A stretch of DNA of 64,000 nt from contig NZ_WBVQ01000002.1 in the NCBI RefSeq assembly GCF_008933165.1, forward strand, positions 1,139,569 to 1,203,568. Direction: 5' to 3'. How positions within the stretch are numbered: the first letter of the stretch is position 1; each line of letters opens with the position of its first letter. Source of the stretch: Phaeocystidibacter marisrubri. Lineage in GTDB: Bacteria; Bacteroidota; Bacteroidia; Flavobacteriales; Schleiferiaceae. The position numbers and the translations under genes were made by a program. Below, piece by piece: positions 1 to 64,000 of the stretch. The notes under the pieces were generated by a model, which saw nothing but the letters and a program-made list of their open reading frames with translations, was not told where the DNA came from and did not search any database.

Positions 1-1
1 A

Positions 2-1564
2 CCACTAGCCGCCGTTCAGATGGGACTCATTTACGTGAATCCAGAAGGTCCGGGAGGCAAACCAGACCCAGTGGCAGCAGCAGCAGACATCCGTGCAACT
101 TTTGGACGTATGGGCATGAATGATGAAGAAACGGTTGCGCTTATTGCGGGCGGACATAGTTTCGGTAAATCTCACGGTGCAGCTCCTGGCGCTCACCTCG
201 GCGCAGCTCCCGAAGGAGCGCCTATTGAAGCACAAGGCTTCGGTTGGGAAAGCGACTATAAATCTGGTAAAGGACCCGACGCTATTACTTCTGGACTAGA
301 AGTAACATGGACACCTACCCCAGCTCAATGGAGTCACATGTTCTTTGTGAGCCTGTTCAACAATGAATGGGAATTGGTTGAAAGTCCGGGTGGAGGTCAC
401 CAATGGGAGGCAAAAGAAAACCCTGTTTTCCAAGTTCCAGATGCCTTTGGAGGCGCACCTAGAAACCCAACCATGTTTACCACCGATTTATCGTTGAGAG
501 AGGACACAGGGTTTGCAAAAATCTCTCGTCGATTCATGGAGAATCCAGCGGAATTTGAAAAAGCCTTTGCCCGCGCATGGTTCAAACTTACACACCGCGA
601 TATGGGTCCGAGTACCACTTACCTAGGACCTGAAATTCCAAAAGAAGAATTTATTTGGCAAGATCCTATTCCAGCGTTGAACCACAAGGTTGTAGGAGCT
701 CGTGAAATTGCCGCGCTAAAACAGCAAATTTTAAACTCAGGTCTCAGCACTCAGGAACTGGTATCTACTGCCTGGGCTTCTGCCGCTACATACCGCGAAT
801 CTGACCGAAGAGGAGGTGCCAATGGTGCCCGCATTCGACTAGAACCCCAAGTGAGTTGGGAAAGCAATAATCCAGAACAACTCGCCAAAGTACTGACCAA
901 ACTAGAAGCGATTCAAAACGACTTCAACAACAGCCATAGCGAAATGAAGGTGTCTATAGCCGACCTCATTGTACTTGCAGGGTCTGCCGCTATAGAAAAT
1001 GCCGCGAAAAAGGCCGGTCATGATGTTACTGTTCCTTTCACACCCGGAAGAATGGATGCCACTCAAGATCAAACCGACGTTGAGTCTTTCCGCATGCTAG
1101 AGCCTATGGCTGATGGATTCCGCAATTACGAAGGTGCGGACTATACGTTAACCACTGAGCAATTGCTGGTAGACAAGGCACAACTGTTGGGCCTTACCCC
1201 TCCAGAAATGACCATATTGGTGGGAGGCATGCGCGCACTTGGAGCCAACTACGACGGTTCTAATCTCGGTATTCTAACCCCTACTCCAGGGCAATTGAAC
1301 AATCGTTTCTTCGTGAATCTCCTCGATATGTCCACTCAGTGGAGAGCTGCAGATGATTCTCGCAAGTTGTTTGAAGGAGTGGACCGTTCAAGCGGAGAGG
1401 TTAAGTGGACCGCTTCACGAGCAGATTTAATCTTCGGATCCAACTCTGAGCTTCGCGCACTCGCTGAAGTATATGCAAGTAGCGATGCAGAAGAAAAGTT
1501 TGTAAAAGACTTCGTCTCTGCATGGGTGAAAGTGATGGAAGCCGACCGCTTTGACCTGCATTGA
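2..1564 (+). CDS. katG: Catalase-peroxidase KatG, 3' part (5' end outside window)
   Basis: Bifunctional heme catalase-peroxidase that detoxifies hydrogen peroxide. The frame is open from base 2, so the gene enters from the left edge and about 520 residues are visible. The first residues read [17 protein letters not shown], the family segment whose Met belongs to the Met-Tyr-Trp crosslink needed for catalase activity. [15 protein letters not shown] follows and carries the proximal heme His. The rest covers the end of the N-terminal peroxidase domain and the heme-free C-terminal duplicate. The distal Arg/Trp/His set lies outside the window. The internal ATG at position 20 is not the true start. 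No frameshift is seen. A perfect 12-bp hairpin follows the stop. Confidence 0.97.
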
Positions 1565-1599
1565 GGATGAGGATAGGTTTGGGTGACGGGTGACAGGTG

Positions 1600-1632
1600 T
1601 TGGGTGTCAGATGACGGGTGTCTGACACCCAA
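1600..1632 (+). terminator. Hairpin after katG within a GGTG/GACGGG-rich repeat
   Basis: TTGGGTGTCAGA (1600-1611) and TCTGACACCCAA (1621-1632) form a perfect 12-bp stem around a 9-nt loop, 35 bases after the katG stop. No U-tract follows, so it is not a classical intrinsic terminator; it may protect the 3' end or terminate less efficiently. The preceding 1580-1620 is made of degenerate GGGTGACGGGTGACAGGTG-type repeats, similar in style to repeats at 53951-54040. Confidence 0.5.
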
Positions 1633-1786
1633 AATCCTGGGAATATTGTGCTACTTGTTTATCTATTCATCTCGCAATTTTAGACTCGAATTGAGGCTTA
1701 AATGAAAAGCTCGGTGTAGAAGTGAAATATCTCGAAAACTATTCCCCACCCACACTGTTGTTTAAACATCAATTCAAATCATATTT

Positions 1787-2566
1787 ATGAAAGATAAAGT
1801 CATTATAATCACAGGAGCAGCGATGGGCTTAGGCCAAGCTGCCGCAGAATATCTAGCGAATCAAGGTGCTAAATTATCGTTGGTAGACTACAACGAGGAA
1901 GAGCTTGAAGCCACGGCAAAGTCGATTAGAGACACTTACGGAACGGAAGTGCTCACTGTAACTGCAGATGTTTCAAAGGAAGAAGCGGTTGCGGGTTACG
2001 TGGACAAAACCGTAGAGGTTTTTGGTCGAATCGACGGCTTCTACAACAATGCGGGCATTGAAGGTAAACAAGCCTCGTTGGTAGAGTACGATTTAGAGGT
2101 CTTCAAGAAGGTGGTGGACATCAATTTGATGGGTGTTTACTACGGCATGCGTTACGTCCTTCCAGTGATGCAAAAACAGGGTTTCGGTAGAATTGTAAAC
2201 GTGGCCTCTGTGGGAGGTATTCGCGGTGTAATCAACCAAACCCCTTACGTAGCAACCAAGCACGCGGTGAGTGGTATGACCAAAAACGCGGCTATTGAAT
2301 ACGGTAAAGACGGCATCCTTACCAATGCCATTGCACCCGGTGCCATTTTAACTCCAATGGTTGCCGAAGCGTTTAAACAGGTTAACCCCGACGATCCAAA
2401 AGCAGCAGAAACGGAATACGCACAGCGCAACCCAACTCGCAAACTTGGATTGCCAAAACAAGTGGCAAGTGTCGTTTCCTTCCTCTTAAGCGAAGAGAAT
2501 GGCTATGTAAATGGTCAAACACTCGCCATTGATGGGGGTGAATCAAACCTTTACGGTAACTCGTAA
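1787..2566 (+). CDS. SDR-family NAD(P)-dependent oxidoreductase
   Basis: Classical short-chain dehydrogenase/reductase of 259 residues, the normal length. The nucleotide-binding TGxxxGxG motif is at residues 9-16 (TGAAMGLG), NNAG at 87-90, the catalytic Ser at about 141, and YxxxK at Tyr154/Lys158. Asp34 at the end of the second beta strand favours NAD over NADP. The substrate cannot be told from sequence; the closest broad group is glucose 1-dehydrogenase/3-oxoacyl-ACP-reductase-like SDRs. It is a single gene, closed by a strong terminator at 2648-2677, and is unlikely to be cotranscribed with the next gene. Confidence 0.93.
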   Translation: MKDKVIIITGAAMGLGQAAAEYLANQGAKLSLVDYNEEELEATAKSIRDTYGTEVLTVTADVSKEEAVAGYVDKTVEVFGRIDGFYNNAGIEGKQASLVEYDLEVFKKVVDINLMGVYYGMRYVLPVMQKQGFGRIVNVASVGGIRGVINQTPYVATKHAVSGMTKNAAIEYGKDGILTNAIAPGAILTPMVAEAFKQVNPDDPKAAETEYAQRNPTRKLGLPKQVASVVSFLLSEENGYVNGQTLAIDGGESNLYGNS

Positions 2567-2647
2567 AGCAAAAAGAAACCGTGTGGGAGTGGTAGCCCTG
2601 CGGTTTGTAAGTGATTCTCTGTAATCATTCAGAGGGTTATTAAGGGG

Positions 2648-2677
2648 AAAGCCGGCCTTTGGGTCGGCTTTTTTTTT
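2648..2677 (+). terminator. Intrinsic terminator of the SDR gene
   Basis: AAAGCCGGCC (2648-2657) pairs with GGTCGGCTTT (2662-2671), 10 pairs with one G-U, around a TTTG loop, followed by an uninterrupted run of T to 2677. Textbook Rho-independent form. Confidence 0.92.
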
Positions 2678-2887
2678 GGTAGTGAGTGAAATCAGCATCG
2701 CTCTAAGCTTGCTGTTCTTCTGCAGAGTTATCATCCCTTGGCCGTTTATGGTTGAGCTTTTGATCTCCCTGCTTCAACTTCGTTGTGGTCTTTTTGCACC
2801 GATGAAATATCTAATTGTAGAGGCTTATAACACAAATCAGCCTCATTATGAGGGTTTAATTCAACATACCTGAAGGTCTCTATTACC

Positions 2888-2895
2888 TATCTTAG
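2888..2895 (+). promoter_or_regulatory. Possible -7 box for the MORN lipoprotein; rest of the 2678-2916 gap empty
   Basis: TATCTTAG matches the Bacteroidota -7 consensus TAnnTTTG at 5 of 6 fixed positions and sits 21 nt before the ATG at 2917. No convincing -33 TTG was found at the right distance. I see no gene or structured element in the remaining 2678-2887; a 65-codon frame there has no start context or recognisable product. Confidence 0.35.
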
Positions 2896-2916
2896 CACCC
2901 CACTTTAAACTCCTTC

Positions 2917-3780
2917 ATGAAGCTCACTCTCTTAACCCCGGTCGTCTCTCTGTTAATTCTTATAGGCTGTGGAAATGAACCAGAAGTGAAATCACCCTCG
3001 GTTCCAGAACCGGAACCTAGAGAGCCACGTGTCCTCAATCTAGAAGAAGTAATTTCTCGTTACGACAATGGTCAGGTGAAGTCTGTGCGCATCTATCCCG
3101 ACAGTTGGGAGAAAGGCACTTTTGAACGGATCACCTATTATGAAAATGGACAAGTAGAAAGCTCTGGTCATTTTGTAAACGATTTGTCGGAAGGCATTTG
3201 TCGTAAATACAATCAAGACGGTGTAAAAACAGCGGAATGGACGGAAGTGGCGGGACTCATGGAAGACACCCTCAGGTATTGGCACGACAACGGAAAATTG
3301 AAAGAGGTTTCCATTTATCGCGATGGGGATAAATACGGTGAAGAACGAAGTTATGATGCCATGGGCAGATTGGTTTCCAAGGGGGAGTACAAAGCTGATA
3401 CTATGGTTGGCGTATGGACCTTTTACAACGGCTCCAATTACCAGCAGTACACTTTTGTGAGCGGTAGACGCGAAGGGTCATACAAGGAAAAACACGTTTC
3501 ACCAGAAGCTGTGATCTTCGTAGAAGGTCAATATAGAAATGACGTTGAAACTGGCCTGTGGACCGCTTATGATGATGGCGGTACATTCTACCGTACCTTT
3601 CAGATGGCCAATGGCGCAAAGAACGGCGAGGACATAACCTACTATGGCGATAGAAAAACAGTGCGAGTGAGAACCAACATGTTGAATGACAAGCAACATG
3701 GGAAAGTACAGTACTATGATAACACGGGTGCTCTAATTCTGGAAGAAGAGTACCAAAATGGTGTTTTGATAACCCAATAA
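2917..3780 (+). CDS. YwqK-like MORN_2-repeat lipoprotein
   Basis: Lipoprotein of 287 residues. A type II signal peptide ends in LIGC, with Cys18 as the lipidated residue. The rest is a chain of MORN_2-type beta-hairpin repeats of the form YYxNGQxxxxGxFxNxxxxG, for example around 67-95, 105-115 and 255-280. These repeats are the hallmark of the family labelled YwqK antitoxin, but in Bacteroidota they are mostly secreted or outer-membrane proteins of unknown function, and no toxin partner lies nearby. The gene at 3786 starts 5 bp after the stop, so the two are probably cotranscribed. Two more MORN_2 genes lie at 9112 and 17205. Confidence 0.85.
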   Translation: MKLTLLTPVVSLLILIGCGNEPEVKSPSVPEPEPREPRVLNLEEVISRYDNGQVKSVRIYPDSWEKGTFERITYYENGQVESSGHFVNDLSEGICRKYNQDGVKTAEWTEVAGLMEDTLRYWHDNGKLKEVSIYRDGDKYGEERSYDAMGRLVSKGEYKADTMVGVWTFYNGSNYQQYTFVSGRREGSYKEKHVSPEAVIFVEGQYRNDVETGLWTAYDDGGTFYRTFQMANGAKNGEDITYYGDRKTVRVRTNMLNDKQHGKVQYYDNTGALILEEEYQNGVLITQ

Positions 3781-3785
3781 ACCGA

Positions 3786-4325
3786 ATGCGAAAACACTGG
3801 AAAAAGATCGTTTACTCCACTCTTGCATTTGTTCTCATAGGCCTCATTGTCGTTTTGGACTATGCTGATCGCCATGTGATCTACTCGGTTAACATACCTA
3901 TCGAAGAGTGGGATATGCTGTATCCCGACGGGCTTTCTATAGACCGAATTCAAGCCTTTCAAAACAACTTCAACAACCCAAAACTGAGCTTTCCTCGTGT
4001 ACCTACTAAGGAAGTAATCCTCTTCCCCAATCAATTCGTGATTAGTCGACTTAATGCTCATTCATTTCCAGAAGACAAAGTCACTGAGATTGTAGAATTC
4101 TTCAACAATCCGGACCATTTCGACTGGGGAGAAACCACTTGGAACAATGATGAGGCTGATTACATCTTTCGCTTCTATGATGCTCGCGGTGAAGTTGTTG
4201 GGAAAATCTTCGTTTGTGATGAAGGCTGTGGAATGACTCGCGCTTATCCGTTTTCTCCCAATATGAAGTTTGGAGGGTTTAGCGAAAGCGGCAAAGCGGC
4301 TTTTCAAAAAATCATGGAGAAGTGA
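3786..4325 (+). CDS. Membrane-anchored hypothetical protein
   Basis: Unrecognised protein of 179 residues. A basic N-terminus (MRKHWKK) and one hydrophobic segment at about 8-25 suggest an inner-membrane anchor with the remainder in the periplasm. The C-terminal part has a YIFRFYDARGEVVGKIFVCD stretch, then CDEGC (Cys144/Cys148) and TRAYPFSPNMKFGGFS. The paired cysteines could bind metal or form a disulfide. It follows the MORN lipoprotein by 5 bp and ends 12 bp from the convergent response regulator, so it is most likely the second gene of a two-gene unit. No function is proposed. Confidence 0.7.
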   Translation: MRKHWKKIVYSTLAFVLIGLIVVLDYADRHVIYSVNIPIEEWDMLYPDGLSIDRIQAFQNNFNNPKLSFPRVPTKEVILFPNQFVISRLNAHSFPEDKVTEIVEFFNNPDHFDWGETTWNNDEADYIFRFYDARGEVVGKIFVCDEGCGMTRAYPFSPNMKFGGFSESGKAAFQKIMEK

Positions 4326-4337
4326 TCTACTTTAGAA

Positions 4338-4985
4338 TTACTTCAAACGAAGCATGCCTTTCTCGAGTGCCAAATAAATCAAGTGCAAACTGTTCTTCGC
4401 TTCAAATTTAGAGAGGAGATTCTTGCGGTGGGTTTCAACCGTATTGTGACTGATGCACAGTTTTTCAGCAATCTCTTTGGTAGACATTCCTACAAACAGC
4501 GATTCGAGAACGTCCCTTTCCCGCTCGGTTAGGACTATCTTGTCCTCCTGCAGGTTTCGAATATTTCGAACCAATTGAGAAGCAATAGACGGACTAAAAT
4601 AACTGCCTCTTGTGCGCAGTTCTACAAGTGCAGCATAGATATCAAAAGACGATTCACTCTTCAACATATAACCCTCTACACCTGCTTCAACACAAGAGAC
4701 AATATGCTCTGCATTATCGTGCATGGTGAGCATCAAGATCACAATTTCAGGATATCTACGCTTAATCTCGCGGGCCGTTTCTAACCCGTTCATCAACCCA
4801 CCTTTACCCAGCGAATAGTCTAGGATGATAACGTCTGGTTGTTCACCGACCAATGCACTCAGCATAGACTCTCCACTGTTAGCGGTTTGAAGAATCTGAA
4901 TGTCTTCGTGATCTTCCAAAACGCTAATCAACCCGTCAATGATTGGCGGGTGATCGTCTACAATGCTCAGCTTAAATGGCTTCAT
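4338..4985 (-). CDS. NarL/FixJ-type response regulator of cassette 1
   Basis: Response regulator of 215 residues. The receiver domain (1-120) has acidic Asp10/Asp11, phosphoacceptor Asp56, Thr87 and Lys109. A LuxR/NarL helix-turn-helix at about 150-210 carries TERERDVLESL and STKEIAEKLCISHNTVETHR. It should bind DNA after phosphorylation by the adjacent kinase at 4972-5796, whose 3' end it overlaps by 14 nt. It is the last gene of the four-gene minus-strand cassette and matches the regulator at 53312 in domain layout and position. Target genes are unknown. Confidence 0.95.
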   Translation of the reverse strand: MKPFKLSIVDDHPPIIDGLISVLEDHEDIQILQTANSGESMLSALVGEQPDVIILDYSLGKGGLMNGLETAREIKRRYPEIVILMLTMHDNAEHIVSCVEAGVEGYMLKSESSFDIYAALVELRTRGSYFSPSIASQLVRNIRNLQEDKIVLTERERDVLESLFVGMSTKEIAEKLCISHNTVETHRKNLLSKFEAKNSLHLIYLALEKGMLRLK

Positions 4986-5796
4986 CTTTCAAGAGAATAA
5001 TTTGTACTTCAAATCCATTGCCTTTCGAGGATTTCATGTGAAGCTCTGCTCCTATACTTGTGGCTCTAGATCGAATGGTTTTCATCCCTAAGCCACTAGC
5101 ATTTGCCGTGCTCGTCAAGTCGGTACCCCTTCCATCGTCTTTGTACAGCAGTGAGATAGAGTCGGAATCCTCAACGGTGGAAATGGTCACTTTGGTTGCA
5201 TCGGCATGTTTCAATGTATTGGACAGTAACTCCTGTACAATTCTATACCATTCAATTTCTGCGGTTTGAATAGCGCTGAAATCGATTTTGGCCAATTGAA
5301 GATGAATACTCAGTGGGTTAGACGTTTCGATCACCCCTACCAGTTGTGTGAGCGCAGTATTAAATCCAAATTTGACCAGTGAGCTCTCGTAGAGGTCATG
5401 CGAAATTCTCCTGACCTCATCCACCGCTTCATCCAGAAGTTTATTTACCTCAACGGAAGCCTTTTCTTGCTTCTCTTGAAGGTCTACCACGGCCTTTTGA
5501 ACTTTTGAATAATGGAGTTTTGCGGTGAATAGCAAGCTTCCCAATCGGTCGTGCAGTTCTTGCGCTATTCGTTTTCTTTCATCGTTCTGTCCCTTCAATA
5601 AGGCGTTAACGCTGTCAATTTCATGTTTCTGTAACAAATCATCAATCTGACTTTGTTTGAGTTGTAGCTCCCTTTCCGAAAGCTTCTTCCTGTTTCTGTA
5701 AAGTAGCATCACATCAATGACCATTGCCACTAGCAACAGAACCAAAATGGTAGAGACGACAACAATAAAGGTTATGTAGTTTTTTTCGGGTGCCAT
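4972..5796 (-). CDS. HisKA_3 sensor histidine kinase of cassette 1
   Basis: NarX/DegS-type kinase of 274 residues from the ATG at 5796. There is one N-terminal transmembrane segment at about 9-34, a coiled coil, then the DHp helix RIAQELHDRLGS with phospho-His82, and a HATPase_c domain with ELLSNTLKHA (N-box), KDDGRG and SGLGMKTI motifs. A longer frame up to 5826 exists. I chose 5796 because it gives a 25-nt overlap with the upstream membrane-protein gene, exactly as in the second cassette at 52539. It has almost no extracytoplasmic domain of its own, so sensing probably depends on the 7-TM partner or the lipoprotein. Confidence 0.93.
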   Translation of the reverse strand: MAPEKNYITFIVVVSTILVLLLVAMVIDVMLLYRNRKKLSERELQLKQSQIDDLLQKHEIDSVNALLKGQNDERKRIAQELHDRLGSLLFTAKLHYSKVQKAVVDLQEKQEKASVEVNKLLDEAVDEVRRISHDLYESSLVKFGFNTALTQLVGVIETSNPLSIHLQLAKIDFSAIQTAEIEWYRIVQELLSNTLKHADATKVTISTVEDSDSISLLYKDDGRGTDLTSTANASGLGMKTIRSRATSIGAELHMKSSKGNGFEVQIILLKDEAI

Positions 5797-6461
5797 AAAA
5801 GTCCGATTAGCAGTGTAATTGACCACAATGCATATGCACCGTCATTAAGGTACTTAATTTTCACTCCGAAATCTTTAGAGATGGAATACGCTAAAGGGAG
5901 CGCGCTCATAGAGGAAACCATAAGGGTATAGTATAACAAATTGGCCATAGCAAAGAAGATCAACTTGTTGTGCTGCTGCTGGTTCAACACCTCATTTCTC
6001 AAAACGAAGTAGGAACAGACGGCAACAATTATCCCCGATAAAACGAAGGTCTCCATATTGAATACGGGCTGAAACGACCTGAATGCAGACTGTGCAAGAG
6101 CCAAAATTGGAAGCGTAAACACAAGTGCTATCAGCACCTTTTTCATGGCACTATAACGACTATAAATCCAATATACCCAAAGAGTTAGAACCTGTTCCAG
6201 AACCGTTGTTACATTGTAGATTTGTTGAGACTCTATATCGAATTTACTCAAGGTGTTCCCCGCAAGATCAACACCTATGTTGATCCAGATAATCACGGCA
6301 ATCCATCGCTCAATTTCACGCCACTTTGCCGCACGAAAGAGATAGAATAAGCCAACTCCCAAGCAAATGAATGTTGGGAGACGAATGGCTGTGATGATGG
6401 AATAAATCAATGTAATGTCTCGTGAATGATTAACAGTTAGGCGGACACATATGGCCAACAT
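5772..6461 (-). CDS. 7-TM membrane protein of signalling cassette 1
   Basis: Integral membrane protein of up to 229 residues with about seven hydrophobic helices and no recognised enzymatic motif. It lies between the lipoprotein (6430-7299) and the kinase (4972-5796), overlapping both. The ATG at 6461 gives a 32-nt overlap with the lipoprotein gene; a TTG at about 6410 would start the protein just ahead of the first helix and is a real alternative. The protein at 51910 occupies the same slot in cassette 2, with the same seven-helix layout and a similar C-terminal end just after the last helix. I infer a sensory or signal-transmitting partner of the kinase. Confidence 0.8.
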   Translation of the reverse strand: MLAICVRLTVNHSRDITLIYSIITAIRLPTFICLGVGLFYLFRAAKWREIERWIAVIIWINIGVDLAGNTLSKFDIESQQIYNVTTVLEQVLTLWVYWIYSRYSAMKKVLIALVFTLPILALAQSAFRSFQPVFNMETFVLSGIIVAVCSYFVLRNEVLNQQQHNKLIFFAMANLLYYTLMVSSMSALPLAYSISKDFGVKIKYLNDGAYALWSITLLIGLLWHPKKTT

Positions 6462-7299
6462 CTAAGGCCTTGTCCATATAGGGCTTGCTGTGATCTGTAC
6501 TATTGTTAAGTCTCCTTCCTCCTGTGGAATCTTTCCAAATCAGAATGGGCGTTTGAACATAGTACTTGTTGTGATCTAAATGAAGGGGAATAGCTGTTGC
6601 GCCGAACTCCAGTTCCAATTGCGACATGTTTGGATTCTCCTTGTAGAAATAGTATACCTCCACAGCGGAATACAAACAACTATGAGGAATGTGAACCCCG
6701 CTATAGTACTGAGTGTCTGGATATGTGTCTCGAGTCTTCACCTTGGTTCTGTAACTCGCCGTCAGGCCTTCCAACTCGTTTTGATTGGAAATGGAATCAA
6801 GCGTAACCCCGTCCGTCACTTTCTTTAAGTAATAACCGTACACATCATCATTCAATTTTTGACTGACGTTGACACCATCTGTTGAATCAATGTATCCCTT
6901 TGTAATGGCATATGTAAAATAACTCTTGCCACTGCCATCATCTAAAAGCAAGTAATGCAGGATATAAGAGTGATTAGAATTCACAGTTAATGCACCAAAG
7001 TCAAAGATTTGGTCGGCTTCATTGTACGCAAGAACAATGGGTTCTTCTGGATCTTCAACCAAGTTTACGTCTTGGATATCGCTACCCGTCTCATCGGGAG
7101 TTCCGATGTAAGCCTGTTCAAATAAATCGGTGTACGTAACGATGGTGGCGTTCGTTAAAGGCGCCATATGGGGTCCCATTAGGGTAGACCTTGTTTCCTT
7201 TTCTACAATGGTAGAATTACTCTGCTCACAGGATGTCACAAGCGAAATGGCGCATATCAATCCTGACCATAAACCAAGTTGAGTTTGTAGGAGTTTCAT
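6430..7299 (-). CDS. Lipoprotein with C-terminal CPPNC motif, signalling cassette 1
   Basis: Unrecognised lipoprotein of 289 residues. The signal peptide ends in LVTSC, with lipidated Cys24. The protein ends in ALDVGHMCPPNC, so the last residue is a cysteine of a CPxxC pair (Cys285/Cys289). The lipoprotein of cassette 2 ends similarly (AMDFAAPCPKYC plus nine residues). I chose the ATG at 7299 because the -7 box TATATTTG lies at 7323-7330, inside any longer version. First gene of the four-gene cassette; likely the extracytoplasmic ligand-binding or redox-sensing part. Its function is not known. Confidence 0.82.
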   Translation of the reverse strand: MKLLQTQLGLWSGLICAISLVTSCEQSNSTIVEKETRSTLMGPHMAPLTNATIVTYTDLFEQAYIGTPDETGSDIQDVNLVEDPEEPIVLAYNEADQIFDFGALTVNSNHSYILHYLLLDDGSGKSYFTYAITKGYIDSTDGVNVSQKLNDDVYGYYLKKVTDGVTLDSISNQNELEGLTASYRTKVKTRDTYPDTQYYSGVHIPHSCLYSAVEVYYFYKENPNMSQLELEFGATAIPLHLDHNKYYVQTPILIWKDSTGGRRLNNSTDHSKPYMDKALDVGHMCPPNC

Positions 7300-7322
7300 A
7301 GATCGAGAGATTAGGTTAGACT

Positions 7323-7330
7323 CAAATATA
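7323..7330 (-). promoter_or_regulatory. -7 box of signalling cassette 1
   Basis: On the minus strand this reads TATATTTG, a full match to the Bacteroidota -7 consensus TAnnTTTG, 23 nt before the ATG at 7299. No good -33 TTG was found at the expected spacing. It decides the lipoprotein start. Confidence 0.65.
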
Positions 7331-7460
7331 GGCATCAAAACAACCTCTATTTGTGTAGGATTAGATGGTGTATTTGTACCTGTTAGAAAAATGAAGGGCT
7401 AATTCCAGATTCATTTTACCCGATAAATCTCGGTTTCACCCTTCCTGTTGCACAGACTTT

Positions 7461-8357
7461 CTAGAGGACTAGAGAGGCGAGCGTCTGATTCTTTTGCTCG
7501 TGAATGAGTACAATGGAATTGTCAAAGTCATCCATGATCCGCTTAAAGTCCGTCACGATTTCTCCTAACTCTGATTCCAACTTTTGCACTTCAGCTGTAG
7601 CGTTGTTCTTTTTGAGGTCTATAATAGCCGCCTTCGTTTTGGCAATGGCTGCTTCGTATTGATCAGAAACCTCGTCTCGCTTGACCAACACTTCATCGGT
7701 CATCTGAGAGAACATTACCTCGATTTCATGCGTCAATCCTTCCTTCATCTCGATTTTCATATCCCCTTCTGCCCGGGCTAAATCTGCGGTCATCTCATTA
7801 GATACCTCTTGAATGTTGCGCTCTTGATTGTCGAGTACATCATCCAATGATCTCAGGTAGAACTGGGGTAAATCAAATTTGATTTCCACCGTTTCCATGC
7901 TCACTTCTGGTATGTGAAGCTTGATTTCAACGCGCTTGGAGTGGAACTCTGGAATATCCGTTTTGATTTCAACTCGGTGCATGTAGACTTCCGGAACTTT
8001 AGTTTTGACTAGGCATCCTCCACCAAACGGGTTTCCAACTACACACTTGATAACCATCCGCGTTCTTGGAATGTCAAACTTGAAGGACTTTAGCTTCATG
8101 TGAACTTCAGGAACGTCAAATTTGATGGACTGCAACTTCATGGAGAATTGGGGAACATCAAACTTGATGGAGGTGGTCTTCCACTTCACGTCAAAAACCA
8201 TCATCAAAATGGCTTCTACTGTAGACGGATCGGGATTATCATCCTCAATCTGTTCAATTTGATTAGCGCCGCTTTGCTTGATCGTATTGACCCTTTCTTC
8301 AAATTTTGATTTGATCTGTTGGATCATCGACTGAATCTTCTCGTTGTGATCGGACAT
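7461..8357 (-). CDS. Protein with 14-residue beta-type repeats and coiled coil
   Basis: Unrecognised protein of 298 residues without a signal peptide. Residues 61-170 hold six clear copies of a 14-residue repeat with consensus (V/S)xIKFD(I/V)P(E/Q)xxMK: three before and three after an insertion at about 103-118 containing Cys105, NPFGGGC and Cys115. Alternating hydrophobic/charged residues with a fixed Pro suggest a small beta-solenoid or stacked strands. Residues 175-290 are charged and helical, probably coiled coil. The next upstream gene on the same strand (8499-8933) is 141 bp away and may form a pair with it. No function is proposed. Confidence 0.75.
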   Translation of the reverse strand: MSDHNEKIQSMIQQIKSKFEERVNTIKQSGANQIEQIEDDNPDPSTVEAILMMVFDVKWKTTSIKFDVPQFSMKLQSIKFDVPEVHMKLKSFKFDIPRTRMVIKCVVGNPFGGGCLVKTKVPEVYMHRVEIKTDIPEFHSKRVEIKLHIPEVSMETVEIKFDLPQFYLRSLDDVLDNQERNIQEVSNEMTADLARAEGDMKIEMKEGLTHEIEVMFSQMTDEVLVKRDEVSDQYEAAIAKTKAAIIDLKKNNATAEVQKLESELGEIVTDFKRIMDDFDNSIVLIHEQKNQTLASLVL

Positions 8358-8498
8358 GGTAGTTAGTATTGCAGAGCATTGCTGTTGTGCATGCTCCTGG
8401 TTATGTGACTTGTCCCTTCGGATGATCGGGCATTTTCAAACCTCAACCATCGCGAAGAGAGGCAAGTCGAACTAGGTTAGTTGGGTTGGTATGGGTTC

Positions 8499-8933
8499 TT
8501 AGAGAGGACAAACTGCGTTTGCGCCTAGCTTCACAAGAAGGGTGAGAATGGCTACAACAAGGGCAATCACAAACTGACTCAAACTGCCAATCTTCTCTGC
8601 CAGCTTCTTCAAAATCTCTTTGATGAGTTCTTTCCACGACTTGTTTCGAATTTCCTCTGACATCTCGCAGAAAACCTTTCTGACTTGTTCGCGTAACCAT
8701 TTGATCCAACTCCAAGAGGTTGGAACTGCTTCGGCGATGAAACTTGATTGAGAGATAGCCTCCGAAACGGCCGAATTGGATACGATGGATTGAGCTTCTG
8801 GATTGTTGGATTTTGCCTCAATCAACTTCTCCAATTGATCCGCACTTAGGTTGGAAAGGACCTCTGCCTCTCTTGCCAAGCTATCGATTAGCGAATCGGG
8901 AAAATCGCCTTGAGGAGTTAATATGAATTCCAT
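8499..8933 (-). CDS. Small hypothetical protein with C-terminal membrane helix
   Basis: Unrecognised protein of 144 residues. The N-terminal two thirds are polar and probably helical. Residues about 85-115 form a basic/amphipathic helix (KSWKELIKEILKKLAEKIG), and a strong hydrophobic segment follows near the C-terminus (FVIALVVAILTLLVKLGANA), ending CPL. The layout is that of a tail-anchored or membrane-inserting protein. It lies upstream of the 14-residue-repeat gene on the same strand and has two 12-bp direct repeats in its upstream region (8991-9025). A few-residue shift of the start is possible. Confidence 0.6.
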   Translation of the reverse strand: MEFILTPQGDFPDSLIDSLAREAEVLSNLSADQLEKLIEAKSNNPEAQSIVSNSAVSEAISQSSFIAEAVPTSWSWIKWLREQVRKVFCEMSEEIRNKSWKELIKEILKKLAEKIGSLSQFVIALVVAILTLLVKLGANAVCPL

Positions 8934-8990
8934 AGTAAACGGTGTTTTTAATTAACTCTTCAAAGTTGAAGAACCTAGAAATCAACACGT

Positions 8991-9025
8991 TCACGGAATT
9001 CATCGAAATGTTCTCACGGAATTCA
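8991..9025. repeat. Paired 12-bp direct repeat between divergent genes
   Basis: TCACGGAATTCA occurs at 8991-9002 and again at 9014-9025, start-to-start distance 23 bp, roughly two helical turns. The pair lies between the start of the minus-strand gene at 8933 and the plus-strand MORN gene at 9112, a position suited to a regulator binding site for either gene. Confidence 0.5.
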
Positions 9026-9111
9026 GGGAGAAGCGGGTTCATGCTCTTAGCATCCACGACACAGCGAGAAAACGGAGGATTTGAGTATCTTCATTTCCCA
9101 AACGCTCTCGT

Positions 9112-9813
9112 ATGAAATCAACCCTCTTTTCATTGGGACTTTTATTTAGCTGGCTGCTCAGTGCACAACCGGTAGACACCAGTCATGTTGATACCAATTT
9201 GGTTTTCCCAGTATTTCACGGTTGGATTTTTAGAGGAACCTGTGGACCTGCTTATCGTTATTGCAACGGAAGTCTCTGCAATGGAGAAGTGGTAGACTCG
9301 TTTGAAAACGGTATTGAAAAACACCGTGCTTATTACGAAGAAGGACAAATTGTTGGGGAAAGCTCTAATTATTATTCAAATGGTCAACTTGCCTCTAGAG
9401 GTAGCTTTCACAATAATCGAAGAATAGGAGAGTGGTTCACTTATTATGAATCTGGAGCACTAAAGAGTAAGAAGCTTTATTGGAAATATGAACTCGTTCC
9501 TTTGAGAAGTGAGCTCTACTATGAAAATGGTCAGTTAGAGTCTTTGGAGATCGCAGATAGTGCAGGTTTCTTCACGTTCGGCATTGCTTACAGCCAAGCT
9601 GGAGATACCCTCGAACTATTCACCCCATTTGATTCTCAACACTCCGTTTACAAGTCCTCTCAATTTAATGAATCGGGACAACTAATGGAAGTTCAATATT
9701 TTGAATATTTAGAAAATTCTATGCGAAGAGTTGGAATCTGGCGCGAATACGACATTCATGGAAACCTCCTTTCCGAAAAGGAATATCCAAGTGATTTTCA
9801 TTTAGATTGGTAA
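9112..9813 (+). CDS. Secreted MORN_2-repeat protein
   Basis: Protein of 233 residues with a signal peptide ending near SAQ (about 18). There are several MORN_2-type repeats, e.g. SNYYSNGQLASRGSFHNNRR, followed by YYESGALKSKKLYW and YYENGQLESLE. The region around 40-62 has four Cys (GTCGPAYRYCNGSLCNGEVV), unlike the other two MORN proteins in the window, so disulfides or a metal site are possible. No lipobox is apparent. It stands alone between divergent and tandem neighbours. Same family as 2917 and 17205; function unknown. Confidence 0.8.
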   Translation: MKSTLFSLGLLFSWLLSAQPVDTSHVDTNLVFPVFHGWIFRGTCGPAYRYCNGSLCNGEVVDSFENGIEKHRAYYEEGQIVGESSNYYSNGQLASRGSFHNNRRIGEWFTYYESGALKSKKLYWKYELVPLRSELYYENGQLESLEIADSAGFFTFGIAYSQAGDTLELFTPFDSQHSVYKSSQFNESGQLMEVQYFEYLENSMRRVGIWREYDIHGNLLSEKEYPSDFHLDW

Positions 9814-9934
9814 GTGCAGGTAGATCAACAACTCATCCTTCATCTCCCATCCCTTAATCATCCAGTTATCCCAAAGTAGGGCATAAGCGACTAAAGACTA
9901 TCCCTTATCTTGCCGCTCTCAAACATCACCTACT

Positions 9935-11344
9935 ATGACAGACGTAGTTTCTAAAACCCCGTTTATTACAAACGATGCCGTTGTTCTTGGACTCCTTCTG
10001 GGTGTCCTTGCCTTGATTTTTAAAGCGACAACCATCCCGAGTTTTAAGACGTTTTTCAAGTACGTTCCCGCTCTTTTACTCTGTTATTTTCTACCCTCTG
10101 TTCTCAATACTTTGGGCTTAATTAGTCCGGGGTGGATTGAGTTCGATAAAGCTCTAGAAGCACTGTCAGGTCTGGGATACGATGTGTCTGGAATTACTAA
10201 AGTTGGTCAGTTAAAAGAGTTTGTAGCAGAAAACGAAATTGAAGGTGGTGTGATGAAGCCCTTCATTCATACTTCTCGACTTTACTTCATGGCATCGCGC
10301 TATTTGTTGCCCGCCAGTTTAGTGCTGCTCACCATCAGCATCAGTCTGAAGGAAGTGGTACAGCTTGGTCCAAAAGCACTCATCATGTTTGGAACGGCTA
10401 CATTGGGCGTTGTCATTGGTGGTCCCATTGCGCTCTTGGTAATGGACAGCATTGCTCCAGATGTGGTTGCCGGAAATGTGTGGCGAGGAATGACTACAAT
10501 TGCAGGTTCATGGATTGGTGGTGGTGCCAATCAGGCTGCGATGTACGAGGTGTTTGGCACAGATCCCGTTACGGGTCAAGCTGGATTGATCAGCTCTAAG
10601 CTCTATGGCGCCATGATTACGGTTGATGTGATTGTCGCTGAAATATGGATGGCCTTCCTCCTTCTAGGGGTGGGAAAATCAAAGGGAATTGATCGTTGGT
10701 TAAAAGCGGATTCAAGCAGTGTTGAAACACTCAAGAATAAGATGCATGACTTCTCGTTGAGCGTTGCTAAAATCCCAACTTTCAACGACTTGATGCTCAT
10801 TTTGGGCATTGCCTTTGGAGCCGTAGGACTTTCTCATTTCCTCGCAGATTATATCGCTCCTTTTATGAGCCAATTTGAATGGGCTTCGAAGTTTAGCCTT
10901 ACTTCAGGTTTCTTCTGGCTCATCGTTATTGCGACCACGATTGGATTGGCATTGAGCTTTACCAAAGTGAAAAACCTAGAAGGTGCAGGTGCTTCTAAAA
11001 TTGGAAGTGTATTCATATACATTCTCGTGGCCAGCATCGGTATGAAGATGAATATTCTTGAAATTGCCGATAACCCAGGATTGTTCTTTGTTGGTCTCTT
11101 CTGGATGATTGTTCACGTGGCTTTGCTCTTTATCGTGGCCAAAATTATTCGCGCGCCATTCTTCTTCTTGGCGGTGGGTTCTAAAGCCAATATTGGTGGG
11201 GCAGCTTCGGCTCCGGTTGTAGCGGCAGCTTTCCATCCTTCCCTAGCTCCAGTAGGAGTGCTTCTCGCCGTGTTGGGATATGCCCTGGGAACCTATGGTG
11301 CTATTCTGTGCGGTAACTTAATGCAACTCGCCGTAGGCGGATAA
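9935..11344 (+). CDS. DUF819-family multi-pass membrane protein
   Basis: Integral membrane protein of 469 residues, about eleven or twelve hydrophobic helices, of the DUF819/YjcL family, which resembles transporters but has no assigned substrate. Characteristic family features include the glycine-rich helix SWIGGGANQAAMYEVF and the C-terminal segment NIGGAASAPVVAAAFHPSLAPVGVLLAVLGYALGTYGA (quoted in part: GGAASAPVVAAAF). A TATCTTGC box at 9906-9913 may serve as -7 element. The M28 peptidase starts 11 bp downstream, so the pair is probably one operon; peptide import plus hydrolysis is a possible but unproven pairing. Confidence 0.88.
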   Translation: MTDVVSKTPFITNDAVVLGLLLGVLALIFKATTIPSFKTFFKYVPALLLCYFLPSVLNTLGLISPGWIEFDKALEALSGLGYDVSGITKVGQLKEFVAENEIEGGVMKPFIHTSRLYFMASRYLLPASLVLLTISISLKEVVQLGPKALIMFGTATLGVVIGGPIALLVMDSIAPDVVAGNVWRGMTTIAGSWIGGGANQAAMYEVFGTDPVTGQAGLISSKLYGAMITVDVIVAEIWMAFLLLGVGKSKGIDRWLKADSSSVETLKNKMHDFSLSVAKIPTFNDLMLILGIAFGAVGLSHFLADYIAPFMSQFEWASKFSLTSGFFWLIVIATTIGLALSFTKVKNLEGAGASKIGSVFIYILVASIGMKMNILEIADNPGLFFVGLFWMIVHVALLFIVAKIIRAPFFFLAVGSKANIGGAASAPVVAAAFHPSLAPVGVLLAVLGYALGTYGAILCGNLMQLAVGG

Positions 11345-11355
11345 ATCCCTTCAAT

Positions 11356-12732
11356 ATGAAATACACTGCTCTTCTTTTTACGGTTGCACTTTCTTCGGGA
11401 TTATCTGCTCAGAATATTACCGATACCGCTCATCACGAAGCTTTTATTCGAGGAGTATACGACAGGGCTTTGGAAGGTCAATACGCCTACAACTGGCTAG
11501 AAGAGCTGTGTAAAGATGTGGGTCCTAGATTGGCTGGAAGTGAAGGGGCTGAGAATGCCGTACGCTGGGCAAAAGCCACATTGGATACCTTGGGCTTTGA
11601 CACCGTTTATCTTCAAGAAGTAAGTGTTCCTCACTGGGAGCGCGGTGAAGAGAGTTGCTATTTTACAGAGAGCAAGGAAGCTTTGTCCATGTGTGGATTG
11701 GGCGGAACTGCTCCCACGGCAAGAGAAGGCCTAACTGCTAAGGTTATCGAAATTCCTGATGTTGATGATCTAGAGAACTACTCGAGAGAAGATATTGAAG
11801 GGAAAATAGTGTTCTTTAGTGCACCGATGCGACAAACCTATATCAACACAGGTTCGGCCTATGGTGAGGCTGTTAAAAAGCGTTTTATAGGGGCCGTTGA
11901 AGCGAGTCAATATGGCGCTTTAGGTGTGGTGATCCGATCAGTAACAACAAAAAAAGACGATGCCCCTCATACGGGTAGCATGACATATTCCGGTGCTTAC
12001 AGAAACATTCCTGCCGCAGCATTGGGCTACCTCAGCGCCGACCGGTTACAACGTGCGCTTCGAGAGAATCCAGAATTGGAAATCACGTTAAAACTGGCGA
12101 ATACAATGTATGATAGAACCACTTCTTACAACGTGATTGCCGAAGTAAGAGGAAAAACTTATCCCCGTGAAATAGCCATTGCTGGTGGACATCTTGATTC
12201 TTGGGATTTAGCAGAAGGAGCACAAGACGATGGGGCAGGAGCTGTGCAGAGTATGGAAGCGATTTACCTCTTGATTCAATCGGGCTACGAGTTTAAGCGG
12301 ACGCACCGAGTAGTTTTGTTTATGAACGAGGAATTTGGATTGGACGGCGCTCGAACCTATGCAGTAATGGCCGATAGTTTGAACGAAGATCACGTGATTG
12401 GAATAGAAAGCGATGGAGGAGGAGATGTGCCAAGAGGATTCAGCATTCAAGCACTGCAAAGTGGGGTGGAAGCTGTAAAGAGTCTCCGATGGTACCTCGA
12501 ACCTTACAGCCTCAATGAGTACTCTGTTGGATACAGCGGAGCCGATATTGGTCAGCTCAACAATGATTACAACATCCTACTAGGATACAGAGCGGATAGT
12601 CAGCGTTATTTTGACTACCATCACGCGCCTACCGACACCTTTGAAACCATCAATGCACGCGCCCTAGAATTGGGCAGCGCATCCATGGCTTCAATGTTGT
12701 ATTTATTGGATCAATACGAAGTAAGACCGTAG
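11356..12732 (+). CDS. Exported M28-family metallopeptidase (PGCP/carboxypeptidase Q-like)
   Basis: Zinc aminopeptidase/carboxypeptidase of 458 residues. A signal peptide ends at about residue 19 (SGLSAQ). A protease-associated insert occupies roughly 110-270, and the M28 di-zinc site is complete: His in GGHLDSWD, Asp in AQDDGAGA, Glu-Glu in FMNEEFG, Asp in IESDGGG and His in YHHAPTDTFE. The overall layout matches plasma glutamate carboxypeptidase. It follows the DUF819 gene by 11 bp. It ends 2 bp before the stop of the convergent DUF6265 gene. Expected to trim peptides in the periplasm or outside. Confidence 0.92.
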   Translation: MKYTALLFTVALSSGLSAQNITDTAHHEAFIRGVYDRALEGQYAYNWLEELCKDVGPRLAGSEGAENAVRWAKATLDTLGFDTVYLQEVSVPHWERGEESCYFTESKEALSMCGLGGTAPTAREGLTAKVIEIPDVDDLENYSREDIEGKIVFFSAPMRQTYINTGSAYGEAVKKRFIGAVEASQYGALGVVIRSVTTKKDDAPHTGSMTYSGAYRNIPAAALGYLSADRLQRALRENPELEITLKLANTMYDRTTSYNVIAEVRGKTYPREIAIAGGHLDSWDLAEGAQDDGAGAVQSMEAIYLLIQSGYEFKRTHRVVLFMNEEFGLDGARTYAVMADSLNEDHVIGIESDGGGDVPRGFSIQALQSGVEAVKSLRWYLEPYSLNEYSVGYSGADIGQLNNDYNILLGYRADSQRYFDYHHAPTDTFETINARALELGSASMASMLYLLDQYEVRP

Positions 12733-12734
12733 TC

Positions 12735-13151
12735 TTATTCCGGTTTAACAAAGCGCCAAGTAAAGGCCGCTTCCCCTTCACCAACGCGAACCAAGAGGTC
12801 ATTCTTTTCACCAAAAGTGTACTCAATTCGCTTTGGAAAATCGTGTTCTGGATTTACAAAAACCCAAGGTTCGGTTTCTGTAAATTCAATGTATTCTGCA
12901 TTTTGTCCCACACGGGTAGCATATACGCGAACACCTTCTCTCTCGTAGAGTTTCAAGTCTTCAAAAGCACTCGTGTCTCCATGCATAACCTGAAGTCCGT
13001 GGCCTTCTAAAGTGTCGCCTTTTTGTTCCCAACACTCAATCGACTTACCATCGTCGCGAGTCCAACACCCCACCAGCGAAGTGTTCTTATCCTCCGAAGT
13101 ACAAGCCGCCATTCCTACCAATGCGCCAAAAATGAGAAGTGAACGATTCAT
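12735..13151 (-). CDS. DUF6265-like lipoprotein
   Basis: Small lipoprotein of 138 residues from the ATG at 13151, where the signal peptide NRSLLIFGALVGMAAC begins; lipidated Cys is at about 17. The mature part has the DUF6265/lipocalin-like features GCWTRDDGKSIECWEQ near the start and FVNPEHDFPKRIEYTF near the end. A longer frame upstream overlaps the YkuK gene and has no signal peptide, so it was not used. Ligand and function are unknown. The gene is convergent with the M28 peptidase. Confidence 0.8.
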   Translation of the reverse strand: MNRSLLIFGALVGMAACTSEDKNTSLVGCWTRDDGKSIECWEQKGDTLEGHGLQVMHGDTSAFEDLKLYEREGVRVYATRVGQNAEYIEFTETEPWVFVNPEHDFPKRIEYTFGEKNDLLVRVGEGEAAFTWRFVKPE

Positions 13152-13239
13152 ATAATTTGTGCGTTTCTTGTTCATAACATGGACGTTACACTCGGGCTCT
13201 ACCTTGTGAACGCTTCCAAAGATTGCTAATTTACGTTTC

Positions 13240-13722
13240 ATGAACGCATCTGCCGCCATCCTATCCATAGATGATTCTATCCTTTTTCGCACCTCTGCGG
13301 GAATGGTTGTAGACGATTTGCATCGATACGTGAAAGCCTGGCTCGCTGAACATCCCAAGGGAAGAATCTACATCGGTAGCGATTCCCAAGTACGAGGAAC
13401 CATTGTAAAATACAGTACTGTGGTTTGCTTGTGGGATGTAGGCCACGGGGTATGGGAAGCCTATTCTACCGTAAAAGTTCCCCGTTTTAAAGACCGTTTT
13501 TCTCGACTGTGGAACGAAGTACAACGCTCACTAGAAGTGGCTGAACTCATTAGAGATTTGGGTGATGTTACCGTTCACATGGATTTCAATTCCGACCCCA
13601 AATTTCCCTCATATCAACTCTACGATGCTGGAATGGGACTTGTGAAATCTATGGGATTTGAAGCGGCTGGAAAACCGCATTCATGGGCGGCTACATGTGG
13701 TGCGAATCGACATTGTCAGTGA
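13240..13722 (+). CDS. YkuK-family RNase H-like protein
   Basis: Protein of 160 residues of the YkuK/DUF458 family, an RNase H-fold group of unknown substrate. Visible family features are YIGSDSQVR (first acidic strand), KYSTVVCLW, VHMDFNSDPKFPSYQLYDA and the C-terminal AGKPHSWAATCGANRHCQ. The Asp/His pattern fits a metal-dependent nuclease but activity is not established. The start at 13240 is ATG with a weak TAATTTAC box just upstream. The 3' end overlaps the convergent cation-efflux gene by 7 nt. Confidence 0.88.
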   Translation: MNASAAILSIDDSILFRTSAGMVVDDLHRYVKAWLAEHPKGRIYIGSDSQVRGTIVKYSTVVCLWDVGHGVWEAYSTVKVPRFKDRFSRLWNEVQRSLEVAELIRDLGDVTVHMDFNSDPKFPSYQLYDAGMGLVKSMGFEAAGKPHSWAATCGANRHCQ

Positions 13723-14582
13723 CCCAATGAACGGTCTTTAAACAAAGGAGATTCGAATTGAAGAGTCACTTCATTCAACCCTAAATCTTTGAGTACATCT
13801 TTTAGATCTTGTCGAATGATATCCACTTCTGATAGATGTGCATCATAGTTCAATACAACATGCATGCTCACCACATGATCCGCACCGTCCAGTGACCATA
13901 TTCTAACATTGTGAACTTCTGCAACTCTTTGATCGGATTGCAACTTCACAACAACTTCATCCATATCTATATCTGAAGGTACTTGTTGTAAAAACACCTT
14001 TGAAGTCTTGATGAATTGACGAGTAGCATTCACCCCAATCCACAGGGCTATACCCAATGAAAGAGCTGGATCAATCCATGCCCATTCAGTAAAATACATA
14101 ACGATGGCTCCGAATAAAACAGCCACCCAACCCATCACATCTTCCAATAAGTGCAATGCCGCTGTCTTTTCATTGAGAGAAGTTCCAGCGTGAAGGGTTT
14201 TAAAGGCCACACCATTCACCACCACACCCAAAATGGCAATGCCCATCATCCAACCAGTCATCGGCATTTGATGGCCCTCAAAATGAGTGATGGCATTGTA
14301 AATTAGAAAAGCACTACCGCCAATTAATACCACACTGTTGATCAATGCGCCGAGTGTGGAAAACCGAGCGTACCCAAAGGAGAATTTATCGTCGCTTTTC
14401 TTCTGTGACAGTCGTTGGAAAAACCAAGCGAGTCCCAAGGAAATAGAATCTCCAAAATCGTGAAAAGCATCACTCAAAATGGCCAAAGATCCAATGAGGA
14501 GTCCACCCACCAATTCCATCGTAGCAAAACTGATGTTTAGCCAGAATGCAAACCTCAATAACTTGGTGCTTCGAGTTGACAT
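13716..14582 (-). CDS. Cation diffusion facilitator (CDF) efflux protein
   Basis: Zinc/cobalt/iron-type CDF exporter of 288 residues. Six helices are visible. The metal-site pair in helix 2 appears as LSDAFHDFGDS and in helix 5 as HLLEDVMGW, the HxxxD/DxxxD arrangement expected for CDF proteins. A cytosolic C-terminal domain follows (RVAEVHNVRIWSLDGADHVVSMHVVL). The start at 14582 (MSTRSTKLLRFAF) fits the family; a longer frame would run into the divergent GSCFA gene. The -7 box TACTTTTG lies only 4 nt before the ATG, suggesting a very short or absent leader. Confidence 0.93.
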   Translation of the reverse strand: MSTRSTKLLRFAFWLNISFATMELVGGLLIGSLAILSDAFHDFGDSISLGLAWFFQRLSQKKSDDKFSFGYARFSTLGALINSVVLIGGSAFLIYNAITHFEGHQMPMTGWMMGIAILGVVVNGVAFKTLHAGTSLNEKTAALHLLEDVMGWVAVLFGAIVMYFTEWAWIDPALSLGIALWIGVNATRQFIKTSKVFLQQVPSDIDMDEVVVKLQSDQRVAEVHNVRIWSLDGADHVVSMHVVLNYDAHLSEVDIIRQDLKDVLKDLGLNEVTLQFESPLFKDRSLGH

Positions 14583-14586
14583 AAAC

Positions 14587-14623
14587 CAAAAGTACGGAAC
14601 CAACCCTCCATAATGTATCTTTG
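14587..14623. promoter_or_regulatory. Divergent promoter pair with boxes next to the start codons
   Basis: Minus strand: TACTTTTG at 14587-14594, 4 nt before the CDF ATG. Plus strand: TATCTTTG at 14616-14623, 5 nt before the GSCFA GTG. Both match TAnnTTTG exactly. If both are used, transcription would begin at or close to the start codons in both directions from a 46-bp spacer. No -33 TTG is evident for either. Confidence 0.55.
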
Positions 14624-14628
14624 ATCTC

Positions 14629-15612
14629 GTGAAATTTCGCACGGAAATACCCCCGCTAAAATCGGAGCGTCCCATTGACCACGACGATTTGATCCTATCC
14701 CTAGGCTCTTGCTTTGCAGAGCATATGGTTGAAAAGCTCAATGCCTTTAAATTCAACGTGATCCACAACCCATTTGGAACCACGTACAACCCACTCAGTT
14801 TAGCCGATCAGCTCAATGCCATTCGAACTGCTAGAACGTATGATGTAGTAGATTTAGAAAAGGCAAACTCACAGTGGTTTAGCTTTGATCATCACGGATC
14901 GTATTCGGATTCTACCGCCGCACTTACGCTTCAAAAAATAGATGCTGATCTCTCCGAGGCTTCTTCAAGTACAGGAGATTATACATGGACGATTTTGAGT
15001 CTAGGAACCGCATGGGCTTGGTTTGTAGAAAACAAGGTGGTGAATAACTGCCATCAACTTCCCGAATCTCATTTTGATTTCAGAATGTTAGAAATCGATG
15101 AGATGTTTGAAGCACTTCAAAACGCAATGGAGAAGTGGAACGAGCAGAATCCCGAGAATGTTTTCATACTAACGGTGAGTCCGGTTCGTCACCTTCGCAG
15201 CGGAATGGTAGACAATAATAGAAGCAAGGCTCGCTTGATTGAATTGGCACATCTCCTAACGGAACACGTATCCAATTCACTCTATTATCCCTCTTACGAG
15301 ATGGTGATGGACGATTTGCGAGATTATCGATTCTATGATGCTTCCCTCACACATCCTTCCTCTGAAGCCATCGAATACATCTGGGAGCATTTTTCCAACA
15401 CTTTCTTTACTTCCCACACTATGGAGATGATGAAAGCGTATGAAGGCTTTAGAAAAGCTTTATGGCACAAACCTCGTCAGACTTCCGGCGCTGCCTTTGA
15501 AGGACATCTTCAATCTTTGGACAAGAAATTTATGGCTTGGATGCAACGATGGCCAGAAGCGGATTGGACACCAGAAAAATTGCGCTGGAATGAATTGCTA
15601 AAGCTCCGCTGA
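14629..15612 (+). CDS. GSCFA-domain protein
   Basis: Protein of 327 residues of the GSCFA family, common in Bacteroidota and thought to be related to SGNH-like hydrolases. The defining LSLGSCFAEHM is at about 24-34; HNPFGTTYNP follows, and later VSPVRHLRSGMVDNNRSKA and YYPSYEMVMDDLRDYRFYD. The start is GTG (14629), which gives the usual MKFRTEIP-type N-terminus. The stop abuts the stop of the convergent epimerase gene at 15613. Substrate unknown; cytoplasmic as no signal peptide is seen. Confidence 0.92.
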   Translation: MKFRTEIPPLKSERPIDHDDLILSLGSCFAEHMVEKLNAFKFNVIHNPFGTTYNPLSLADQLNAIRTARTYDVVDLEKANSQWFSFDHHGSYSDSTAALTLQKIDADLSEASSSTGDYTWTILSLGTAWAWFVENKVVNNCHQLPESHFDFRMLEIDEMFEALQNAMEKWNEQNPENVFILTVSPVRHLRSGMVDNNRSKARLIELAHLLTEHVSNSLYYPSYEMVMDDLRDYRFYDASLTHPSSEAIEYIWEHFSNTFFTSHTMEMMKAYEGFRKALWHKPRQTSGAAFEGHLQSLDKKFMAWMQRWPEADWTPEKLRWNELLKLR

Positions 15613-16662
15613 TTATCGGATCAGATTATCACGCTCCAATTGAAGCACCATATCGCGAAACGTTTCATCTGTAGATCGGAACCAAACTCCCAATTCACTT
15701 TTGGCCTTAGAAGTATCAAATGCAAAGGGTTTTCCGTAGTTGCGAGTAATGAATTTCCACGATATGCCGCGAAGCGGCCCAAATAGATAAAGCATCCAAG
15801 CGGATAACTTGTTCGAGGGGAGAGGGTAGTCTATACTTTCAGTGACTCGCTGTGTAATCTCACTGATTTGCAACATGGAAAGTACTTCATTCACCGCTAT
15901 GTATCTTCCAGGTGTATGCTCTCTTTCTACGGCGTGAATGTGCGCTTCTGCTACATCTCGAACATCTACAATTCCAAAGTAAAATTCAGGTGCGCCTATT
16001 CTAAAATCACCGCGCAACATCTGAATCATAAATTGTGTACTGGCACCATCACTTCGTCCATTTAAACTGGGTCCCATTACAAATCCAGGATGAATTGTCG
16101 TAAGAGTCCATCGCGATTGAGCCTTATTCATTTTCCAAGCTTCTTTTTCAGCGATGGTTTTTGAATAATTATACGGACTGTACTCTTTTGAAGCGGTTGT
16201 ATTCCAGCACGTATCGTCGAATTCTTTGTTGGTTGCTTCCGAAATATCAACGGCATCGTTGTACAATGCAACCACACTACTTGTCAATACCACCTGAGTC
16301 ACTGTAGGCGTATTGTTAACGGCCGACAAGACGTTTCGCGTACCTTCTAGAGCAGGGTCAATCAATTGTTTTTGTGGATCTTTTATTCCCGAAATAAGAA
16401 AGGGGGAAGCCATGTGAATTACGGTATCACAGTGCTCAAAGGCTTCAACAAATCCACCGACTAATAAATCAGCTTCAAATAACATTAACTGACCGGGATG
16501 TGCTACTTGTAAGCGATACAGATACACGTGTTTCTCTGAATCTTCTACATTTCTCACTGTGGCGTGGACCGTATATCCGTGTTGAAGTAACTTCTTCACC
16601 ACCCAAGACGCAATGTATCCCGACGCTCCTGTAACCGCTATAGTAAGCTTCTTATCACTCAT
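15613..16662 (-). CDS. NAD-dependent epimerase / dihydroflavonol-reductase-like extended SDR
   Basis: Extended SDR of 349 residues from ATG 16662 (MSDKKLTIAVTGASGYIA). The Rossmann motif TGASGYIA is at 11-18, and the catalytic YxxxK appears as YNYSKTIAE. VVLTSSVVALY and HPGFVMGP are also typical of the dihydroflavonol 4-reductase/cinnamoyl-CoA-reductase-like branch; the bacterial substrate is unknown. The start overlaps the end of the NUDIX gene by 8 nt (ATGAGTGA), which indicates translational coupling. A longer frame to 16707 would lie inside the NUDIX gene and was rejected. Confidence 0.9.
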   Translation of the reverse strand: MSDKKLTIAVTGASGYIASWVVKKLLQHGYTVHATVRNVEDSEKHVYLYRLQVAHPGQLMLFEADLLVGGFVEAFEHCDTVIHMASPFLISGIKDPQKQLIDPALEGTRNVLSAVNNTPTVTQVVLTSSVVALYNDAVDISEATNKEFDDTCWNTTASKEYSPYNYSKTIAEKEAWKMNKAQSRWTLTTIHPGFVMGPSLNGRSDGASTQFMIQMLRGDFRIGAPEFYFGIVDVRDVAEAHIHAVEREHTPGRYIAVNEVLSMLQISEITQRVTESIDYPLPSNKLSAWMLYLFGPLRGISWKFITRNYGKPFAFDTSKAKSELGVWFRSTDETFRDMVLQLERDNLIR

Positions 16663-17218
16663 TATTTCGCAACATATAACGATCCATCCAAAGTAGAGCC
16701 ATAACACTCAAACTATCGGTAATTTCTCCGGAATCAACTTTGGCAATGGCTTCGGCAAGTGGTAAGTGGAGTAGGGTAAGCACTTCCGTTTCGTCTGGGT
16801 CTATTTCAACCTTCTTCAAATCCCTTGCGGTATATAAAATGCACTGCTCATCTGTAGCACTATTGCTGATGTCTGAACGGAGAATTTCCTTCCACTCACG
16901 GGCTTCTAATCCCACTTCTTCACGCAATTCTCGCTTGGCAGATTCAAGCGGATCTATATGTCGCAATCCACCACCTTCTGGAATTTCCCACGTGTATTTA
17001 TCCAGTGGATAGCGCTTTTGTCCTACCAGCCAAGTATAGCCATTCTCATCAATGGGTAAGATTCCAATAGCGTAATTCTTAAAATGAACTACACCATAAA
17101 TTCCGTCTCCACCATTGGGATTTATCACTTCATCGTGATAGACGGTAATCCATGGATTGTCATATTGAACTTCTCGAGATTTGCGCTTCCAGTCCAATGT
17201 ATTCTTATCGTCGGCCAT
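16655..17218 (-). CDS. NUDIX hydrolase (ADP-ribose pyrophosphatase-like)
   Basis: NUDIX protein of 187 residues from ATG 17218. The core REL-x-EE-x-GL is intact at 96-104 (RELREEVGL), preceded by WEIPEGGGLRHIDPLESAK. The Glu normally found eight residues before the REL Arg is not present; the loop here reads HIDPLE, a variant of the Nudix box. Substrate is probably a nucleoside diphosphate derivative. The gene lies between the MORN gene (14-nt overlap upstream) and the epimerase gene (8-nt overlap downstream), so all three form one minus-strand operon. A longer frame to 17299 runs into the MORN gene. Confidence 0.9.
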   Translation of the reverse strand: MADDKNTLDWKRKSREVQYDNPWITVYHDEVINPNGGDGIYGVVHFKNYAIGILPIDENGYTWLVGQKRYPLDKYTWEIPEGGGLRHIDPLESAKRELREEVGLEAREWKEILRSDISNSATDEQCILYTARDLKKVEIDPDETEVLTLLHLPLAEAIAKVDSGEITDSLSVMALLWMDRYMLRNNE

Positions 17219-18821
17219 TGTCGAGTTCCGTGCGATTGTATTTGATTTCTTCTCCAGCTGAATAGGTGATGGTAACGATGCGCGCACCATTCGTGGCAAA
17301 TTGTTCCCAAACGCCTTCTTTTAGTCCATTGGAATACTGACCTCTTCGCGCAATTTGTCCATTGTTGTAATAGGTGACATGAAGACCTTCTTTCTTACCG
17401 TTGCTGTAATCTCCTTCTTCTCGTAATTGTCCAGAATCTAACCAAGTGATGGTCCATCTACCTTCGCGTTCTCCTTGCACATATTCGCCGGTTTCCAGCA
17501 CGCCATGACTTGAGTATTTCCAAATGCCCGTCTTCAATCCATCGAGATACTGACCTTGTACAATGACTTCATTGGAATCGTTGTATTCAACAACATCACC
17601 ATCTGCTAATCCTTCAAAGAAGTTTTGTTCCAATCGCAACTCACCATCTTTGAAATACCATCTCCACACACCATCAAGTTGATCGAACATATACTTTCCA
17701 ACTTGTTCTAATGTGCCATCTTCAAAGAAGTATTTCCACTCACCATCCTTGCTATCGTTGATGTATTTTCCAGTGGCTTTTAGCGTTCCGTCTGGCCAAT
17801 AATATTTCCAAATTCCCTGCTTTCTTCCCTGATTGTCGTACAAACCCTCGGCTAAGAGAATATCGTTCTGCCAGAGTTCAGCTGAGATGATATTTCCATC
17901 TTCGTCAAACTGTCTGTGAACACCATTTTTTTGACCGTTTTGATAGCCTCCAATCGCAGTAATCTTTCCTGTGTTCAGATCTACCGTTCTAACCAAATCA
18001 ATCTTGGAAGTGGTGTTGTCTTCATCTTCTTGCAAGACTCCCATCACCCATTTTTCAATGCGAATCAAATCACCATTTCGCTTGTAATATTTCCAGAAAC
18101 CGTGTTTTAAATCGTCTTTGTACGTACCTTCAATGCGCACATTCATATCGTTGAAAAACTCAACCCAAGTCCCTTTTTTCAGACCGAAGCGATCGTACCT
18201 GTTAATTTCTTGCTCCTTGGTTAATACTCCTGAGCGATATGTGAGAATGGTGGTAACGGTGCCGGTAGTATCAAATTCATATCCGGTGCCTTCTTCTCGG
18301 TTGTTAACAAAGGGAATGAGCTTCTTAATATCTCGGTTGGGATAGTAATATGTGGAGGTTCCATTGATCTCATCTGCCACATAGGAAACTTCTCGTTTCA
18401 GCACAGAATCAGGTGCCCAGTACTCTCTTGTTCCCTCTTTCATTCCGGCCACATATCGAATAACCGACTGAATTTGACCGTCTTCATCATAGAACTTCCA
18501 TGGTCCGCTCAACATGAAATTTTCGCGGTTTCCTTCGGATTTTAGGTGACCTGTTCGGTAGTAACTCTTCCAGTAGCCATCTGGATTTCCGTTTCGTAAA
18601 TAGCCCTCACTTGATATTTGCCCGTTGTCGAATTCATATTTGACAAAGGTGAGGCTATCCGTCGAATTTTCTGTTTGAGCGAATCCTAAGTAATGAACAG
18701 TTAATAGTAATAGTATTAATGATCTTTTTAAAAGAAATAAGGATATAGTATTAGCCTGTTGATAGCCTGAATATCTTTTTGAAGGATGAATAGGATTTAT
18801 GTGATCTGGCACTTTGCTCAC
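17205..18821 (-). CDS. Large exported MORN_2-repeat protein
   Basis: Protein of up to 538 residues with at least a dozen MORN_2-type repeats, e.g. GYWKSYYRTGHLKSEG, GIWKYYWPDGTLKATG, GEWKYFFEDGTLEQVG and GLHVTYYNNGQIARRG. A hydrophobic segment (SLILLLLTVHYLGFAQ) is a signal peptide, but it sits about 30 residues from the only clear start, a GTG at 18821; a downstream unusual start is possible. It is the first gene of the MORN-NUDIX-epimerase operon and its start lies at the left edge of the candidate replication origin. It is the largest of three MORN_2 proteins in the window. Function unknown. Confidence 0.82.
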   Translation of the reverse strand: MSKVPDHINPIHPSKRYSGYQQANTISLFLLKRSLILLLLTVHYLGFAQTENSTDSLTFVKYEFDNGQISSEGYLRNGNPDGYWKSYYRTGHLKSEGNRENFMLSGPWKFYDEDGQIQSVIRYVAGMKEGTREYWAPDSVLKREVSYVADEINGTSTYYYPNRDIKKLIPFVNNREEGTGYEFDTTGTVTTILTYRSGVLTKEQEINRYDRFGLKKGTWVEFFNDMNVRIEGTYKDDLKHGFWKYYKRNGDLIRIEKWVMGVLQEDEDNTTSKIDLVRTVDLNTGKITAIGGYQNGQKNGVHRQFDEDGNIISAELWQNDILLAEGLYDNQGRKQGIWKYYWPDGTLKATGKYINDSKDGEWKYFFEDGTLEQVGKYMFDQLDGVWRWYFKDGELRLEQNFFEGLADGDVVEYNDSNEVIVQGQYLDGLKTGIWKYSSHGVLETGEYVQGEREGRWTITWLDSGQLREEGDYSNGKKEGLHVTYYNNGQIARRGQYSNGLKEGVWEQFATNGARIVTITYSAGEEIKYNRTELDNGRR

Positions 18822-19170
18822 AGTTTATTAACGGTGTTGATATTGAATGTAGAGTTGATTTTCAAGATAGTAAGGAATGCTGTCCACAATTGTGAATATC
18901 GTGAAGGTACGGTGAACTTTGAAATCTTTCCATGTGATTAACGGTGAATAACCATGAGTTGTTGGTTGATGAAAAGTCTAAAAGTCAGGGGTGAATTGAT
19001 TTGCACATGTGAAAGCCAAGCGTGTATTGATTTTTAAAATGGATTACACAAGGAAAAGTTTTGTTCCTGTTATCCACGTTTATCAACAGCTATTCACATG
19101 TAATGTTGATAAGGATGTGTTTTGTGAATAAGCCACTCTAATTTCAGACCTTTGTGGAAAATAAGCACGC
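18822..19170. other. oriC: Candidate chromosomal replication origin (oriC)
   Basis: This 349-bp intergenic region has many DnaA-box-like 9-mers. On the degenerate consensus TTWTNCACA, full matches on the minus strand are 19123-19131 and 19153-19161. One-mismatch matches are 19070-19078 (TTATCCACG), 19080-19088 (TTATCAACA), 19090-19098 (CTATTCACA), 19104-19112 (reverse TTATCAACA), 18891-18899 and 18943-18951 (both reverse). An AT-rich stretch lies at 19022-19042. GC skew flips here: sampled 60-base lines of the minus-strand gene to the left have C over G (20/11, 15/10, 19/8 at 17461, 18001, 18421), while minus-strand genes to the right have G over C (19/7, 18/9, 16/9 at 19741, 20041, 20581). 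Two parS-like sites follow at 26.8 and 28.7 kb. dnaA is not in the window. Confidence 0.78.
19070..19098 (+). repeat. Three DnaA-like boxes in helical phase
   Basis: TTATCCACG, TTATCAACA and CTATTCACA start at 19070, 19080 and 19090: same orientation, exactly 10 bp apart, so all face the same side of the helix. A reverse copy follows at 19104. Each differs from TTATNCACA by one base. Confidence 0.7.
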
Positions 19171-19599
19171 ATGAACATTTCAATTGGAGCAGATCACGCT
19201 GGCATCGAATACAAGGCTGCCATCACGAAAGAACTTGAATCTAAGGGACATACCGTTACCGATCACGGTGCGTATTCTGAAGAAAGTGTGGATTATCCAG
19301 ACTTTGGACATCCCGTTGCTAACGATGTTGAAAACGGTAAAGCAGACTTGGGTATCGTAATCTGTGGAAGTGGAAATGGTATTAACATGACCGTTAATAA
19401 GCACGCTGGAATTCGCTCTGCACTTTGTTGGAATACTGAATTAGCAGCTCTAGCTCGCCAGCACAACAATGCAAATGTTCTTGCGCTTCCCGCTCGCTTT
19501 ATTGATCTAGATCTGGCTCTTGCATGTGTGAATACCTTCATTACAGAAGAGTTTGAAGGAGGTAGACACGAGAGAAGAGTAAATAAGATTCCTTGTTAA
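19171..19599 (+). CDS. rpiB: Ribose-5-phosphate isomerase B
   Basis: RpiB/LacAB-family sugar-phosphate isomerase of 142 residues, interconverting ribose 5-phosphate and ribulose 5-phosphate in the pentose phosphate pathway. Visible are the N-terminal ISIGADHAGIEYK, VDYPDFGHPVA, the active-site loop GIVICGSGNGINMTVNKHAGIR, with LCWNTELAALARQHNNANVLALPAR following. The length is typical. Cytoplasmic. The ATG is 9 bp downstream of the last DnaA-like box, and the gene's 3' end overlaps the convergent lipoprotein gene by 4 nt. Confidence 0.96.
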   Translation: MNISIGADHAGIEYKAAITKELESKGHTVTDHGAYSEESVDYPDFGHPVANDVENGKADLGIVICGSGNGINMTVNKHAGIRSALCWNTELAALARQHNNANVLALPARFIDLDLALACVNTFITEEFEGGRHERRVNKIPC

Positions 19600-20456
19600 T
19601 CTTCCGATAGAAATAAGGTTTCCCAATAGTGGATACCATACGATGGCCAGGGTTTTTTCTCCGGCCATTTTAGTAGGTGGATATTTGAATTAGCTTCCCA
19701 ACTCTTTTGGTTTTGAATGGAATAGAGTGGGTATTCATTGTGGAAAACGGTTGGAATAATGGTGTCTGACAATCGTGAGATTGATTCACGGATGTGAGCA
19801 TCGCTCCAGTACGACCGGATGAACTTTGTATAGTGAACATTGTACATACTTTCGTCTGTAGTTCCACGGACTTCGATTATGTTGACGAAGTGATTGCGGA
19901 GACTGTCATTGCTCAAGCCCCACAGCTGGTTGAGGGAATATCCCGTTGTATCTTGCTCTTCTATAACCTGTTGTATCATAATCTGTTGGAGCGGATAGTA
20001 CATGGGTTGCACGAGCATAAGATCATCTGTACGATAGTCTTTCGCAAGGCGAATGGCAATGGAAGAATAGAAGCCTTCACCTAAAATGTGAAGGGGAAGA
20101 ACGGTGTCTCTTTGCGTTCTGATCTGACTTAATGAGTACGATACTCCCCTCAAGCGATTGTCATAATTGTCCAGTGTCATTCGAGATCGTCCTGGTGCTC
20201 CCCAGCGGTGAGGAACGATTACTCTAAAGTTTTTGGAGAGGTAAGAAAGCATAAGTGGAGTAGGCTCTTCCAACTTATCGGTGCTATCGGACAGATAGAT
20301 AAAATCCCCATAAATCGAATCACTTTCAGGAGTATAGAGGGTGGTTTCATACCCTATCTCATCATTATCATTGATGAAAGTAGACGTGCTGTAAGAAACT
20401 CCGCATGAAACCAATGAAAAGCTGAGCAGAACGAATAGGTAGGGTTTCAAATCCAT
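19596..20456 (-). CDS. Lipoprotein with alpha/beta-hydrolase-like pattern, no nucleophile
   Basis: Lipoprotein of 286 residues: signal peptide ending SLVSC, lipidated Cys at about 18. The middle resembles an alpha/beta hydrolase: FRVIVPHRWGAPGRS as a strand and loop, a helix, then the elbow-like LHILGEGFYSSIAIRLAK. At the nucleophile position of GxSxG there is no Ser (GEGFY), so a catalytic role is doubtful; the fold assignment is tentative. Its start overlaps the end of the response-regulator gene by 10 nt, so it is the third gene of the kinase-regulator-lipoprotein operon. It may be the extracytoplasmic component of that system. Confidence 0.65.
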   Translation of the reverse strand: MDLKPYLFVLLSFSLVSCGVSYSTSTFINDNDEIGYETTLYTPESDSIYGDFIYLSDSTDKLEEPTPLMLSYLSKNFRVIVPHRWGAPGRSRMTLDNYDNRLRGVSYSLSQIRTQRDTVLPLHILGEGFYSSIAIRLAKDYRTDDLMLVQPMYYPLQQIMIQQVIEEQDTTGYSLNQLWGLSNDSLRNHFVNIIEVRGTTDESMYNVHYTKFIRSYWSDAHIRESISRLSDTIIPTVFHNEYPLYSIQNQKSWEANSNIHLLKWPEKKPWPSYGIHYWETLFLSED

Positions 20457-21070
20457 TTCTTGCGTTTAGCGTATTCGAGGAGTTCACGTGTGTTCACCGC
20501 ATTTGATTTGAATAGTAGTGACTTTCGAATATCAATTACTTCGTTAATAGACACATCTAACGTTTCAGCAATCTCCTTGTTGCTGCGGTTGATGTTTAGA
20601 GCACGAAGAGTTAATTTCTCGGTCTCGGTCAATTGAATTTGATTGTCCTCATAATCGTCATCAACGTGTTTGATTCCGGTAACCGATTCTGGGAAGTATC
20701 GCTCTCCGTTGTATACCTGCTTAAGTGCATCAACCAATTCGCCTAACTCACCCGATTTCAGTACATAACCATTCGCTCCATTTTGATGGAAGTGATCCAT
20801 GTATCTTCTCACTCGGTGCATGGTGTAGATGATCGTTTTAACCTGGGGATGGAAGGTTCTCAGCCTAGCAAAAATGTCAAAACCATCTACGTCTGGTAGA
20901 CTGATATCCAGTACGATGATATCAGGAGTAACCTCTTCTAAAGTGGTAAATAATTCTTCTGAAGAAGAGCATACAGCCAAAATATCAAAGCTACCGTCCA
21001 TCTCCACAATAGCTTTCATACTCCGCAATATTAGCGGATGATCATCTAACAATATAATTCCAGGTCTCAT
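20447..21070 (-). CDS. NarL-type response regulator (TPR-kinase system)
   Basis: Response regulator of 207 residues. Receiver: Asp9/Asp10, phosphoacceptor Asp55 (IIVLDISLPDVDG), Thr/Tyr region IIYTMHRVRRYMD and Lys in GYVLKSGE. The C-terminal LuxR-like HTH is present but divergent (LTETEKLTLRALNINRSNKEIAETLDVSINEV, quoted in part: NKEIAETLDVSINEV). The start overlaps the kinase stop by 4 nt and the stop overlaps the lipoprotein start by 10 nt, so all three are translationally coupled. Targets unknown. Confidence 0.93.
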   Translation of the reverse strand: MRPGIILLDDHPLILRSMKAIVEMDGSFDILAVCSSSEELFTTLEEVTPDIIVLDISLPDVDGFDIFARLRTFHPQVKTIIYTMHRVRRYMDHFHQNGANGYVLKSGELGELVDALKQVYNGERYFPESVTGIKHVDDDYEDNQIQLTETEKLTLRALNINRSNKEIAETLDVSINEVIDIRKSLLFKSNAVNTRELLEYAKRKKWI

Positions 21071-23082
21071 TGCTTTTGATTGGGGATATAGATGCGGTAT
21101 TCATTTCCTTGATTGTGACTAGATCGTATGAAATCGCCTTTCAAAAATTGAACTCTATGTTCAATGGGTTTCCAAGGATGTAATACTCTGTCGCCATCAT
21201 TATATCGTTGTTTCTTTACACCGTTATCTTCAATATTTACCCATACACCACTTTCATTCCAAAGCATTTCAATCAATAGATAATTCGCTTTGTAATGATA
21301 TAACGACACTTGTATAAGTTCTTGGATAAGTCGATAGAGATTGATTTGTTCATCCCTATCCATGGGAATTGCTTCGCTTTGATCAATGTTTAAATCAATG
21401 GTCGCTTCCGTTTGATCTCTATAACGGGTGCAGAGTTCCTCCAAGGCATCGGCCAGACCAAATCTTTCCAGTACAGGAGGCATAAGATCTTGTGAAATGT
21501 TGCGAACCTCTGCCGACATGTCTTGCACAATTTTTAGAAGAGTTTCATCTCCGTTGCGATGGGTAACCACATGATTTTTTAGGACGGTAATATGGTTTCC
21601 CACTTTGTCGTGAAGTTCATGAGCCAACCGTTGTCGTTCTTCTTCTTGACCTTTCATCAAAGCTTCAGCAGCTGTTATTTCCAAATTCTTGGTATACAGC
21701 GTATTCTTGGTGCGTTGCATCTGTTGGAAGTTCGACATCAAGAGGACTAACACAATAATCAGAAGTACAGTGGCACCTCCAAGCGCATAATTAATCACTT
21801 TACTCTTTTTCAATTGCGCCTGTTTTTGAGAATCAGATTTTTCGAGGTTGTTGATGATTTTCTTCTGCTCTTCAATATGATAGAGCTGTTCAATTTTATG
21901 AATGGTGGCTTGTTCGTCTAGAAGTCGAATACTATCAGAAAGTGATCGATATTTCTGCGTATACAAGAAGGCTTGCTGCCAATTTTTCTCTTTGGCGTAA
22001 ATGGATCCGAGAAGTTCATAGAGGAGGGAAACGGTTTCACTATCGTAACCTAATTCTGTGTTATCGATGGCTTCAAAAGCCAATTCTTTGGATCTGCTAT
22101 TTTGATCATTGAGGAAATATAATCGCGCTATGGCGTACTTCGTATTCGCCATTCCTGCATGGTCTCCAAACCTCTGTTTAATAAGGAGTGATCTCTTATA
22201 ATAATCTAATGCCTCTGCGGTATCGGTTTCTTCTTTTAATGCACCAATATTATGCAGTACCATGGCCATTTTAGTACTGTCGTTCAGCTGAGTAAAATAC
22301 TTGAATGCTTGTTGATAGAAGTATTCTGATTCTGGAAATAGTCCGCGTTCCTGTGAAACATTTCCAAGATTCGTATAAACGTCGGCTACAATTTTGGGAT
22401 ACTCGAAGAGGGCTGGATTCTCGTACACCGTTCGGTAAAGCTCATCTGCTTTGTCGTACTGGCTTAAGTGATAGTACAGATTCCCCAAATCGATAATAAT
22501 CTCGAAATAGTAGGATGAATCGATGGGATGTTCTTCAAATTCAGAAAGTGCTCGGTGGTAATAGCGAACAGATTTAGCCTTCTCTCCATTGAGGTCGTAG
22601 ATCGTTCCAATCATGTTTAGATTGTAGATCGTAGAGAGATAGTCATTGATTTCTTTGAATCGAATGCTGGCTGAATCGAGATAGGAAAGTGCAGTAAAGA
22701 GTTCCGATTGTTGGTAGTAATAGTGGCCCAAGAGTTCCAGTATGCGAGCATCTAAATAAACTGATATACTATCCGTTCTGGAATGGAGGACATGATGCGC
22801 TTCTAAGCATTCAATTTCTACGCTTTTTGGAGATTGTCTGTTTTTTAAAAGCGCTCTGTTTCTTTGATGAACGAAGAGATTTTGAATGATTTCACTGCTG
22901 GGTTGTTGGGTATTGGTGTATTGAATCGCCTTGTCGAATTGGCGTTGTTCAATTAAACTATCCAGTACACGCAAGTGTTTAACATATTCATTTTGTTCAT
23001 TTTGACCTTCCGATGAATAAGGAAGAATCAGCAGAAACAGATATAAACAAGCATGTGCTAAACGGTGCAGGATGGACTCCAC
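21067..23082 (-). CDS. TPR-containing HisKA_3 sensor histidine kinase
   Basis: Kinase of 671 residues. Signal peptide or N-terminal membrane segment (about 5-25, LYLFLLILPYSSEG); TPR repeats from about 110 to 400 in the periplasm; a transmembrane helix at about 430-451; a coiled linker; DHp helix EEERQRLAHELHDKVGNH with phospho-His491; and a HATPase_c domain whose late motifs are weak (WVNIEDNGVKKQRYNDGDR, quoted in part: NIEDNG). The start is a GTG at 23082, 48 bp from the divergent DUF4175 ATG. It resembles the Bacteroidota family of TPR-NarX-type kinases that sense through protein partners. Confidence 0.92.
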   Translation of the reverse strand: MESILHRLAHACLYLFLLILPYSSEGQNEQNEYVKHLRVLDSLIEQRQFDKAIQYTNTQQPSSEIIQNLFVHQRNRALLKNRQSPKSVEIECLEAHHVLHSRTDSISVYLDARILELLGHYYYQQSELFTALSYLDSASIRFKEINDYLSTIYNLNMIGTIYDLNGEKAKSVRYYHRALSEFEEHPIDSSYYFEIIIDLGNLYYHLSQYDKADELYRTVYENPALFEYPKIVADVYTNLGNVSQERGLFPESEYFYQQAFKYFTQLNDSTKMAMVLHNIGALKEETDTAEALDYYKRSLLIKQRFGDHAGMANTKYAIARLYFLNDQNSRSKELAFEAIDNTELGYDSETVSLLYELLGSIYAKEKNWQQAFLYTQKYRSLSDSIRLLDEQATIHKIEQLYHIEEQKKIINNLEKSDSQKQAQLKKSKVINYALGGATVLLIIVLVLLMSNFQQMQRTKNTLYTKNLEITAAEALMKGQEEERQRLAHELHDKVGNHITVLKNHVVTHRNGDETLLKIVQDMSAEVRNISQDLMPPVLERFGLADALEELCTRYRDQTEATIDLNIDQSEAIPMDRDEQINLYRLIQELIQVSLYHYKANYLLIEMLWNESGVWVNIEDNGVKKQRYNDGDRVLHPWKPIEHRVQFLKGDFIRSSHNQGNEYRIYIPNQKQ

Positions 23083-23130
23083 AATTCAATGTACCTTGGT
23101 GTTCGATGGAAAGATACAAGATTAGAAAGA

Positions 23131-26100
23131 ATGAACAGTAGCAGCTCAATTAGATTTCAAATTGATCAGTACCGTAGAAAGTTTCACCGATTGGAATTGT
23201 ATCGTGGAGTAATATCTTCGGTTGCACTGGGGTTGTTCTCCCTTTTCATCTTCGGTCTTCTAGAGTATTTCCTCTATTTACCATCATCAATTAAAACTGT
23301 GTTGGTAAGTGTATGGTTATTAATTAACGCCATTTTTATTGGAATTTGGATTATCAGACCTACTCTGTCATTGTTGACGGGATGGAAAGCAATCAGCGAT
23401 AGGGATGTGGCACTTCGTATGGGTTCTGGTAATCCTACCGTTGAGGATAAGATTGTGAATTTTCTTGAGCTGGAATCGAATAGTTCTATAGATCAATCTT
23501 ATTTATCGGCCATAATTGAGCAACGCACGAAATCACTTTCTCAGCAAAACTTGCTTGCCACCTTAACCCCGAAACGATTAATCAAAGCTGCATGGATAGC
23601 GGGTATACCTACGTTTATCGTTTTTGTAATAGGCCTATTTGATTCTGATCTCATCACGCAGGGGAGTTTTCGATTTCTAGATTATAACACGGCGTACGTT
23701 CCTATGGCTCCTTTTCAATTTGAATCTGAGATGAGTTGGGAAGTGGAGTACGGTGAACCCTTGACCCTAAAATTATATTTAAACGGGAATCGAATTCCAG
23801 ACCGTGCATTTGTTTACCTAAATGGTGAACGCATTGCTATGACCACGGTTTCTCCGGGAGAATTTGAATGGACGATTGATAGAAATGTCGAGAATTCTTC
23901 AGTGGTTTTTGAAGCGCTTGAGTTTAAAAGTGAAAAAGGGATCATCAATGTACTTAAAGTTCCATCTCTCTTGAACTTCAAATTGCGTGTTCTTCCTCCT
24001 TCTTACACAGGTATTGCTCCTTTTGAGATCGAAGCGTCAGGTGACGCTGTGGTTCCTGTCGGTTCTGATGTTCTTTGGACGATGCAGTGGAGGGATGCAG
24101 ATTCCATTTCCTTATTGGATTCTAAAGGCGGGGTACTTGAAGACGTCAGTGTTCATACCAGTTCGAGTTCTGCTTCTATTCGTTTATTAAGCCCGTTAAA
24201 GTACAGAGTGGCTGCAGATAACGTGAATGGTACACAGTATATCAGTGGCTTATACGATTTGTCTATTATTCCTGATTTACCACCATCTGTTGAAGTGGAG
24301 TACCGTGTGGATAGTATCACGAGGAGAGTATACGTTCGCGGTTATTCTTCGGATGATTATGGCGTAACAAGTACGCGCATTGTTCTGGAAGGAGATTCAT
24401 CTTATGTCATTCCAGTGGGTAGTCAGAACACTTGGACTTCTTCTTTTCAAGCAGAATCTCGTTTTCATTCTTTTTCCGTTGAGGTTTATGATAATGACGG
24501 TGTACATGGAAATAAGCGCACTAAAGTAGGTCCATTCGAATTAGTGCTTCCTAGTCAACTTGACAGAAGGGAAGAACTCGATAAACAAGATCATGAACGA
24601 GTTGAAGAGCTGAAAGAATTCAGACGCGAACAAAGCGAAATGCGCGAGTTACAGGAAGAAATGAATCGTCAATTGATTGATGGTAATTCTAACTGGCAAC
24701 AGAATCAAATGAAACAACGAATGCTTCGTCAGCAAGAACAGTTGATGGAGAATTGGGATCGCATGATGAATCAGTTCCGTCGTGAAAATGAGCAACGGAT
24801 GATGAATGATCCATCCAATCCTGAGAATACAGAGAAGCGAGAAGAGCTGCAGCGATTGATGGATGAAATGGACAAGGATAAGTTGGAAGAACTTATGAAA
24901 GAAATGGAAGAGCGTTCTGAACGTATGAATCAGGATAATCTTCGCGATTGGATGCGCAGAGTTCAGAACGAGAACGATAGAATGGAGCTTGATGCAAAAC
25001 GATTGGAAGAGTTGATGAAGCGACTAGCATTTGAGCAGGATCTGGACAGGGCCATGGAGGAGCTAAATGAAATGCAAGAGCGTCAACAAGATTTAGCTAA
25101 CCGGACCGATGATACCCGTGAGGAACAAGATGAATTGAACGAGCAGTTTGAAGATTGGAAGAACAATCTAGATTCATTGCAGAAGCAAAACTCGGAATTG
25201 GAGCATCCCAACGATTTTGATAGTCCCAAAGAAGAGGCAGAGAAGACAGAAGAAAGCATGCAAAAAAGTTCTGATGAATTGAATCAGAATCAGTCTGACA
25301 AGGCAAATGAGAAACAGCAACAGAGTAGTGATCAAATGCAGGACATGATGCAACAAATGAGTAGCACGGTTATGCAAATGCAGATGCAACAACACGTAGA
25401 GAATTTGGCTGTTCTTCGGAGGATTTTGACCAATTTGATTCATCTGAGCGATGACCAAGAGCAATTAGGGTCAGAGATACTTTCCAATTCTTCTTCAGAT
25501 GCTGTGGTAGTTGCATGGATGAAACGTCAACAGGATTTAAGGAAGGGTTATCAAGTCGTAGATGATAGTTTATCGGCATTAATTGGAAGAATTCCTCAGA
25601 TAGAAGCTCCCGTAACAAAATGGATGGTTGAGGTTAAATCAAACATGACGCAATCCAATGATGATTTAAGTGAGCGTGACTTACCAAGCGGCTCTAGTAA
25701 CATGCGTGAAAGTATGATTGCTTTGAATGAACTGAGTTTGATGTTGGATGGTACCATGGATCAGATTCAACAGCAAATGAGTGGTATGATGAAGGGTGAT
25801 CAATCCTGTCAGAAGCCGGGTGGTGGTAAACCATCGATGAGTAATATGCGCAAGATGCAGCAGCAGTTGAATCAACAGATGCAGCAGATGGGTATGCAGC
25901 AAGGCAACCAACCACAGAGAGATGGTCAGAATGGTCAATCTGGTGAAGGTGGAGAGAATGGTATGGGTGAAGGAATGTCTGAGGAGTTGGTAGAAATGAT
26001 GATGCGTCAAGCCGAAATTAGGCAGATGTTGAATGAAGCAGGTTCCACGGGGAACAATGGTAATAAAGCACTGGAGGAATTACTAGAAGAGAACGAGCGT

Positions 26101-26373
26101 GACTTGGCTCGTCAGAATTTTGACGCTGAGTTTTTTGAGCGTCAAAAGGAGATAGATGTGAAGATGTTGGAGTTAGAGGAGGCAGAACGTTTGCAAGAAC
26201 AAGATGAAGAGCGAAAGAGTAATGCTGGTGATCGTTACCAAGAACTGTTGCGAATGCGGGAGGAAGAATTCTTGCGTGATCAGAAGCAGATGAATGAACA
26301 ATTGCGTTATCAAGCTCCTCCTTTAACACCCTATTATCGTCAGCGCTCAGGTTCGTACCTTCGCGGCCAATGA
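23131..26373 (+). CDS. DUF4175-family membrane protein with Met/Gln-rich coiled coil
   Basis: Protein of 1080 residues from ATG 23131; a longer frame to 23065 would overlap the divergent kinase start. Two transmembrane helices at about 27-50 and 55-76 and a third near 175-195 are followed by an extracytoplasmic beta-rich region (about 200-480), then a long charged coiled coil (about 480-790) and a Met/Gln/Gly-rich tail (e.g. NQQMQQMGMQQGNQPQRDGQ, about 930-960). This layout is that of the DUF4175 family. Function unknown. The stop overlaps the ybeY start by 4 nt (ATGA). Confidence 0.88.
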   Translation: MNSSSSIRFQIDQYRRKFHRLELYRGVISSVALGLFSLFIFGLLEYFLYLPSSIKTVLVSVWLLINAIFIGIWIIRPTLSLLTGWKAISDRDVALRMGSGNPTVEDKIVNFLELESNSSIDQSYLSAIIEQRTKSLSQQNLLATLTPKRLIKAAWIAGIPTFIVFVIGLFDSDLITQGSFRFLDYNTAYVPMAPFQFESEMSWEVEYGEPLTLKLYLNGNRIPDRAFVYLNGERIAMTTVSPGEFEWTIDRNVENSSVVFEALEFKSEKGIINVLKVPSLLNFKLRVLPPSYTGIAPFEIEASGDAVVPVGSDVLWTMQWRDADSISLLDSKGGVLEDVSVHTSSSSASIRLLSPLKYRVAADNVNGTQYISGLYDLSIIPDLPPSVEVEYRVDSITRRVYVRGYSSDDYGVTSTRIVLEGDSSYVIPVGSQNTWTSSFQAESRFHSFSVEVYDNDGVHGNKRTKVGPFELVLPSQLDRREELDKQDHERVEELKEFRREQSEMRELQEEMNRQLIDGNSNWQQNQMKQRMLRQQEQLMENWDRMMNQFRRENEQRMMNDPSNPENTEKREELQRLMDEMDKDKLEELMKEMEERSERMNQDNLRDWMRRVQNENDRMELDAKRLEELMKRLAFEQDLDRAMEELNEMQERQQDLANRTDDTREEQDELNEQFEDWKNNLDSLQKQNSELEHPNDFDSPKEEAEKTEESMQKSSDELNQNQSDKANEKQQQSSDQMQDMMQQMSSTVMQMQMQQHVENLAVLRRILTNLIHLSDDQEQLGSEILSNSSSDAVVVAWMKRQQDLRKGYQVVDDSLSALIGRIPQIEAPVTKWMVEVKSNMTQSNDDLSERDLPSGSSNMRESMIALNELSLMLDGTMDQIQQQMSGMMKGDQSCQKPGGGKPSMSNMRKMQQQLNQQMQQMGMQQGNQPQRDGQNGQSGEGGENGMGEGMSEELVEMMMRQAEIRQMLNEAGSTGNNGNKALEELLEENERDLARQNFDAEFFERQKEIDVKMLELEEAERLQEQDEERKSNAGDRYQELLRMREEEFLRDQKQMNEQLRYQAPPLTPYYRQRSGSYLRGQ

Positions 26374-26789
26374 GTAAGGTTAGATTTTATAACACCCCTT
26401 CAAGCTGGGAAATTGACGTCTCAGAAGTAGACCGTTGGTTGTCGACGGTTGCTTTAATGGAAGGTCTTCGTTTGGTAGAAATTTCCTATCGTTTTTTGTC
26501 AGATGATGAGATGCGTTTAGAGAATGTTCGCTTGCTCGAACATGACTACTACACCGATGTTATTACCTACGGAGAGGTGCGTGGAACGCGTATCTATGGT
26601 GATGTTATTGTTTCCTATGAGCGTATAACTGATAATGCTAATCGGTTAAATAACAGTCTTTTAGATGAAAGAGATCGTGTTTTTGTACACGCGCTTTTGC
26701 ATTTGTGTGGTTATGACGATCAATCTGAAGTTGATCGACTGAAAATGAGAAAGTTAGAAGATAAGTATCTAGCTTTGCGATCTAAATAG
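26370..26789 (+). CDS. ybeY: Endoribonuclease YbeY (rRNA maturation)
   Basis: YbeY family, 139 residues, a metal-dependent RNase acting in 16S rRNA 3' processing and ribosome quality control. The metal motif HxxxHxxxxxH is changed: His107 and His111 are present (HALLHLCGYDDQ), but the third position, residue 117, is Asp. Substitution of the third His is, as I recall, frequent in Bacteroidota homologs and Asp can still bind metal, so I do not call the gene inactive. Also visible is the family N-terminal region ISYRFLSDDEMRLEN and YTDVITYGE. Coupled to the DUF4175 gene by a 4-nt overlap; a parS-like site overlaps its stop. Confidence 0.93.
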   Translation: MSKVRFYNTPSSWEIDVSEVDRWLSTVALMEGLRLVEISYRFLSDDEMRLENVRLLEHDYYTDVITYGEVRGTRIYGDVIVSYERITDNANRLNNSLLDERDRVFVHALLHLCGYDDQSEVDRLKMRKLEDKYLALRSK

Positions 26790-26803
26790 TTTCACGTGGA
26801 ACG
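26788..26803. other. parS: parS-like site 1
   Basis: AGTTTCACGTGGAACG matches the bacterial chromosomal parS consensus TGTTTCACGTGAAACA at 13 of 16 positions, and its 14-base core GTTTCACGTGGAAC is identical to that at 28689-28702. It spans the ybeY stop and ends two bases before the mnmG ATG. ParB binding is predicted from sequence only; the parAB genes are not in the window. Confidence 0.75.
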
Positions 26804-26805
26804 CT

Positions 26806-28677
26806 ATGATGACTAGAGAAGAATATGATGTAATAGTAGTAGGTGGAGGACATGCTGGAAATGAGGCTGCCGCTGCTGCTGCTAATATGGGAAGTAGGGT
26901 CTTGCTAGTGACGATGAACCTGCAGACCATCGGTCAGATGTCGTGCAACCCGGCAATGGGGGGTGTGGCTAAAGGACAGATTGTTCGTGAAATTGATGCG
27001 ATGGGAGGATTGAGTGGTGTTATTACGGATAAAACAGCCATTCAGTTCCGCATGTTGAATCGCTCTAAAGGACCTGCTATGTGGAGTCCTCGTGTGCAGT
27101 CTGATCGATGGCGTTTTGCAGAAGAGTGGCGTCTCGCTTTGGAGCGTATTCCGACCTTGGATTTCTTTCAGGATATGGTCAATGGACTGTTGATTGAAGA
27201 TGGTAAAGTGGTCGGTGTTCGTACGGGTATGGGTGTTGAGATTATGTCAAAAGCTGTCGTTTTAACCAATGGAACTTTCCTGAATGGTTTGATTCATATT
27301 GGAGATAAGAATTTTGGCGGTGGGCGTGCTGGTGAGCGTGCTTCTACAGGTATTACAGAACAGCTCGTTCAACTTGGTTTTGATACGGGAAGGATGAAGA
27401 CAGGGACCCCTCCGAGAGTGGATGGTAGGTCGTTGGATTATTCCAAGTTTGAGGAGCAAAAAGGGGATGAGAACCCGGGGCGTTTTAGCTACTTGAATGA
27501 GTATTCAATTGGTGAGCAAAAGAGCTGTTGGATTGCATATACTTCGGAAGAAGTACACAACACTTTGCGGTCCGGTTTTGATCGTTCGCCGATGTTCAAT
27601 GGCGCCATTCAGAGTAAAGGCCCGAGGTATTGTCCGAGTATTGAAGATAAGATTCATCGTTTCGCGGACAAGGATCGTCATCAATTGTTTGTAGAGCCAG
27701 AATCTTGGAATTCCGTTGAGATGTATATCAATGGGTTCAGTACTTCTCTTCCTGAAGAAGTACAAGTGGAGGCCCTACAGAAAGTACCAGGATTTGAAAA
27801 CGTTCGATTCTTCCGTCCAGGTTATGCGATAGAATACGATTATTTCCCACCTACGCAGTTAAAGCATTCTCTAGAGACCAAACTAGTAGAGGGTTTGTAT
27901 TTCGCAGGGCAGATCAATGGAACAACAGGTTATGAAGAGGCCGCATCTCAAGGGCTTATGGCTGGCATTAATGCGCACAGAAAAGTGTCAGGTCTCGGTG
28001 AAGTTATCCTGGATAGAAGCCAAGCTTACATAGGCGTCTTGATTGACGATCTGATTACCAAAGGCACAGAGGAGCCATATAGAATGTTTACCAGTCGTGC
28101 TGAGTTCCGTTTATTGTTACGTCAGGATAATGCTGATCTTCGTCTAACTCGACTTTCTCATTCATGGGGTTTAGCTTCTGATGAACGTTTAAAGAGAGTA
28201 GAAGAGAAGGAATTGGGTATTGCTCAATTAAAGGCTGCGGTCAGCGAGTTTAGTATCGAGCCTGAGGCTATCAATCCTCTTTTAAAGTCTTTCGAATCCG
28301 CTCCGGCGAAACAGAAGAATAAACTAGATACGTATATAGGACGTCCAAATATTCGGTTGTTCGACTTGTTGAACTTGGATGCTGTGAAGGAGTCCATTGA
28401 TCCTTCAGCGTATGACGATGAGGTTATCGAACAAGTAGAGATTGATTACAAGTACAGCGGATATATTCAAAAGGAACAAGATAACGTGGATAAGATGTTG
28501 CGTTTGGAGAATATCAAGATTCCGGAATCCTTTAATTACGCAGATATTACGTCCTTGAGTATGGAGGCGCGTTTGAAATTATCCGATATTCGCCCAGCAA
28601 CGGTTTCTCAAGCATCGCGCATAAGTGGTGTTTCTCCAGCCGATATCAGCGTTTTGTTGGTCCATATGGGCCGTTAA
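26806..28677 (+). CDS. mnmG: tRNA U34 modification enzyme MnmG (GidA)
   Basis: FAD-dependent protein of 623 residues that works with MnmE to install the cmnm5 group on uridine 34 of certain tRNAs. Visible motifs are the FAD-binding VVGGGHAGNEAAAAAA near 10-25, SCNPAMGGVAKGQIVREIDA, and the C-terminal conserved ALKYEGYI-equivalent EIDYKYSGYIQKEQ with LSMEARLKLSDIRPATVSQASRISGVSPADIS (quoted in part: LKLSDIRPATVSQASRISG). Two adjacent ATG codons make the exact start ambiguous by one residue. The gene is flanked by two parS-like sites and is a classic origin-region gene, which supports the oriC call at 18.8-19.2 kb. Confidence 0.97.
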   Translation: MMTREEYDVIVVGGGHAGNEAAAAAANMGSRVLLVTMNLQTIGQMSCNPAMGGVAKGQIVREIDAMGGLSGVITDKTAIQFRMLNRSKGPAMWSPRVQSDRWRFAEEWRLALERIPTLDFFQDMVNGLLIEDGKVVGVRTGMGVEIMSKAVVLTNGTFLNGLIHIGDKNFGGGRAGERASTGITEQLVQLGFDTGRMKTGTPPRVDGRSLDYSKFEEQKGDENPGRFSYLNEYSIGEQKSCWIAYTSEEVHNTLRSGFDRSPMFNGAIQSKGPRYCPSIEDKIHRFADKDRHQLFVEPESWNSVEMYINGFSTSLPEEVQVEALQKVPGFENVRFFRPGYAIEYDYFPPTQLKHSLETKLVEGLYFAGQINGTTGYEEAASQGLMAGINAHRKVSGLGEVILDRSQAYIGVLIDDLITKGTEEPYRMFTSRAEFRLLLRQDNADLRLTRLSHSWGLASDERLKRVEEKELGIAQLKAAVSEFSIEPEAINPLLKSFESAPAKQKNKLDTYIGRPNIRLFDLLNLDAVKESIDPSAYDDEVIEQVEIDYKYSGYIQKEQDNVDKMLRLENIKIPESFNYADITSLSMEARLKLSDIRPATVSQASRISGVSPADISVLLVHMGR

Positions 28678-28687
28678 TTTCCAATTT

Positions 28688-28703
28688 CGTTTCACGTGGA
28701 ACA
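28688..28703. other. parS: parS-like site 2
   Basis: CGTTTCACGTGGAACA matches TGTTTCACGTGAAACA at 14 of 16 positions. It lies between mnmG and the methyltransferase gene, 1,900 bp from parS-like site 1. A GTG inside it (28696) is in frame with the methyltransferase; I prefer the ATG at 28705, which leaves the site intergenic. Confidence 0.78.
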
Positions 28704-28704
28704 C

Positions 28705-29589
28705 ATGGTTTCAGTAGATACATGTCCGATCTGTGAAGGTCAGGACTTCTCATTTCACAGTGTAGTAAAGGATCACATGGTTAGCCATGAATCTTTTGAT
28801 TTGCGTAAATGCGGGGCTTGTGGCTTTGTCGTTACATCACCGCGACCAGCAGATGATGTTATTGGAAAGTACTACGAAAGTGAGGACTACATTTCTCATA
28901 GCAACACAAAGAAGTCACTCTTCAGTAGGGCTTATCAAGTTGTTCGTAACCGGGCAGTAAAGCAAAAGCGCAACTGGGTAGAACGTCATACACAAAGAGG
29001 TTCTCTGTTAGATATGGGATGTGGAACGGGTCATTTTTTGAATGAATGTCGTACTGCAGGATGGAGGATAGCGGGAGTAGAAGTCAGTGAAGTTGCTCGA
29101 GCGAATGCAAAAACTGAACATGGAATTGAGCCGCATCCATCATTAGAATCTTTTCAATCAGATCCAGGTTCATTGAATGCTATTTCTATGTGGCATGTAC
29201 TTGAGCATCTACCAAATTTGAATGAACACCTTTCTAAATTCCATTCTTGGTTAGCAGATGATGGGGCCCTTTTTGTAGCTGTTCCAAATCATGAAAGCTA
29301 TGATGCCAAACATTACGGTGTAGATTGGGCCGCGTGGGATGTGCCAATTCACCTTTGGCATTTTTCGAAAAAGTCTATGTCGGAATTGGCTCAGAAGAAT
29401 GGTTTTCGTGTAGTGGAAATTATCAATATGCCTTTTGATAGTTTTTACGTCTCCCTTCTTTCTGAAAAGTACAAGCACGGGAAAATGCGTCCCATTCAAG
29501 CCTTTTTAACAGGATTGAAGTCAAATTTACGTGGAAAGGGCACAAAGAATATGAGCAGCCTCGTTTATGTGCTGAAAAAGGCTGTTTAG
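28705..29589 (+). CDS. SAM-dependent methyltransferase with N-terminal zinc ribbon
   Basis: Class I methyltransferase of 294 residues. An N-terminal zinc-ribbon-like module holds CPIC (Cys7/Cys10) and CGAC (Cys36/Cys39), followed by SPRPADDVIGKYY. The SAM-binding motif I is SLLDMGCGTGHFL, with WRIAGVEVSE (motif II) and MWHVLEHLPNL (motif IV) after it. This layout is seen in the large family placed near polysaccharide or cell-surface genes, but the substrate is not evident here. It begins just after parS-like site 2 and ends 94 bp before the convergent holB stop. Confidence 0.9.
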   Translation: MVSVDTCPICEGQDFSFHSVVKDHMVSHESFDLRKCGACGFVVTSPRPADDVIGKYYESEDYISHSNTKKSLFSRAYQVVRNRAVKQKRNWVERHTQRGSLLDMGCGTGHFLNECRTAGWRIAGVEVSEVARANAKTEHGIEPHPSLESFQSDPGSLNAISMWHVLEHLPNLNEHLSKFHSWLADDGALFVAVPNHESYDAKHYGVDWAAWDVPIHLWHFSKKSMSELAQKNGFRVVEIINMPFDSFYVSLLSEKYKHGKMRPIQAFLTGLKSNLRGKGTKNMSSLVYVLKKAV

Positions 29590-29683
29590 AGCCGATTTAA
29601 GCGATTTAACCCTTTTTCTAGTGTCTAACCCCCTTTGAAACGCAGTTAGTGGCTTAAACGCAATGTTTTTAACTGTTTGAAAA

Positions 29684-30814
29684 TCAGTTTTTTACATTAA
29701 GAGCGCGTGCAATTTGAAAACTTAGGTCTAGAAGGACCACTTTGGGGTTCAAGTTTCTTTCGATCTCGTAGATAGCCGTGTTGATGTGACTTTGAATTTC
29801 AATCACATTAGCGGAATTGACAAATGGAGCAAACTTGTCAAATTTGAAATCATTGCCACTAATGGCAAATGGATTGTTTTGATGTGCGCCATAATGGAAG
29901 GTGAGAGCTTCTTCAAATCCGTTGAGAGCGAAATGCAAAAAACTCTTCAATCGCTCACGACCCATTCCTGCGGTATCGTCCGACCAATGTATCATAGCTT
30001 CAACCTTGCGTTGAAAGCTCACGCGGACCCAATTGGTAAACCTATCCACATCTTCCTTTACTCTTTCTGGCTGCTGCATGATTCTCAATGCTTGCCCAGG
30101 AAGCCCTAATGCCATTGCCGAAATCGTAGGTGCGAGATCCTTGTTTCCCCCTTTATTAATGATAAACTGTTGTAAATCAGAATGATGAAGAGGAGGAACC
30201 TTAGTTGTTTGACATCTAGAACGGATGGTGGCCAGTACGTTTTCTTCGTGGTGAGTGACAAATAAGATGAGAGTATCACCTTCTGGTTCTTCAATCAGTT
30301 TGAGCAATTTGTTGGAAGCAGCGATGTTCAATTTCTCTGGCATCCAAAGGATTAGGACCTTTTTTCCTCCTGAGTAACTCTTTAATTGAAGGGCTTGTGC
30401 AATCTTAGATGCTTGATATACAGATAGTTGAGCCTGCTTGTTTTCAATTCCTATTCGACCTAACCAATCGATATAGAGTGGATAGGGTTGTTCGGTCATC
30501 TGCAGACGCCAATCGTTTAAGAACTCTTGACTAGTTGGTTTATCTGAACTGTCTTTCGTTTTGGCAACAGGGAAAGCAAAGTGCACATCTGGATGTTGAA
30601 GTTGCAGCATCTGTTTACAAGATGGACATGTTCCACAACTGTCGTCTGATTTGTTGGAACACAGCGTATATTGAGCATAGGCTAAGGCCAAAGCTAATGC
30701 ACTAGATCCTTCACTTCCAGAGAATAACTGGGCGTGGGGAATTTTCCCGCTTCGAATGTTGTTAACGAGTTTGTCAATCAGCGGTTTCTGTCCAGGTATA
30801 TCAGAGAATCTCAT
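29684..30814 (-). CDS. holB: DNA polymerase III delta-prime subunit
   Basis: Clamp-loader subunit of 376 residues. The N-terminus MRFSDIPGQKPLIDKLVNNI is the usual opening, then a degenerate P-loop (SGSEGSSALALA, no GKT, so it should not hydrolyse ATP, as known for delta-prime), a zinc-binding cluster CSNKSDDSCGTCPSC, and the LLKLIEEPEGDTLILFVTHH and TIRSRCQ segments (sensor 1 and SRC motif). ATG 30814 has TACCTTCG a few bases upstream. Divergent from pgk. Role: assists loading of the beta clamp in replication. Confidence 0.94.
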   Translation of the reverse strand: MRFSDIPGQKPLIDKLVNNIRSGKIPHAQLFSGSEGSSALALALAYAQYTLCSNKSDDSCGTCPSCKQMLQLQHPDVHFAFPVAKTKDSSDKPTSQEFLNDWRLQMTEQPYPLYIDWLGRIGIENKQAQLSVYQASKIAQALQLKSYSGGKKVLILWMPEKLNIAASNKLLKLIEEPEGDTLILFVTHHEENVLATIRSRCQTTKVPPLHHSDLQQFIINKGGNKDLAPTISAMALGLPGQALRIMQQPERVKEDVDRFTNWVRVSFQRKVEAMIHWSDDTAGMGRERLKSFLHFALNGFEEALTFHYGAHQNNPFAISGNDFKFDKFAPFVNSANVIEIQSHINTAIYEIERNLNPKVVLLDLSFQIARALNVKN

Positions 30815-30844
30815 AACGCGAAGGTAATCAAGAACACGGTGAGG

Positions 30845-30871
30845 TTGGTTGAGTTGGGAATCTTACTTTTG
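30845..30871 (+). promoter_or_regulatory. Promoter of pgk
   Basis: TTG at 30845-30847, 16 nt, then TACTTTTG at 30864-30871, an exact TAnnTTTG -7 box 21 nt before the pgk ATG. The best full Bacteroidota-type promoter in the window, though the spacer is slightly shorter than usual. Confidence 0.7.
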
Positions 30872-30892
30872 TGGAGCAAATAATCCCCGCGT

Positions 30893-32083
30893 ATGAAAAC
30901 TATTGATGATTACTCTTTTGCCAATGTTCGCGCTCTAATCCGAGTTGATTTTAATGTGCCTCTGAATAGTGCCTTTGAAATTGCGGATGACACACGAATT
31001 CAAGCGACAGTTCCAACCATTCAGAAGATCTTGAATGATGGAGGATCTGTGGTTCTTATGTCTCACCTCGGTCGTCCTAAAGGTGAGGTTAATCGTGATT
31101 TCTCGTTGTCTCATATCGTGAGCCACTTGAGCAAGGTTTTGGGTGTTGATGTAAAGTTCGCATCGGATTGTGTAGGAGCAGAAGCTGAGGGTATGAGTGC
31201 ATCTCTTGCTCCAGGTGAAGTTCTACTCCTCGAAAATTTGCGTTTCCACAGTGAAGAGGAAGCAGGAGATGCTGAATTTGCGAAGCAATTGGCCCTTCAT
31301 GGTCAGTTTTATGTGAATGACGCCTTCGGAACAGCTCATAGAGCACATGCGAGTACGGCTGTAATTGCTCAATATTTTGCCGATAAGAAGGCTTTCGGCT
31401 ACGTAATGGGCAATGAGGTGCTGAACGTTGATAAAGTGCTTCACAGCGAAGAAAAACCGGTTACAGCTATTGTAGGCGGTGCCAAGGTGAGTTCAAAGAT
31501 TGATATCATCACGAATTTGATGAATAGAGTAGATCACCTCATTATTGGTGGTGGTATGGCGTATACCTTCCTTAAAGCTCAAGGTGGTTCGGTTGGAAAT
31601 AGCTTGGTTGAAGACGATAAACTGGATCTTGCTAAAGAGTTACTGAGCAAAGCAGAAGCGGCTGGAGTGACTTTCCATCTCCCCGTAGATTCATTGAATG
31701 CTGATGCTTTTTCAGCGGATGCAAACGTAGAAATTACGGAAGCTGATGCCATTCGCGACGGTTGGATGGGATTGGATATTGGACCAAAGACCATCGAAAA
31801 CTATGCGAAAGTGGTGAAGGAGAGTGCTACCATTCTTTGGAATGGACCGTTGGGCGTTTTCGAATTTGAAGCCTTTAGTCAAGGAACGAAGTCGCTGGGC
31901 TTGGCGATTGCTGAGGCTACTGATAAGGGATCTTTCTCTCTCGTAGGAGGTGGAGATTCTGTTGCGGCTGTGAAGCAGTTTAACTTGGCCAATCGCGTGA
32001 GTTATGTGAGCACCGGTGGGGGAGCTATGCTAGAATACCTTGAGGGTAAAGTGTTACCGGGTATTAAGGCTATCTTGGATTGA
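30893..32083 (+). CDS. pgk: Phosphoglycerate kinase
   Basis: Glycolytic enzyme of 396 residues catalysing ATP formation from 1,3-bisphosphoglycerate. Family signature [14 protein letters not shown] at the start, [29 protein letters not shown], the hinge and nucleotide region [12 protein letters not shown], and C-terminal [17 protein letters not shown] and [12 protein letters not shown] are present. Full length. Its 3' end overlaps the convergent cvpA gene by 30 nt. Confidence 0.97.
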
Positions 32084-32602
32084 TTCAAAACGGCCTTGAA
32101 TGGCATCGAAATTCAAGCCGTTGTCTTCGGGAACATATTCCCATAATAATTGACTAAGCTCGGAGTAAGTGCGATATACAACACTTGCTTCGAGCTTTTC
32201 TTTTGCAACGATATTGGCGCTGTGGTTGATTCGGTCAAATGCCGATAGGAGTACAAGTGTTAAAACGGTGTATTTAATAGCTGAGAAAAGCCCCCCAAGA
32301 ACACGGTTAACCGGTCCTAAAGCCATCATTGATACACCTTTTGTGAGCATTTTTGCAAGGATGAGAACCGTTACATAACCTCCTACAAATAAGAGAACAA
32401 AGGCAGCAATATTGGCTGTTTCAATACTTATTTCGAGCTGATCATTGAGGAAGTATACGGTGGGTTCATTGAATGTATATCCCAATATTATCCCAGCAAT
32501 GATTCCAACAATTCCCGCAACCTCTTGAATGAGGCCCGTCCATATCCCGCGGACAAATCCGAAGAGAACCGGAATAAGAAGCACGATATCCGTTGTGTTC
32601 AT
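32054..32602 (-). CDS. CvpA-family inner-membrane protein
   Basis: Protein of 182 residues with four transmembrane helices and the CvpA N-terminal pattern [20 protein letters not shown], then [16 protein letters not shown] and a third/fourth helix region [19 protein letters not shown]. CvpA proteins affect cell-envelope and biofilm behaviour but the molecular role is unknown. The 3' end overlaps pgk by 30 nt, and the start is 30 bp from the divergent gene at 32633. Confidence 0.9.
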
Positions 32603-32604
32603 AG

Positions 32605-32612
32605 TACTTTTG
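32605..32612 (+). promoter_or_regulatory. -7 box of the 32633 gene
   Basis: TACTTTTG, an exact TAnnTTTG match, 20 nt before the ATG at 32633. No -33 TTG at usual distance. It lies immediately upstream of the divergent cvpA start. Confidence 0.55.
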
Positions 32613-32632
32613 TGTCCGCGAAAAAACGCTTT

Positions 32633-32980
32633 ATGGAAGGATTACAAGAAAAATGGGACCGCATTGTGAAGGTTGTTTCCGATCGCTTTGCTCCCGGCGA
32701 AGATATAGACTTAGATGGTATTTTGTTTTTGATAGGTGTCCAAGAACTGGGAAGAGGCTATCAAAAGTTCAAAAAAGACGACAAGCTAAACGTGATGCAC
32801 ATCGCAATTTGTCGACTTCTCGAACCATATGGCTATTACGAGTTTGAGGCATATGATGAAGACGGCTGGCCGCACTATAAAAAAGTAGAAAACCTGCCCT
32901 TTTTGAAGGCAGGTCATCAACAACGTTTAATGAAAGAAGCAATCATCCACTACTTTGAAGAGAGTGGACTGGAGGCTTAA
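32633..32980 (+). CDS. Conserved hypothetical protein, cytoplasmic
   Basis: Small acidic protein of 115 residues (MEGLQEKWDRIVKVVSDRF at the start). Visible features are DIDLDGILFLIGVQELGRGY, KFKKDDKLNVMHIAICRLLEPYG and EAYDEDGWPHYKKVENLPF. No signal peptide, membrane helix or known domain. I believe this is a small protein widespread in Bacteroidota, but I cannot name its family. The start was placed at 32633, after the -7 box, rather than further upstream inside the divergent gene. Confidence 0.8.
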   Translation: MEGLQEKWDRIVKVVSDRFAPGEDIDLDGILFLIGVQELGRGYQKFKKDDKLNVMHIAICRLLEPYGYYEFEAYDEDGWPHYKKVENLPFLKAGHQQRLMKEAIIHYFEESGLEA

Positions 32981-32981
32981 A

Positions 32982-33356
32982 TCACTGGCAACCCGGATCT
33001 TCCGGATCGTATTCGGTTACAACGATGGTCGCTGTAGCGGTTTCATCAGGGGTGAGCTTTAGGTATCCACATCCTACTGCTGTTGGAGTAGAGTTGCCCT
33101 TGGTCACCTGAATTTGAACGACAATTTCTCCACCATCGTGTTCAAAACTGGCTACGCCATTGATACCAGTTGTTCCATAATACTCGATGTCAACATTTGG
33201 TAGTGGAACAAAGCAGCGCACTTCTGCATTTTGAACGCGAACACCAGATTCACTTTCAACAACAACTTTGAAAGGATAAACGGGATCGTCTTTCTTGCAC
33301 GACCCCATTGCTAGGATCAAGGCAAATAGTGCGAGTAATGTGTGTAATTTGCGCAT
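32982..33356 (-). CDS. Small lipoprotein with Ig-like beta domain (paralog 1)
   Basis: Lipoprotein of 124 residues; signal peptide ends LAMGSC with lipidated Cys20. The mature part looks like a carboxypeptidase-regulatory/Ig-like beta sandwich: FKVVVESESGVRVQNAEVRC, then TGINGVASFEHDGGEIVVQI and a last strand. The same scheme is found in the preceding gene at 33368-33733, so the two are tandem paralogs in one transcript (11-bp spacing). ATG 33356 was chosen because it begins the signal peptide. Function unknown. Confidence 0.78.
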   Translation of the reverse strand: MRKLHTLLALFALILAMGSCKKDDPVYPFKVVVESESGVRVQNAEVRCFVPLPNVDIEYYGTTGINGVASFEHDGGEIVVQIQVTKGNSTPTAVGCGYLKLTPDETATATIVVTEYDPEDPGCQ

Positions 33357-33367
33357 GTTTATTGAGC

Positions 33368-33733
33368 TTATGGACATCCGTTTGAGTTTGAACCGAAAGG
33401 TTTGATAATAACATTACCCGTGGTGGTTTCACCCGGAACAATGTGAATAGCGTTGCAGCCTTTAAAACCACCTTTCGTAGCCGTAACATCCACGAAAATA
33501 TCATAATTCCATTTTACAAATGCACTTCCATCAATGTCGGTGTACTTGTAAACTTCAATGCCATTGGGAGAGTTATCAGGAGAGATAAACTGCACAAGAG
33601 CATTTTGAATGGGTTCTCCCTCGCTATTAACAACATATACAATGGCTGTTCCTTCAGGGTTGCCCTCAGAGCGATTACAACCTGAAAGTAGGGCCATTGA
33701 GCCTAGGAAGAGAACGGTAAGAAGCTTTCTCAT
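33368..33733 (-). CDS. Small lipoprotein with Ig-like beta domain (paralog 2)
   Basis: Lipoprotein of 121 residues; signal peptide ends ALLSGC, lipidated Cys19. Mature domain: AIVYVVNSEGEPIQNALVQF, YTDIDGSAFVKWNYDIFVDV, and VPGETTTGNVIIK, the same order of strands as in the downstream paralog. Pattern resembles the beta-sandwich domains that follow lipoprotein or TonB-receptor N-termini in Bacteroidota. ATG 33733 lies 40 nt after a TATATTTG -7 box (33774-33781). First gene of the two-gene unit. Confidence 0.78.
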   Translation of the reverse strand: MRKLLTVLFLGSMALLSGCNRSEGNPEGTAIVYVVNSEGEPIQNALVQFISPDNSPNGIEVYKYTDIDGSAFVKWNYDIFVDVTATKGGFKGCNAIHIVPGETTTGNVIIKPFGSNSNGCP

Positions 33734-33773
33734 CAGAGTGAAATTCAGTAATATTGCGCACTTGACGCTACGA

Positions 33774-33803
33774 CAAATATAACAAGCACTCACCACATCG
33801 CAA
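33774..33803 (-). promoter_or_regulatory. Promoter of the tandem lipoproteins
   Basis: On the minus strand TTG (33803-33801), 19 nt, then TATATTTG (33781-33774), an exact TAnnTTTG with typical spacing. It lies within the short divergent region before pheS. Confidence 0.62.
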
Positions 33804-33805
33804 TC

Positions 33806-34825
33806 ATGCACAAAGCCATCGATGAACATCTTATAGCAGTCGAGGCCTTTAAGCCTGCAAACGCTGAAGAATTAGAGGCATTCCGTTTAAAGTATTTGGG
33901 CAAAAAAGGCATTTTGAACGACCTTTTTACCCAATTCAAGGCGGTACCTAACGAAGAAAAGAAGGCATTTGGACAAGCAGTGAACCGTTTAAAGAACGCT
34001 GCGGAAAGCGCTGTATTGCGTTTTAAGTCGGAGTTGGAAGAACAAAAGCCGCTGCATTCAGAGAACGACTTGAGCCGTCCTGGAGATCCAATTTGGATGG
34101 GTTCAGAACATCCCGTTTCTATCGTACGCAATGAGATTGTTGATATTTTTAAGCGTGTTGGTTTTTCGGTGAGTGAAGGTCCAGAAATTGAAGATGACTG
34201 GCATAATTTCTCTGCCTTGAACTTCCCAGAAGAGCATCCAGCGCGTGATATGCAAGATACTTTCTTCGTTCACACCGATCCAGATTGGGCTTTGCGCACG
34301 CACACTTCGTCTGTTCAAGTTCGTGAAATGGAGCGCTTGGAAACGCCTATTCGCATCATTGCACCCGGGCGTGTTTTCAGAAACGAAGCGATTTCTTCTA
34401 GATCACATTGTATCTTCCATCAGATCGAAGGTTTGTACATCGATAAGAATGTTTCGTTTGCTGACTTGAAGCAAACGTTGCTGTACTTCGCTCGAGAGTT
34501 TTTTGGAGCAGATACTAAGATTCGCCTTCGCCCAAGTTATTTTCCTTTTACGGAACCTAGTGCCGAAATGGATATTTGGTGGGGATTGGAAACAGAAACG
34601 GACTATCGCATGACGAAGGGAACGGGTTGGCTCGAAGTGATGGGGTGCGGAATGGTAGATCCTGCTGTCCTAGAAGCTTCGGGAATTGATCCTAACGTGT
34701 ACTCAGGTTACGCCTTCGGTATGGGGGTAGAACGCATTACTATGCAGCGTTATAATATCCCAGATATTCGAATGCTGTTCGAGAATGATATGCGATTCTT
34801 AAAGCAATTTAAAGGAACGTTCTAG
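33806..34825 (+). CDS. pheS: Phenylalanyl-tRNA synthetase alpha subunit
   Basis: Class II aminoacyl-tRNA synthetase subunit of 339 residues that charges tRNA-Phe as alpha2-beta2 with PheT (not in the window). The N-terminal coiled coil has FRLKYLGKKGILNDLF; the catalytic core has HPVSIVRNEIVDIFKRVGF, FHQIEGLYIDKNVSFADLKQ, FTEPSAEMD and motif 3 GMGVERITMQRYNIPDIR. Full length. A strong terminator follows at 34847-34872, so it is monocistronic. Confidence 0.97.
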   Translation: MHKAIDEHLIAVEAFKPANAEELEAFRLKYLGKKGILNDLFTQFKAVPNEEKKAFGQAVNRLKNAAESAVLRFKSELEEQKPLHSENDLSRPGDPIWMGSEHPVSIVRNEIVDIFKRVGFSVSEGPEIEDDWHNFSALNFPEEHPARDMQDTFFVHTDPDWALRTHTSSVQVREMERLETPIRIIAPGRVFRNEAISSRSHCIFHQIEGLYIDKNVSFADLKQTLLYFAREFFGADTKIRLRPSYFPFTEPSAEMDIWWGLETETDYRMTKGTGWLEVMGCGMVDPAVLEASGIDPNVYSGYAFGMGVERITMQRYNIPDIRMLFENDMRFLKQFKGTF

Positions 34826-34846
34826 TAGCTCCCTCCGCAATAAATG

Positions 34847-34872
34847 AACCCCGACCATTGTCGGGGTTTTTT
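34847..34872 (+). terminator. Intrinsic terminator of pheS
   Basis: AACCCCGAC (34847-34855), loop CATT, GTCGGGGTT (34860-34868), then T-run to 34872. Perfect 9-bp stem. Confidence 0.95.
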
Positions 34873-35134
34873 GTTTTACAAACCTCCAATTTTAGAATTG
34901 TGTGCTATCAACACAGCAAATAACTCCTTGAAATTGAAGTAGGAAAATATAGCGGAAAACCACGCTCAGCAGAAATGGAGGTTTTTTGAGGTGAAGAAGG
35001 TTTTTGGGGCAGCTTTCCTGTAAATGGGTTATTTATCACGGACTTACCTTTTATTTTTTGGCGGTTTTGTCACGGTGATTTTGGCGATGTAGTACATCCA
35101 CAAACAACGCCTGACAGAATTTGAAAACGGGTCG
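34873..35134. other. Gap between convergent pheS and pyk, no gene seen
   Basis: No coding frame of substance. A 9-bp inverted repeat, AAACCTCCA (34880-34888) and TGGAGGTTT (34976-34984), is present but is far apart and may be chance. The rest is AT-rich and without recognised elements. Confidence 0.5.
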
Positions 35135-35177
35135 AAAAAAGAAGCATCGCTAAAGGGAGTGTCCTAAAGCGATGCTT
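35135..35177 (-). terminator. Intrinsic terminator of the acpP-pyk operon
   Basis: AAGCATCGCT (35142-35151) pairs with AGCGATGCTT (35168-35177), perfect 10-bp stem with a 16-nt loop; read on the minus strand it is followed by six T (35140-35135). It lies 40 bp past the pyk stop. Confidence 0.82.
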
Positions 35178-35216
35178 GAAGTAAGTTGGTATGTTGAAGC
35201 CGTGCTTCGAATTCTC

Positions 35217-36632
35217 TTAATCCATTTCAGCAATTTTGAGCATGTTGGTGAATCCTCGCTCTTGAATGGGCATGGATGCAATTTTCACCATCAGCTCACC
35301 TTTCTTCATAAGCTTTTTGCCGCGGATGAGTTCTTTAATCTCATGGAAGGTGTTGTCGGTACTTTCCATTTTATCGTAGTAGAAACCATGAACTCCCCAA
35401 AGCAAGCTAAGGGTGTTTAGAATGCTGCGGTTGGCAGTGAATACGAATACATTCGACTTTGGTCGGTGTGAGCTAATTTTAAATGCAGTGTAACCACTAA
35501 AGGTCATCGTCATAATCGCACTTGCGCTAACGCTGTCGGCCACTTTTGAAGCGTGATAACAAATGCTGTCAGTGATATAGCGGTCGTCTCTCACAAGAGG
35601 CGGATGTTCCGGTGCTGTGATTTCTGCAGATTCTTCTACGTGAGAGATGATGCGGCTCATTGCCTCAACTACGGCAATAGGATGCTTCCCTACTGAAGTT
35701 TCACCGCTGAGCATTACGGCATCTGCACCATCTAGAACGGAGTTGGCCACATCGTTTACTTCCGCACGGGTAGGGGACATGTTTTCAATCATCGTCTCCA
35801 TCATCTGAGTGGCAATGATCACAGGCTTGCTGTACATTAGAGCTTTCTCTGTAATCATCTTTTGGATGAGTGGCACGGATTGCATTGGAACTTCAACACC
35901 GAGATCACCTCGCGCTACCATCACACCGTCTGTTTCTTCTAGAATTCGGTCGATGTCCATTACGGCTTCTGGCTTCTCGATTTTTGAGATAACAAATGCT
36001 TGTTTCTTCGCTTTGCGGATGAGTCGTTTGAGCTCTATTACATCTTCGGCATTGCGCACGAAGGAAAGTCCAATCCACTCTACGTTTTCCTCCAATGCGA
36101 CTTCAAGATCTGCAAGGTCTTTTTCCGTTAGGCATGGAAGAGAGATCTTGGTGTTCGGCAGGTTTACGCCTTTTTTGCTCTTTAGCGGCCCCCCTTGAAC
36201 GACTTCTGCTTCTACTTCATCTTCTCCGTTAGTTTTCTTTACGGTTAGGAGTAACTTTCCGTCATCCAGTAAGATACGCTCACCAACTTGAACATCTTGA
36301 GGAAAGCGCTCATAGGTCATGAATACCTTCTTTGCTGTTCCCTTGGTTTCTTTGGTAGTGAAGGTCAATGTATCCCCTACGTTGATGATGGCTCCTTCTT
36401 CTACATCTCCTACGCGTAATTTTGGACCTTGGAGGTCGGCAAGAGTGGCAATGTTGTAATCGAACTCTTCGTTGATTTCACGAATGAGTCGAATGGTTTT
36501 GCGATGTGTTTCATGATCGCCATGTGAAAAGTTGATGCGAAAAACATTCACACCTGCTTTGATCATGGAAAGCATGGTTTCTTTGTTCGCTGATGCGGGC
36601 CCGAGGGTTGCAACAATTTTAGCTCTGTTCAT
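35217..36632 (-). CDS. pyk: Pyruvate kinase
   Basis: Last enzyme of glycolysis, 471 residues, phosphoenolpyruvate plus ADP to pyruvate plus ATP. Visible motifs: KIVATLGPASANKETM at the start, FRINFSHGDHETH, the active-site Lys/Glu segment FVISKIEKPEAV, GVMVARGDLGVEVP and the KPVIIATQMMETM signature. The C-terminal domain is present (residues 350-471). It is the terminal gene of the acpP-fabF-rnc-IPExxxVDY-pyk operon, overlapping the previous gene by 14 nt and followed by a terminator. Confidence 0.97.
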   Translation of the reverse strand: MNRAKIVATLGPASANKETMLSMIKAGVNVFRINFSHGDHETHRKTIRLIREINEEFDYNIATLADLQGPKLRVGDVEEGAIINVGDTLTFTTKETKGTAKKVFMTYERFPQDVQVGERILLDDGKLLLTVKKTNGEDEVEAEVVQGGPLKSKKGVNLPNTKISLPCLTEKDLADLEVALEENVEWIGLSFVRNAEDVIELKRLIRKAKKQAFVISKIEKPEAVMDIDRILEETDGVMVARGDLGVEVPMQSVPLIQKMITEKALMYSKPVIIATQMMETMIENMSPTRAEVNDVANSVLDGADAVMLSGETSVGKHPIAVVEAMSRIISHVEESAEITAPEHPPLVRDDRYITDSICYHASKVADSVSASAIMTMTFSGYTAFKISSHRPKSNVFVFTANRSILNTLSLLWGVHGFYYDKMESTDNTFHEIKELIRGKKLMKKGELMVKIASMPIQERGFTNMLKIAEMD

Positions 36633-37131
36633 CTATAGATGGTTTTTCTATTTCTACGTGTAGGGCTTCTTTAAGCGCATTTGTGGCTGGATGGTATTCA
36701 CTAACTCGAATCACACCAGGAACGCGGCTCAAAAGCCCTCTAATGTCGTTTATTTCTTCTTGTTCTAAGTATTCGTTGATGTTTAAGATGTAATCTACCT
36801 TTTCACTGGGAGGGAGTAGATTAGATCTCAACGGATCTGAGAATAAGCTATTTTCATTGGGATCAACTGGCGATAGTCCCTTATTGGAAAGCAGTACCCA
36901 ATGTCTTTCCAGTCGTTTGTCGAACCACTGGAAGGTGGAATGGAGGAAAGTATTTCCCTTTTTTACAATGGGATGGTCTTCCTGAGTTCGGTGTAAGTTA
37001 ATACCGAGTGCGGTATTCATACGATAGGCCAACTTATGGTCGGAAAGCGCAGTTGTAAGTACAAAATAAGGACCCTCTCCTTCTATCGCGAAGTCTTCAT
37101 CATCCAATAAGAAGACCTTGGAGTTGGCCAT
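36619..37131 (-). CDS. IPExxxVDY-family protein
   Basis: Protein of 170 residues with the family's LPPSEKVDYIL segment at about 107-117 (a variant of IPExxxVDY). In Bacteroidota this family lies, as here, between rnc and pyk. Function unknown. The 1-bp gap from rnc and the 14-nt overlap into pyk mean tight translational coupling. The C-terminal part (NDIRGLLSRVPGVIRVSEYH) has the look of a small alpha-beta unit; no signal peptide. Confidence 0.88.
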   Translation of the reverse strand: MANSKVFLLDDEDFAIEGEGPYFVLTTALSDHKLAYRMNTALGINLHRTQEDHPIVKKGNTFLHSTFQWFDKRLERHWVLLSNKGLSPVDPNENSLFSDPLRSNLLPPSEKVDYILNINEYLEQEEINDIRGLLSRVPGVIRVSEYHPATNALKEALHVEIEKPSIDEQS

Positions 37132-37132
37132 A

Positions 37133-37873
37133 TTACTTTGTAATGTTTAGTTCGGAGCAGGCCTGTTCTGCGGCCATTTCTTCTGCTCTTTTCTTGCTTG
37201 TTCCGGTGCCTTCTGCAATCCGTTCACCTTTGAGGTAGAGTCCAATTTTGAAGGTCAAATTGTGGTTTTTTCCCCACTTGTCTTCCAATCGGAATTCGTG
37301 CTTCAGGCGTTGTCCTTGAACGTACTCGATAAAAGCAGATTTAAAACTAACAACTTGGTTCTCCAGTTGTGTGAACTCAGTGTGGTCTTCAATAACTCTT
37401 TGTGTTATGAATTGCCGCGCTGAAGAGAGGCCGTAATCGAGGTAAATAGCGCCGATCAAGGCTTCGAGAACATCACCGAGCAAAGATCTAGCAGGCTTTT
37501 GATTGTCGAGCTTGCTAATGACCAATGGGGCTAAATCTAGCTTTAAAGCAATGGCGTTGAGATTTTTCCGACTCACCATTTTGGCGCGCATACTCGTTAG
37601 AAAGCCTTCATTTTCTTCGGGGTATCTGTGGTATAGGTCTTCGGCAACCACAGCGCCAAGGATGGCATCGCCTAAAAATTCTAGACGCTCATTATTCGAC
37701 CATCCCGTTTCTTCGTTTTTCTTGGAAGCCGAGCTGTGTCGAAATGCCAGTTCGTACAAAGACAAGTCTTTGGGTTGAACGCCAGTAATAAGTGCAATGC
37801 GATGATGAAACTCTCCCTTCTGATGGGAGTGTATAAGTTTCTTACGAAAGAAGCGATTCCAGAGACCGCTCAT
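37133..37873 (-). CDS. rnc: Ribonuclease III
   Basis: Double-strand-specific RNase of 246 residues, processing rRNA precursors and structured mRNAs. RNase III catalytic signature NERLEFLGDA at 61-70 with AILGAVVAEDL; second acidic part LGDVLEALIGAIYLD; C-terminal dsRNA-binding domain from about 170 with GTGTSKKRAEEMAAEQACS. Length is typical. Starts 5 bp after the fabF stop. Confidence 0.97.
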   Translation of the reverse strand: MSGLWNRFFRKKLIHSHQKGEFHHRIALITGVQPKDLSLYELAFRHSSASKKNEETGWSNNERLEFLGDAILGAVVAEDLYHRYPEENEGFLTSMRAKMVSRKNLNAIALKLDLAPLVISKLDNQKPARSLLGDVLEALIGAIYLDYGLSSARQFITQRVIEDHTEFTQLENQVVSFKSAFIEYVQGQRLKHEFRLEDKWGKNHNLTFKIGLYLKGERIAEGTGTSKKRAEEMAAEQACSELNITK

Positions 37874-37878
37874 GCCGT

Positions 37879-39132
37879 TTAACCTTCGAACTTCTTAAAG
37901 ATCACGGATGCATTGTGACCTCCGAAACCAAACGTATTGCTCAACGCAGCTCTAACTTCACGCTCTTGAGCCTTTCCAAAAGTGAAGTTGAGATTGTTGT
38001 CCAATTCCGGATCGTCCGTAAAGTGGTTAATGGTTGGAGGAACTACGTTGTCTCTAACCGAAAGGATAGCGGCAATGGCTTCTACTGCTCCTGCGGCACC
38101 CAGTAAGTGTCCCGTCATAGATTTGGTAGAGCTGATGTTTAGCTTGTACGCGTGTTCTGCAAATACCTCCTTAATAGCCTTGGTTTCGGCAAGATCGCCT
38201 AACGGAGTAGAAGTTCCGTGAACGTTGATGTAATCCAATTCGTCCGGGGTCATTTGAGCATCCCTCAGGGCGTATCGCATTACATTCTTCGCTCCCAAAC
38301 CTTCTGGGTGTGGAGCAGTAAGGTGGTGTGCGTCTGCAGATAGACCGGCACCAGCAAATTCAGCGTAGATTGTAGCTCCGCGCTTAACTGCGTGCTCGTA
38401 CTCTTCCAAAACGATTGAAGCTCCACCTTCTCCCATTACAAAGCCATCTCTGTCTTTGTCAAATGGACGTGAAGCCGTTGCTGGATCGTCATTTCGGGTT
38501 GATAGTGCGTGCATCGCATTGAATCCACCAATACCTGCTTCGGTTACTGCGGCTTCCGAACCACCGGCAACGATAACATCCGCCCATCCCATTCGGATGT
38601 AAGTGGCAGCATCAATCAATGCGTTGGTTGCTGAAGCACAGGCAGAAACAGTGGTGAAGTTGGGGCCGCGGTAATTGTACTTCATCGAAATGTGACCACC
38701 TGTAATGTCGGCAATCATTTTTGGAATGAAGAACGGATTGAATCGCGGGGTACCGTCGCCTTTAGCATATCCGATAGATTCCTGAAGGAAGGTGTCTAAA
38801 CCTCCAATACCAGAACCCCAGATAACGCCAATTCTGTCTTTGTCGAGTGGGCTCTCCTCAAGTCGGGCGTCGGCAATCGCCTCATCGGCAACTACCAGCC
38901 CAAAATGAGAAAATCGATCCATCTTCCGCGCTTCTTTGCGGTCGATGTAATCTTTCACATCGAAATTTTTCACCTCACAGGCGAAGCGAGTTTTGAATTT
39001 TTCGGTGTCAAACAAGGTAATAGGAGCCGCTCCTGGCGTTCCTGCAACCAAGTTTTTCCAAAAATCATTTGCCGTATTTCCGATTGGTGTCATTGCACCA
39101 ATCCCTGTTACAACTACTCGTTTCAACTCCAT
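37879..39132 (-). CDS. fabF: 3-oxoacyl-ACP synthase II
   Basis: Condensing enzyme of fatty acid synthesis, 417 residues, elongating acyl-ACP with malonyl-ACP. Active-site Cys165 in TVSACASATNA, catalytic His in NVHGTSTPLGD and STKSMTGHLLGAAG, and the C-terminal NTFGFGGHNASVIF are all present. The gene follows acpP by 12 bp, the common fab arrangement, and precedes rnc. Confidence 0.97.
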   Translation of the reverse strand: MELKRVVVTGIGAMTPIGNTANDFWKNLVAGTPGAAPITLFDTEKFKTRFACEVKNFDVKDYIDRKEARKMDRFSHFGLVVADEAIADARLEESPLDKDRIGVIWGSGIGGLDTFLQESIGYAKGDGTPRFNPFFIPKMIADITGGHISMKYNYRGPNFTTVSACASATNALIDAATYIRMGWADVIVAGGSEAAVTEAGIGGFNAMHALSTRNDDPATASRPFDKDRDGFVMGEGGASIVLEEYEHAVKRGATIYAEFAGAGLSADAHHLTAPHPEGLGAKNVMRYALRDAQMTPDELDYINVHGTSTPLGDLAETKAIKEVFAEHAYKLNISSTKSMTGHLLGAAGAVEAIAAILSVRDNVVPPTINHFTDDPELDNNLNFTFGKAQEREVRAALSNTFGFGGHNASVIFKKFEG

Positions 39133-39144
39133 GAGAAGTGAGAA

Positions 39145-39381
39145 TTACGATTTAGCTTCTTCGATGTAAGCGACAGCTTGACCTACTGTTGCGATGTTTT
39201 CAGCCTGATCATCAGGGATTTGAATATCGAATTCTTTTTCGAATTCCATAATCAATTCTACGGTGTCAAGTGAATCCGCACCGAGATCGTTGGTGAATGA
39301 AGCTTCAATTGTTACTTCGTTCTCGTCGACGCCCAACTTGTCTACGATGATTGCTTTAACTCTTGCTGCAATGTCTGACAT
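39145..39381 (-). CDS. acpP: Acyl carrier protein
   Basis: Carrier of fatty-acid intermediates, 78 residues. The phosphopantetheine attachment serine is Ser37 in [10 protein letters not shown]; acidic helix II and DLGADSLD are typical. First gene of the operon acpP-fabF-rnc-IPExxxVDY-pyk. A weak -7 box TTTCTTTG (minus strand, 39420-39413) is 31 nt before the ATG. Confidence 0.97.
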
Positions 39382-39461
39382 GGTTGTGAGAGTTTAGGAT
39401 TTATTCAGCCTGCAAAGAAAGGATAAAATCCCCATTACGCCAATATGACGACGGGCAAAGC

Positions 39462-39469
39462 TATCTTTG
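39462..39469 (+). promoter_or_regulatory. -7 box of purN-rnhA
   Basis: TATCTTTG, an exact TAnnTTTG, 23 nt before the ATG at 39493. It decides between that ATG and an earlier in-frame one at 39445, which would lie upstream of the box. Confidence 0.62.
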
Positions 39470-39492
39470 GGGCAGATTTTACTTCGGTTGAT

Positions 39493-40056
39493 ATGAGTCG
39501 TAATATAGTCATTTTCGCCTCTGGTTCAGGCTCCAACGCTGAACAGATTGTGAATTATTTTCGAGAAAAAGAAAGTGTAAAGATTGTGGCATTCTTTACA
39601 AATAATGCCTCAGCAGGGGTGATTGAAAGGGGTCGCCGACTCGGAATTCCGACCGTTGTGTTCGGACCAGAAGCCCAAAAGTCGGGTGCGGTACTCCAAA
39701 TGATGGTGGATTTGAAGACCGATTTGATCGTTTTGGCCGGATATCTCAAACTGATCCCATCAGAGTGGGTAAGTGCCTACCCCAACAAAATCGTCAATAT
39801 ACACCCCGCTCTTCTTCCTAAGCACGGAGGCAAAGGCATGTATGGAATGAATGTTCACCGTGCGGTGGTGGAGAATGGCGATACGGAGTCTGGCATCACA
39901 ATTCATTTTGTGAACGATAAATACGACGAAGGTCAGGTGATTTTCCAAGCCTCAACGGCTGTGGAGTCCTTTGACACTCCTGAAGATGTTCAGCGCAAGG
40001 TGCAGGTTCTAGAGCACAAGCACTTTCCCGCAGAAATTGAAAAGTTGCTGTCGTAA
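39493..40056 (+). CDS. purN: Phosphoribosylglycinamide formyltransferase
   Basis: GAR transformylase of purine synthesis using 10-formyl-THF, 187 residues from ATG 39493 (MSRNIVIFASGSGSN). Substrate loop GSGSNAEQI, catalytic Asn/His in KIVNIHPALLPKHGGKGMYG, and the Asp of NDKYDEGQVIFQ are present. Length suits the family. The stop abuts the rnhA ATG with no spacer. Confidence 0.95.
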   Translation: MSRNIVIFASGSGSNAEQIVNYFREKESVKIVAFFTNNASAGVIERGRRLGIPTVVFGPEAQKSGAVLQMMVDLKTDLIVLAGYLKLIPSEWVSAYPNKIVNIHPALLPKHGGKGMYGMNVHRAVVENGDTESGITIHFVNDKYDEGQVIFQASTAVESFDTPEDVQRKVQVLEHKHFPAEIEKLLS

Positions 40057-40530
40057 ATGGGGGAAATTCAGATTTACACAGATGGATCTTCTCGTGGAAA
40101 CCCTGGCCCAGGTGGCTTTGGAACCATCTTGGTTGGAGGAAAACGTCAGAAAGAGATTTCGGGAGGTTTTAGAAGAACCACAAATAACCGAATGGAACTC
40201 CTCGCCGTTATTGTTGGCTTAGAGGCATTGAAACTTCCCAACTTGAAGGTTCTCGTGGTTTCAGATTCTAAGTATGTAGTGGATGCAGTGGAGAAAGGCT
40301 GGATTGTTAATTGGCAAAAAAGAGGATATGCCAAAGTGAAGAACCCAGATCTTTGGAAGCGTTTCATGCAAGTCTATGCCAAGCATCAAGTGCGATTTCA
40401 ATGGGTAAAAGGCCACAACAACCACCCTATGAACGAGCGTTGTGATAAACTGGCTTATGCTGCCGCATCGAGCAACCCAACCGCCATTGATCACGGCTTT
40501 GAGGCCATGGAGAGAAGCGGACTTCTCTAA
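40057..40530 (+). CDS. rnhA: Ribonuclease HI
   Basis: RNase H of 157 residues, removing RNA from RNA-DNA hybrids. The carboxylates are in YTDGSSRGNPG (Asp8), NNRMELLAV (Glu), VSDSKYVVDA (Asp) and NERCDKLAY (Asp), and the basic handle region WIVNWQKRGYAKVKN is present. ATG directly follows the purN stop, so the two are translated as a pair. Cytoplasmic. Confidence 0.97.
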   Translation: MGEIQIYTDGSSRGNPGPGGFGTILVGGKRQKEISGGFRRTTNNRMELLAVIVGLEALKLPNLKVLVVSDSKYVVDAVEKGWIVNWQKRGYAKVKNPDLWKRFMQVYAKHQVRFQWVKGHNNHPMNERCDKLAYAAASSNPTAIDHGFEAMERSGLL

Positions 40531-40533
40531 TTG

Positions 40534-41385
40534 TTAGAAGGAAATATAGTTCTGAGGATCTACGGGAATCCCATTGTGCCACAGCTCAAAGTGAAGGTGT
40601 GGACCCGTAGACTGTTCTCCGCTGTTTCCAATAATCGCCAAAGCTTCTCCCGATTGAATGAGATCGCCCTGTACTTTTAACAATGCCGAGTTGTGCTTGT
40701 AGACAGAAATGAGGTTTTCGGTGTGCTGAACGATGATTACGTGCCCGGTTTCTACCGTCCAATCAGCAAAGAGAACCACCCCGTCTAAACAGGCTTTGAT
40801 GGGGGTATTCCTTGGAGCCACCACATCTACTGCTAAGTGATTAATCTCTGGGTTAAAAGTTCCACTCACCAGTCCTTTTACTGGGGCAAAGAAGGTAAAG
40901 GTGTTGATGTCCTGCAGTGCAGTGTTCAAGTTGAACCGATCTTCTTCATCAGCAAAAGCGCGCAAAGCGGAATCGGCGGGGGTAATGTCTTCACTCAAGC
41001 TAGCCTCACTCACCACCACGTTGGTGTCAGCCAAAGGGGTTTCAAGTGTATCTCCACTTAGAATTCTGCGAATATTATCTAGGTATTGCTGTTGAATGTG
41101 AATCTTTTGCTCCAAGCTATCGGTGGTCAGGGCTAAATAATCTGCCTGACGTTTAAGCGAAGTGCTGGCGTAACCGGGAATGTATTCGCGAAGCGGAGTG
41201 TAAGCAATGAGAATAGCCGTGAGTGAAATCAACAGCACGATGGACAATCCCGTGAGCAAGAAAACGTTTAATCGACTTAGTTTTAGCGATATCTTTTCTT
41301 CAAAGGTATCGTCATTTAATATCACTAAGCGATATTTGTTCCGGAGCTTCTCGATCCTCGCTTTTTTCTTTTCGCTCTTATCCAT
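40534..41385 (-). CDS. M23-family metallopeptidase, membrane anchored
   Basis: LytM/M23 protein of 283 residues. Basic cytosolic N-terminus, a transmembrane helix at about 38-62, a coiled region, then the M23 domain (about 165-283). Metal ligands: the His/Asp pair in NHLAVDVVAP (consensus HxGxD, here with Ala for Gly) and HxH in GPHLHFELW; VYKHNSALLKVQGD and GNSGEQSTGPH are typical. Expected to act on or regulate peptidoglycan hydrolysis. Convergent with rnhA, 3 bp between stops. Confidence 0.93.
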   Translation of the reverse strand: MDKSEKKKARIEKLRNKYRLVILNDDTFEEKISLKLSRLNVFLLTGLSIVLLISLTAILIAYTPLREYIPGYASTSLKRQADYLALTTDSLEQKIHIQQQYLDNIRRILSGDTLETPLADTNVVVSEASLSEDITPADSALRAFADEEDRFNLNTALQDINTFTFFAPVKGLVSGTFNPEINHLAVDVVAPRNTPIKACLDGVVLFADWTVETGHVIIVQHTENLISVYKHNSALLKVQGDLIQSGEALAIIGNSGEQSTGPHLHFELWHNGIPVDPQNYISF

Positions 41386-41489
41386 TCGGATGTTTCAGTG
41401 GGATTATTGAAAAGCAAATATCGGAATCACAACGGAAGGCCAAGGGTGAATATGTGCAAGAAAGGACAATTCACTCAGGATAAATAAAA

Positions 41490-41497
41490 TATTTTTG
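41490..41497 (+). promoter_or_regulatory. -7 box upstream of sprE
   Basis: TATTTTTG, exact TAnnTTTG, 37 nt before the ATG at 41535. No -33 TTG at the right spacing. Confidence 0.55.
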
Positions 41498-41534
41498 CCG
41501 TTTTGATGTTCATCACACCGTGAAAGGTCACCAT

Positions 41535-44138
41535 ATGCGCATATATAAAGTGTCATTCGTTGTTCTCATTGCCGGGCTGGTTTTCAGCTCTTGCAGTAGG
41601 ACGAAGGACAACTTCTTTAGTAGAACGTACCACCAAATGACGTCGAAGTTCAACCCATTGTTCAATGGGGAGCAGGCGTATCTTCAAGGATATACGACGT
41701 TAAAAACAGGTCACGTTAACAACTACGATGACATCATTGAGCTGTACCCATTCGGCAGTGCAGAGCAGGCGCAATCTGTCGTTCCTCAAATGGACCGAGC
41801 TATTGAGAAGGCCGTAAAAGTGATTCGTGAACACAGCATGAACATTGGCGGCAAACAGAAGAACCCCTACGTGATTGATGCCTATTTGCTGATGGCAAAG
41901 GCCTACTTCATGAAGCAGGATTACTTCAAGGGGCTGGAGGCTTTCAATTATATCATGCAGAAATTTCCAGAGTCGGAGCAGGCAATTGAAGCTCGACTTT
42001 GGGCAGGTCGCGCAAATACGCGTATTGAAAGTGAATACGGTGCTCGCAAAGAATTTGAAGAACTCTATAGAGATAGAGATGTAAGCGATCGATTGAAGCC
42101 TCACGTATATGCTTCTTTTGCCGAGCTCGAAATCAAATACAACAATTACGAGGAGGCCATCAACCTTTTAAATGAAGCACTTGATGCGGATCCCGATCGA
42201 GAAGATAGAGTGCGTTGGAGATATGCACTCGGACAATTGTACGAGCGCATGAAGTTCCGCCAGGAGGCGAGTGATGCGTTTGAGAAAGTGGTGAGAGACC
42301 ACCCCGCAGACTACGAGTTTTATTTGAATGCTCAGTTGATGCGCGCGCTGAATTACGACGTGGACTTAGGCAATGTAATGGCGGTTTATGACGACTTGGA
42401 AGACATGGCCAAAGATGACAAGAACACGGAGTATCGCGACCGTATTTACTACATCATGGCACTCTTGGCTTTGGAAGATCAAGACTACATGAAGGCGGAA
42501 GAAAGTTTGAAGAAATCCGTTCGATTGAGTGAGGGGAACAACGAACAACGCGGACTGTCGTATGCGAAGTTGGCTGAAATTAATTTTGATTTTAGAGCCT
42601 ATGTTCCCGCACAAGCTTATTACGATACTGCATTTTCAACTTTGCCAAGAACCCACAGCCTTTTTCCAAAGGTGGAGCGATTCCGTTCTAGTTTAAGTGA
42701 TTTGGTGAATCAAATCAATACCATTGAAACGAATGATAGTCTCATTCGCTTAGCCGGTATGTCCATCACACAGCAACGCGCCATTTTTGAAGAGTATATC
42801 GCAAACTTGAAGGAACGCGAAGAAGCGGCCGCTGAGCGCGAGCGGAATTTGGCATTGAACCGTGCATTGGCTCAGGAATCGGCGGCTATGGGAACAGGTC
42901 CAACTGCGGGCTTGGGAACTGGGACGTGGTATTTTTACAATGAAACCACGCGTTCATCGGGTGTTGGGGAGTTCACCAGCTTCTGGGGAAGAAGAGAGTT
43001 GACCGATAATTGGCGTCAAGCGGCGAAAGCCAGTTCGGCCATACAAGTAGCTTCCAACGAGGGCGAAGGTGAGGAGTCAGAAGGCAATCCAGATGATGAA
43101 GTGAAATCGGGAACACCTACGGGAGAGCAGAAATACAATATTGATGCATACCTGGCTCAGGTTCCAAAATCGGAGGAGTCCATTGAAGCGCTGCATTTAG
43201 AGAATCAAGATGCTTACATCCGTTTAGCAAGCATCTATCAGCAAGAAATTGAAGATGAACAAGAGGCGGTAAATACTTTCCGAAAACTTCTTGAGCGCTA
43301 TCCAGAAACCAAGCATGCTCCAATGGCGATGTATGCTTTGTACTTGATTCACAAGGGCAGAGGAGAGATGGATAAAGCGGATGGTTATGCCTCTCAATTG
43401 AGAAACAAATACCCAAATAGCGAGTTCACAGCTCAATTGGAGGGCAAACTCACCGAGCGCGACGCGCTTACGGTGGAGGCGAGTGAAGCATATAAGGGCA
43501 CCTACGAAACCTATGTGGAACGCAATTACAGAAAGGCGAAACAACTTGCGACGGACGGGTTGGCAAAATATGCTCAAACAACCATAGGCCCTAAGTTTGG
43601 TTTGCTCTTGGCACTCACCACAGCCCAAACCGATGGACAGGAGGCTTATGCCAACGAACTGAGAAAGGTCGTTGCATCGTTTAGTGGAACTGTAGAAGCA
43701 GAGCGGGCTCAGGAGCTTTTGATGTTTGTCGATGAATCTTCGCAACCGGTAGGCAATGTGCCCGATTCCCCCTACAAGGTAGATCCGAAGACTCCGCATA
43801 AAGTCATTATCGTGTTCCCGAATAGTGGGGTTGATGTCAATGCGCTTCGAAATAAAGTGAGTGATTTCAATCGCGATTTCAACCGACTACAAAACCTTCA
43901 AACCCAAACCATGTTCCTCGATCGAGAGCGCCAGATCCTTGTAGTGAGTGGCTTCAAAGAGTTGTCGGAAGCACATCAATACGCGCAGAACATTGTTGGG
44001 AATCCACAGATAAAGACCGTGTACTCTTCAGAGATTATGCGGATATTTGCGATTGGTGACGCGAACTATCAAACGTTCTATAGGTTAAAGGACGTAGATG
44101 AGTACATGACGTTTTACGAGCAAATCACGACAAGATGA
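41535..44138 (+). CDS. sprE: SprE/PorW-like TPR lipoprotein of gliding/T9SS
   Basis: Lipoprotein of 867 residues from ATG 41535 (Cys20 in VFSSC). The N-terminus after the lipobox, RTKDNFFSRTYHQMTSKFNPLFNGEQA, and the following KNPYVIDAYLLMAKAYFM, EAFNYIMQKFP are characteristic of SprE/PorW, needed for T9SS secretion and gliding in Bacteroidota. TPR repeats run through the first half (about 110-400) and again at 560-760. A charged repeat with SGVGEFTSFWGRRELTDNWR is present at about 475-495. A GTG at 41520 is a longer alternative. It overlaps the bactofilin gene by 4 nt. The three T9SS-type cargo genes in this window suggest the system is used, but other T9SS genes are outside it. Confidence 0.9.
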   Translation: MRIYKVSFVVLIAGLVFSSCSRTKDNFFSRTYHQMTSKFNPLFNGEQAYLQGYTTLKTGHVNNYDDIIELYPFGSAEQAQSVVPQMDRAIEKAVKVIREHSMNIGGKQKNPYVIDAYLLMAKAYFMKQDYFKGLEAFNYIMQKFPESEQAIEARLWAGRANTRIESEYGARKEFEELYRDRDVSDRLKPHVYASFAELEIKYNNYEEAINLLNEALDADPDREDRVRWRYALGQLYERMKFRQEASDAFEKVVRDHPADYEFYLNAQLMRALNYDVDLGNVMAVYDDLEDMAKDDKNTEYRDRIYYIMALLALEDQDYMKAEESLKKSVRLSEGNNEQRGLSYAKLAEINFDFRAYVPAQAYYDTAFSTLPRTHSLFPKVERFRSSLSDLVNQINTIETNDSLIRLAGMSITQQRAIFEEYIANLKEREEAAAERERNLALNRALAQESAAMGTGPTAGLGTGTWYFYNETTRSSGVGEFTSFWGRRELTDNWRQAAKASSAIQVASNEGEGEESEGNPDDEVKSGTPTGEQKYNIDAYLAQVPKSEESIEALHLENQDAYIRLASIYQQEIEDEQEAVNTFRKLLERYPETKHAPMAMYALYLIHKGRGEMDKADGYASQLRNKYPNSEFTAQLEGKLTERDALTVEASEAYKGTYETYVERNYRKAKQLATDGLAKYAQTTIGPKFGLLLALTTAQTDGQEAYANELRKVVASFSGTVEAERAQELLMFVDESSQPVGNVPDSPYKVDPKTPHKVIIVFPNSGVDVNALRNKVSDFNRDFNRLQNLQTQTMFLDRERQILVVSGFKELSEAHQYAQNIVGNPQIKTVYSSEIMRIFAIGDANYQTFYRLKDVDEYMTFYEQITTR

Positions 44139-44539
44139 TCACTTCAGCAAAGAAAAATCCAGAACAAGCCCAAGCGAGTAACCGAATTCTTCTCGGTACC
44201 GAGATTGAAGGTGATCTCAAGTCAAACGGCGATTTCCGCATCGACGGGGTTGTGAAGGGCAACATCAATATTGCCGGGAAACTCGTTATTGGCGAAAAGG
44301 GAAAAGTAGAAGGAGAGGTTGTTTGCGCCAATGCGAACATTTCTGGACTTCTCAAGGGAAAGGTTCACGTGAAGGAACTTCTCCACCTTGAAAAAACCGC
44401 CGTTGTTAAAGGCGATGTGATCACCGCGAAATTGGCCGTTGAGCCCGGAGCAGAACTATCTGGAACCTGTAGTATGGGTTCGGTGGTTCGTGAAATGAAG
44501 AAGGATGCCGGATCAGAAGCCACCAAAGAAACAGCTTAA
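44135..44539 (+). CDS. Bactofilin (polymer-forming cytoskeletal protein)
   Basis: Bactofilin of 134 residues; a beta-helical domain with repeating glycine/valine positions (GDLKSNGDFRIDGVVKGNI, KLVIGEKGKVEGEVVCANA, LHLEKTAVVKGDVITAKLA). Bactofilins polymerise without nucleotide and organise envelope sites. Its ATG overlaps the sprE stop (ATGA), and its 3' end overlaps the atpZ start by 35 nt, linking the genes tightly. Confidence 0.93.
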   Translation: MITSAKKNPEQAQASNRILLGTEIEGDLKSNGDFRIDGVVKGNINIAGKLVIGEKGKVEGEVVCANANISGLLKGKVHVKELLHLEKTAVVKGDVITAKLAVEPGAELSGTCSMGSVVREMKKDAGSEATKETA

Positions 44540-44729
44540 CCCATATGCTCGGCTAACGGGCGTAGGCATTCAGATGGGTGTAACCATAGGGCTTGGCGCT
44601 TATGGAGGCATTAAGCTGGATGAACTATGGGGAATTGAACCCACCCTAACCATCATCTTAAGTCTTACCGGTGTTTTTGCCAGTTTGTACCTCGTTTACC
44701 GCGAGGTGAAAGACATAAACGACGACTAA
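44505..44729 (+). CDS. atpZ: AtpZ/AtpI-family small membrane protein
   Basis: Protein of 74 residues with two helices, GVGIQMGVTIGLGAYGG and PTLTIILSLTGVFASLY, matching the AtpZ (F0F1-ATPase gene 1) family thought to help Mg/Ca transport or c-ring assembly. It lies inside the bactofilin 3' end (35-nt overlap) and precedes the four-TM gene at 44742 and atpB, the usual AtpZ position. Confidence 0.88.
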   Translation: MPDQKPPKKQLNPYARLTGVGIQMGVTIGLGAYGGIKLDELWGIEPTLTIILSLTGVFASLYLVYREVKDINDD

Positions 44730-44741
44730 CCTCCCCTCATC

Positions 44742-45113
44742 ATGGTAAAGAAGGCTGTCCTTTACACCACTATTTTTACGGCAGTACTCGCCGGACTTCA
44801 CGCTTGGGTTATTCAATCCACAGGAGTTGAATGGAAGTTCATCTACACCCATTTATTATTGTGGGTTCTTTCTGTAGGGCTCTATCTCTTCCTCGGTTTC
44901 ATTCTGAAAAGTGACATCTCAAAAGCGGGTTTTGCGTTTATCGCTGGAACCAGCATCCAGATGTTTTCCTTTATCATCTTCATGCTTCCGACCTTACTTT
45001 CTGCCGAAGGCAATGAGGTATCGGTAGCCCTCCACTTCATGATTCCCTTCCTTATCTACTTGGGTATAGAGGCCTTCTGGGCCATGCGCATCTTCGGTGA
45101 AGAAAAAAAGTAG
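44742..45113 (+). CDS. Four-helix membrane protein in the atp region
   Basis: Protein of 123 residues with four hydrophobic helices (about 5-25, 36-55, 64-83, 95-114), ending in FGEEKK. It sits where AtpI is often found, between atpZ and atpB; resemblance to DUF6168-type flavobacterial proteins is my best guess. No motif allows a specific function. Probably an assembly or accessory protein of the ATP synthase membrane sector by context only. Confidence 0.7.
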   Translation: MVKKAVLYTTIFTAVLAGLHAWVIQSTGVEWKFIYTHLLLWVLSVGLYLFLGFILKSDISKAGFAFIAGTSIQMFSFIIFMLPTLLSAEGNEVSVALHFMIPFLIYLGIEAFWAMRIFGEEKK

Positions 45114-45167
45114 TTATCAACAGAGAAAAAATCACTGTTCATAACCTTCGTTTCTAACTTTTATCTC

Positions 45168-45175
45168 TACATTTG
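45168..45175 (+). promoter_or_regulatory. -7 box upstream of atpB
   Basis: TACATTTG, exact TAnnTTTG, 49 nt before the atpB ATG. A promoter here would let atpB-atpG be transcribed apart from the sprE-atpZ part of the cluster. Confidence 0.55.
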
Positions 45176-45224
45176 CACCGATTTTTGAGCGGCCTCATAA
45201 CACACTTTAGAGAGCACCCAAGAC

Positions 45225-46421
45225 ATGCAACAAAAGTCTGTTTTACTGACACTTACACTCGCGTTACTTGGATTTAGTAGCGCAGTTTACGCGAACGGCC
45301 ACGAGTCGTCTATTCACGAAGACACCACTCATCAAGCAGAGGCAATGCATGAAGAGCACGCAGACGCGGCTTCTCATGACCACACTTCTGCCCACGCTGA
45401 GGAGGAAAAGTTCAACGTGAACGAAATGATTATGCACCACATCAAGGACAACCACTCTTGGCACATCCTTGACTATGAAGGTGACAATGGAGAGATGCAC
45501 GCTGTGAGCGTACCGCTTCCTATTATCTTGTGGACAAACGACGGCTTGGTGACTTTCATGTCAAGTAAATTTCACCACGATGAAACGGGTCATCACGTTG
45601 CTGAGGTAAACGGTCAACGATTCGTGAATGTTCACGACAAAATCTACTACGCATCTGAAGTGCAAAACACTCACGGAGGCTGGTATGATCTCGACGAGGA
45701 AGGTCATCCTATCAATGAGATGCCACTCGACTTCTCTATTACAAAGAACGTATTCTCCCTCTTGTTGGCAGCTGTATTGTTGTTGTTGATTTTCTTCTCA
45801 ACAGCTCGCTTTTACAAGAAAAATGGGGCTTCAGCTCCAAAGGGCTTAGCGTCTTTTATGGAGCCTCTAATTGTATTCGTACGTGACGATATCGCCAAGG
45901 ATAATATTGGTGGTAAGCACTACGAGCGCTTTGTTCCATTCTTGTTGACTTTGTTCTTCTTTATATGGTTGAACAACTTGTTGGGACTCGTTCCATTCTT
46001 CCCAGGCGGTGCTAACCTTACGGGTAACATTGCGGTTACTATGGTATTGGCACTCTTCACTTTCTTTGTTGTGAATTTCAACGGTAAGAAAGACTACTGG
46101 CTTCACATCTTCTGGATGCCGGGTGTACCTGTGTTCGTTCGCCCTATTCTCGCGGTGGTTGAATTCGTGGGAATCTTCACCAAGCCATTTGCATTGATGC
46201 TTCGTTTGTTTGCGAACATCACTGCGGGTCACATCCTCGTATTGAGTTTGATTGGCTTGATCTTCATCTTGCAATCTGCAGCCGTTTCTGCCTTGTCTAT
46301 TCCATTGACTCTATTTATTAGTACGTTGGAATTGTTGGTGGCAGCGCTACAAGCATACATTTTTGCCATGTTGACTGCCTTGTTCATTGGAGCAGCGGTA
46401 GAAGAACATGACCATCATTAA
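45225..46421 (+). CDS. atpB: ATP synthase F0 subunit a with His-rich periplasmic domain
   Basis: Subunit a of 398 residues, longer than the usual about 270. A signal peptide (ALLGFSSAVYANG, about 1-24) precedes a His-rich extracytoplasmic region of roughly 145 residues with about twenty His before the helices begin near 172. The essential Arg is Arg327 in ALMLRLFANITAGH, and a second conserved helix VAALQAYIFAMLTALFI follows. An extended N-terminal domain is known in Bacteroidota subunit a; the His density may bind metal, which is inference. Confidence 0.95.
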   Translation: MQQKSVLLTLTLALLGFSSAVYANGHESSIHEDTTHQAEAMHEEHADAASHDHTSAHAEEEKFNVNEMIMHHIKDNHSWHILDYEGDNGEMHAVSVPLPIILWTNDGLVTFMSSKFHHDETGHHVAEVNGQRFVNVHDKIYYASEVQNTHGGWYDLDEEGHPINEMPLDFSITKNVFSLLLAAVLLLLIFFSTARFYKKNGASAPKGLASFMEPLIVFVRDDIAKDNIGGKHYERFVPFLLTLFFFIWLNNLLGLVPFFPGGANLTGNIAVTMVLALFTFFVVNFNGKKDYWLHIFWMPGVPVFVRPILAVVEFVGIFTKPFALMLRLFANITAGHILVLSLIGLIFILQSAAVSALSIPLTLFISTLELLVAALQAYIFAMLTALFIGAAVEEHDHH

Positions 46422-46448
46422 GAATTTTCGTTGTTTATTCATTTATAA

Positions 46449-46673
<225 letters not shown>

Positions 46674-46687
46674 GAGAAAGTGATTTA

Positions 46688-46727
46688 AAATCAAGGTCAC
46701 GTAGCGGTTGGCTGCGGACCTTGATTT
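46688..46727 (+). other. Long stem-loop between atpE and atpF
   Basis: AAATCAAGGTC (46688-46698) pairs perfectly with GACCTTGATTT (46717-46727). After a bulged A at 46699, CGTAGC pairs with GCTGCG, one G-U, around a GGTTG loop: 17 pairs in all. No U-tract follows, so termination is not predicted. The site is right for stabilising or attenuating the atp transcript so that subunit c is made in excess; this is inference. Confidence 0.72.
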
Positions 46728-46765
46728 CTCAAAACAACGATAGAACGTATTAAATATCTGTTTCG

Positions 46766-47260
46766 ATGGATTTAGTAACTCCAGGCCTCGGCCTCATTGT
46801 TTGGACAACTATTGTATTCCTCATCTTGGTTTTCCTTCTTGCAAAGTTTGCATGGAAGCCTATCCTTGGTGCGGTTAAAACTCGTGAAGCTGCCATTGAG
46901 GATGCTTTGAAAAGTGCTCAACGTGCTCGCGAGGACCTCAAGAACCTTCAAGCAGACAACGAAAAGATTTTGAAAGAAGCTCGTGAGGAGCGCGATCAAA
47001 TCTTAAAAGAAGGTCGCCAGATGCGCGACAAAATGGTAGCAGACGCTAAAGGTCTTGCATCTGAAGAAGCAGATCGCATGATTGCAGCGGCTAAAGAGCA
47101 GATCCACCATGAGAAGATGGCTGCAGTTACCGAGTTGAAGAATCAAGTAGCAGCTCTATCTATTGAGATGGCTGAGAAGATTCTTCGTGCTGAATTGAAA
47201 GACCAAAAAGCTCAAACTGAAATGGTAGAGCGTTTGGTTGACGATGTAAAATTGAACTAA
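46766..47260 (+). CDS. atpF: ATP synthase F0 subunit b
   Basis: Stator subunit of 164 residues: one N-terminal membrane helix (about 8-26, GLIVWTTIVFLILVFLLAKF) and a long charged helical coiled coil (30-160) that links F0 to F1. VKTREAAIEDALKSAQRARE begins the hydrophilic part. It follows the atpE-atpF hairpin by 38 bp and precedes atpH by 10 bp. Confidence 0.96.
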   Translation: MDLVTPGLGLIVWTTIVFLILVFLLAKFAWKPILGAVKTREAAIEDALKSAQRAREDLKNLQADNEKILKEAREERDQILKEGRQMRDKMVADAKGLASEEADRMIAAAKEQIHHEKMAAVTELKNQVAALSIEMAEKILRAELKDQKAQTEMVERLVDDVKLN

Positions 47261-47270
47261 TAAACGCCTG

Positions 47271-47828
47271 ATGACTAACGCAAGAGCAGCCGGTCGTTAT
47301 GCCAAAGCCCTTTTGGATCTAGCCGTAGAGCGCAATGAGCTCGAGGTGGTTCAATCGGACTTGAATACGGTTTTGGCGTCTATTCAGGAGAGCAGAGAGT
47401 TCAGAGGTCTTTTGGCGAGTCCGGTTATCAAGCCGCACCAAAAGAAGGCCGTATTGAAGGCCGTATTCGGGTCTGTTCTTTCTGCGAATACAAATCTATT
47501 CTTGGAACTTTTAGTAGATCACGGTAGAGAAGGTATCACCAAGCAGGTGATTGAAAGCTTCCACGCGATGTACCTCAAGGTAAAGGGAATTACTCATGCG
47601 AAAATCACTACCTCTGTAGTGCTTTCACCAGAAATGAGAGCGAGATTCGAAGCAATGGTTACGCAAATGACCGGTATGCGAGTGGAGCTCGAAGAAAAAG
47701 TTGATGAGAACCTTATCGGAGGATTTATCCTGCGTGTAAATGATCAACAGATCGACACTAGTGTAACTGGACAGTTGCACAAATTGAAACAACAATACAA
47801 AGATAATCTGTACGTGGCGGACTTCTAA
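47271..47828 (+). CDS. atpH: ATP synthase F1 subunit delta
   Basis: Stator subunit of 185 residues, holding the b dimer to the alpha/beta hexamer. Family opening RAAGRYAKALLDLAVERNEL; C-terminal EEKVDENLIGGFILRVNDQQIDTSVTGQL (quoted in part: DENLIGGFILRVND). Ten bp after atpF, 30 bp before atpA. Confidence 0.96.
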   Translation: MTNARAAGRYAKALLDLAVERNELEVVQSDLNTVLASIQESREFRGLLASPVIKPHQKKAVLKAVFGSVLSANTNLFLELLVDHGREGITKQVIESFHAMYLKVKGITHAKITTSVVLSPEMRARFEAMVTQMTGMRVELEEKVDENLIGGFILRVNDQQIDTSVTGQLHKLKQQYKDNLYVADF

Positions 47829-47858
47829 TCCGCGCAGAACCCTTTAAGTAAGTCAATC

Positions 47859-49439
47859 ATGGCAGAAGTAAAGCCCGCTGAAATTTCAGCAATCCTGCGC
47901 CAGCAACTATCAGGATTTAGTTCCGAAACCGAAATGCAAGAAGTGGGGACAGTCCTCACGGTAGGTGACGGTATCGCCCGTGCATTTGGTCTACAAAACG
48001 CCCAAGCCGGTGAACTCGTTGAGTTCGTAAACGGTCTTCAGGGTATCGTCCTCAACTTGGAGGAAGATAACGTAGGTATCGTATTGCTTGGCGGCTCAGA
48101 AGGAATCAAAGAAGGTTCAACGGTAAAGCGAACTGGTAAAATTGCCTCTATCAATGTTGGTGAAGGTATGCTCGGTCGCGTTGTTGATACTTTGGGTAAC
48201 CCCATTGACGGTAAAGGTCCAATCGAAGGAGATCTTTATCAGATGCCTCTAGAGCGTAAGGCTCCAGGTGTTATCTACCGTCAGCCAGTAACAGAACCAC
48301 TTCAAACGGGTATCAAGTCTATTGACGCGATGATTCCAGTGGGACGTGGACAACGTGAGTTGATCATTGGTGACCGTCAGACAGGTAAGACTACCGTGGC
48401 GATTGATACCATCATCAACCAAAAAGAATTCTACGACAAAGGTGAGCCTGTTTACTGTATCTACGTTGCTGTAGGTCAGAAGGGTTCTACTGTAGCCGGT
48501 ATCGCTAAAACTCTTGAAGAGAAAGGCGCAATGGCTTATACTACGATCGTTGCATCAAATGCATCTGATCCAGCTCCAATGCAGTTCTACGCTCCATTTG
48601 CTGGTGCTGCTATCGGTGAGTTCTTCCGCGATACGGGTCGCCCTGCATTGATCATCTATGATGACCTTTCTAAGCAGGCAGTAGCTTACCGTGAGGTATC
48701 TCTACTTCTTCGTCGTCCTCCAGGACGTGAGGCTTACCCAGGTGACGTATTCTATCTTCACAGCCGCCTTCTTGAGCGCGCTGCGAAAGTGATTGCGGAT
48801 GATACCATCGCATCTCAAATGAACGACTTGCCAGAATCTCTTCGCCCATTGGTGAAAGGTGGCGGTTCATTGACTGCACTTCCAATCATCGAAACACAGG
48901 CAGGTGACGTTTCTGCTTACATCCCGACCAACGTAATTTCCATTACTGACGGTCAGATCTTCTTGGAGTCTGACTTGTTTAACTCTGGTGTTCGTCCGGC
49001 GATTAACGTTGGTATCTCTGTATCACGTGTAGGTGGTAACGCGCAAATCAAGCCGATGAAGAAGGTATCTGGTACCTTGAAGCTTGACCAAGCGCAGTTC
49101 CGTGAATTGGAAGCGTTCGCGAAGTTCGGTTCTGACCTCGACGCAGCTACCATGTCTGTGATTAACAAGGGTCGCCGTAACGTAGAAATCTTGAAGCAAG
49201 CGGTAAATTCTCCGCTTTCCGTAGAGAAGCAAGTGGCGATCATTTACTTGGGTACAAAGGCTTTGTTGAACAAGGTTCCAGTAGATCGCATTCGTGAATT
49301 CGAAGTTGCTTTCTTGGAATTCATGGAAAGCAAGCACAAGGATGTACTCGATGCAATCGCTTCAGGTAAGTGGGGCGACGATCAATCTAAAGTGATTGAG
49401 TCGGCTGCTCGTGAGGTACTTCCAAACTACGAAGGTTAA
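47859..49439 (+). CDS. atpA: ATP synthase F1 subunit alpha
   Basis: Alpha subunit of 526 residues. P-loop GDRQTGKT at 171-178; Walker B and beyond [20 protein letters not shown]; signature [14 protein letters not shown]. Non-catalytic nucleotide site and contact to the beta subunit. The beta and epsilon genes (atpD, atpC) are absent downstream; in Bacteroidota they lie elsewhere as a separate pair. Confidence 0.98.
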
Positions 49440-49497
49440 TAATTAGATGAGTTCCCGGCGGGCGTAAGCATGGTCGGGAACCACAATACTCAGTTCC

Positions 49498-50361
49498 ATG
49501 GCGAACCTGAAAGAACTCCGCAATAGAATTGTCTCCATCGGCTCTACGATGCAGATCACTTCAGCTATGAAGATGGTTTCTGCAGCGAAGTTGAAGAAGG
49601 CACAGGACAGCATTACTCAAATGCGTCCTTATGCGAACAAATTGAAGGAAATCCTATCTAACGTGAGCGCTACGCTCGATGCGTCCGAAAATGCTTTTGC
49701 AGAAGATCGCGACGTAAAGAATGTGCTACTCATCGTTGTGAACTCTAACCGTGGATTGTGTGGTGCTTTTAACTCAAGCATCGTGAAGCTATCTAAGAAG
49801 ATGGTTGCTGAATACGAAGGGCAGAACGTTAAGGTACATGTTAAGGCTATCGGTAAGAAAGCTTGGGACGCGTACCGCAAGACGGACAACATCCATTCAG
49901 AAAACAACGACATCTGGAACGATCTTCACTTTGAAGGAGCTGCGGCTATTGCAGAAGAGGCCATGAACGGCTTCCTTGACGGTACTTTTGACCGCGTGGA
50001 AGTGGTGTACAACCACTTTAAGAATGCGGCTGTACAAGAGGCAACACGAGAGCTTTTCCTTCCAGTTGTTCCTACGGTATCAGAGAACGGTTCTACAGGT
50101 GGAGATTACATCTACGAACCGAGCAAAGAAGAGATCCTAGAAGATCTTATTCCTACTTCATTGAAGATTCAAATCTTTAAGGCGTTGTTGGATAGCAATG
50201 CTTCTGAGCACGGTGCACGTATGACGGCCATGCACAAGGCAACAGATAACGCAAACGATTTGAAGAACCAACTCACGTTGGATTACAATAAAGCACGTCA
50301 GGCAGCCATTACCAATGAAATCCTTGAGATTGTGGGTGGTGCCGAAGCGCTAAACGGTTGA
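49498..50361 (+). CDS. atpG: ATP synthase F1 subunit gamma
   Basis: Central stalk of 287 residues. N-terminal ANLKELRNRIVSIGSTMQIT with SAMKMVSAAKLKKAQ, and C-terminal MTAMHKATDNANDLKNQLTL with YNKARQAAITNEILEIVGGA: both are the coiled-coil ends that rotate inside alpha3beta3. Last gene of the operon and followed by a strong terminator at 50385-50419. Confidence 0.97.
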   Translation: MANLKELRNRIVSIGSTMQITSAMKMVSAAKLKKAQDSITQMRPYANKLKEILSNVSATLDASENAFAEDRDVKNVLLIVVNSNRGLCGAFNSSIVKLSKKMVAEYEGQNVKVHVKAIGKKAWDAYRKTDNIHSENNDIWNDLHFEGAAAIAEEAMNGFLDGTFDRVEVVYNHFKNAAVQEATRELFLPVVPTVSENGSTGGDYIYEPSKEEILEDLIPTSLKIQIFKALLDSNASEHGARMTAMHKATDNANDLKNQLTLDYNKARQAAITNEILEIVGGAEALNG

Positions 50362-50384
50362 TAACGATACGTTCGTTTCGAACT

Positions 50385-50419
50385 AACCCCGACACTGCGA
50401 AAGCAGGTCGGGGTTTTTT
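50385..50419 (+). terminator. Intrinsic terminator of the atp operon
   Basis: AACCCCGAC (50385-50393) and GTCGGGGTT (50407-50415) enclose a second stem CTGC/GCAG capped by a GAAA tetraloop, with a bulged A at 50394, followed by a T-run. Its outer stem is the same sequence as in the pheS terminator. Confidence 0.95.
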
Positions 50420-50509
50420 GTTTGAAACCTGAAGCTGGATTTTAGACGCCAGGTCTCAGCCACCAGCCTCAGGTTAGGAGTTTGAATTGCGAAGCCTAAG
50501 GCTTGCGGA

Positions 50510-50908
50510 TTACTTCAAACTCACCATCATGCTTTGCATTCCCGTGTTATCATCTACATAAGGATCGCCCAATGGAATGATCATAGCAGGAGTAGGGTTT
50601 TTGCTGTACTTGTAGTCCTTTCCGTCTAAGTTTACGGCAAGGTCAGCTGCTCCTCCCCAGTTAATACCAATCATGGATAGATTGACTTTTTCTTCTGGAA
50701 TAGTAACAGAGTACGTTCCAGAAAGAGGTTGATTGACTCCATCCAGATTAACCGTGCCACTGAACTGTTTGGCATAATCAAGATCTAGGGTTACGTCTAC
50801 AGAGTTTCCGTTGCCACTTTGAATGTTGGCAACGAGGTAACTTTTTTCCCAAGTGGTAGCCACTAGAATAAGTTGATTGTCACACGCGGTAATTTTTACT
50901 GTGCTCAT
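50510..50908 (-). CDS. Hypothetical beta-rich protein
   Basis: Unrecognised protein of 132 residues without signal peptide or membrane helix. Alternating short hydrophobic strands (e.g. NQLILVATTWEKSYLVANIQ, GTVNLDGVNQPLSGTYSVTI) suggest a single beta sandwich or barrel. It is convergent with the atp operon and divergent from the second signalling cassette at 51109, with the operator-like dyad (50993-51055) between them, so it might share its regulator. No function is proposed. Confidence 0.65.
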   Translation of the reverse strand: MSTVKITACDNQLILVATTWEKSYLVANIQSGNGNSVDVTLDLDYAKQFSGTVNLDGVNQPLSGTYSVTIPEEKVNLSMIGINWGGAADLAVNLDGKDYKYSKNPTPAMIIPLGDPYVDDNTGMQSMMVSLK

Positions 50909-50992
50909 GATGAATAGATTTAAGGTGATGTAGCGGTGTACTACGATTAATAAGTACGGCTAAGTTCATGAGTTAAAAAGAGAAATACATCA

Positions 50993-51055
50993 GTAGAAAT
51001 ACGGAGAATGAGCCAGCATCCAGTCGATAGTAGCCTAATTCCGTATTTCTACGGA
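50993..51055. promoter_or_regulatory. Operator-like dyads upstream of signalling cassette 2
   Basis: TCCGTA-TTTC-TACGGA at 51040-51055 is a perfect 6+4+6 inverted repeat. A related half-degenerate copy, GTAGAAATACGGA at 50993-51005, is the exact reverse complement of TCCGTATTTCTAC at 51040-51052, so the pair also makes a 13-bp inverted repeat. The sites lie 53-116 bp before the lipoprotein ATG. A LuxR/NarL-type regulator such as that of the cassette itself is a plausible ligand. Confidence 0.6.
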
Positions 51056-51108
51056 GGCAAAGCAAGCTTCTTATGCAGTACCTTCATTTCTCCTAAAAAC
51101 CACTACTT

Positions 51109-51906
51109 ATGAAAGCTCAATTATTTGCCATCATGGGAATGCTTTCCCTGACTTCTTGTACGCCAAAAGAACCGGAAACAACGGTTTTAGAGGACGGCAA
51201 GGGTGTGATCCCCACGTATTGTACAACTGGAGATCATACAGTGAGTCGTGATGTCTACGAATTCTGGTTGAAGACCTTCCGATCTTTTAATGCGGAGGAC
51301 GTTGATGGAGGTCCAAAGCTCGATGCTGTGATCGATAGTCTTACCGTAACAAGGGAGTCTTTGCTGAAGTTGCGTGAGGAATGTGAGGATTGTCCTAGCG
51401 TACGAGTGTACTTTGCTGCTGAGAAAGTGGGCGAAGATCAATACTCTCAAAATCTCTTGCTTGTCAACGTCAACGATTACTGTAACGATACCGCTTTTGT
51501 CGATACTGGGATTCTTCGCGTTACCCCGACGGAGGCATCTCTGATTTCCTCAGATGAAGCTACAGAGCTTTATCAGAACTGGGGGACTTACCTCGAAGCA
51601 AAGCAAGATGTAATGCCGTCCTTGTTTGGTGCCCGAGCATATACATTCTCTTGGAGCGTGTTTGACGAAGCATTTTCCGAAGAAAACGGCAAAATGGACA
51701 TCCACTATGCCATGCACTCATTAATGCCAGCAGACACGCTAGATTACGGTTATAACCTTTTGAAACAAGGCGAAGGAGACGGTTGGATGGTGTTCAACTT
51801 GGTTGTGTCCTCTAATAATACCTATTCTGCCAGTTCGGAGGCGATGGACTTTGCGGCACCATGTCCAAAGTACTGTGGTAAGAAGAGTTTCCACACTCCG
51901 GAATAA
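51109..51906 (+). CDS. Lipoprotein with C-terminal CPxxC motif, signalling cassette 2
   Basis: Unrecognised lipoprotein of 265 residues: signal peptide ending SLTSC, lipidated Cys17. The mature protein is acidic and mixed alpha-beta, with several internal Cys (TYC at about 38, the pair ECEDC near 86-89, DYC at about 115) and ends AMDFAAPCPKYCGKKSFHTPE, the CPxxC pair being Cys252/Cys256. The cassette 1 lipoprotein ends ALDVGHMCPPNC; similarity elsewhere is weak, but slot, signal and motif agree. It is followed by the 7-TM gene after 3 bp and preceded by the operator-like dyads. Confidence 0.78.
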   Translation: MKAQLFAIMGMLSLTSCTPKEPETTVLEDGKGVIPTYCTTGDHTVSRDVYEFWLKTFRSFNAEDVDGGPKLDAVIDSLTVTRESLLKLREECEDCPSVRVYFAAEKVGEDQYSQNLLLVNVNDYCNDTAFVDTGILRVTPTEASLISSDEATELYQNWGTYLEAKQDVMPSLFGARAYTFSWSVFDEAFSEENGKMDIHYAMHSLMPADTLDYGYNLLKQGEGDGWMVFNLVVSSNNTYSASSEAMDFAAPCPKYCGKKSFHTPE

Positions 51907-51909
51907 GGC

Positions 51910-52563
51910 ATGTCGGATTTACCTGTTTTCATATTGATCAGTAGCGCATTCGTGCTCGTTCCTGTCATTATATCTCATCTCTCTGTAGGTAAGCGGGAAC
52001 CTGTTTTTTTAAAGCGACTGCGGATATTATTGTGGGTGATGGTTGCTATAGAGGGAACCACACTTGTGCTCCGCGAAATGGGGGTTCAGAATAACATGCC
52101 GCTGTATCACTTCTATGTATTGATCGAGTTTGCACTTACTGCTTGGATGTTCGAAGCCTCTATTCCTCGCATTCTGACCAAGAGAACATTTTACGTTCTC
52201 TTGGCCGGGATGGCATTGATCGCTGTATTCACACATCTAAAGTCTGCGTCCATTTATGATTTTCCAAGTGTAATGCGAAGTGTGGAAAGCCTCCTGTTGA
52301 TGGGGCTGTCCATTCGCTTCTTTTGGGTGATGATGCACAGCGATGAAGAGCGTAACTTGTTAGGCCTTCCAGAGTTTTGGGCCAGTGTAGGATTGTTAAT
52401 TTACTTTTCATCCAACCTGATGCTCTTCTTTTATGGCAACTACATGGCTTCGCAGTCAGCAGAAGTTTTCGATGCGCTTTGGCATCTGCATGCCGGACTC
52501 AACATACTGCTGTATCTTGTGTACACCATTGCATTTATATGTCTGAATCCGATCAAGAAATAG
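51910..52563 (+). CDS. 7-TM membrane protein of signalling cassette 2
   Basis: Membrane protein of 217 residues with about seven hydrophobic helices, e.g. LPVFILISSAFVLVPVIISH, LLWVMVAIEGTTLVL, YHFYVLIEFALTAWMF, ASVGLLIYFSSNLMLFFYG and LNILLYLVYTIAFI. There is no known domain. It corresponds in position, length and helix order to the protein at 5772-6461. Its 3' end overlaps the kinase by 25 nt, the same figure as in cassette 1. I infer an integral sensor or signal-relay protein working with the kinase. Confidence 0.82.
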   Translation: MSDLPVFILISSAFVLVPVIISHLSVGKREPVFLKRLRILLWVMVAIEGTTLVLREMGVQNNMPLYHFYVLIEFALTAWMFEASIPRILTKRTFYVLLAGMALIAVFTHLKSASIYDFPSVMRSVESLLLMGLSIRFFWVMMHSDEERNLLGLPEFWASVGLLIYFSSNLMLFFYGNYMASQSAEVFDALWHLHAGLNILLYLVYTIAFICLNPIKK

Positions 52564-53315
52564 TAACCCTGTTCGTCAGCGCCTCCATGCTCATTCTGAT
52601 GATGGTGGCCTTGGTGATTGTTTTTGTCCTGAGTTACCAGCGAAGAGTTTGGCGACAAAAATCAGCGATGCAAGCCTTAGAAGCTGAGCATCAGTTGAAT
52701 TTGCTTTCCTCTGCTCACAAGGCTATTGAAGCCACTAGAAAACGCATTGCAGGGAATCTACACGATGAGCTTGGAGCCAACATAAGTGCGGCCAAGCTTC
52801 AACTGCAAAATGCAAAATCAGACGAGGCCTCACTTGAAAAAGCCAACGAGATTTTGGACGAGAGTTTAAGGGGGCTGCGCAGAATTGTAAATGACCTCCT
52901 GCCACCTACCTTAGAAAGATTTGGATTGAAGTCGGCCATTTCGGAGTTGTGTGCGCAAGCCACAACGTCAGAGTTGTCCGTCGATTTGGAATGGCTAGGA
53001 GAAGAAGTAGACTTGGATGATTCCATTCAGCTTCCCGTATTTCGAATTGCACAGGAACTACTCAATAACTCCCTGAAGCACGCTCAGGCAAGTGTCATTT
53101 TGTTTACTGTTTCCACAGATGAAACTCACCTGAGTTTGTCGTATGAAGAAAACGGGGTTGGATTTAATGTTGACCATATGGTTCGCAATATAGGGCTCGA
53201 TAACATGCATAGTCGGGCTGCCATGCTTCATGGCTCTTTCCAGTTTAAAAGTGCCATCAACGAGGGCTTTAAAGCGATAGTAGAGATTCCACTTCCACAA
53301 AAGGAAATCCAATGA
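52539..53315 (+). CDS. HisKA_3 sensor histidine kinase of cassette 2
   Basis: NarX/DegS-type kinase of 258 residues from ATG 52539 (MSESDQEIVTLFVSASM). One membrane helix at about 8-33, a coiled segment, DHp helix RIAGNLHDELGANISAAKLQ with phospho-His75, then HATPase_c (ELLNNSLKHAQAS, GLDNMHSRAAMLHGSF). A much longer frame from 52377 lies inside the membrane-protein gene and was rejected. It has no sizeable extracytoplasmic domain. The stop overlaps the regulator ATG by 4 nt. Confidence 0.93.
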   Translation: MSESDQEIVTLFVSASMLILMMVALVIVFVLSYQRRVWRQKSAMQALEAEHQLNLLSSAHKAIEATRKRIAGNLHDELGANISAAKLQLQNAKSDEASLEKANEILDESLRGLRRIVNDLLPPTLERFGLKSAISELCAQATTSELSVDLEWLGEEVDLDDSIQLPVFRIAQELLNNSLKHAQASVILFTVSTDETHLSLSYEENGVGFNVDHMVRNIGLDNMHSRAAMLHGSFQFKSAINEGFKAIVEIPLPQKEIQ

Positions 53316-53941
53316 GTATTCAAATTGCCATAGCAGATGATCACGAGTTGTTTCGAAGTGGCATTCGAAATATGCTCGGCAATCACGGTGATTTTAAGGT
53401 TGTAGTTGAAGCTTCTTCTGGAGTAGACTTATTAGAAAAGCTGGGGTATGAACGGGTGGATATCTTACTCTTAGATGTGGATATGCCCGAAATGAACGGC
53501 ACTGAAGCCTTGCAGCAGATCAGAGCAAAGTATCCTGATACGAAGGTTCTCATGCTTACCATGTACAATCACGACGAACACATGCTCTATTACCTCAAGA
53601 ATGGGGCTTCTGCCTATCTGCTTAAAGATATGAGCGTAGAGGAGATGTGTACGGCTATACGGGCGGTGTTCTATTCAGGTCAATATCTCACCAACAAGGC
53701 TGCTCGAGTGCTCCTCGATGAAGAAATCAAGTCGCCGGACGCACCCATCGCACTAAGCGCACGAGAGCAACAGGTATTAAGGTTGATCTGTATGGAGAAA
53801 ACCACCTCGGAAATTGCCGAAGAACTCTTTCTCAGTCCGCGAACCGTTGAGACCTATCGAAAACAACTTTTGGAAAAAACCAATTCGAAGAATATTGCTG
53901 GGTTGGTGAGGTACGCATTGGAGAGAAAGGGTTTGATATAG
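53312..53941 (+). CDS. NarL/FixJ-type response regulator of cassette 2
   Basis: Response regulator of 209 residues with Asp9/Asp10, phosphoacceptor Asp55 (ILLLDVDMPEMNG), Thr87-region LMLTMYNHDEH and Lys in AYLLKDMS; LuxR HTH ALSAREQQVLRLICMEKTTS with EIAEELFLSPRTVETYRKQL. It is the last gene of cassette 2, overlapping the kinase by 4 nt. Highly similar in layout to the cassette 1 regulator at 4338. The dyad at 51040-51055 is a candidate target, by inference. Confidence 0.95.
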   Translation: MSIQIAIADDHELFRSGIRNMLGNHGDFKVVVEASSGVDLLEKLGYERVDILLLDVDMPEMNGTEALQQIRAKYPDTKVLMLTMYNHDEHMLYYLKNGASAYLLKDMSVEEMCTAIRAVFYSGQYLTNKAARVLLDEEIKSPDAPIALSAREQQVLRLICMEKTTSEIAEELFLSPRTVETYRKQLLEKTNSKNIAGLVRYALERKGLI

Positions 53942-53950
53942 GAAATTAGA

Positions 53951-54040
53951 CCCCGACCATCGGTCACCAGTCCTCACTCCTCTATCACTAGCCACCAGTC
54001 CTCCATCACCGACCATCGGTCATCATTCACCAGTCCTCAC
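53951..54040. repeat. Degenerate C-rich intergenic repeats
   Basis: CGACCATCGGTCA occurs at 53954-53966 and 54010-54022, and CACCAGTCCTC at 53965-53975, 53993-54003 and 54028-54038. GACCATCGGTC is itself palindromic. Units are irregularly spaced and not separated by equal spacers. The rest of the gap to 54354 is AT-rich, with a TTTTGG/TAACTTTTG pair near 54291-54312 as a weak promoter for the gene at 54355. Confidence 0.7.
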
Positions 54041-54354
54041 CCATCCAACCCCACCACAAATCATTGAGAAGGAGTCATCTTCATTTCTTCCCATTATTCA
54101 ATAGCAATCTCTTGCAGAATTCCCGATATTAAAATGGGTGTTTGTAATAGCAAACTACCCATATGGTGGAAGGCTTCTAGACGTGAATTGTTTTTTCGTC
54201 AAGTATGTTTTAAGGAGTCCATATGTTGAATTGACGTCTGTTATTTGCAGGTATTCTATTATTGACCATTACAATTTGATGTCTATAAAGTTTTGGTTTT
54301 CAATAACTTTTGTATATTCAACTGATTTTAACTCTATCTCTTAATTTTTTTACT

Positions 54355-55803
54355 ATGAAAAAGTTTGCTCTCTTTCTCGCCATGTCGGCGATGAGCTGTT
54401 TTACCTATGCCCAAATTGAAGACGGTCCGCGTGATCCAGATGATCCAGGTGCAGGTGGTCCATCGGATCCGCCAGTAGCGACCCAGTGCTGTCCAGGTGA
54501 TAACATTATAGTGAATGGGGACTTCACTAGTGGAATGCCTAATATCACTGCGTCTGATTACACCCAAGTGGCTGTAAACTCCAATGTGATTTGGGCAGGC
54601 CAATACTCACGTCGCAAGCCGACCGGTGTTAGTACCAGATCTTTTATGGCTTGTGTGGAATGGAATATTCAAGACCAAGATCATTGTGGTTCATACGATG
54701 CAGGTGCTTACCTGTTGGTAAATGGAATGACCTGTGACAACGGGTGGAAAAACGTGATGACCTTGAGTAACACGTTGGATGTAGGTACGTACAACTTCTG
54801 TGTAGACATGAAGAACCTGCGCAACAGCTGTATCAATTTCATGAGTCCTCAGATTCAAATTGATGTTGTACAGGCATCAACACAACAACTCTTGGCCACT
54901 ACAGGAACTTTCTTTTTGTCAGAAAACACCAATGATCCTTGTGCTTGGAAGGATATTTTCTTGAATTTTAATGTCAATACTTCGGGGACAGTTGAAATTC
55001 GAATTCGTCATAACGCGGATTTTCGCATTGATGGAAACGACTTTGCCATTGATAACTTGAGTTTGAAGAGGCTCGAGCAGGTTTCAGAAGACGATCTAAT
55101 TTTTGATCTAGAGACTTCAAGCATTAATGGCTCGACCTACACAACCACTGTCATCCCAGTTAATCCTTCTGCAGGTGCTGGCGACTGTTCATCTGTTTGG
55201 ACATTGCAACAAAGCGTTGCTGGAGGCCCTTACACAACGGTAAGCACGTTCAATGGTCCTGGTCCACATGACTTTAACGGATACGTGTTCAATTACGAGA
55301 ATGAATACCGAATCACTTGGACGGTTTCATGTCCGTGTCAACTGGAGAACTCTTGGTCTTTTGGAATACAGGCTGGCGGTAAAATTCAATTGAATACTAC
55401 TTCGTTGACCAATCCAAACGTAGTGTACACAAGCTACGAAGAACTCGAAGGAACGGAGTATGATGAGCTTTATCGCTTCCATGTTTCTGGAGAGTCGCAC
55501 AAAGCGGCACTACAGGTGAAGAGAGATGCAAGTCCAGTAGAAGAAGGACTAAAAGCTTACCCTAACCCTACCACAGGGGTCTTTACGGTTGAAGCAAATC
55601 AACTTCTTCCTGGTACCTATTCTATTGAGATTTATACCATGGATGGTAGGTTGATTCATTCAGTAGAAGAAGTGACGGTAGAGAATGGAAATCTTCAAAA
55701 AGAAGTGAGCATTACTAACGTTGCTGAAGGAGCATTGAAAGTTGTTTTGAAAGGCTCTGGTTCTGTAGTTTCTAGCACTACAGTTATCTTGAACAAAGAG
55801 TAA
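54355..55803 (+). CDS. Secreted protein with T9SS type A sorting domain
   Basis: Exported protein of 482 residues. Signal peptide MKKFALFLAMSAMSCFTYAQ (1-20), a Pro/Gly/Asp-rich linker (DDPGAGGPSDPPVATQCCPG), an Ig- or carbohydrate-binding-like beta domain (about 50-235, SGTVEIRIRHNADFRIDGNDFAIDNLSL), a second beta region, then the C-terminal domain from about 400 with AYPNPTTGVFTVEANQ and ending in VILNKE, the T9SS sorting signal. The preceding start at 54310 is upstream of the signal peptide. The gene ends 20 bp before a strong terminator. Ligand unknown. Confidence 0.88.
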   Translation: MKKFALFLAMSAMSCFTYAQIEDGPRDPDDPGAGGPSDPPVATQCCPGDNIIVNGDFTSGMPNITASDYTQVAVNSNVIWAGQYSRRKPTGVSTRSFMACVEWNIQDQDHCGSYDAGAYLLVNGMTCDNGWKNVMTLSNTLDVGTYNFCVDMKNLRNSCINFMSPQIQIDVVQASTQQLLATTGTFFLSENTNDPCAWKDIFLNFNVNTSGTVEIRIRHNADFRIDGNDFAIDNLSLKRLEQVSEDDLIFDLETSSINGSTYTTTVIPVNPSAGAGDCSSVWTLQQSVAGGPYTTVSTFNGPGPHDFNGYVFNYENEYRITWTVSCPCQLENSWSFGIQAGGKIQLNTTSLTNPNVVYTSYEELEGTEYDELYRFHVSGESHKAALQVKRDASPVEEGLKAYPNPTTGVFTVEANQLLPGTYSIEIYTMDGRLIHSVEEVTVENGNLQKEVSITNVAEGALKVVLKGSGSVVSSTTVILNKE

Positions 55804-55823
55804 TCTAAAGACACTCATATTAG

Positions 55824-55858
55824 ACGGGCTGTATACTTCGGTGTACAGCCCGTTTTTA
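55824..55858 (+). terminator. Intrinsic terminator with UUCG tetraloop
   Basis: ACGGGCTGTATAC (55824-55836), TTCG loop, GTGTACAGCCCGT (55841-55853), 13 pairs with one G-U, then T-run. UUCG tetraloops are especially stable. Confidence 0.97.
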
Positions 55859-56178
55859 TTGAATTAAATTCATTGTAAATAGAAGAGGATTAACTGCAGG
55901 ATAACTATCGACAATTATGAATAGAATTATTCACGACTAATATCGCATATAAAATGAACCGTTTATTATTCATCGCATTTCGTCTCTCGCTAGGGCCAGC
56001 GCGATTTGATTGAGGAAGTAAATAAGGTGTAGCTAATCAGAATGCCGGACGGTACATCTTGAGTCTAGAAGTTTCATTCATCATTTTGGTGGAGTGTTTG
56101 GAAAACTGGCAGCCTAGTTCAATTGGCTTCTTAGTTCACTCTGACTATTTTTAGCACAATAATTGCTCATCTTTACGC
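55859..56178. other. Gap before the NtrY-like kinase, no gene seen
   Basis: No coding frame of substance. A TATTTTTA box (7 of 8 to a TAnnTTTG-type -7) at 56146-56153 lies 25 nt before the kinase ATG. Otherwise unstructured and AT-rich. Confidence 0.45.
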
Positions 56179-57609
56179 ATGCTCGGACCCAATCTTAGTC
56201 TTCGTGCACGGATTTTTATTTCCATGCTCTTCATGATTCTAGTGAGTTTTATCCTCACCGGACTCATTTCATTGTACCACTTTCAAGAAGAAAGCAGTGA
56301 GTATCACCAGGAGCGATTGCGTCGGAAAGAGTACGCCATTGAAAGTAATATCGAATACTTCTTAGCAAGCCATCCCGCCCAACAAGTGACGGATAGTTTG
56401 CCTTCGCTCTTCAGCAATAAGATCTGTGAATTGAGTGATGTTCACAATCTGGATATCAACCTCTTTAGTCCAAGTGGAGAGCTTATCATTACCAACAATG
56501 CTTATTTATTTGACGATGGATTCTTGTCTAAAACAGTTCCATCGGAGATCTTACAGAGCATTTCAGAAGGGGAGAGAAGGTTTATTCAGCCTTCTGCCGA
56601 CACCTCGGATGTAATGCTCATTTACAGTACGCTCTACAACAATGCAGGGGAACCATTGGCGATTTTAAACTTGCCTTATTTTGAGTCGTCTGATTTGCCA
56701 GAGAACGATCTCGAGTTCTTAGAAACGCTCTTCACTTTGTACATGCTCCTTTTCATTGGGGCGGCCGTTCTGGCATACTTCTTATCCAATTACATCACAC
56801 ATTCACTCACGGTTATTGCCAACAAAATGCGGAAGTTGCAATTGGGAAAGAATGAACCGATTTACTGGAAATCGGAGGATGAAATTGGGGAGCTAGTTTA
56901 CGAGTACAACCGCATGATGAGCGAGCTAGAGCAAAACGCCATCAAGCTTGCACAAAGCGAAAGGGAAACGGCTTGGAAGGAAATGGCCAAGCAAGTGGCG
57001 CACGAAATCAAGAATCCGCTCACACCCATGCGATTGAGTGTTCAGATGTTAGAGCGCAAATTGAAAGTAGACGATCCACAGCGACTCCGTGAGTTCACTG
57101 AGGGGATGATTTCGCAAATTGATGCGCTGAGCAATATTGCCACCGCCTTTTCAAGGTTTGCTAGCATGCCAGAGATGCAGTTGGAGAAAGTGGCGCTCAA
57201 GTCGTTTCTTGAAAAGTTTAGAGCAGCGCACGAAGGCTTGAACCTCGAGCTTCCCGAAGAAGATGTTCAGGTGGCTGTAGATAAGGATCAATTCACCCGT
57301 GTATTGAACAACCTTATACTCAATGCGCAGCAGGCAATTCCGGAAGGTAGAAAGGCGTGTATTTCTTTGGGATATGAAATAGCTGAATCCACCGTTCGAG
57401 TATTTGTGAAAGACAATGGTTCGGGTATTCCGGAAGGCAGAAGAGAGAAGGTGTTTGAACCGAGCTTTACCACTAAAACGCAAGGCATGGGACTCGGATT
57501 GGCGATGGTGAAGAACATCGTGAATGGATTTGATGGAAGTATCACTTTTGAATCCGTTGTAGGAGAAGGCACCACATTTGTAGTAGAACTCCCCACTTCA
57601 AAAAACTAA
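56179..57609 (+). CDS. NtrY-like HAMP sensor histidine kinase
   Basis: Kinase of 476 residues: N-terminal helix (about 9-31), a periplasmic region, a second helix at about 190-212, HAMP (SLTVIANKMRKLQLGKNEPI), then HisKA with the phospho-His in MAKQVAHEIKNPLTPMRLSV and HATPase_c with VLNNLILNAQQAIPEGRK, VKDNGSGIPE and TKTQGMGLGLAMVKNIVNGF. The HEIKNPLTPM box is that of the NtrY/NtrB-like group. No response regulator is adjacent; downstream genes are a SIMPL protein and a crotonase. Its partner is unknown. Confidence 0.93.
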   Translation: MLGPNLSLRARIFISMLFMILVSFILTGLISLYHFQEESSEYHQERLRRKEYAIESNIEYFLASHPAQQVTDSLPSLFSNKICELSDVHNLDINLFSPSGELIITNNAYLFDDGFLSKTVPSEILQSISEGERRFIQPSADTSDVMLIYSTLYNNAGEPLAILNLPYFESSDLPENDLEFLETLFTLYMLLFIGAAVLAYFLSNYITHSLTVIANKMRKLQLGKNEPIYWKSEDEIGELVYEYNRMMSELEQNAIKLAQSERETAWKEMAKQVAHEIKNPLTPMRLSVQMLERKLKVDDPQRLREFTEGMISQIDALSNIATAFSRFASMPEMQLEKVALKSFLEKFRAAHEGLNLELPEEDVQVAVDKDQFTRVLNNLILNAQQAIPEGRKACISLGYEIAESTVRVFVKDNGSGIPEGRREKVFEPSFTTKTQGMGLGLAMVKNIVNGFDGSITFESVVGEGTTFVVELPTSKN

Positions 57610-57619
57610 AACGAACAAG

Positions 57620-58306
57620 ATGAAAAGAGCATTGCTGACAGTTGGACTGTCGTTATTGGGTGTATTGACTTTTGCCCAAGAAGGAATTCAGGTAACCGGT
57701 AAAGTGGTTCGCTATGTAGAGTCAGATGAAATGGTGCTTAGCACTTCTATTTCTGCCACCGAGGAAACGGTTGCCGAAGCTTTCGCAGAAGGTACCAAGA
57801 AGAGCCGGGCGGTTTTGAGCTATCTTCAATCGTTGGAAGATGTGTGTGAAGTTCAAACCCAACAGATTCGATTATCAGAGAAGTTCGAATATCACAGTGG
57901 AAGACAGAGTCGCATAGGATTTATCGCAGAACAGAGAATATCTATTCGAATCAAAGATTTCGATCAGTATCCGATTATTATGGAAAAACTGATTGCACTT
58001 GGCGTAGATGGAGTGAGTAACGTTGAGTTTGTGTATTCAAAAGAAAATGAAGTAAGAGAACAGCTTCGCTTGGAGGCCATTGAAGTGGCTGTGAAAAAGG
58101 CTGAGATTGTTGCGAGTGGATTGGGGGTACAATTGGGTACGGCGCAGTCGTATTCAGAGGGGTCCTACGTCCCTCCAATGATGGAGAACGTGATGTACGA
58201 AATGAAAAGTATGGATGGAATGTCGGATGGTGGACCGGCGATCTCTCCGGCAAAAACGAAAATTGAAATGGAAGTCCATGTTCGATTTGCGATCTTAGCG
58301 GAATAA
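57620..58306 (+). CDS. SIMPL (DUF541) domain protein, exported
   Basis: Protein of 228 residues with a signal peptide (LGVLTFAQ, about 1-20) and a SIMPL/DUF541 domain: IQVTGKVVRYVESDEMVLST, EAFAEGTKKSRAVLSYLQSL, IGFIAEQRISIRIKDFDQYP, LRLEAIEVAVKKAEIVASGL and GTAQSYSEGSYVPPMM. The family is periplasmic or exported and linked to stress, without a known reaction. It follows the kinase by 10 bp, so it may be in the same transcript. Confidence 0.88.
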   Translation: MKRALLTVGLSLLGVLTFAQEGIQVTGKVVRYVESDEMVLSTSISATEETVAEAFAEGTKKSRAVLSYLQSLEDVCEVQTQQIRLSEKFEYHSGRQSRIGFIAEQRISIRIKDFDQYPIIMEKLIALGVDGVSNVEFVYSKENEVREQLRLEAIEVAVKKAEIVASGLGVQLGTAQSYSEGSYVPPMMENVMYEMKSMDGMSDGGPAISPAKTKIEMEVHVRFAILAE

Positions 58307-58330
58307 TTCAGAAAACGTAAGATCACACAT

Positions 58331-59104
58331 ATGGAAGATTTAGTATTGGTTGCACGCGAAGGCAAAATTGCTACCGTTACCATCAATCGTCCCAATCAAC
58401 TCAACGCCCTTAATGGCGCCACGATTGCTGCACTCAGCTCTACCATGGTCGAATTGGAATCGGATGACGATGTCCGAGTAATCATTCTAACGGGTAGCGG
58501 CGAGAAGTCTTTTGTTGCTGGGGCCGACATCAAGGAGTTTGCAAATTACTCTGTTGAGGAAGGAAAGGAATTGGCACGAAAAGGTCATGAAACGCTCTTC
58601 AACCTTATTGAAAACCTCAAGAAGCCTGTGATTGCAGCCGTGAACGGTTTTGCTCTTGGAGGCGGACTAGAGTTGGCCATGAGTTGTCATGTTCGCGTGG
58701 CATCTGACAATGCTAGAATGGGGCTTCCAGAGGTGTCTCTAGGTGTGATTCCAGGTTATGGTGGAACACAACGCCTTCCTCAACTTGTTGGTAAAGGAAA
58801 GGCCATGGAGATGATCATGACTGCAGGAATGATAAAGGCAGATGACGCTCTTCAATGGGGTTTGGTGAACTACGTAGTGTCGCAGGACCAGTTGATGGAG
58901 AAATGTGTTGAAATCGCTTCTAAAACAGTTGCAAACAGCGGAGTTGCTATTGCCACAGCTATGAAGGCGGTAAATGCGGGATTTCAAACGGGTGTGAATG
59001 GCTTTGAAGCAGAGATCGATGCTTTCGGCGAAGCCTTCGGCACCGATGAATTCTCTGAAGGAACAACGGCGTTTATTGAGAAGAGAAAGCCGGAGTTTAA
59101 GTAA
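58331..59104 (+). CDS. Enoyl-CoA hydratase (crotonase family)
   Basis: Hydratase of 257 residues of the type used in fatty-acid beta-oxidation. Oxyanion-hole segments VAGADIKEF and GFALGGGLE; catalytic Glu114 and Glu134 (GLELAMSC, LPEVSLG), both present as in active enoyl-CoA hydratases. Start ATG 58331. It is 24 bp after the SIMPL gene. The partner beta-oxidation genes are not in the window. Confidence 0.93.
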   Translation: MEDLVLVAREGKIATVTINRPNQLNALNGATIAALSSTMVELESDDDVRVIILTGSGEKSFVAGADIKEFANYSVEEGKELARKGHETLFNLIENLKKPVIAAVNGFALGGGLELAMSCHVRVASDNARMGLPEVSLGVIPGYGGTQRLPQLVGKGKAMEMIMTAGMIKADDALQWGLVNYVVSQDQLMEKCVEIASKTVANSGVAIATAMKAVNAGFQTGVNGFEAEIDAFGEAFGTDEFSEGTTAFIEKRKPEFK

Positions 59105-59207
59105 GTACTGTGTGCCAAGTTCTATAACAGATGATAGGCAAGAAAGTGGGCTTTGAATCCCTGCCTTTAGGTCAACTGTAGACTGAACTCTACCGATGTA
59201 TATATAA

Positions 59208-59864
59208 ATGGAAGAACACAGTTTTAAAGTAGAGAAAACAACGCGCTTCTTTAGTTCTGGAGGGTCTGGAGATTCCGTGAAGGAACTTTGGATTGTGTTG
59301 CACGGATATGGTCAGCTTCCGCAGTTTTTCCTGCGGAAGTTTTCCTTTTTAGAAACCGAGCGTAGACGAATTGTGGCTCCAGAAGGGCTACATCGGTTTT
59401 ACCTTCAAGGCACTGAAGGAAGAGTGGGTGCTTCTTGGATGACGAAAGAAGCGAGGTTGGACGATATTGCCGATCAGGCCCATCATCTAGATCGATTGCT
59501 TGAGATCCAAAGAGAGCTTTGTCCCAATATTGAAAGGATAGTCCTCTTCGGATTTTCGCAAGGTGTGAGCACTGCTTGCAGGTGGATGGATCATCGTTTA
59601 GGCGCCGATATCGACGCTCTGATTTGCTGGGCGGGTAGTTTCCCTCCTGATATAGATTACAACCTCAGAAAAGAAGCGTTTGTAGGTCGACCGTTTCATT
59701 ATTTCTGGGGAGATAATGATCCCTATCTTTCAGAGGGGAAAGTTGATCTGATGCTCACAGAATTAGGTAAGCGAGGTATTCATCCAACCCCCCATCCATA
59801 CAAAGGTGAACACAGTGTTGATCCCGAAGTTTTAGCCAAAGTTTGGCAAGATGTGGTATTGTAG
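59208..59864 (+). CDS. Alpha/beta hydrolase, phospholipase/carboxylesterase-like
   Basis: Esterase of 218 residues. LWIVLHGYGQL (oxyanion region), nucleophile Ser117 in GFSQGVSTA, acid in FWGDNDPYLSEG and catalytic His in PYKGEHSVDPE. This is the pattern of the bacterial carboxylesterase/acyl-protein-thioesterase-like family. No signal peptide. Substrate unknown. It lies alone between the hydratase and the S4 gene. Confidence 0.9.
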   Translation: MEEHSFKVEKTTRFFSSGGSGDSVKELWIVLHGYGQLPQFFLRKFSFLETERRRIVAPEGLHRFYLQGTEGRVGASWMTKEARLDDIADQAHHLDRLLEIQRELCPNIERIVLFGFSQGVSTACRWMDHRLGADIDALICWAGSFPPDIDYNLRKEAFVGRPFHYFWGDNDPYLSEGKVDLMLTELGKRGIHPTPHPYKGEHSVDPEVLAKVWQDVVL

Positions 59865-59916
59865 ACACCGGGCATCAAGCTCTAATACTTAACCCCGAAC
59901 TCCCAACCCTCATTTC

Positions 59917-60276
59917 ATGCGTATCGACAAGTATTTATGGTGTGTGCGACTTTTCAAGACACGTTCGTTGGCAACGAATGACGTGAAGAATGATCGAGTG
60001 CTTCTTGGTGGTGAAGTGGCCAAACCTTCTCGTGAAGTGAAGGAAGGAGATGAAATCACGATCAAGTACCACGGATATTCACGAAGTTTCAAAGTATTGG
60101 GGTGGCCAAAATCGCGCGTAGGTGCTAAACTCGTGCCTGATTTGTTGGAGGAAACCACGCCTACTCAAGAACTCGAGAAACAGGAATTCCTCAAGCTAGC
60201 CAAGAATTTACAGCGCGATAAAGGCACGGGTCGGCCGACCAAGCGTGAACGTCGTGATTTAGATCGCCTGCTTTAG
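59917..60276 (+). CDS. hslR: S4-domain RNA-binding protein (Hsp15-like)
   Basis: Small basic protein of 119 residues with an N-terminal S4 domain: MRIDKYLWCVRLFKTRSLAT, RVLLGGEVAKPSREVKEGD. Hsp15/HslR binds free 50S subunits carrying nascent chains; the C-terminal basic tail (RPTKRERRDLDRLL) fits. The symbol is used by similarity. The 3' end overlaps the convergent T9SS gene by 4 nt. Confidence 0.88.
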   Translation: MRIDKYLWCVRLFKTRSLATNDVKNDRVLLGGEVAKPSREVKEGDEITIKYHGYSRSFKVLGWPKSRVGAKLVPDLLEETTPTQELEKQEFLKLAKNLQRDKGTGRPTKRERRDLDRLL

Positions 60277-62483
60277 TAAACAACTTTGGCCGACCAAACT
60301 TCGTCGGTTTTTGTATCGCGTAAACGGATGATATAAACAGCCGCTTCACTCACGTTGGTATTGAATGAGAAGTGGTGTTCAGAGCGGGTCGACACGTTTT
60401 CTTCAGCGTGAATCACTCTTCCAGCCATATCGATTACATTCATGTCACATAGTCCAGTCATTGAACTAGGGAAGGTGATGATGAGATCACCGTTTGAAGC
60501 GGCTCTCACATCAAATGAGCGATGATTTTCGCTGGATTCTTCACTCAGTCCAATGGTTTTGGAAACCGCCATTAAATTGAAGCGATGCTCACCAAATGCG
60601 GTGTCGTGGGTAAAGGTGTAAGCTCCTGTGCTGAGGTCGTGGACGTTTCCTGTTTTCAAATCCACCAACTTTTCTGTGAAGTCAGAAGGAAGCGAGTTTT
60701 GACTTACGCGGATGGAGTAATTAGAACCGTGCGAAGCGTCGGTTAGCCCCAACATCACGGTATCTCCCATAAAGCTCTTACCAATGCTATTTAGGGCTAC
60801 CGCCAGGCTGTCATCCGTGATAAAGAAGAAGTTCGCTTTGCCGGGGTTATGCTGTTTAACGGCGTCTCCACTTGCATCATAGTTGGCAGAATAACCCAAT
60901 TCACGGATAAGTTGAGTCTGATCCAGTGTATTGTTACCATCGCTCAGTTCAAGAACCAGAGCTTCGGTGGTTTTTAAGAAGTTAGCCGGACTGCTTACTG
61001 TGCGATCTGCATCCGTGAAATTAAAGACGCTTGTTCCTGTTTCACCCGCATCATCTAGCTTTACCCAAATGGCCTGCATCGGTGAAATTGTCGCACTTCT
61101 CGTTGCACTTCCGGCACTTCCGTTGTGGTATACGTAGGCACCACTGCTCGGGTCCCAGATGTAGTAGTAGGCATTAATAGATGCTCCGCCAAAATCCTTA
61201 TTCACCTCACTCCAGTCTAGGTTGGAAGGATAAGGGTTGGCAATGAGGTTCCAGCCGCTATTGCCCGTAGAGTTTGTGCCGGTGAAGGTAGACCAAAGAG
61301 GACTGCCAGTATAACCCAGGCTAGCCACGTTTTGGTTCCCGGTATTAATGGTGCCCGTTAAGTCTAGGATAACCGGTAGATTTCCATCGCTATTCACACC
61401 TTGTCCAGAGGGAACGAAATTGTTGTCAATGTAGACATTCCATCCTCCCGTAAAGGCATCTGTATTCGCATTGGCGGCCACCCAAATTCCTGCTGAGGCG
61501 TTCCAGCTATAAGCGGATACACCGCTGCTGTTTCCGCTATAATTGATCAGAATGTCGTCCTCCAAATCAGCTAAAGTCATAGATGCAATAGGAGAAGCAA
61601 TGTTGTGCCATCCTGCCGCAGAAACATACATTTGGAAGGTAACATCGCCTGTAACAGCTCCTAGAACTTGGCTGTATCCATTTTCATTGGATTCTAAAGT
61701 GAAGGCATTGTCGTTGGTAACCAATGTGCCGTTTACCGTAATGCTTGGATGATTTTCGCCAGAAGTAGGGCGAACGGTTAATGTGCCATTGTGAAGATCA
61801 AGATCATTTACAGCTACTTGGTCTGAAATAACCGCATCCATTCCAAGAATAACCACGTCTTTGGTGCCGTCTGTAGACCCAGGAGCATTGGAAGTTCCTG
61901 ATCCGTTGTACCATGCATCACCATCCCAGTATATCTCGTTGTTATCCGTATTCGTAAAACCAATTAGCATCTCAGGAGACAATTCCGTTGCCTGATCATC
62001 ATCAAACACTTCTGTTTTAGAGCCAAGTTTGGTATTGTCATAGATGAAGAAGTCTTCACGGAGAGAGGCGTCTACAATGGTGAAGCTTAATACGCAGACA
62101 TCAACCCACGCCGATTTAATGGTAGGTTGACCTGTTTCAGGACCTGTTGAAAGTTCAATGTTTACACTCAACTTTCCACTGTTGTCAACGGCGGTCATTG
62201 CTGTGTAGAAAGTGCTAGGTGGTAGGAACCCATCAAAGTTAGATGCGGTCAACGAAGCATAAGTAATTGCTGCTGTATTGTAGTCAATCAAAATGGTTGA
62301 AGTTCCCAATGCAAATGAGTCTGGGGAACTAGAAGAATTCGCTCTAATTTGTAGAGTTACCGATAGTGTTCCCGAGTTTGTATTGTCGTCTGAGGTTTCA
62401 ACAATACGCAAATCATAGCTCGCTTGCGCAAAGGCGAATGAGCTTGAAAGGAACATAAATATTGCAATTAGTCCAGGTCTCAT
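60273..62483 (-). CDS. Secreted cohesin-like protein with T9SS type A sorting domain
   Basis: Exported protein of 736 residues; signal peptide ends FAFAQ (about 20). N-terminal cohesin-like beta domain (about 20-170, YDLRIVETSDDNTNSGTLSV and STILIDYNTAAITYASLT), long middle region with many Gly/Asn/Ser repeats, and the C-terminal T9SS domain (about 655-736, MNVIDMAGRVIHAEENV). Overlaps the upstream gene by 4 nt (ATGA), so translational coupling with 62480-63760. Function unknown; probably surface-displayed. Confidence 0.86.
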   Translation of the reverse strand: MRPGLIAIFMFLSSSFAFAQASYDLRIVETSDDNTNSGTLSVTLQIRANSSSSPDSFALGTSTILIDYNTAAITYASLTASNFDGFLPPSTFYTAMTAVDNSGKLSVNIELSTGPETGQPTIKSAWVDVCVLSFTIVDASLREDFFIYDNTKLGSKTEVFDDDQATELSPEMLIGFTNTDNNEIYWDGDAWYNGSGTSNAPGSTDGTKDVVILGMDAVISDQVAVNDLDLHNGTLTVRPTSGENHPSITVNGTLVTNDNAFTLESNENGYSQVLGAVTGDVTFQMYVSAAGWHNIASPIASMTLADLEDDILINYSGNSSGVSAYSWNASAGIWVAANANTDAFTGGWNVYIDNNFVPSGQGVNSDGNLPVILDLTGTINTGNQNVASLGYTGSPLWSTFTGTNSTGNSGWNLIANPYPSNLDWSEVNKDFGGASINAYYYIWDPSSGAYVYHNGSAGSATRSATISPMQAIWVKLDDAGETGTSVFNFTDADRTVSSPANFLKTTEALVLELSDGNNTLDQTQLIRELGYSANYDASGDAVKQHNPGKANFFFITDDSLAVALNSIGKSFMGDTVMLGLTDASHGSNYSIRVSQNSLPSDFTEKLVDLKTGNVHDLSTGAYTFTHDTAFGEHRFNLMAVSKTIGLSEESSENHRSFDVRAASNGDLIITFPSSMTGLCDMNVIDMAGRVIHAEENVSTRSEHHFSFNTNVSEAAVYIIRLRDTKTDEVWSAKVVY

Positions 62484-63760
62484 GGTGTTGCAGTAATTCG
62501 TCCGTTATTCGTTCTCCACATCATATTGGCATCACTTGCACTTATCTGACCGTCCATGTTGAAGTCCGCGTTAGAATAAATGTTCAAGTTACCATTTGCT
62601 GGCTGCCAGTATGAGTTTTTATCGGAAGCACTAATCTGTCCCGTTCCGTCCGCGTCTCCAGCCATCATCATCGAAACTCCACTCTTCACCTTAGCTCCTG
62701 TTACTCCGCCATACATAGCAGAAGCTCCTGTGGAAAAGTCGTATTCCCAACGAGCGATTGGCGGTAGTGAGTCGTTGTAAGTCAATGAGTCAGCGCTCAT
62801 CACTGCCAAGTGATTACGGTGATAGACAACTACAAACTGCTTCTTATTTGGGTTGAATTCTGTATTGTCAAATTCAAGATAAGAGCTACCGTCTAAATCT
62901 ACGATTGTTCCATCTTTAAGCAAAAAGCCAGCTCGTTTAGCCAATGAGCTTGATGCGGCTGCATTGGAAACCAAGTACGTTTCTCTAATTTCTACCAAGA
63001 CCCAATCTACAACATCTGCATTTGGAATGGTTGTTACGCTCTCCCCGCCGGCATAGTTCCAAGGCGCCCCACTGTATGGGTTGCTCAAAGGAATTAGACC
63101 ATTGGTGTTAAGTGTGGTGTTCATCTCTCCAGTTGCGGAGTTGAAAGCACCTTCCAAGAAAACGGTAAGGTCCAAACGTGGTGATCCCAATGAAGGGAAG
63201 TCTGAGAATCTCATTTCGGCCGCGCTTGAAACAAACTTAGGCTGACGAGTAGTGAAGCAGTACATATTAGAAATGCTTTCATTTCTAGCTCCAGAAGTAA
63301 CCCATGAAAAAGCAGGGTCAGCGATTCCAGTGTATCCTGTGATTTCTACGTGAACAGAGCTGTAAACTACACCGTTGTCTAGCGCAATAACATTGTCGTT
63401 GAATTGCGATTGCGAATCGATGAACTGAGGGTTCATGGTGTAGATGACCTTATTCGCATTGTTCTGTGAACCAAAGCGAATGAAGCCTGGAGAAATACTG
63501 GTGTTGCCCGTTCTGCTGTGTACGTATCGGTTGGAGCTTACAGACACCATAGGGTTGGTAAACTGCGACCAATCAAAAGTGAAAACCAAATCACTAAAGG
63601 CAATAAAAGCGGTGTCTGAACGCGTACACTCCAAAGTAATGTCAAAATGCACAGTGCCCGAAGGGCTTTCCATGAAGTTAATCACGCCTACATCAATGCG
63701 CGTCTGACCAAAGCTCAAAGCTGAGGCAAGAAGAGTGATGTATGTGAAAAGCTTTTTCAT
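62480..63760 (-). CDS. Secreted protein with cohesin-like N-terminus and dockerin-like C-terminus
   Basis: Exported protein of 426 residues from ATG 63760 (MKKLFTYITLLASALSFGQ); the longer frame to 63850 lacks a good signal peptide. N-terminal beta domain similar to the downstream gene (LVFTFDWSQFTNPMVSVSSN). The C-terminus carries two dockerin-like calcium loops, DADGTGQISASDKNSYW and DFNMDGQISASDANMMWR, with D-x-D-G and D-x-N/D-x-D-G spacing. No T9SS sorting domain is seen, so it may be held at the surface through a partner. First complete gene of the cluster. Confidence 0.84.
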   Translation of the reverse strand: MKKLFTYITLLASALSFGQTRIDVGVINFMESPSGTVHFDITLECTRSDTAFIAFSDLVFTFDWSQFTNPMVSVSSNRYVHSRTGNTSISPGFIRFGSQNNANKVIYTMNPQFIDSQSQFNDNVIALDNGVVYSSVHVEITGYTGIADPAFSWVTSGARNESISNMYCFTTRQPKFVSSAAEMRFSDFPSLGSPRLDLTVFLEGAFNSATGEMNTTLNTNGLIPLSNPYSGAPWNYAGGESVTTIPNADVVDWVLVEIRETYLVSNAAASSSLAKRAGFLLKDGTIVDLDGSSYLEFDNTEFNPNKKQFVVVYHRNHLAVMSADSLTYNDSLPPIARWEYDFSTGASAMYGGVTGAKVKSGVSMMMAGDADGTGQISASDKNSYWQPANGNLNIYSNADFNMDGQISASDANMMWRTNNGRITATP

Positions 63761-63822
63761 TTTGATGTACTTCGGACTTTTGTGTGATAGGGTTCTATTC
63801 GTTTTTCTGTTGGAAGCGTAGA

Positions 63823-63848
63823 GCCGACAGGACTTGTGTCCCGTCGGC
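63823..63848 (-). terminator. Hairpin between dockerin-type genes
   Basis: GCCGACAGGAC (63823-63833) and GTCCCGTCGGC (63838-63848) form an 11-position stem with one A-C mismatch, TTGT loop. Read on the minus strand it follows the partial gene stop by 13 nt, but no T-run follows. Weak terminator or stabiliser. Confidence 0.45.
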
Positions 63849-63861
63849 AAAACTTAGAGGA

Positions 63862-64000
63862 TTATGGTGCTTGTGTGCTGTAATCGCGGTTGTTAAAGAC
63901 AATCGCACGGTCATCGGCATCAATTACACCGTCGAGGTTTGCATCACTGTTGCTGTATGCATCTGTCGTGTTGCGGTCAGAGTACACAGCGCTGTAATCA
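63862..64000 (-). CDS. Partial secreted protein ending in a dockerin-like repeat
   Basis: Only the last 46 codons lie in the window. The translation ends AYSNSDANLDGVIDADDRAI plus VFNNRDYSTQAP and stop: a single dockerin-like calcium loop (DANLDGVIDADD). The 5' part is beyond the right edge. It is the upstream member of the same minus-strand cluster as 62480-63760. Type and extent of the rest are unknown. Confidence 0.75.
   Translation of the reverse strand, partial: DYSAVYSDRNTTDAYSNSDANLDGVIDADDRAIVFNNRDYSTQAP

Follow-up and report, generated by a model that had tools for sequence, protein, structure and literature searches.

The window analysed here, a stretch of 64,000 nucleotides from the genome of Phaeocystidibacter marisrubri, very probably contains the replication origin (oriC) of the main chromosome, at about positions 18,700-19,170, between a gene for a MORN_2-repeat protein and the divergently oriented rpiB. 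The first-pass annotation had proposed a candidate origin in this gap, and the reading, which is drawn from sequence, is supported by a switch in strand composition, a cluster of DnaA boxes, nearby parS sites, a dif-like site, a footprint of conserved boxes within the genus, and skew flips at rpiB in relatives. The origin is ordinary in kind, whereas the layout of the chromosome is unusual, and the placement is more precise than in predictions based on mnmG.

To follow the composition of the strands, 40 stretches of 20 kb were sampled on the two large contigs, C1 and C2, of this 3.35-Mb genome, which is assembled in 22 contigs; the switch in the window (C2:1139569-1203568) lies inside C2, a contig of 1.37 Mb. 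On C2, the raw GC skew is negative in all 17 stretches to the left of the window and positive in all three to its right; on C1, all 13 stretches up to 1.04 Mb have a positive skew and all seven from 1.105 Mb a negative one. The earlier claim of a flip from C-rich to G-rich is thus borne out, and among the sampled stretches of both large contigs this is the only negative-to-positive switch. A change point calculated from fourfold sites alone was too wide (14.0-23.75 kb within 5 log-likelihood units), and we therefore used a log-likelihood track calibrated on both replichores, by gene strand and codon position. Its peak is at position 18,180, with an interval of 16,975-18,575 at 3 nats and of 14,824-19,718 at 10 nats, and the track has fallen by 4.8 nats at 18,730 and by 10.4 nats at 19,020, in the middle of the box cluster. 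The composition peak falls within the left gene, short of the proposed origin by 0.5-1 kb on its left side; the switch has the direction expected of an origin and agrees with its position to within about 1 kb.

The features around the switch, in window coordinates, are as follows.

17205-18821, minus strand: left gene, MORN_2-repeat protein (Pfam); true start probably to the left of 18821
18701-18750: lowest duplex stability of any 50 bp in the window (nearest-neighbour rank 1; 82% A+T), candidate duplex-unwinding element
18702-18713, plus strand: DnaA-trio-like triplet run TAATAGTAATAG, from the sequence
18746-18754, plus strand: DnaA-trio-like triplet run TAG TAT TAG, 2 bp (CC) before the box at 18757
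18757-18765, minus strand: DnaA box CTATCAACA, adjoining the triplets
18814-18822, plus strand: box TTGCTCACA; TTGTTCACA in G002 and TTATTCACA in G001 (genus alignment)
18880-18888, plus strand: box CTGTCCACA, left partner in an inverted pair (genus alignment)
18891-18899, minus strand: box ATATTCACA, right partner in this inverted pair (genus alignment)
18933-18941, minus strand: box TTAATCACA, unconserved in the genus
18943-18951, minus strand: box TTATTCACC, present in G001 and absent in G002
18999-19007, plus strand: box ATTTGCACA, unconserved in the genus
19070-19098, plus strand: three boxes at 10-bp spacing, TTATCCACG, TTATCAACA and CTATTCACA, a conserved block in the genus alignment
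19104-19112, minus strand: box TTATCAACA, identical in G001 and G002, inverted relative to the three-box array
19123-19131, minus strand: exact box TTATTCACA, not kept in both relatives
19153-19161, minus strand: exact box TTTTCCACA, unconserved, overlapping a conserved CCTTTGT just 5' of rpiB
19171-19599, plus strand: rpiB, right flanking gene (Pfam LacAB_rpiB)
26042-26055: parS-like site with one mismatch (pattern match)
26789-26802: parS, exact match
26806-28677, plus strand: mnmG (gidA; Pfam)
28689-28702: parS, exact match

The 349 bp at 18822-19170 hold ten 9-mers that resemble the DnaA box TTWTNCACA, two of them exact and eight with one mismatch (at least eight, two full and six with one mismatch, had been claimed), and this number was reached by none of 3000 dinucleotide shuffles of the same 349 bp (mean 1.9, maximum 7). 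Among 350-bp windows, the cluster in the rpiB gap has the highest box density in the 64-kb window and in the 800 kb sampled from the 3.35-Mb genome, where the runner-up has seven boxes, and the rest of the 64-kb window has no cluster of six or more. In all, the scans for clusters covered about 28% of the genome. An intergenic box cluster beyond chance is one of the features expected of an oriC. Exact boxes taken alone are not in excess, numbering six in the window against 7.75 expected and 231 genome-wide, barely above the 212 of a reversed control pattern. When the window is aligned with two relatives in the genus, G001 and G002, neither of the exact boxes, at 19123 and 19153, is shared by both, and several one-mismatch boxes are kept: the conserved blocks are the box at 18814, the pair at 18880-18899, the box at 18943 (in G001 only), the array at 19070-19098, and the box at 19104.

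The interval proposed at the outset, 18822-19170, holds the cluster, but the origin extends further left to about 18,700, where the stability minimum sits. Given this minimum at 18701-18750, the GTG start at 18821 of the left open reading frame is probably not the true one. An unstable A+T-rich segment beside the boxes is again what is expected of an oriC, and at 18746-18765 the order is TAG TAT TAG, then CC, then TGTTGATAG. In the search rule for basal unwinding systems (BUS) given by one report (PMC8287927), a DnaA box must have three or more 3'-NAN-5' triplets no further than 16 bp away; the module at 18746-18765 satisfies this rule, on the assumption that its triplets face the box in the right orientation. 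As far as the accessible parts of the sources go, the likeness to the BUS of the Bacillus subtilis oriC (PMC6669920, PMC8287927) consists in boxes beside at least three middle-A triplets, a short spacer, and an A+T-rich neighbour, whereas here the triplets are TAG TAT TAG instead of repeated 3'-GAT-5', dnaA is distant, and the arrangement is predicted from the nucleotide sequence.

The parS sequence GTTYCACGTGRAAC has two exact matches in the genome, at window positions 26789 and 28689. Both are 7.6-9.5 kb to the right of the origin and flank mnmG, in agreement with the earlier observation of two parS-like sites and mnmG within 10 kb. In addition to the one-mismatch site in the window, there is a second one at C1:694490. 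Genes with DciA and ParB domains are present in the genome, and parS near the origin together with a ParB gene is a further characteristic of an oriC. The only ParB_N-domain gene found is at G000:C1:868724-869002, on the other large contig and far from oriC.

The opposite switch is at C1:1,074,273 (1,073,521-1,074,771 at 3 nats), and within 0.7 kb of it there is a dif-like 28-mer at C1:1,073,650-1,073,677, which has three mismatches to a dif consensus, compared with five to seven for the best sites in 16 control stretches. An oriC should also have its counterpart, a switch of opposite sign with dif, on the chromosome to which it belongs, C1 and C2 being joined by inference only. The two arms would be about 1.73 Mb (C2) and about 1.28 Mb (C1), and the remaining 20 contigs add up to 0.34 Mb. 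A dnaA next to the origin is missing, for the only dnaA gene of the genome, the open reading frame at C1:1,115,982-1,117,415, lies far off near the terminus, 42 kb from the dif-like site. We considered an origin beside dnaA and rejected it: the best cluster in the 20 kb holding dnaA has four boxes in 350 bp, and the 3.5-kb dnaA locus has two. At the opposite switch, the best cluster in 60 kb has five boxes. Hence the denser cluster near dnaA that had been named as counter-evidence is absent from the sampled sequence.

Among 60 relatives, rpiB was detected in 54. We compared 30 regions upstream of rpiB, 29 from relatives and the window's own: 14, including the window, have a box cluster (reached in at most 5 of 100 shuffles), eight have none (at least 40 of 100), and eight are between. 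Enriched 9-mers in these regions include TTATTCACA in 10 (0.2 expected), TTATCAACA in 11 (0.5), and TTATTAACA in 14 (0.9). Box pairs on the same strand, 10-11 bp apart, are present in 14 of the 30 (shuffles: mean 0.26, maximum 1), and MACAATTGTK in 10 (mean 0.24, maximum 1). As judged by eye, at least 18 of the 30 have an A+T-rich minimum some 280-520 bp ahead of rpiB. Triplet-box modules, defined by a pattern written after inspection of the regions, were found on the rpiB strand in 19 of 30 and on the opposite strand in 11 (shuffles: mean 0.5, maximum 3), and with the same post-inspection pattern 13 of 45 held-out loci labelled Flavobacteriales have one on each strand (mean 1.5, maximum 6). 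As a feature of the whole order, the triplet module was discarded; it is weak outside the family, with 5 of 25 named loci against three hits in a 200-kb control. The two-box tandem is not in excess genome-wide in the family (43 matches against 35 for a reversed control, in 31 of 60 genomes); it is its place that stands out: in at least 11 of the 31 matched genomes, a match lies 260 bp or less upstream of rpiB.

The skew flips at rpiB in three of four complete relatives tested (G005, G029, and G039); in the fourth, G049, it is flat, with no flip at rpiB. In G005, the switch was resolved to 0.8 kb (2,580,458-2,581,272), the boxes are 2.9 nats from the peak, and mnmG is 43 kb from rpiB. The genus footprint, the clusters in 14 of 30 regions, and the flips in three of four genomes together amount to the conservation expected of an oriC. 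In a wider sample of the order, and outside the family f16 described below, 118 genomes have both rpiB and mnmG, on the same contig in 106 and on different contigs in 12; the two genes are at most 60 kb apart in 105 of the 106, the exception being G047 with 420 kb. At least three TTATNMACA occur in the 700 bp upstream of rpiB (less at a contig end) in 24 of the 78 loci analysed of 80 named, three of the 78 being records that are also in the set of relatives. No locus with three or more was found among the four labelled Algoriphagus and the six labelled Saprospiraceae.

Three other explanations of these data deserve attention. According to one, replication starts within a few kilobases to the left, at about 17.0-18.6 kb and thus in neighbouring genes, and the cluster would be a nearby DnaA-binding site with another role, for example in regulating rpiB or the MORN_2 gene or in titrating DnaA. 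The 3-nat interval of 16,975-18,575 excludes the cluster and favours this explanation; however, that interval is coding and without a cluster of six or more boxes, and in G005 the boxes fall within the 3-nat interval. The method assumes uniform composition in each replichore, so that an error of about 1 kb in the switch is in our judgement plausible, and we regard a leftward origin as very improbable.

It has also to be considered that replication starts at mnmG, some 8-10 kb further right, where Ori-Finder puts the origin in two Flavobacteriaceae, and that the cluster at rpiB is a titration or regulatory site for DnaA. The accessible parts of two reports place oriC at or beside mnmG (PMC11278836, PMC12843772), and mnmG is here flanked by exact parS sites. 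The calibrated track rejects mnmG, however, since it lies 75.5 nats below the switch at the start of the gene and 101 nats below it at the end; moreover, no cluster of six or more boxes exists in the window beyond the rpiB gap, and in G005 the switch is at the upstream region of rpiB, with mnmG 43 kb away from that gene. This makes an origin at mnmG hardly credible. Equally hard to credit is a skew switch produced by a recent inversion or misassembly. The assembly is in 22 contigs, which leaves room for such an artefact, but the switch is internal to a 1.37-Mb contig, the local gene order is that of G001 and G002, three single-contig relatives have their flip at the corresponding place, and both parS and the box cluster are local to the switch.

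For the origin in the rpiB gap, we propose a mechanism modelled by analogy on known DnaA-dependent origins. DnaA, working in trans from a gene 42 kb from the dif-like site, would bind the inverted pair at 18880-18899 and the array with its inverted box at 19070-19112. A DnaA filament may then reach the box at 18757-18765, continue over the neighbouring triplets, and so open the A+T-rich DNA at 18700-18755. At the opened segment, the replicative helicase would be loaded, presumably with the assistance of DciA, and forks would depart in both directions to meet near the dif-like site on C1. The new origins would be segregated by ParB on the parS sites to the right.

The separation of dnaA and origin may be viewed on a larger scale. 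We took the 26 single-contig genomes of the order sample that have rpiB, dnaA, and mnmG, for most of which lengths were rounded to 0.1 Mb; the single-contig G049, with its flat skew, is outside this set. In 25 of the 26, the distance between dnaA and rpiB is 0.38 of a half-chromosome or more. In these units it is 0.78-0.93 in the window's own family (n = 3), 0.38-0.88 in f3 (n = 11), and 0.48-0.73 in f6 (n = 10). The exception is G047, whose dnaA is 0.13 from rpiB and 0.57 from mnmG; on its contig C1, rpiB at 121898 is near dnaA at 409, yet 420 kb from mnmG and parS. A dnaA far from the origin thus appears to be common to the order, with the origin taken to be at rpiB, without a check of the skew, in most of the 26, whereas a dnaA close to the terminus looks like a trait of the family only. 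In G029, whose length is 4.04 Mb, dnaA is at base 540 and the terminus falls between the stretches at 3.88-3.89 and 3.94-3.95 Mb; in G005, the terminus is between 0.71 and 0.75 Mb and dnaA is at 1.01 Mb.

One may speculate about the meaning of this geometry. If dnaA is duplicated only at the end of a round, its copies per origin would drop after initiation and recover at completion. That selection holds dnaA near the terminus as a brake on re-initiation built from geometry, typical of this family, seems to us an unlikely idea.

In the family f16, which makes up 25 of the 146 genomes of the order sample (0.3-0.6 Mb), there is no dnaA (20 genomes as listed, five by elimination), and in its genomes of about 0.6 Mb, rpiB and mnmG are about 0.25 Mb apart and no longer close. 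We take these genomes to resemble Blattabacterium and its relatives. In one genome of the Blattabacterium type, dnaA is described as missing in the accessible part of the report (PMC2768785).

The dnaA-origin separation as such is already in print (PMC11278836, PMC8994065, PMC10197239), as the accessible portions of these papers make clear. In Mariniflexile litorale, dnaA did not match the skew and the predicted oriC was beside mnmG, although the figure legend swaps oriC and ter relative to the text (PMC11278836); in Algorimicrobium, oriC was predicted at mnmG (PMC12843772). To judge from the same portions, these cases resemble ours in the neighbourhood with mnmG, which is shared at the level of the order, and M. 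litorale also in a dnaA that is off the skew, whereas in the window it is upstream of rpiB, not at mnmG, that the switch and the boxes are found. In Elizabethkingia meningoseptica, the predicted oriC is at 740,720-741,368 with three boxes reported, and dnaA is at 2,613,273 (PMC8994065); oriC and dnaA are far apart there too, but the portion of the report available mentions no link to rpiB. The origins of gut bacteria were set by parS, skew, and coverage and are near parS and not systematically near dnaA (PMC10197239, accessible part). Proximity to parS and distance from dnaA are common to both, with support from Hi-C and coverage in the gut bacteria and from sequence alone here. An origin at rpiB, and a terminus-proximal dnaA as a family trait, were not found in the literature covered, which took in few of the subscription journals.

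The finding provides a testable origin for a flavobacterial lineage, and the placement upstream of rpiB recurs in other families of the order, for which published predictions name mnmG. Database records are often rotated to dnaA: this gene is within the first kilobase of the record in 12 of the 26 single-contig genomes, and the record of G029, with dnaA at base 540, begins near the terminus. Growth rates estimated for such records from read coverage would be wrong if the origin were assumed to be at dnaA. With dnaA placed as it is, one can further ask whether initiation timing is influenced by an initiator gene close to the terminus.

Scans of the window for Rfam families and tRNA gave no matches. 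The gene order around the switch is common to the window genome, G001, and G002. To the right of rpiB, it consists of a protein without a Pfam match, a response regulator, and a TPR/HisKA_3 protein, these on the minus strand, followed on the plus strand by a DUF4175 protein, ybeY, and mnmG. The first three, at 19596-23082 beside the origin, are all matched in place in G001 and G002. At 23065-26373, separating the origin from ybeY-mnmG, there is a protein of 1102 amino acids with a weak DUF4175 match, which is about half identical in G001 and G002 and 23% identical in G019. On the other side, a match to the MORN_2 gene adjoins rpiB in 14 of 20 larger regions, including that of G040, which belongs to another family. 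Just 5' of rpiB, the block TTTCAGACCTTTGT at 19140-19160 is identical in the window genome, G001, and G002, and we assume that it may be the rpiB promoter, of the Bacteroidota type.
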